From Xanthobacteraceae bacterium (GTDB lineage Bacteria; Pseudomonadota; Alphaproteobacteria; Rhizobiales; Xanthobacteraceae), in assembly GCA_030043285.1 (NCBI GenBank), contig JASHXZ010000348.1, positions 1 to 14,051 of the forward strand: DNA of 14,051 bases, given 5' to 3'. Every line of letters starts with the position of its first letter. Positions within the stretch are counted from its first letter, which is position 1. Positions 1 to 14,051 of the stretch are shown here, in pieces. A program made the position numbers and the translations under genes. The notes below the pieces were generated by a model. It saw only the letters and a list, made by a program, of their open reading frames with translations. It ran no database searches and was not told the DNA's origin.

Positions 1-1
1 G

Positions 2-850
2 ACGTCTCCACAGCCGGCAGTGGCCGATGACTGTCCGAACGGCGGCACGGTGCGGTTCGGCATCGAACCCTACGACACCGCGGCACGGCTGACGCCGATT
101 TACGAGAAGGTCGGCAAGCTGATCAGCGACAAGATCGGCTGCAAGGTCGAAATCTATGTCGCGACCGGCTACAACGCTGAAATCGAAGCGATGCGCAACG
201 GCAAGCTCGAAATCGGCGAGTTCGGGCCGCTCGGCTACGTGCTGGCGCACCAGGTGGCGAAGGCCGAAGCGGTCGCGGCGTTCGGCGGCGCGGACGGCAA
301 GCCGGTGACATATTGGGCCAGCGTCGTGACTTATCCGGCATCCGGCATCAAGACGATCGCGGACCTTCGTGGACACTCATTTGCGTTTTCCGACGCGGCG
401 TCCACGTCCGGCCACCTGTTTCCCGCTTACGGGCTGCGCAAGGCCGGACTAAACCCCGACAAGGACGTTAAAGCGATCTACGCGGGCAGCCACACCGCGT
501 CGTTCGAGGCCATCTACAATCACAAGGTCGATGCCGGCGAGCTCAACAGCGAACAGCTGCAGTCGGCGACCCAGCGCGGCCATTATAAAGACGGCGACTT
601 GGTGTTCCTGTGGAAGTCGGACCCGATCCCGACTGATCCGTTTGCGGTTCGCGGCGACATGCCCGAGACGCTGAAAAAGAAACTCACCGATGCGGTGCAG
701 CATCTGGACCTGATGAGTCTCGCGCCCGCCGACCGCAAGATCCTGGTCGGCGATGGAATCACCCAGATCGTACCGCAAACCGATCAGTCCTATGACCTGA
801 TCCGCGACCTCGTGAAGACGCTCGACATCGATCTCAATAAGCTGAGCTGA
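2..850 (+). CDS. phnD: Phosphonate/phosphite-type ABC transporter substrate-binding protein PhnD, 5'-partial
   Basis: Periplasmic binding protein of a phosphonate, phosphite or phosphate-ester importer; it hands ligand to the PhnE/PhnC complex encoded next. The frame is open to the window's left edge (TSPQPAVADDC...), so the gene starts outside. The GTG at 20 is internal and sits at what looks like the signal-peptide cleavage region (Q-P-A-V-A-D-D). Numbering from that GTG, the family's ligand loop FSDAASTSG is at about 123-131 and a second pocket segment, YAGSHTASFEAI, at 154-165; both match the PhnD fold. The stop lies 20 bp before the ATPase gene, so co-transcription is likely. The sequence does not separate phosphonate from phosphite or phosphate as ligand, and no C-P lyase genes are visible. 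Confidence 0.88.
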   Translation, partial: TSPQPAVADDCPNGGTVRFGIEPYDTAARLTPIYEKVGKLISDKIGCKVEIYVATGYNAEIEAMRNGKLEIGEFGPLGYVLAHQVAKAEAVAAFGGADGKPVTYWASVVTYPASGIKTIADLRGHSFAFSDAASTSGHLFPAYGLRKAGLNPDKDVKAIYAGSHTASFEAIYNHKVDAGELNSEQLQSATQRGHYKDGDLVFLWKSDPIPTDPFAVRGDMPETLKKKLTDAVQHLDLMSLAPADRKILVGDGITQIVPQTDQSYDLIRDLVKTLDIDLNKLS

Positions 851-870
851 TCACTTCGGAGTACGCACCG

Positions 871-1614
871 ATGCTGCGCGTGTGCGCGCTTTCGCTGCGC
901 TATCCAAACGGCAAGCTCGCTCTGATCGACTTCGCGTTGGAGGTCGAGCCGGGCGAGCTGGTCGTTGTTCTGGGTGGCAATGGCAGCGGCAAGTCGACCC
1001 TTTTGCGCTGCATCACCCGGACCTTGAAGCCCAGTGCCGGTGAGGTCTGGCTCGGCGCCACCAACCTGTGCACGCTCGAAGGCGAAAAGCTGCGGCGGGC
1101 GCGGCTCGAGCTTGCGATGGTTTGGCAGCAGGCGAGCCTGATCCGCCGCAGCAGCGTGCTGAGCAATGTCGCAAGCGGGGCGCTCGGCCGTTATTCGACG
1201 TTTCGTACGGTGTGCCGCGGCCTGCCTGCCGCCGAACTCGATACGGCGCGTCACCATCTTGCCGACGTCGGGCTCGCCGCCTTGGCGGAGCAGCGCGCCG
1301 GCACGCTGTCAGGCGGCCAAGCCCAGCGCGTTGCGATTGCGCGCGCGCTGGCGCAGCATCCCCGCGTGCTGCTGGCGGACGAACCTGTTGCGAGCCTCGA
1401 TCCGGAAGCCTCCGAGGAGATCATGCGCCTGTTGCAGCGGCTCGCGCGGTCGGAGCAGCTGGCCGTACTGTGCGTGTTGCATCAGATCGAGCTGGCCTAC
1501 ACCTACGCCGATCGCGTTGTCGGCATTCGTGACGGTCGCATCGCCTTCAACTTGCCGCGCAGCGAAGTCTCACGCGATGCGGTGCGCCGGCTCTATATCA
1601 GCGAGGCGGCATGA
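871..1614 (+). CDS. phnC: Phosphonate-type ABC transporter ATP-binding protein PhnC
   Basis: Cytoplasmic ATPase that powers the importer formed with the binding protein before it and the permease after it. The 247 residues match PhnC in length. Walker A GGNGSGKST is at 35-43, the Q-loop near Q86, the signature LSGGQ at 146-150, Walker B RVLLADEP at 165-172 with catalytic E171, the D-loop SLDP follows, and the H-loop His is at 204. The ATG at 871 is preceded by GGAG at 858-861. The stop overlaps the permease start as ATGA (1611-1614), which implies translational coupling. All ATPase motifs are intact, so it should be active. The ABC ATPase call is certain; the PhnC subfamily comes mainly from the PhnD- and PhnE-like neighbours. 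Confidence 0.9.
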   Translation: MLRVCALSLRYPNGKLALIDFALEVEPGELVVVLGGNGSGKSTLLRCITRTLKPSAGEVWLGATNLCTLEGEKLRRARLELAMVWQQASLIRRSSVLSNVASGALGRYSTFRTVCRGLPAAELDTARHHLADVGLAALAEQRAGTLSGGQAQRVAIARALAQHPRVLLADEPVASLDPEASEEIMRLLQRLARSEQLAVLCVLHQIELAYTYADRVVGIRDGRIAFNLPRSEVSRDAVRRLYISEAA

Positions 1615-2432
1615 GCGCCGAGGTTGCGCAAGCCCGCGCGGCCGGTCCTGGCGGTGCGCGCGGGTGGAGCGATGCCGTCCGCCTGGCGCTCCGGTTCGTC
1701 ATCCTGCTGCTCGCAATCGGCGTCGCGGTCCAAACATTCATCGTCGTCGAGGCGCGGCCGCAAGACCTCATTACCGGGGTCCACGGCATGGCCGACCTCA
1801 TATGGCGCGCCATCCCGCCGGATTTTTCCAAGCTTTCGGCGGCGGCGTGGCCGACGCTGCAAACCATCGATATCGCGCTATTTGGCACATTCGTCGGCAT
1901 CATCCTGGCGTTACCGCTCGCCCTGCTCGCCGCGGCCAACATGACGCCGTCGCGGCTCGCCTATTATGCCGCCCGCGCCGTCATCGGCTTTACGCGTGCG
2001 GTGCCGGACCTGGTCTGGGCGCTGCTATTCGTCACCGCGGTCGGGCTGGGGCCGTTTCCCGGCGGTTTGGCGCTTGGCGTTCACTCGGTCGGAATGCTGG
2101 GCCGGCTGTTCGCCGAAACGATCGAGCAAATGGACATGGCGCCGATCCAGGCGCTGCAGCTCACCGGCGCGCGCCGCATTCAGGTTTTCAGCCACGGCAT
2201 CATCCCCGGCATCCTGCCCGCGCTGTTGGGCATCAGCCTCTATCGCCTGGACGAAAACATACGATCTTCGCTCGTGCTCGGCTTTGTCGGGGCGGGCGGC
2301 ATCGGCTTTCAATTGCTGACAGCGATGAATCTTTTTCAATACCAGGAGGTTTCGCTGCTGCTGATCATCATATTCGTGATCGTGCTCGGTGCGGAACGAG
2401 TTTCTGCAGCGCTGCGCGAACGCCTGAGCTGA
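1611..2432 (+). CDS. phnE: Phosphonate-type ABC transporter permease PhnE
   Basis: Inner-membrane channel subunit of the importer. The 273 residues include an N-terminal membrane segment at about 25-45, a periplasmic stretch (RPQDLITG...), then membrane segments near 85-108, 120-145 and 150-168. The cytoplasmic EAA-type loop that docks the ATPase spans about 169-200 (E169, G186, a hydrophobic run to P199). Further segments follow near 200-212 and 245-260. The motif LGFVGAGGIGF at 223-233 is typical of PhnE. The start overlaps the phnC stop (ATGA). A single permease gene implies a homodimer. It is the last gene of the cluster: the next gene converges from the other strand 20 bp downstream. Confidence 0.88.
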   Translation: MSAEVAQARAAGPGGARGWSDAVRLALRFVILLLAIGVAVQTFIVVEARPQDLITGVHGMADLIWRAIPPDFSKLSAAAWPTLQTIDIALFGTFVGIILALPLALLAAANMTPSRLAYYAARAVIGFTRAVPDLVWALLFVTAVGLGPFPGGLALGVHSVGMLGRLFAETIEQMDMAPIQALQLTGARRIQVFSHGIIPGILPALLGISLYRLDENIRSSLVLGFVGAGGIGFQLLTAMNLFQYQEVSLLLIIIFVIVLGAERVSAALRERLS

Positions 2433-2452
2433 ACAAGTGATGACTTGCCGCT

Positions 2453-3313
2453 TCAGTGCGACAGCGCGCGAGAGACGTCGATCGCGTAGAAAACGCAGAG
2501 CGCAAGGCTCGCCCAGACCGCCGCGCTGAAATAAAGCGACATCCAGGGAATCTCGCCTCTCCATTCGGCAAGGTCGTGCGTCACGACCCAGCGCGTACTC
2601 ACGTCCCTCAGGCCATCGAGCGGTCTCAGTCGCCTGCCGCCATCGGCAAGCGTTGCCCGCCATCGGCTCACGTACATCGGCACATCGACAGACACCAGAA
2701 ACGTCAGATAGCCTGCGATTCCAACGATCGCGACGGCGAGGATCGCCCGAACCGGACCATCAAAATCCGGCAACACCCGGCCGAGACCAATGCCGACCGC
2801 CAGGAAAGCAACGGCCCATATCGAATTTTCGATCGCGCTGCCCAGGTAGTCGGTGGTCAGCACCGCATACCATGAGAAACATTCAGCGATGAGAATGAGC
2901 GGCGTGACCGCCCAGGCGATGTTTATGGTCGTTTCCGCTCCCGTCATCGTACCGAGTTGATGCAACACGATGGCCCACTGCATCACGAAGCAGACCTCGG
3001 CGACGGTTGCCACCAAACGCCCGACGACAACGCTCGACAGCCATGTGTCGAACAGGCAGATGCGTTGCACGTCGGCGCGCGGCAGCAACGACCTGAATGC
3101 GCAGCCGAAGACATAGGCGGCGCAAAGGAAGAGCATGACCTCGATACCGGACGCGCCGTCGAGACGGCCGGCCGGCCGGCCGTGGAGCTGGTCGTAAAGC
3201 AGGAACCAAACGGCGATGTTCGCGCCGCTGACCAGGGTCAACAGACTCCACCACCAGGCCAGCGGATTCGACCAAGCCAGCGAACCTGGCCGGGCCTGCC
3301 ATTCCACGCTCAT
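2453..3313 (-). CDS. Multi-pass membrane protein of unknown function
   Basis: I do not recognise a characterised family. The 286-residue product starting MSVEWQARPG has about seven hydrophobic segments: roughly 18-40, 56-75, 93-115, 128-150, 160-180, 187-208 and 260-282. A conserved-looking block runs from RSLLPRADVQR through FDTWLSSVVVGR to EVCFVMQWA near 70-110, with charged residues set between membrane segments. No enzyme or transporter signature is visible. I chose the ATG at 3313. The frame stays open 27 codons further upstream (to 3394), but that part reads as low-quality coding and carries no better start; no strong ribosome-binding site is seen at 3313. It converges on phnE across a 20-bp gap and does not appear to belong to an operon. 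Confidence 0.7.
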   Translation of the reverse strand: MSVEWQARPGSLAWSNPLAWWWSLLTLVSGANIAVWFLLYDQLHGRPAGRLDGASGIEVMLFLCAAYVFGCAFRSLLPRADVQRICLFDTWLSSVVVGRLVATVAEVCFVMQWAIVLHQLGTMTGAETTINIAWAVTPLILIAECFSWYAVLTTDYLGSAIENSIWAVAFLAVGIGLGRVLPDFDGPVRAILAVAIVGIAGYLTFLVSVDVPMYVSRWRATLADGGRRLRPLDGLRDVSTRWVVTHDLAEWRGEIPWMSLYFSAAVWASLALCVFYAIDVSRALSH

Positions 3314-3365
3314 GGGCCGCACTCTGTATGTCGCCGAACTGACATTTAGCCGTAGTAATAGTGTC

Positions 3366-3379
3366 ATGCAAATGTGCAT
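3366..3379. repeat. Perfect 14-bp palindrome (5-bp arms, 4-bp centre)
   Basis: ATGCA-AATG-TGCAT lies 53-66 bp upstream of the membrane-protein start codon, in a position where an operator could overlap that gene's promoter. Its arms are short enough to occur by chance. No regulator is encoded nearby. Confidence 0.35.
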
Positions 3380-3758
3380 CGGCGCTAGTGGCACAAGGTG
3401 GACGGCGGCCGGGTTCTCGGTCGTCGGGGGTCTGGTCGAACCACGCCAGAGGCACGTTCGGCTCGCAGGTGGCCGGGTCGGCGAGATCCACGCGTTCCAT
3501 TCCCCTCGGCAGGATGGTTCGCGAAAGTAAAAGTTAAAGTTGTATTGCCGTCAAAAAAGGCGGGCAGTCCGGCACCGGCTCAGTTTGAAATCCCGAGCTG
3601 ATCGCCGGTCTCCAAAATCAAATTGAAACAGTGCCAGCGGGTCATTCCCGCGGGACGTTTTGGCTTATTTTCGCTCGGAATGTTTCATCGCGTCGCAGGC
3701 ACTAGACAGAATCGAGCATAATTTGCGATAATCGCCGACAAACTCCTGGTTGCAGTTC

Positions 3759-3763
3759 GAGGA
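3759..3763 (+). promoter_or_regulatory. Ribosome-binding site deciding the ilvE start
   Basis: GAGGA with a 9-nt spacer to the ATG at 3773 and no spacer to the ATG at 3764. This favours the shorter product. Confidence 0.6.
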
Positions 3764-3772
3764 ATGCCGGTC

Positions 3773-4666
3773 ATGGCCATAATCCCCTACGACGATCGCG
3801 ACGGTAGCATCTGGCTCGATGGCAAGCTCATGCCGTGGCGGGACGCCAAAATCCATGTCCTGACGCATGGGCTTCATTATGCAAGCTGCGTCTTCGAGGG
3901 TGAGAAGATTTATAACGGCCAGATCTTCAAGCTGCGTGAGCACAGCCAGCGGCTCATCGATTCGGGCCGCATCCTCGATTTCGAAATCCCGTGGACGGCC
4001 GAGCAGATCGCAAAGGCCTCGATCGCCACCGTGAAGGCCCAAGGCCTGCAGCAAGGCTATGTCCGGCCGGTGGCTTGGCGCGGACCAGAGCAGATGGGCG
4101 TCGCGGCGCAGGCGACCAAGGTCCATGTGGCGATCGCGGCGTGGGATTGGGGCACGTATTTCACGGCCGAAGCGCGTTTCAAAGGGCTTCGCATGAGCTG
4201 GGCCAAATGGGCGAGGCCCGCGCCCAACACCGCGCCGACGGCGGCCAAGACTGCCGGCGGTTACATGATCTGCACGCTCTCCAAGCACGCGGCCGAGGCC
4301 GAAGGGTATGACGACGCGCTCATGCTCGATTGGCGCGGCCGGGTCGCCGAAGCGACCGGCGCGAATGTGTTTCTGGTGATCGACGGCGAACTGCACACGC
4401 CGACGCCCGACTGTTTTCTCAATGGCATCACCCGGCAGACGGTCATGGGCCTCGCCCGAGCCCGTCGGATCAAGGTGGTAGAGCGCACGATCATGCCGGA
4501 AGAGCTGGCCAAGGCGCAGGAGGTGTTCCTCACGGGCACGGCCTCCGAAATCACGCCGGTGCGCGAGATCGGCGAGTACAAATTCACGCCCGGCACGGTC
4601 TGCCGGATGCTGATCGAGGATTTCAATCGTCTGACGCAGGCGGAGACCGCGGCGCAGGCCGCCTAA
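3773..4666 (+). CDS. ilvE: Branched-chain amino acid aminotransferase (fold-type IV PLP enzyme)
   Basis: Catalyses reversible transamination between 2-oxoglutarate/glutamate and the keto acids of leucine, isoleucine and valine, the last step of their synthesis, in the cytoplasm. The 297-residue length is typical of IlvE. The N-terminal block HGLHYASCVFEGEKIY carries the class's usual FEG(I/E)R-like segment. The PLP lysine is K159 in AAKTAGGYM, the same number as in the E. coli enzyme, and the class-IV signature EATGANVFLV follows about 35 residues later. LTGTASEITPV near the C-terminus matches the phosphate-binding turn. I start at the ATG at 3773: GAGGA at 3759-3763 sits 9 nt before it but directly abuts the alternative ATG at 3764. 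It appears monocistronic. A D-amino-acid aminotransferase is less likely given the overall match to IlvE. Confidence 0.92.
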   Translation: MAIIPYDDRDGSIWLDGKLMPWRDAKIHVLTHGLHYASCVFEGEKIYNGQIFKLREHSQRLIDSGRILDFEIPWTAEQIAKASIATVKAQGLQQGYVRPVAWRGPEQMGVAAQATKVHVAIAAWDWGTYFTAEARFKGLRMSWAKWARPAPNTAPTAAKTAGGYMICTLSKHAAEAEGYDDALMLDWRGRVAEATGANVFLVIDGELHTPTPDCFLNGITRQTVMGLARARRIKVVERTIMPEELAKAQEVFLTGTASEITPVREIGEYKFTPGTVCRMLIEDFNRLTQAETAAQAA

Positions 4667-4739
4667 GTCACTCGGCGCTCCGGGCCGCTTGGCTACAGCC
4701 TCGTCCGCCGTCTGCGCCGCGGCTCAGCGCTCGCCGCGC

Positions 4740-4870
4740 AGCATTTCTTCGAGCTTTCCGTTGGCTGACAACGCAGTCCGACGCCAACCGATCTCTACCG
4801 CCGAATTCCCTGCTAACAGGGAAAAATACAAGGAAATTTGCGAAAACAGGCCATAGCGGCATCCACGCGC
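4740..4870. repeat. Candidate dispersed intergenic repeat centred on an 18-bp palindrome
   Basis: Directly seen: a perfect palindrome TTCCCTG-CTAA-CAGGGAA (about 4806-4823), then AAGGAAATTTGCGAAAACAGG, preceded by a GTTGGC/GCCAAC inverted pair (about 4760-4788). The block lies between ilvE and a binding-protein gene. From memory, not from a search, near-identical blocks recur in intergenic DNA of Bradyrhizobium-like genomes, where they are often mistranslated as peptide tails such as LTTQSDANRS, which the plus strand here also encodes in a spurious frame. The boundaries are estimates. It may act as a hairpin downstream of ilvE, but there is no U-tract typical of a terminator. Confidence 0.45.
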
Positions 4871-4940
4871 GCCGGCGAATCCCTACGGAGTCGAACAACG
4901 GTGCAATGGGGCCCAGCATCTCGCCGCAGAGGAAAAATCA

Positions 4941-6143
4941 ATGAGCATCACCCACCTTATCCGGTTGGCTTCCGTCCGGCTGATCAGCGCCGTAGCCGCC
5001 CTGACAGTTATTGCGGGCGCGGCGTTCGCCGCAGGCCCGTACGACATCAATGTGGTTTTGCCGCTCACCGGTAACGCAGCGTTCGTCGGACAGGGCCAGA
5101 AGGACGCGTTGTCGGCACTCGCGGATCAGATCAACAGCACTGGCGGAATAGGCGGCAGCAACCTCAATTTCCTGTTCCACGACGATCAATCGCAGCCCCA
5201 GGTCGCTGTCCAGCTCACCAATCAGGCGCTCGGCTCGAAGCCGGCCGTCGTGATGGGGTCAAGTCTGGTTGCGATGTGTCTGGCGATGGCGCCGCTGATG
5301 GCGAATGGACCGGTGCAGTATTGCCTGTCACCGGGCATCCATCCGAAGCCGGACAGCTACGTGTTCTCCACGAGCTCCTCATCGACGGATCAGATCGCGG
5401 CGGTGGTGCGATATTTCCGGATGAAGGGCTGGACCAAGATCGCCACGCTGATGACCACCGACGCCAGCGGCCAGGACGGCGACCGCTCGGTCGCCGACGT
5501 GCTGCAATATCCCGAGAACAAGGGCACGATGCAGGTCGTCATCCGCGAGCATTTCAATCCCTCGGATGTTTCGGTGGCGGCGCAAATGACGCGCATCAAA
5601 GGCTCGGGCGCGCAGGCGATCATCGCCTGGACCACCGGTGCACCGGCGGCGACCGTGTTTCGCAGCATGGCGCAAGAGGCGATCGACCTGCCGGTAGCGC
5701 CGACCAGCGGCAATCAAACCTTCGCCGCCATGAAGCAATGGCAGTCGTTCTTGCCGAAACAGCTGATCCTGGCTTCGGCGCTTTATCCGCCGCATCCGGC
5801 GAGCGTGAAGCTCGATCCGCGCGTCGACAGCGCCCAGCAGTCCATGTACGCCACATTGCAGAAGCATGGGCTCAAAGCCGACAACATGGTGGCGACGTCA
5901 TGGGACGCCGGCCTGATCGTGGTCGCGGCGCTGCGCAAGCTCGGCGCCGGCGCGACGGCTGCGCAGTTGCGGGACTATATCGCGGGGCTCACCGACTTTC
6001 CTGGCGTCGACGGCATCTACGACTTCAAGAAATATCCGCAACGCGGTGTCGGCCCGGATGCGTCGATCGTGACGGCTTATGATGCGAAGACGCAGGCCTG
6101 GGTGTGGCTGTCGCAACCGGGCGGAGCTCCGCTCGGCCAATAA
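4941..6143 (+). CDS. Branched-chain amino acid-type (HAAT) ABC transporter substrate-binding protein, paralogue 1
   Basis: Periplasmic binding protein of the LivJ/type I fold. A signal peptide (basic MSITHLIRLASVR, hydrophobic 14-28) ends AFA|A near residue 30. The mature chain opens with the class pattern YDINVVLPLTGNAAFVGQGQ, whose residues line the amino-acid pocket in LivJ. The 400 residues include two cysteines, C113 and C128, that are conserved in its paralogue at 9918-11108 and could form a disulfide. The start at 4941 has AGAGGA at 4928-4933. It lies beside, but converges on, the livHM-livG-livF operon: its stop is 12 bp from the livF stop. The ligand is unknown; an amino acid, another small acid or an amide are all possible. 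Confidence 0.88.
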   Translation: MSITHLIRLASVRLISAVAALTVIAGAAFAAGPYDINVVLPLTGNAAFVGQGQKDALSALADQINSTGGIGGSNLNFLFHDDQSQPQVAVQLTNQALGSKPAVVMGSSLVAMCLAMAPLMANGPVQYCLSPGIHPKPDSYVFSTSSSSTDQIAAVVRYFRMKGWTKIATLMTTDASGQDGDRSVADVLQYPENKGTMQVVIREHFNPSDVSVAAQMTRIKGSGAQAIIAWTTGAPAATVFRSMAQEAIDLPVAPTSGNQTFAAMKQWQSFLPKQLILASALYPPHPASVKLDPRVDSAQQSMYATLQKHGLKADNMVATSWDAGLIVVAALRKLGAGATAAQLRDYIAGLTDFPGVDGIYDFKKYPQRGVGPDASIVTAYDAKTQAWVWLSQPGGAPLGQ

Positions 6144-6155
6144 GCTTCCGGGAAG

Positions 6156-6980
6156 TTACGAGCGGACGCTATCGCTGCCGCGGCCCAGGATGGGTGCGAG
6201 GCCGCGCACAAGGTCCTTGCGGCGCAGACGTGCGCCCTCATCGTCGCCACTCGCGGAGCCGGCGCCGACGCCGAGATAGCGTTCGGCGATGGCTGGGTCG
6301 TTGAGCAGCTCCTGTCCCGTTCCCTCGAGCACGACGCGCCCCATCTCGATCACATAGGCCCGGTCGGCAATCGCAAGGCTCATGCGCGCATTCTGTTCCG
6401 ACAACAGAACGGCAAGCCCGCGCTGGCGGAAGCCGGCGATCAGTTGAAAGATCTGACTGACCAAAACCGGCGACAGGCCGAGCGAGGGTTCGTCGAGCAC
6501 GACGAGCCGCGGCTCCACCATCAACGCGCGGGCGATCGCCAGCATCTGCTGCTGGCCGCCCGACAGGTTGCCCGCCATCGCGGTCATGCGTTCCTCAAGA
6601 ACAGGGAAATGACGCCCGATCTCGGCAATGCGGGAATGAATGGCCGCGGAGCCGAGTCGCCGCCGCTGCGTGAACACGGCCAGTCGCAAATTGTCCTCGA
6701 CGGTCAGGCCGCCGATGATCTGGCGACCCTCCGGCACCTGCGCGATGCCGCGCGCGATGCGTTCATGCGCCGAGACTCGATTGATTTCCCGGCCTTCGAA
6801 CAGAATACGCCCGCGCGACGGCGACAGCACGCCGGCGAGCGTCTTGGCGAGCGTCGTCTTGCCCGCACCGTTCGCGCCGATCAGCGCGACGATCTCGCCG
6901 GCTGCGACGCGCAAGCTGACGCCGTGAAGCACCTCGGCAGCGCCATAGCCGGCGCAGAGACTCTGGATTTCAAGCATCAT
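6156..6980 (-). CDS. livF: HAAT ABC transporter ATP-binding protein LivF, with C-terminal extension
   Basis: One of the two different ATPases of a Liv-type importer. Walker A GANGAGKTT is at 35-43, the Q-loop AQVPEGR near Q81, the signature LSGGQQQ at 139-145 and Walker B LVVLDEP at 159-165. The switch region SEQN near 194-197 has Gln where most ABC proteins have His, which is normal for LivF. The core ends at RYLGV near residue 238. About 35 further charged, glycine-rich residues follow (DDEGARLRRKDLVRG...), making 274 rather than the usual 230-240. Two consecutive ATG codons (6980, 6977) are possible starts. The gene begins immediately after the livG stop, so translational coupling is expected. 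Confidence 0.92.
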   Translation of the reverse strand: MMLEIQSLCAGYGAAEVLHGVSLRVAAGEIVALIGANGAGKTTLAKTLAGVLSPSRGRILFEGREINRVSAHERIARGIAQVPEGRQIIGGLTVEDNLRLAVFTQRRRLGSAAIHSRIAEIGRHFPVLEERMTAMAGNLSGGQQQMLAIARALMVEPRLVVLDEPSLGLSPVLVSQIFQLIAGFRQRGLAVLLSEQNARMSLAIADRAYVIEMGRVVLEGTGQELLNDPAIAERYLGVGAGSASGDDEGARLRRKDLVRGLAPILGRGSDSVRS

Positions 6981-7751
6981 TCATTCCATTTGCGCACCGA
7001 GATAAGCCTCGACGACACGCGCGTCGCGTTGGACCTCCGCCGGTGCGCCGCGGGCAATGAGGCGGCCGAGATCGAGCACGATGACGTCATCGGCCACGTC
7101 CATGACAAGCGACATGTTGTGCTCGACAACCAGAATGGTGATGCCGTTGTCGCGAATGGCGCGCAACAGCGAGGCGAATTCCGCCGTCTCCGCGTCGGTG
7201 AGGCCGGCGGCGGGTTCGTCGAGCAGCAGCATGCGCGGTCGCGCCATCAATGCGCGACAGACTTCGACCAGCTTCTGGGCTCCCATGGGCAGGCTGGTAG
7301 CGGCGGCCGCGCTGAATGCCGATAGACCGACGAGATCGAGCAGCGCCTGCGCTTCGGCGGCAAGTTCTCGCTCCTCCTGGCGCGCACCGGGTAGCCACAG
7401 CATCTGGCGGACGCCGTGTGAGCGAACGCGGCGATGCGCCCCCGCGAGCACGTTGTCGAGTGTCGTCATGCCGGGAAAGACCCGCGCGGTCTGAAATGTG
7501 CGCTGGAGCCCGAGGCGGGCGATCTTCTCCGGCGCAAGCCCGGCCAGGGACGCCCCGTAGAAGCGCGCCTGCCCGGCGTCGGCGGGATAGAAATTGGTGA
7601 TGAGGTTGAACAGCGTCGTTTTGCCGGCGCCGTTCGGTCCGATCAGCGCCGCCACGCTGCCGTCAGCTACCGTGAACGACACGTCTTCGACCGCGTGCAC
7701 GCCACCGAAGGTTTTGACAAATCCGTCCACGGTGAGGGCTGGCGCGTTCAT
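6981..7751 (-). CDS. livG: HAAT ABC transporter ATP-binding protein LivG
   Basis: Second ATPase of the Liv-type importer, 256 residues. Walker A GPNGAGKTT is at 38-46, the Q-loop TFQTARVF near Q87, Walker B MLLLDEPAAGL from 174, and the H-loop His at 211 in VVEHNM. The ABC signature is unusual: LPMGAQK at 154-160, where LivG proteins normally have something like LPYGQQR. The start at 7751 overlaps the livHM stop as ATGA (7748-7751), which fixes it. The frame is open for 24 more codons upstream, but those lie inside livHM. It is followed with no gap by livF. Confidence 0.92.
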   Translation of the reverse strand: MNAPALTVDGFVKTFGGVHAVEDVSFTVADGSVAALIGPNGAGKTTLFNLITNFYPADAGQARFYGASLAGLAPEKIARLGLQRTFQTARVFPGMTTLDNVLAGAHRRVRSHGVRQMLWLPGARQEERELAAEAQALLDLVGLSAFSAAAATSLPMGAQKLVEVCRALMARPRMLLLDEPAAGLTDAETAEFASLLRAIRDNGITILVVEHNMSLVMDVADDVIVLDLGRLIARGAPAEVQRDARVVEAYLGAQME

Positions 7752-9655
7752 GGCAGCTTGTCCGCTGCGGCCGTTGGGGCAAAAGTCTCCATGAGCGCGC
7801 CGGCCAATCTTGAAACCAACCACGCCCCGCGCCCGAGCAATCCCTCCGGCAGATACCGAAAGACGATGACCAGGATGGCGCCTTCGGCGAGCGTCTTGTA
7901 GAGCGCCAGTGGCTGAAACAATGTCGGCAGCAGCGTGATCAGCGCCGCGCCAATCAGGCCGCCGATGAGCGTGCCATCGCCGCCAAGGATCAGCATCGCG
8001 ATCAGTTCGAACGACCGCGGGGTCGCGACCATCTCGGGCGAAAGAAAATGAAAATCGAAGGCATAGAGGCTGCCTGACAGCGAACCGAGCACCGCCGCAA
8101 TGGCGAAGGCGGCCATCTTATGCGCGGGCACGTTGATGCCGAGCGCCGCAGCCGCGGTCTGGTCCGTGCGGATCGCCTGCAGCGCGCGGCCGAAGCTCGA
8201 GCGCATGCCACCAAGCAGCACGAGCACGATGACGACGATCAAAGCGAGCGTGAAGAAATACATCGCCGTCGGACTGGCGAGCACCAGCGGGCCGATCGCG
8301 AACGAGGGGATACCGACCAAGCCGGACGGACCGCCGGTCAGATCGGTCAGGCCGACAGTGAGCGAATCGACCAGCAGGCCGAACGCCAGCGTGGCGAGCG
8401 CCAGATAGGCGCCGCGCAGCCGCATGGTCACCAGCGAGAGCACGAGCGCACAGGCGAGCGATAGAGCGATTCCCGCAGACGTTGCTGCCAACGGAGGCAC
8501 GCCGTAAGTCGTCGCCAGGATCGCGGACGTATAGCCGCCGATTGCCATGAACGCCGCCTGGCCCAGGCTGACCTGGCCGGCATAGCCCATGAGGACGTCG
8601 AGCCCGAGCACGCTGATGAAGAGGATCAGGGTGATGACCAGCGAACTCATCAGTCCGCCGTCGTTGATCACCCAGGGAATGGCCGCGAGAGCGATCACCA
8701 ACGCGATCCCGGCCAGCGCCGGCCCGTGCCCACGGAAATCCACGATAGCGCGGTGCACCCGCACGTCTTCGCGCACGTCGTGGCGCCGGGCACGCCGCGG
8801 CGCGAACAGCCCCTGCGGACGCCACAGCAGCGTGATGATCAGTAGCCCGAGCGCAACGCCATCGGCGAACAGCGAAGACACATAGCCGGCGGCAAGCTGC
8901 TCGGTCACGCCGAGAAAAAGCCCGCCCGCAACAGGTCCGATAAACGAGCTGGTGCCGCCGACCACCACGGCAATGAAGCCGGCATTGGTAAAGAAGCTGC
9001 CGGTGTCGAACTGGAACGACATCAGCGGCGCCACCGCGATGCCGCCGAGTGCGGCAATCATGGCGGAGATTCCGTAGCTCATCAGCGTCATGCGCGGCAC
9101 GTCGATGCCCATGATCTGCGCCGCCATGGGGTTTTCGGCGCACGCGGCGAGCGCCTTGCCGAGCGCGGTTCGGCCCATCACGAACCACGTGGCGAGAATG
9201 ACAATTGCAGAGATGCCGGCGATCCACAGTCCCTGCGTCGGGACGAGCACGCCGAAAATATCGAGCGGCCGCTCGCCGGAAAAAGTCGGGGTTGCGTAGG
9301 GCTGACTGCCCCACAGCACCAACGTCAGTCCTTCAATGAAGGTGAGCAGGCCTGCGGTGAGCATCAGCATGCTGCTGTTCGGCAGATAGGCCAGGCCCGG
9401 CACGAAGGTGGTGCGCGCTATCACGAGTCCAAAGACTGTCGTGCCAGCGACCGCCGCCAGGATGGCGAGCGGCATCGGCCAGTTGAAGGTGACCTGGAAG
9501 GTGTAGCCGAGCAGCGCGCCAAAGATGCAGAAGGCGCCCTGCGCCAGATTGATGATCCCGGTGACGCGGTAGATCAGCGACAGGCCGAGCGCGATCAAGG
9601 CGAACACGCAGCCCTGCACGATGCCGCCGATGATGATCTGAACCGCCTGATCCAC
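7748..9655 (-). CDS. livHM: Fused HAAT ABC transporter permease LivH-LivM
   Basis: Both inner-membrane channel subunits of the Liv-type importer in one chain of 635 residues. Residues 1-285 are LivH-like (ALGLSLIYRVTGIINLAQG near the N-terminus; ATPase-docking loop LGKALAACAENPMAAQIMG near 165-183). An Arg-rich linker APRRARRHDVRED covers about 285-300. Residues 310-610 are LivM-like (LMGYAGQVSLGQAAFMAIGG near 355-374; docking loop SFGRALQAIRTDQTAAAALG near 487-506). No stop or frameshift separates the halves. I start at the GTG at 9655, where LivH homology begins (VDQAVQIIIGG); another GTG at 9733 would add 26 non-hydrophobic residues. Neither has a strong ribosome-binding site. It is first in the livHM-livG-livF operon. 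Confidence 0.9.
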   Translation of the reverse strand: MDQAVQIIIGGIVQGCVFALIALGLSLIYRVTGIINLAQGAFCIFGALLGYTFQVTFNWPMPLAILAAVAGTTVFGLVIARTTFVPGLAYLPNSSMLMLTAGLLTFIEGLTLVLWGSQPYATPTFSGERPLDIFGVLVPTQGLWIAGISAIVILATWFVMGRTALGKALAACAENPMAAQIMGIDVPRMTLMSYGISAMIAALGGIAVAPLMSFQFDTGSFFTNAGFIAVVVGGTSSFIGPVAGGLFLGVTEQLAAGYVSSLFADGVALGLLIITLLWRPQGLFAPRRARRHDVREDVRVHRAIVDFRGHGPALAGIALVIALAAIPWVINDGGLMSSLVITLILFISVLGLDVLMGYAGQVSLGQAAFMAIGGYTSAILATTYGVPPLAATSAGIALSLACALVLSLVTMRLRGAYLALATLAFGLLVDSLTVGLTDLTGGPSGLVGIPSFAIGPLVLASPTAMYFFTLALIVVIVLVLLGGMRSSFGRALQAIRTDQTAAAALGINVPAHKMAAFAIAAVLGSLSGSLYAFDFHFLSPEMVATPRSFELIAMLILGGDGTLIGGLIGAALITLLPTLFQPLALYKTLAEGAILVIVFRYLPEGLLGRGAWLVSRLAGALMETFAPTAAADKLP

Positions 9656-9867
9656 GCTGCTGCGCCGTTCGTTTTCAGTATCGGGACTTGCCCGGATAAC
9701 GTTGCTTCGGCTCGCTTGGCAGCGCAATCCCACGTAATGGCCATCTTGTCACGGCCACTGTCTGCAGGCGAACGCTGTCCGGCACGGCGGCAGAGTGCCA
9801 CGCCCACCATCGTTGCTGGGCCGAGCGGCCGCCTCTAGTCTGGCGGGTCGAGAAAGGCTGAGCCGAA

Positions 9868-9890
9868 CCGCCGTCGAAATCGACAGGCGG
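9868..9890 (+). promoter_or_regulatory. Leader hairpin upstream of the second binding-protein gene
   Basis: CCGCC-GTCGA-AA-TCGAC-A-GGCGG forms a ten-pair stem with one bulged A, ending 27 nt before the start codon. Its 3' arm overlaps a second possible stem, GCGGC (9887-9891) with GCCGC (9898-9902), which sits just before the GAGGAG ribosome-binding site at 9905. The two stems cannot form together. It could be a translational switch or a DNA operator; the sequence does not say which. Confidence 0.4.
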
Positions 9891-9904
9891 CGCGACAGCC
9901 GCGC

Positions 9905-9910
9905 GAGGAG
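9905..9910 (+). promoter_or_regulatory. Ribosome-binding site deciding the start of the second binding protein
   Basis: GAGGAG with a 7-nt spacer to the ATG at 9918. It rules out the longer open frame that begins at 9795. Confidence 0.75.
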
Positions 9911-9917
9911 CTTACCG

Positions 9918-11108
9918 ATGAAGACTAAAGCCTTGTTGCCGTGCGTGCTGGCCGTCGTACCCCTTGCGCTGGGGATGATCGGATCGGCGCCGGCTCGCGC
10001 CGCCGAGCCCTACCAGATCAATGTGGTAGTGCCGTTGACCGGCTCCGGCGCATTTCTGGGCCAAGGCGAAAAACAGGCGCTCGAACTGGCGCAAAAGTCC
10101 GTCAACGATGCAGGCGGGATCAAGGGTCGGCCGCTGCAATTCATTTTCCAGGACGACCAATCGAATCCGCAGGTCGGCGTGCAGCTCGCGAGCGGCATCG
10201 TGGCAAAGAAGCCGGCGGTGATCCTGGGCTCTTCACTGGTCGCGGTCTGTCGGGCGATCGCTCCGCTGATGAAGAACGGCGGTCCGGTCCATTACTGCTT
10301 TTCACCAGGTCTGCATCCGCCGCCAGGGAGCTATTCATTTACCGCCAGCGTGTCGACCTATGACCTCGCTGATTTGGCCATCCGTTATTTTCGGCAGAAG
10401 GGTTGGACTCGCCTCGCCTTCCTGTTCAGCGCCGACGCCACCGGTCAGGATGCCGAGAACGGCTTCGACAAGATTTTGGCGATGCCGGAAAATAAGGACA
10501 TGAAAGTTGTCGCCAAGACGCACTTCAACATCACCGATGTGAGCGTCGCGGCACAAATCGAGAGCATCAAGGCGGCGCAGCCGCAGGCGTTTGTCGCCTG
10601 GAGTACCGGCACGCCGATTGCCACCGTCTTCCGCGGCATGATTCAAGCCAACTTGAACGTGCCGATGGCGACGACCGACGGCAACATGACGTACGAGCAG
10701 ATGAAGAGCTACGCTTCGTTTCTGCCCGAGCAGCTCTACATTCCGGCCGGCCAGTACGTCATCCGCGATCCCTCGCTGGTGCCGCCGGCGGTCGCCAAGG
10801 AGCAAGTCGAATTTAATAGCGTTTATGACGGCGCCAAGCTCAAGCCCGACGAACCGTCGGAGCTTGCCTGGCAACCGGCGATGGTCGTCATCCACGCCTT
10901 GCAGACCCTTGGGCCGGATGCCAGCGCCGAGCAAATCCGCAATTTCATCGCCAATCTGGAAAATTACCCGAGCATCGACGGCATGTTGAATTTCAAAACG
11001 GTGCCGCAGCGCGGGCTCTCGGTCGACAACGCCGTCATGACGCTGTGGAGCAAGCAAAACCGGGTCTGGCAGGTGGTGAGCAAGCCCGGCGGTGCGCCGC
11101 TGCCTTGA
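9918..11108 (+). CDS. Branched-chain amino acid-type (HAAT) ABC transporter substrate-binding protein, paralogue 2
   Basis: Periplasmic binding protein of the LivJ fold, 396 residues. The signal peptide (MKTK, hydrophobic core 6-22) is cut at ARA|AE near residue 28. The pocket-forming start YQINVVVPLTGSGAFLGQGE parallels paralogue 1. The two proteins also share DDQS-PQV-VQL, KPAV--GSSLVA-C, APLM, YC-SPG-HP-P-SY, DVSVAAQ and a C-terminal SxPGGAPL, plus both cysteines (C111, C127 here). They are clearly duplicates but have diverged along their whole length. The gene is divergent from livHM, so it probably feeds the same membrane complex. Two similar receptors suggest two ligands or two affinities. 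It converges on the NCS2-like permease gene across 91 bp. Confidence 0.9.
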   Translation: MKTKALLPCVLAVVPLALGMIGSAPARAAEPYQINVVVPLTGSGAFLGQGEKQALELAQKSVNDAGGIKGRPLQFIFQDDQSNPQVGVQLASGIVAKKPAVILGSSLVAVCRAIAPLMKNGGPVHYCFSPGLHPPPGSYSFTASVSTYDLADLAIRYFRQKGWTRLAFLFSADATGQDAENGFDKILAMPENKDMKVVAKTHFNITDVSVAAQIESIKAAQPQAFVAWSTGTPIATVFRGMIQANLNVPMATTDGNMTYEQMKSYASFLPEQLYIPAGQYVIRDPSLVPPAVAKEQVEFNSVYDGAKLKPDEPSELAWQPAMVVIHALQTLGPDASAEQIRNFIANLENYPSIDGMLNFKTVPQRGLSVDNAVMTLWSKQNRVWQVVSKPGGAPLP

Positions 11109-11199
11109 TGGCCGGCGCAGTGGGGACGTGTCGGCTTAAGCCGGCGGCGGACGCAACCACTAACCGCCGAGTCGGCTCGCCTCCTTCAGCCGTAGCGAC

Positions 11200-12798
11200 C
11201 TACTCCGCTGGAGTCGCCGCCGCCAGCACCTCACGATGGCCTGTGAGCGCCGGCGCCAGGGCCGGGTAGCGGCTGAGCGCGAACAAGAATACCGCGACGA
11301 TCAGATAGGCGACTGCTACCGTCGGCGTCACCGCGATGCCGACCGCCTGCCCGTGCATGAAGCCAAAGAAAGTGAGCACTGCGCCGGCGAGCGCAAAGGC
11401 GGCGGCATTGACGAACTTCTTGTCGATCACATTGGCGCCTACGGCGGCAAGCACCAAACCGGTGAGAATAGCGCCACCGCCCATGATCTGCAGCCCCGGA
11501 TAGAGCACGCCGACATTGGCGAGGTTGTCGAAGCCGAGTTTCGCAGCATCGGTCCCGGCAACCTGCAGCGCACCGTCCATCAGCGTCTTGGCCCAGGCCG
11601 CCACGTGCGGCGCCAGCGCCAGCACGATCGCCGGCGCGTGAAGCTTCGGCGTCGTCTGGAAGGCCTGCGCGCCGATCAGCATGCCGATGTAGAGCAGGAT
11701 TGGCGAGATGGCGACGACCGGCACGACCGCCAGCAGGAGTGCGATCACACCGAACCACGACAGCACGATCACCATGAGGCCGGTGGCGGCTGAATAACCG
11801 ATGCGGCCGCCCATCCCCTTCCAACCGGGATGGCCGATGTAAACCGCGTTGATGTAGGGATTGCCCATCAGGCAACCGATCAGGCTGACGATGCCATCGG
11901 CCGTCAGCACGCGCGTGGTCGGGTAGGGATCGCCGGCCGCTTCCGCGCTCTCGACGTTGTCCATGGCCTCGACCAGATCGTAGATGCCGAACGGCACCGC
12001 GGTGACGAGGATGATGCCGAGATATTTGAAGCCCGCGAACACGTGACCGAAGGCCGGAAGCGGCACATTGAAGCCGAAATTAGAAAAGGCATCGACCACG
12101 CCCTTGCTGGTCAGTCCGCCGTAGCCGAGCCCGAGCAGGTTCGAACCCCAAGCGATGAGCATGCCGACGGCAATGGCGACGAGCCCGGCGGGAACGCCGA
12201 ACGGATATTTGAAGCCGCCGAGCCAGTTCACCATGATAATGGCGAGACAAGTGAACCCGATCACCGGAGTCATGAAGATTTGCAGCGCCGGCGTCATGGA
12301 GATGAAGGTGATCGATACTCCGGCGAGGGTGCCGAGCAGCGCAGCGCGCGGAGTGATCTTCCGGATAATCGGAGCGATGAAGCCGCCAATCATCAGGATG
12401 AAGCTCTGGAAGAACACCCAAACGAGCCCGGCTTCCCAGGCCTGGATGGGGTCGTTGGTGGCGAGCTTGATGGGCAGCATGACGACCAGCGTGACGATGA
12501 ACATGTGCGGCACGCTGATGCCCGACGGCAACGCGCAGACGTCGTCGCGACCGGTCCGCTTCGCCAGCCGATAGGCGAGATAGGCGTAGTACATGGTCGA
12601 CAGGAACATCATCAGGCCCATCGCCGGCAGGATGCGGCCGAACACGATGGCGTCAGGCATTTTCAGCACGAAGCGCAATAGAATGGTCAGCGTCAGCATG
12701 TTGACCAAAATATTGGTGCCAAAGCCGAAGAACGCATTCCAGTCGCCGGGCGACCACAAACGCGGCCGAAAATCTGCCTTGGCTGTCATGGTGGTCAT
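11200..12798 (-). CDS. AzgA/NCS2-like permease, candidate importer of a ureide- or nucleobase-like compound
   Basis: Inner-membrane secondary transporter of 532 residues with about 12-14 hydrophobic segments. The segment FGIYDLVEAMDNVESAEAAG, then ADGIVSLIGCLMGNPYIN, then a YIGHPGWKGMGGRIGYSAATG-type loop, has the spacing of the AzgA (hypoxanthine/guanine) branch of NCS2, where DxxGT, ADA and GGRTG blocks occur. The exact residues differ, so the usual purine substrate should not be assumed. The ATG at 12798 has GGGAG at 12805-12809, which favours it over the longer open frame to 12915. It lies 34 bp behind the BiuH-like hydrolase gene and is almost certainly co-transcribed with it, so biuret, triuret or a cyanurate-related solute is a reasonable substrate guess. 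Confidence 0.8.
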   Translation of the reverse strand: MTTMTAKADFRPRLWSPGDWNAFFGFGTNILVNMLTLTILLRFVLKMPDAIVFGRILPAMGLMMFLSTMYYAYLAYRLAKRTGRDDVCALPSGISVPHMFIVTLVVMLPIKLATNDPIQAWEAGLVWVFFQSFILMIGGFIAPIIRKITPRAALLGTLAGVSITFISMTPALQIFMTPVIGFTCLAIIMVNWLGGFKYPFGVPAGLVAIAVGMLIAWGSNLLGLGYGGLTSKGVVDAFSNFGFNVPLPAFGHVFAGFKYLGIILVTAVPFGIYDLVEAMDNVESAEAAGDPYPTTRVLTADGIVSLIGCLMGNPYINAVYIGHPGWKGMGGRIGYSAATGLMVIVLSWFGVIALLLAVVPVVAISPILLYIGMLIGAQAFQTTPKLHAPAIVLALAPHVAAWAKTLMDGALQVAGTDAAKLGFDNLANVGVLYPGLQIMGGGAILTGLVLAAVGANVIDKKFVNAAAFALAGAVLTFFGFMHGQAVGIAVTPTVAVAYLIVAVFLFALSRYPALAPALTGHREVLAAATPAE

Positions 12799-12804
12799 CG
12801 CAGG

Positions 12805-12809
12805 CTCCC
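12805..12809 (-). promoter_or_regulatory. Ribosome-binding site of the permease gene
   Basis: GGGAG on the minus strand, 6 nt before the ATG at 12798. It selects this start over upstream codons that lie inside the hydrolase gene. Confidence 0.65.
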
Positions 12810-12832
12810 GTTCTGCTGCTCGCGGCCGTTCA

Positions 12833-13537
12833 TCAAATTGCGACCCGCTTGGTGCCGCGCCTGGACAAGACCGCGAGCGCGTCAACCAGCGGAGGCGACG
12901 GCGCGACTGAACCAAAAATGCCGCCCTGCGCCTTGATCATGGCCAAGCCCGCTTCGTGGAATTTCGGAAAATAGGAAGCGCAGCAATCGGCCAGCACGAT
13001 GCAGCGGAAGCCCCGGTCGTTGGCCTCGCGCACCGTCGTGTTGACGCACACTTCGGTCGTGACGCCGCAAACGAACAATGTGTCGATGCCGCGGTTGCGC
13101 AGCATGAGTTCCAGATCGGTCTGGTAGAACGCGCCCTTGCCGGGCTTGTCGATCACTGGTTCGTCGCGCAGCGGATAAAGTTCGGGAACGATGTCGTGGC
13201 CCGGTTCGCCGCGAATGAGAATGCGGCCCATTGGTCCAGGCGCGCCGATGCGGTTTCTGGGATCGCCGCGGTGAAGTTTGAGCGGCGGCGCGTCGGACAG
13301 ATCGGGCCGATGGCCTTCGCGCGTATGGATGACCAGCATGCCGAGTTCGCGCGCGGTGCCGAGCATCGCCTGGCACGGCGCCACCGCGCCGCGCAGGCGT
13401 GTAACGTCATTGCCCAGCGCTTCGCCAAAGCCGCCGGCTTCGAGGAAGTCGCGCTGCATGTCGATGATCAACAACGCCGCGTTGTCGGTATCGACGATTA
13501 GCGACGCCGGTTCAGCCTCGATCTTGACGCGCGGCAC
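12833..13537 (-). CDS. biuH: Cysteine hydrolase of the isochorismatase-like superfamily, probable biuret (or triuret) hydrolase
   Basis: Probably deamidates biuret to allophanate plus ammonia in the cytoplasm. The catalytic triad is D26 (IIDMQRDF), K131 (DKPGKGAF) and C164 (TTEVCVNTT). As I recall R. leguminosarum BiuH (D36, K142, C175, plus F41, K145, Q215), all six positions are conserved at matching spacing: F31, K134 and Q204 here. The signature HTREGHRPDL and the run GRILIRGEPGHDIVPELYP are BiuH/TrtA-like; RutB ureidoacrylate hydrolase lacks the second lysine of KPGKG. The 234-residue length fits. The GTG at 13537 has GGGAGAG at 13543-13549, so the longer frame to 13663 is unlikely. It sits behind a candidate sigma-54 promoter. 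Triuret hydrolase or a related amidase is the main alternative. Confidence 0.82.
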   Translation of the reverse strand: MPRVKIEAEPASLIVDTDNAALLIIDMQRDFLEAGGFGEALGNDVTRLRGAVAPCQAMLGTARELGMLVIHTREGHRPDLSDAPPLKLHRGDPRNRIGAPGPMGRILIRGEPGHDIVPELYPLRDEPVIDKPGKGAFYQTDLELMLRNRGIDTLFVCGVTTEVCVNTTVREANDRGFRCIVLADCCASYFPKFHEAGLAMIKAQGGIFGSVAPSPPLVDALAVLSRRGTKRVAI

Positions 13538-13542
13538 GCCCG

Positions 13543-13549
13543 CTCTCCC
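13543..13549 (-). promoter_or_regulatory. Ribosome-binding site deciding the GTG start of the biuH-like gene
   Basis: GGGAGAG on the minus strand, 5 nt before the GTG at 13537. It makes this the best start despite the non-ATG codon. Confidence 0.65.
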
Positions 13550-13571
13550 GCTCGATCTCTGCTGGTAGTGG

Positions 13572-13587
13572 TGCAAGATCGGGGCCA
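13572..13587 (-). promoter_or_regulatory. Candidate sigma-54 (-24/-12) promoter for the biuH-permease operon
   Basis: Minus strand reads TGGCCCC-GATC-TTGCA. The invariant GG (-24) and GC (-12) are present at exact spacing and the -12 box is perfect; the -24 box differs from TGGCACG at two positions. Transcription would begin near 13561, about 24 nt before the start codon, leaving room for the ribosome-binding site. Confidence 0.6.
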
Positions 13588-13597
13588 GCGGAAATTG

Positions 13598-13661
13598 GCC
13601 TTTCCTGCGGCATACGACGCACGAATGCCTGTTTATTGAGCTTCGGCTGCACAAGAAAGGC
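13598..13661. repeat. Nested dyad symmetries in the divergent control region
   Basis: GCCTTTCCTGCG (13598-13609) and CACAAGAAAGGC (13650-13661) are inverted copies matching at 10 of 12 positions. Between them GGCAT-N11-ATGCC (13609-13629) is a perfect interrupted palindrome with the T-N11-A spacing of LysR-type sites. The location, between two sigma-54 elements facing apart, is where an enhancer-binding protein or a specific regulator would bind. No exact TGC-N11-GCA NtrC site was found; the nearest forms are off by one or two bases in spacing. Confidence 0.4.
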
Positions 13662-13746
13662 ATGAGCGTCCAGTCGCCGACTGTATAAGCCGAGCTGGAA
13701 TCGCAGGAGAATAATGGCTTAAATCAAGGCGGCAGCGGGCTGTCGG

Positions 13747-13761
13747 TGGCACGCGGCTTGC
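13747..13761 (+). promoter_or_regulatory. Sigma-54 (RpoN) promoter for the atzG-like gene
   Basis: TGGCACG-CGGC-TTGC matches the -24/-12 consensus at every defined position, with GG at 13748-13749 and GC at 13760-13761. Initiation would fall near 13773, giving a leader of about 60 nt. RpoN promoters need an activator such as NtrC, so nitrogen control is the likeliest regulation. Confidence 0.75.
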
Positions 13762-13835
13762 GGGGAAGTGCCCTGTCATCTTGCCCCGGGATTTCTGCAG
13801 CAGTGAAACGTAGAGCAAAGCCAAAACCGAACGCC

Positions 13836-14051
13836 ATGCGCCTCAAGCCCGGCAGCAAGCGCGCGACGTCTGGTGCGCGCCACGCGCCGGCTGAGACGCC
13901 GAGCGACTTTCTTGATCTGCTGATTGCCGGGGGCACGCAGGCGCTGGGCCTGACGATCGATCCGGCCTGGCACAGCAGTATCAAGTTCAATCTCGGACTG
14001 GTCCTGCGACTTGCGGCGCTGTTCGACAGTTTTCCGCTTGCCGATGACGCC
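13836..14051 (+). CDS. DUF4089/AtzG-like small subunit, 3'-partial
   Basis: Seventy-two codons are present and the frame runs off the window. After a basic, Ala/Lys/Arg-rich tail of about 20 residues, the segment SDFLDLLIAGGTQALGLTID, then W, then FNLGLVLRLAALFDSFPLADDA, has the DUF4089 pattern: a helix ending ALGL, a central helix N-L---L-L-A, then FPL-D. AtzG, the small partner of 1-carboxybiuret hydrolase AtzE, belongs to this family, and such proteins usually precede an amidase gene. The ATG at 13836 marks the point where G/C third-position bias begins; an in-frame GTG at 13803 would add 11 residues (VKRRAKPKPNA). Neither has a clear ribosome-binding site. It is divergent from the BiuH-like gene. 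Confidence 0.7.
   Translation, partial: MRLKPGSKRATSGARHAPAETPSDFLDLLIAGGTQALGLTIDPAWHSSIKFNLGLVLRLAALFDSFPLADDA

Follow-up and report, generated by a model that had tools for sequence, protein, structure and literature searches.

Identification of a candidate triuret locus

The divergent locus described here raises the question of which nitrogen compound a cysteine hydrolase, a permease and an AtzG-like protein might serve together. The window that we analyzed is an entire contig (C72; 14,051 nucleotides) from the MAG of a soil-type Xanthobacteraceae bacterium; the completeness of the MAG is 65.7%. The hydrolase and permease genes lie on the minus strand, the AtzG-like gene diverges from them on the plus strand, and two conserved -24/-12 elements lie in between (Table 1). 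A first-pass annotation of this DNA had proposed the same divergent arrangement, and it was confirmed by the family search, the open reading frames, and the promoter elements. Our preferred reading, to which we assign a probability of about 64%, is that the locus serves the sigma-54-dependent scavenging of triuret: uptake, and then a route through carboxybiuret, AtzEG, AtzH and AtzF that bypasses biuret. The basis for this pathway consists of gene identities, residues, clades, a predicted fold, linkage, co-occurrence, and conserved promoter elements, and from these we infer the jobs of the hydrolase, the permease and AtzEG in the source organism. The window also carries liv-type ABC genes, which we do not count in the module: neither of their two binding proteins clusters with any protein from the other 40 loci.

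Table 1. Features of the divergent locus in the window
Feature	Position	Strand	Basis
Permease of an unmodelled family, NCS2/UraA-type predicted fold; proposed triuret permease	11200..12798	-	Open reading frame
TrtA-type isochorismatase-like cysteine hydrolase (predicted triuret hydrolase)	12833..13537	-	PF00857, residues, clade; GTG start
-24/-12 (sigma-54) element for hydrolase and permease	13572..13587	-	TGGCCCCGATCTTGCA, one mismatch; same place in relatives
-24/-12 (sigma-54) element for atzG (atzE)	13747..13762	+	TGGCACGCGGCTTGCG, one mismatch; kept in same-genus loci
AtzG-like small subunit gene, 5' part, interrupted by the contig end	13803..14051	+	PF13318; GTG start

The hydrolase groups with TrtA

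The hydrolase matched PF00857 at 162.5 bits (Pfam cut-off 27), with the Asp-Lys-Cys triad of an isochorismatase-like enzyme (D24, K129, C162) aligned and F29, K132 and Q202 also retained. Alignment with relatives placed its GTG start with the first base at 13537 on the minus strand; the longest open reading frame begins at 13663, and its start would therefore be upstream of the promoter. Identity was 57.5% to TrtA (6XIX) and 51.6 and 52.9% to two BiuH enzymes. At the six TrtA-diagnostic positions, which were taken from PMC7948467, all six residues were those of TrtA (F35, N41, A134, E160, Y187 and I205), and none of the corresponding BiuH residues (Y, Y, S, D, T and V) was present. In a tree of 128 rows, made by a quick method with no bootstrap, one branch (SH-aLRT 99) split 96 TrtA-signature rows from 30 BiuH-signature rows, and the hydrolase grouped with the characterized TrtA, apart from BiuH. 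The TRT and BIU labels of the homologues are their best BLAST matches, which makes the residue table partly circular for the homologues, though not for the window.

The first-pass annotation had called this enzyme BiuH-type and had credited it with all of the BiuH-type active-site residues. Those residues are present, but the same catalytic residues are common to TrtA and BiuH. We consider it very improbable that the hydrolase is a BiuH that passes allophanate directly to AtzF, with AtzEG incidental. The identity to the two BiuH enzymes and the common catalytic residues would fit such a role, as would the best NCBIfam model, which is BiuH (NF050097); yet the hydrolase reaches 268.1 bits on this model, under the cut-off of 370, while a BiuH-signature homologue reaches 395.8. 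A BiuH identity was rejected on the model cut-off, the diagnostic residues and the clade. Another ureide such as guanylurea is likewise a very improbable substrate: GuuH enzymes are superfamily relatives that share up to 65% identity with other members, as reported in PMC9800807, whereas the hydrolase retains six of six TrtA positions. Because the positions that separate TrtA are all TrtA-type, triuret is the predicted entry substrate; it had been named as an alternative to biuret in the earlier list. Judged from its sequence, the enzyme is TrtA-type and a predicted triuret hydrolase.

A permease family coupled to TrtA-like genes

The permease open reading frame lies 34 bp behind the hydrolase gene. 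It had no family match in Pfam or NCBIfam, the NCS2 and AzgA models of both collections included, and no relative among PDB sequences. The earlier description of the permease as AzgA/NCS2-like thus fails at the level of sequence family but holds for the predicted fold: the predicted structure matched UraA and UapA over most of the chain, as expected of an NCS2/UraA fold, and has short strands at 92-94 and 317-319, like the NCS2/nucleobase-ascorbate and AzgA permeases (UraA, UapA, SVCT1 and AZG1), although identity in the structure alignments with NCS2-fold proteins was 10-14%. This NCS2-fold family comprises at least 8000 proteins and is without a family model.

Among 76 named loci, a set rich in Bradyrhizobium, 60 have the permease as the gene immediately following the TrtA-like one; among relatives' loci that extend ≥2 kb downstream, 16 of 28 do. 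The two sets have two hydrolases in common (L052=L100 and L069=L108). With all sets pooled, the count was 79/107, or 28/44 after hydrolases were collapsed at 80% identity. A permease-first search of 398 genomes of the phylum gave 46 permease genomes, 16 of which, at 27-39% identity, were left out of the locus fetch; in all 12 newly fetched loci (permeases 70-76% identity), the permease comes immediately behind a TrtA-like gene. The earlier proposal of a hydrolase coupled to an apparently dedicated secondary transporter is supported.

For co-occurrence we used 101 genomes, sorted into sets by hand. A hydrolase match at E 1e-30 was present in 36, of which G016, G064, G096 and G097 were excluded as BiuH-type or too distant (G096 on identity alone). 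At the thresholds used, the permease was present in 21 of 32 TrtA genomes versus 0 of 69 others; 11 of the 32 TrtA genomes were without it.

That the permease carries a purine or another ureide rather than triuret is, in our view, unlikely. Its best structure match is the xanthine carrier UapA, purine or xanthine permease are the names found in databases, and a 40% homologue lies between putative xanthine-dehydrogenase-type and guanine-deaminase-type genes (read without a family search). Against this stand the 12 fetched loci, the absence, at the thresholds used, of any permease without a TrtA-like gene across the 101 genomes, and permeases of 51-53% identity in a Chloroflexi MAG and in Catellatospora, which also lie behind TrtA-like genes.

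AtzG and its predicted partner AtzE

The AtzG-like gene exceeds the PF13318 (DUF4089) cut-off of 24, scoring 28.2 bits when the genome was searched and 26.9 bits for the fragment; in alignment A2, its GTG start falls at the position of the relatives' ATG. As an AtzG, its product would be a non-catalytic subunit that renders AtzE soluble. In the closest relative, G015, an AtzE amidase gene comes directly after atzG, as the first-pass annotation had anticipated, and the source genome itself has an AtzE on contig C742 (716 bits, cut-off 461; AtzE calls were not separated from oxalurate-pathway relatives). C742 begins ~16-22 residues into the AtzE gene, as a continuation of C72 would, and the atzG-atzE junction is absent from the assembly. 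We infer that the two contigs are linked and that AtzE most likely lies just past the contig end; the genes downstream of AtzE on C742 have no link to the triuret pathway. AtzH and allophanate hydrolase (AtzF), which the first-pass annotation had also suggested looking for, were found in the clusters of relatives and not in the 65.7%-complete source genome. In Terrarubrum flagellatum the genes for the hydrolase, permease, AtzF, AtzG, AtzE and AtzH are consecutive.

AtzG was present in 28/32 TrtA genomes versus 9/69 others (four of the 32 were without it) and, within the genus, in 7/9 versus 0/11; AtzF was present in 29/32 versus 16/69. Fisher p-values on these counts ignore relatedness. Among the 17 TrtA loci with AtzE nearby, AtzH was found in 16 and AtzF in 13. 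Neither BiuH nor an AtzD-family gene was found in 15 of the 28 TrtA genomes with AtzG, and an AtzD-family gene was found in 9. TrtA loci contained both BiuH and AtzE in 4 cases, BiuH only in 20, AtzE only in 13, and neither in 55 (p = 1.0), so that exclusivity of BiuH and AtzE within one locus is unsupported. At the genome level, 31/32 TrtA genomes had AtzG or BiuH, a count that fits, weakly, an either/or second step.

These data bear on the idea that the hydrolase and permease serve triuret while AtzG-AtzE serves an oxalurate-type or Opp-imported amide, with nitrogen control merely in common, which we consider improbable. In its favor, the 9/69 genomes with AtzG and without TrtA indicate that the AtzG module can serve another source, and one of the genomes (G046) has an Opp-AtzG-E-H-F cluster and no TrtA match. 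In addition, the AtzH of a relative scored above the HpxZ cut-off (191 bits, cut-off 135; one AtzH tested), and the HpxZ model therefore cannot separate AtzH from HpxZ. To our knowledge, however, AtzF should not be needed for oxalurate breakdown, and it accompanies AtzE in 13/17 TrtA loci. The T. flagellatum gene row, which includes TrtA, and the within-genus co-occurrence also argue against separate roles, as does the published finding that carboxybiuret, the product of TrtA, is the substrate of AtzEG (PMC7948467, PMC6219798).

Predicted sigma-54 control

As the first-pass annotation had claimed, -24/-12 elements are present in both directions. Both are nearly invariant across five same-genus loci; with GG at -24, GC at -12, consensus spacing and conservation upstream of the genes, they qualify as predicted sigma-54 promoters. 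Any site at ≤1 mismatch occurred in 20 of 2000 simulated 298-bp stretches. Across loci with TrtA-like genes, a site at ≤2 mismatches was found within 300 bp upstream in 73/106, compared with 70/2000 sequences simulated to match the window in composition. When the pattern was loosened to allow as many as 3 mismatches, the window as a whole showed no excess (17 observed, 28.7 expected). A palindromic activator site, GCCYR-N5-YRGGC, was considered as shared by both promoters and rejected; it occurs in 9/73 upstream regions and is absent from the window. The divergent locus thus appears to be under nitrogen-type (-24/-12) control, with RpoN dependence predicted.

Proposed pathway and comparison with known systems

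In the triuret pathway that we propose, the permease, with its NCS2-type fold and presumably ion-coupled, would import triuret, and the TrtA-type hydrolase would convert it to carboxybiuret with the loss of one ammonia. Deamination of carboxybiuret to 1,3-dicarboxyurea would fall to AtzG together with AtzE; the dicarboxyurea would yield allophanate by AtzH or spontaneous decarboxylation, and AtzF would release the last two ammonias. The AtzEG and AtzF reactions and the likely role of AtzH are those of published biochemistry, as is carboxybiuret as the TrtA product (PMC7948467). Several observations weigh against the proposal: AtzH and AtzF were not found in the 65.7%-complete source genome, the genes after AtzE on C742 are unrelated to the pathway, the AtzG module also occurs in genomes without TrtA, some TrtA genomes have no such permease or no AtzG, BiuH and AtzE do not exclude each other in TrtA loci, and AtzE and AtzH are close to oxalurate-pathway proteins. 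The self-contained scavenging module imagined earlier is retained in its RpoN-type divergent locus, transporter and AtzG-AtzE, though not in its biuret-type hydrolase.

Previous work described a TrtA-BiuH-AtzF pathway in Herbaspirillum sp. BH-1 and Rhizobium leguminosarum 3841 (PMC7948467). The first enzyme here is likewise TrtA-type, and relatives have the same AtzF end. However, the incomplete source genome gave no second, BiuH-type match; carboxybiuret is predicted to go to AtzEG rather than to TrtB or spontaneous decarboxylation plus BiuH; and a permease is present, a word absent from the main text of that paper. The cyanuric acid operon atzDGEHF of Pseudomonas sp. ADP (PMC6219798) has AtzG-AtzE in common with this locus, AtzH-AtzF in common with relatives, and the conversion of carboxybiuret to ammonia, but here TrtA stands where AtzD would be; no AtzD-family gene was found in the 65.7%-complete source genome. 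With TrtA replacing AtzD in this logic, carboxybiuret need not go via biuret.

Clusters of atzG-atzE-atzH with allophanate hydrolase and ABC transporters have been reported in Proteobacteria with no assigned substrate (PMC6219798). Relatives have the same gene set and ABC genes, whereas in this locus the tie is to a hydrolase of TrtA type and a permease that no family model covers, which suggests the substrate. Triuret and biuret clusters of nitrifiers likewise link TrtA or BiuH to a transporter, but of other types (BmpA-NupABC, or CodB in some archaeal biuH contigs), and BiuH is present there (PMC12625717). An ABC nucleoside-type transporter for triuret was proposed in that study from co-location; no triuret permease was named in the titles, abstracts or passages of the literature searched. 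We consider it slightly more likely than not that a transporter dedicated to triuret, from the TrtA-coupled branch of this NCS2-fold family, and a biuret-bypassing TrtA-AtzEG-AtzH-AtzF pathway are seen here for the first time; the pathway would also give a substrate to atzG-E-H-F clusters that had none.

Triuret is spread with urea fertilizer, as an impurity, and can form on uric acid oxidation (PMC7948467). The transporter family adjoining TrtA is widespread and not yet described by protein-family databases, and a permease so often behind TrtA is a direct candidate for the triuret transporter. The route from triuret may skip biuret; if so, the pathway would avoid forming a compound that requires its own enzyme, and would explain the presence of atzG-E-H without cyanuric acid hydrolase in many proteobacteria, a question left open in PMC6219798. 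In that case, genes that currently carry the names 'regulator' and 'cysteine hydrolase' could be interpreted as triuret genes.

Hydrolase identity

The first-pass annotation had taken the cysteine hydrolase at the right end of the window for a BiuH-type enzyme. Among solved structures its best match is Herbaspirillum TrtA (6XIX, E 4e-76), followed by biuret hydrolases. Passages of the TrtA paper give six positions that separate the TrtA consensus from the BiuH consensus (PMC7948467). By alignment, the window hydrolase agrees with TrtA at each of these positions (F35, N41, A134, E160, Y187 and I205) and keeps D24, F29, K129, K132, C162 and Q202. It is 57.5% identical to TrtA, and 51.6 and 52.9% identical to two BiuH proteins. 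A single branch (SH-aLRT 99) of a 128-row tree splits 96 TrtA-signature rows, on whose side the window hydrolase lies, from 30 BiuH-signature rows; two rows match neither signature. The NCBIfam BiuH model gave the window protein 268 bits, below the cut-off of 370, with 266-278 for three other TrtA-type homologues and 395.8 for one BiuH-type homologue. Given the residues, the tree and the BiuH score, we replace 'BiuH-type' by 'TrtA-type'.

A 276-residue hydrolase reading frame was rejected as too long; alignment with relatives sets the start at 13537, downstream of the promoter. Among the matches listed, the closest named record is a Xanthobacteraceae MAG, whose hydrolase is 85% identical to that of the window and identical to that of the same-genus genome G004. 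The LivF/LivG/LivH-LivM block is one ABC system of branched-chain-amino-acid or urea type with two binding proteins.

Features of the window, which spans all of contig C72 in a metagenome-assembled genome of 65.7% completeness
Feature	Position	Strand	Remarks
Phosphonate/phosphite-type ABC transporter	20-2432		At the left end; family search identified the binding protein, and ATPase and permease were read by eye from ORFs
ORF, 313 residues	2453-3394	-	No Pfam match at E limit 10
Two related type-6 binding proteins flanking LivF, LivG and fused LivH-LivM permease	4941-11108		
Permease gene	11200-12798	-	Right end of window
Isochorismatase-family hydrolase gene	12833-13537	-	GTG start
AtzG-like gene	13803-14051	+	GTG start; first 83 codons, cut by contig end

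The AtzG-AtzE side

The first-pass annotation had suggested looking for an AtzE amidase, AtzH and allophanate hydrolase beyond the truncated AtzG-like gene. The amidase was borne out in the closest relative by permease, G015 (92% identity), whose genes run permease, hydrolase, divergent AtzG (49 bits) and AtzE amidase up to the contig end; an allophanate hydrolase is on a separate contig. The window's own genome has one AtzE, on contig C742 (716 bits, cut-off 461); it shares 71% identity with the AtzE of a relative and 83% with the fragment in G015. C742 starts inside AtzE, about 16-22 residues past the beginning of the protein according to which relative serves as reference; from the G015 spacing we infer, by hand calculation on the two separate contigs, that the ends of C72 and C742 would lie ~80 bp apart. 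Read by eye, the genes 3' of AtzE on C742 are of ATP-grasp, alpha-E, transglutaminase and protease types. AtzH and AtzF were not found in this incomplete genome.

The divergent neighbor is atzG in G012, the window and G015. In G003, of the same genus, an Opp-type ABC operon lies between promoter and atzG. The divergent gene in G001, G004 and G006 is likewise an Opp binding protein, with Opp-atzG-atzE on another contig, so these three likely share the G003 order.

Predicted fate of carboxybiuret

In the passages available from the respective papers, TrtA yields carboxybiuret (PMC7948467) and AtzEG acts on it (PMC6219798). The published triuret route continues via biuret and BiuH, whereas here we propose that carboxybiuret passes to AtzEG; those passages of the TrtA paper name AtzEG as an existing carboxybiuret amidase without proposing it for triuret (PMC7948467).

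Gene linkage was seen in G060, where atzG, atzE, atzH, a GntR regulator, atzF, hydrolase and permease lie within 9 kb, and in Terrarubrum flagellatum, where one strand carries, in succession, an ABC transporter, hydrolase, permease (labelled 'regulator'), atzF, DUF4089, AtzE and hpxZ (the AtzH family). AtzE was present in 17 of the 92 TrtA loci covered for 4 kb in either direction, accompanied by AtzH in 16, AtzF in 13 and the permease in 11. Among 17 further AtzG regions, fetched for the unlinked module, AtzG with AtzE was found in 16, AtzH in 11 and AtzF in nine; one of these (L230) belongs to G046, a genome without a TrtA match, and locus L224 was counted without AtzG because the BLAST references missed one found by another search. 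Across genomes, AtzG occurs in 28/32 with TrtA vs 9/69 others (within the genus, 7/9 vs 0/11), and AtzF in 29/32 vs 16/69. Neither a BiuH nor an AtzD-family gene was found in 15 of the 28 TrtA- and AtzG-bearing genomes, some of them incomplete; TrtA is the sole source of carboxybiuret, and AtzEG the sole sink, that we could recognize in these 15.

TrtA-like genes also adjoin AllF/AllG-type and carbamate-kinase genes, with the permease present or absent (L124, L157, L171, L172, L179, L077 and L078). Such an arrangement is possibly a third downstream route, with energy conserved as carbamoyl phosphate. On an E. coli IncF plasmid (L183, NZ_CP019909.1, regions 7301-12859 and 24462-30887), a TrtA-signature hydrolase, 65% identical to that of the window, heads a DUF2877/FdrA/DUF1116/carbamate-kinase/cytosine-permease cluster, and a second such set includes a homologue of the window permease at 38.7% identity. 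A hydrolase match of any kind occurred in 1123 plasmid records, 89 of them at 60-80% identity.

Pairing of hydrolase and permease

In the named set (the best 80 of 579 confirmed places), the permease is next after the hydrolase on the same strand in 60 of the 76 loci with at least 2 kb downstream (median gap 68 bp), as it is in 16/28 relatives' loci; the pooled sets gave 79/107, or 28/44 once hydrolases were collapsed at 80% identity. Among the hosts are records labelled Verrucomicrobium, Chloroflexi, Fibrobacteria, Catellatospora and Gammaproteobacteria. L172 and L087 differ in having the permease immediately 5' of the TrtA-like gene.

A search started from the permease found homologues in 46 of 398 phylum genomes. 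All 12 newly fetched loci with permeases of 70-76% identity have a TrtA-like gene directly upstream, as do G040 and G044; at 50% identity (L197) it lies ~400 bp downstream. Ten homologues at 38-41% had no TrtA-like gene in the 1.5 kb fetched per side, one being in an apparent purine-degradation context (gene names by eye), and four E. coli-type homologues (40-41%) are flanked by AllG and carbamate kinase; the locus fetch left out 16 more at 27-39%. Among 101 genomes, the permease occurs in 21/32 with a TrtA-like gene vs 0/69 without.

At L207:1489-3051, a distant homologue sits between xanthine dehydrogenase/XdhC-like and guanine deaminase-like genes; from these neighbors, read by eye, the wider permease family may carry purines.

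Predicted promoter control

The intergenic region contains two -24/-12 elements back to back, supporting predicted RpoN control of the window locus and, on general grounds, NtrC-type nitrogen control. A site with at most two mismatches lies within 300 bp upstream of the TrtA-like gene in 73/106 loci vs 70/2000 simulated sequences built from the window's dinucleotides; a slightly larger pooled set gave 75/115, or 22/47 after the 80% identity collapse. The other 33 of the 106 loci include non-alphaproteobacteria and several Alphaproteobacteria, e.g. Methylobacterium, so -24/-12 control is not universal. Just upstream of the -24 element, 27 of the 106 loci, mostly Bradyrhizobium (e.g. L118, L130 and L125), carry TTGTACACAA, which may be an operator for a GntR-type regulator.

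We conclude that the contig end is a variant on known carboxybiuret pathways, new within the open-access literature searched, mostly at the level of titles and abstracts, and that it yields two testable claims: a candidate permease for triuret, and a predicted degradation of triuret that would bypass biuret.
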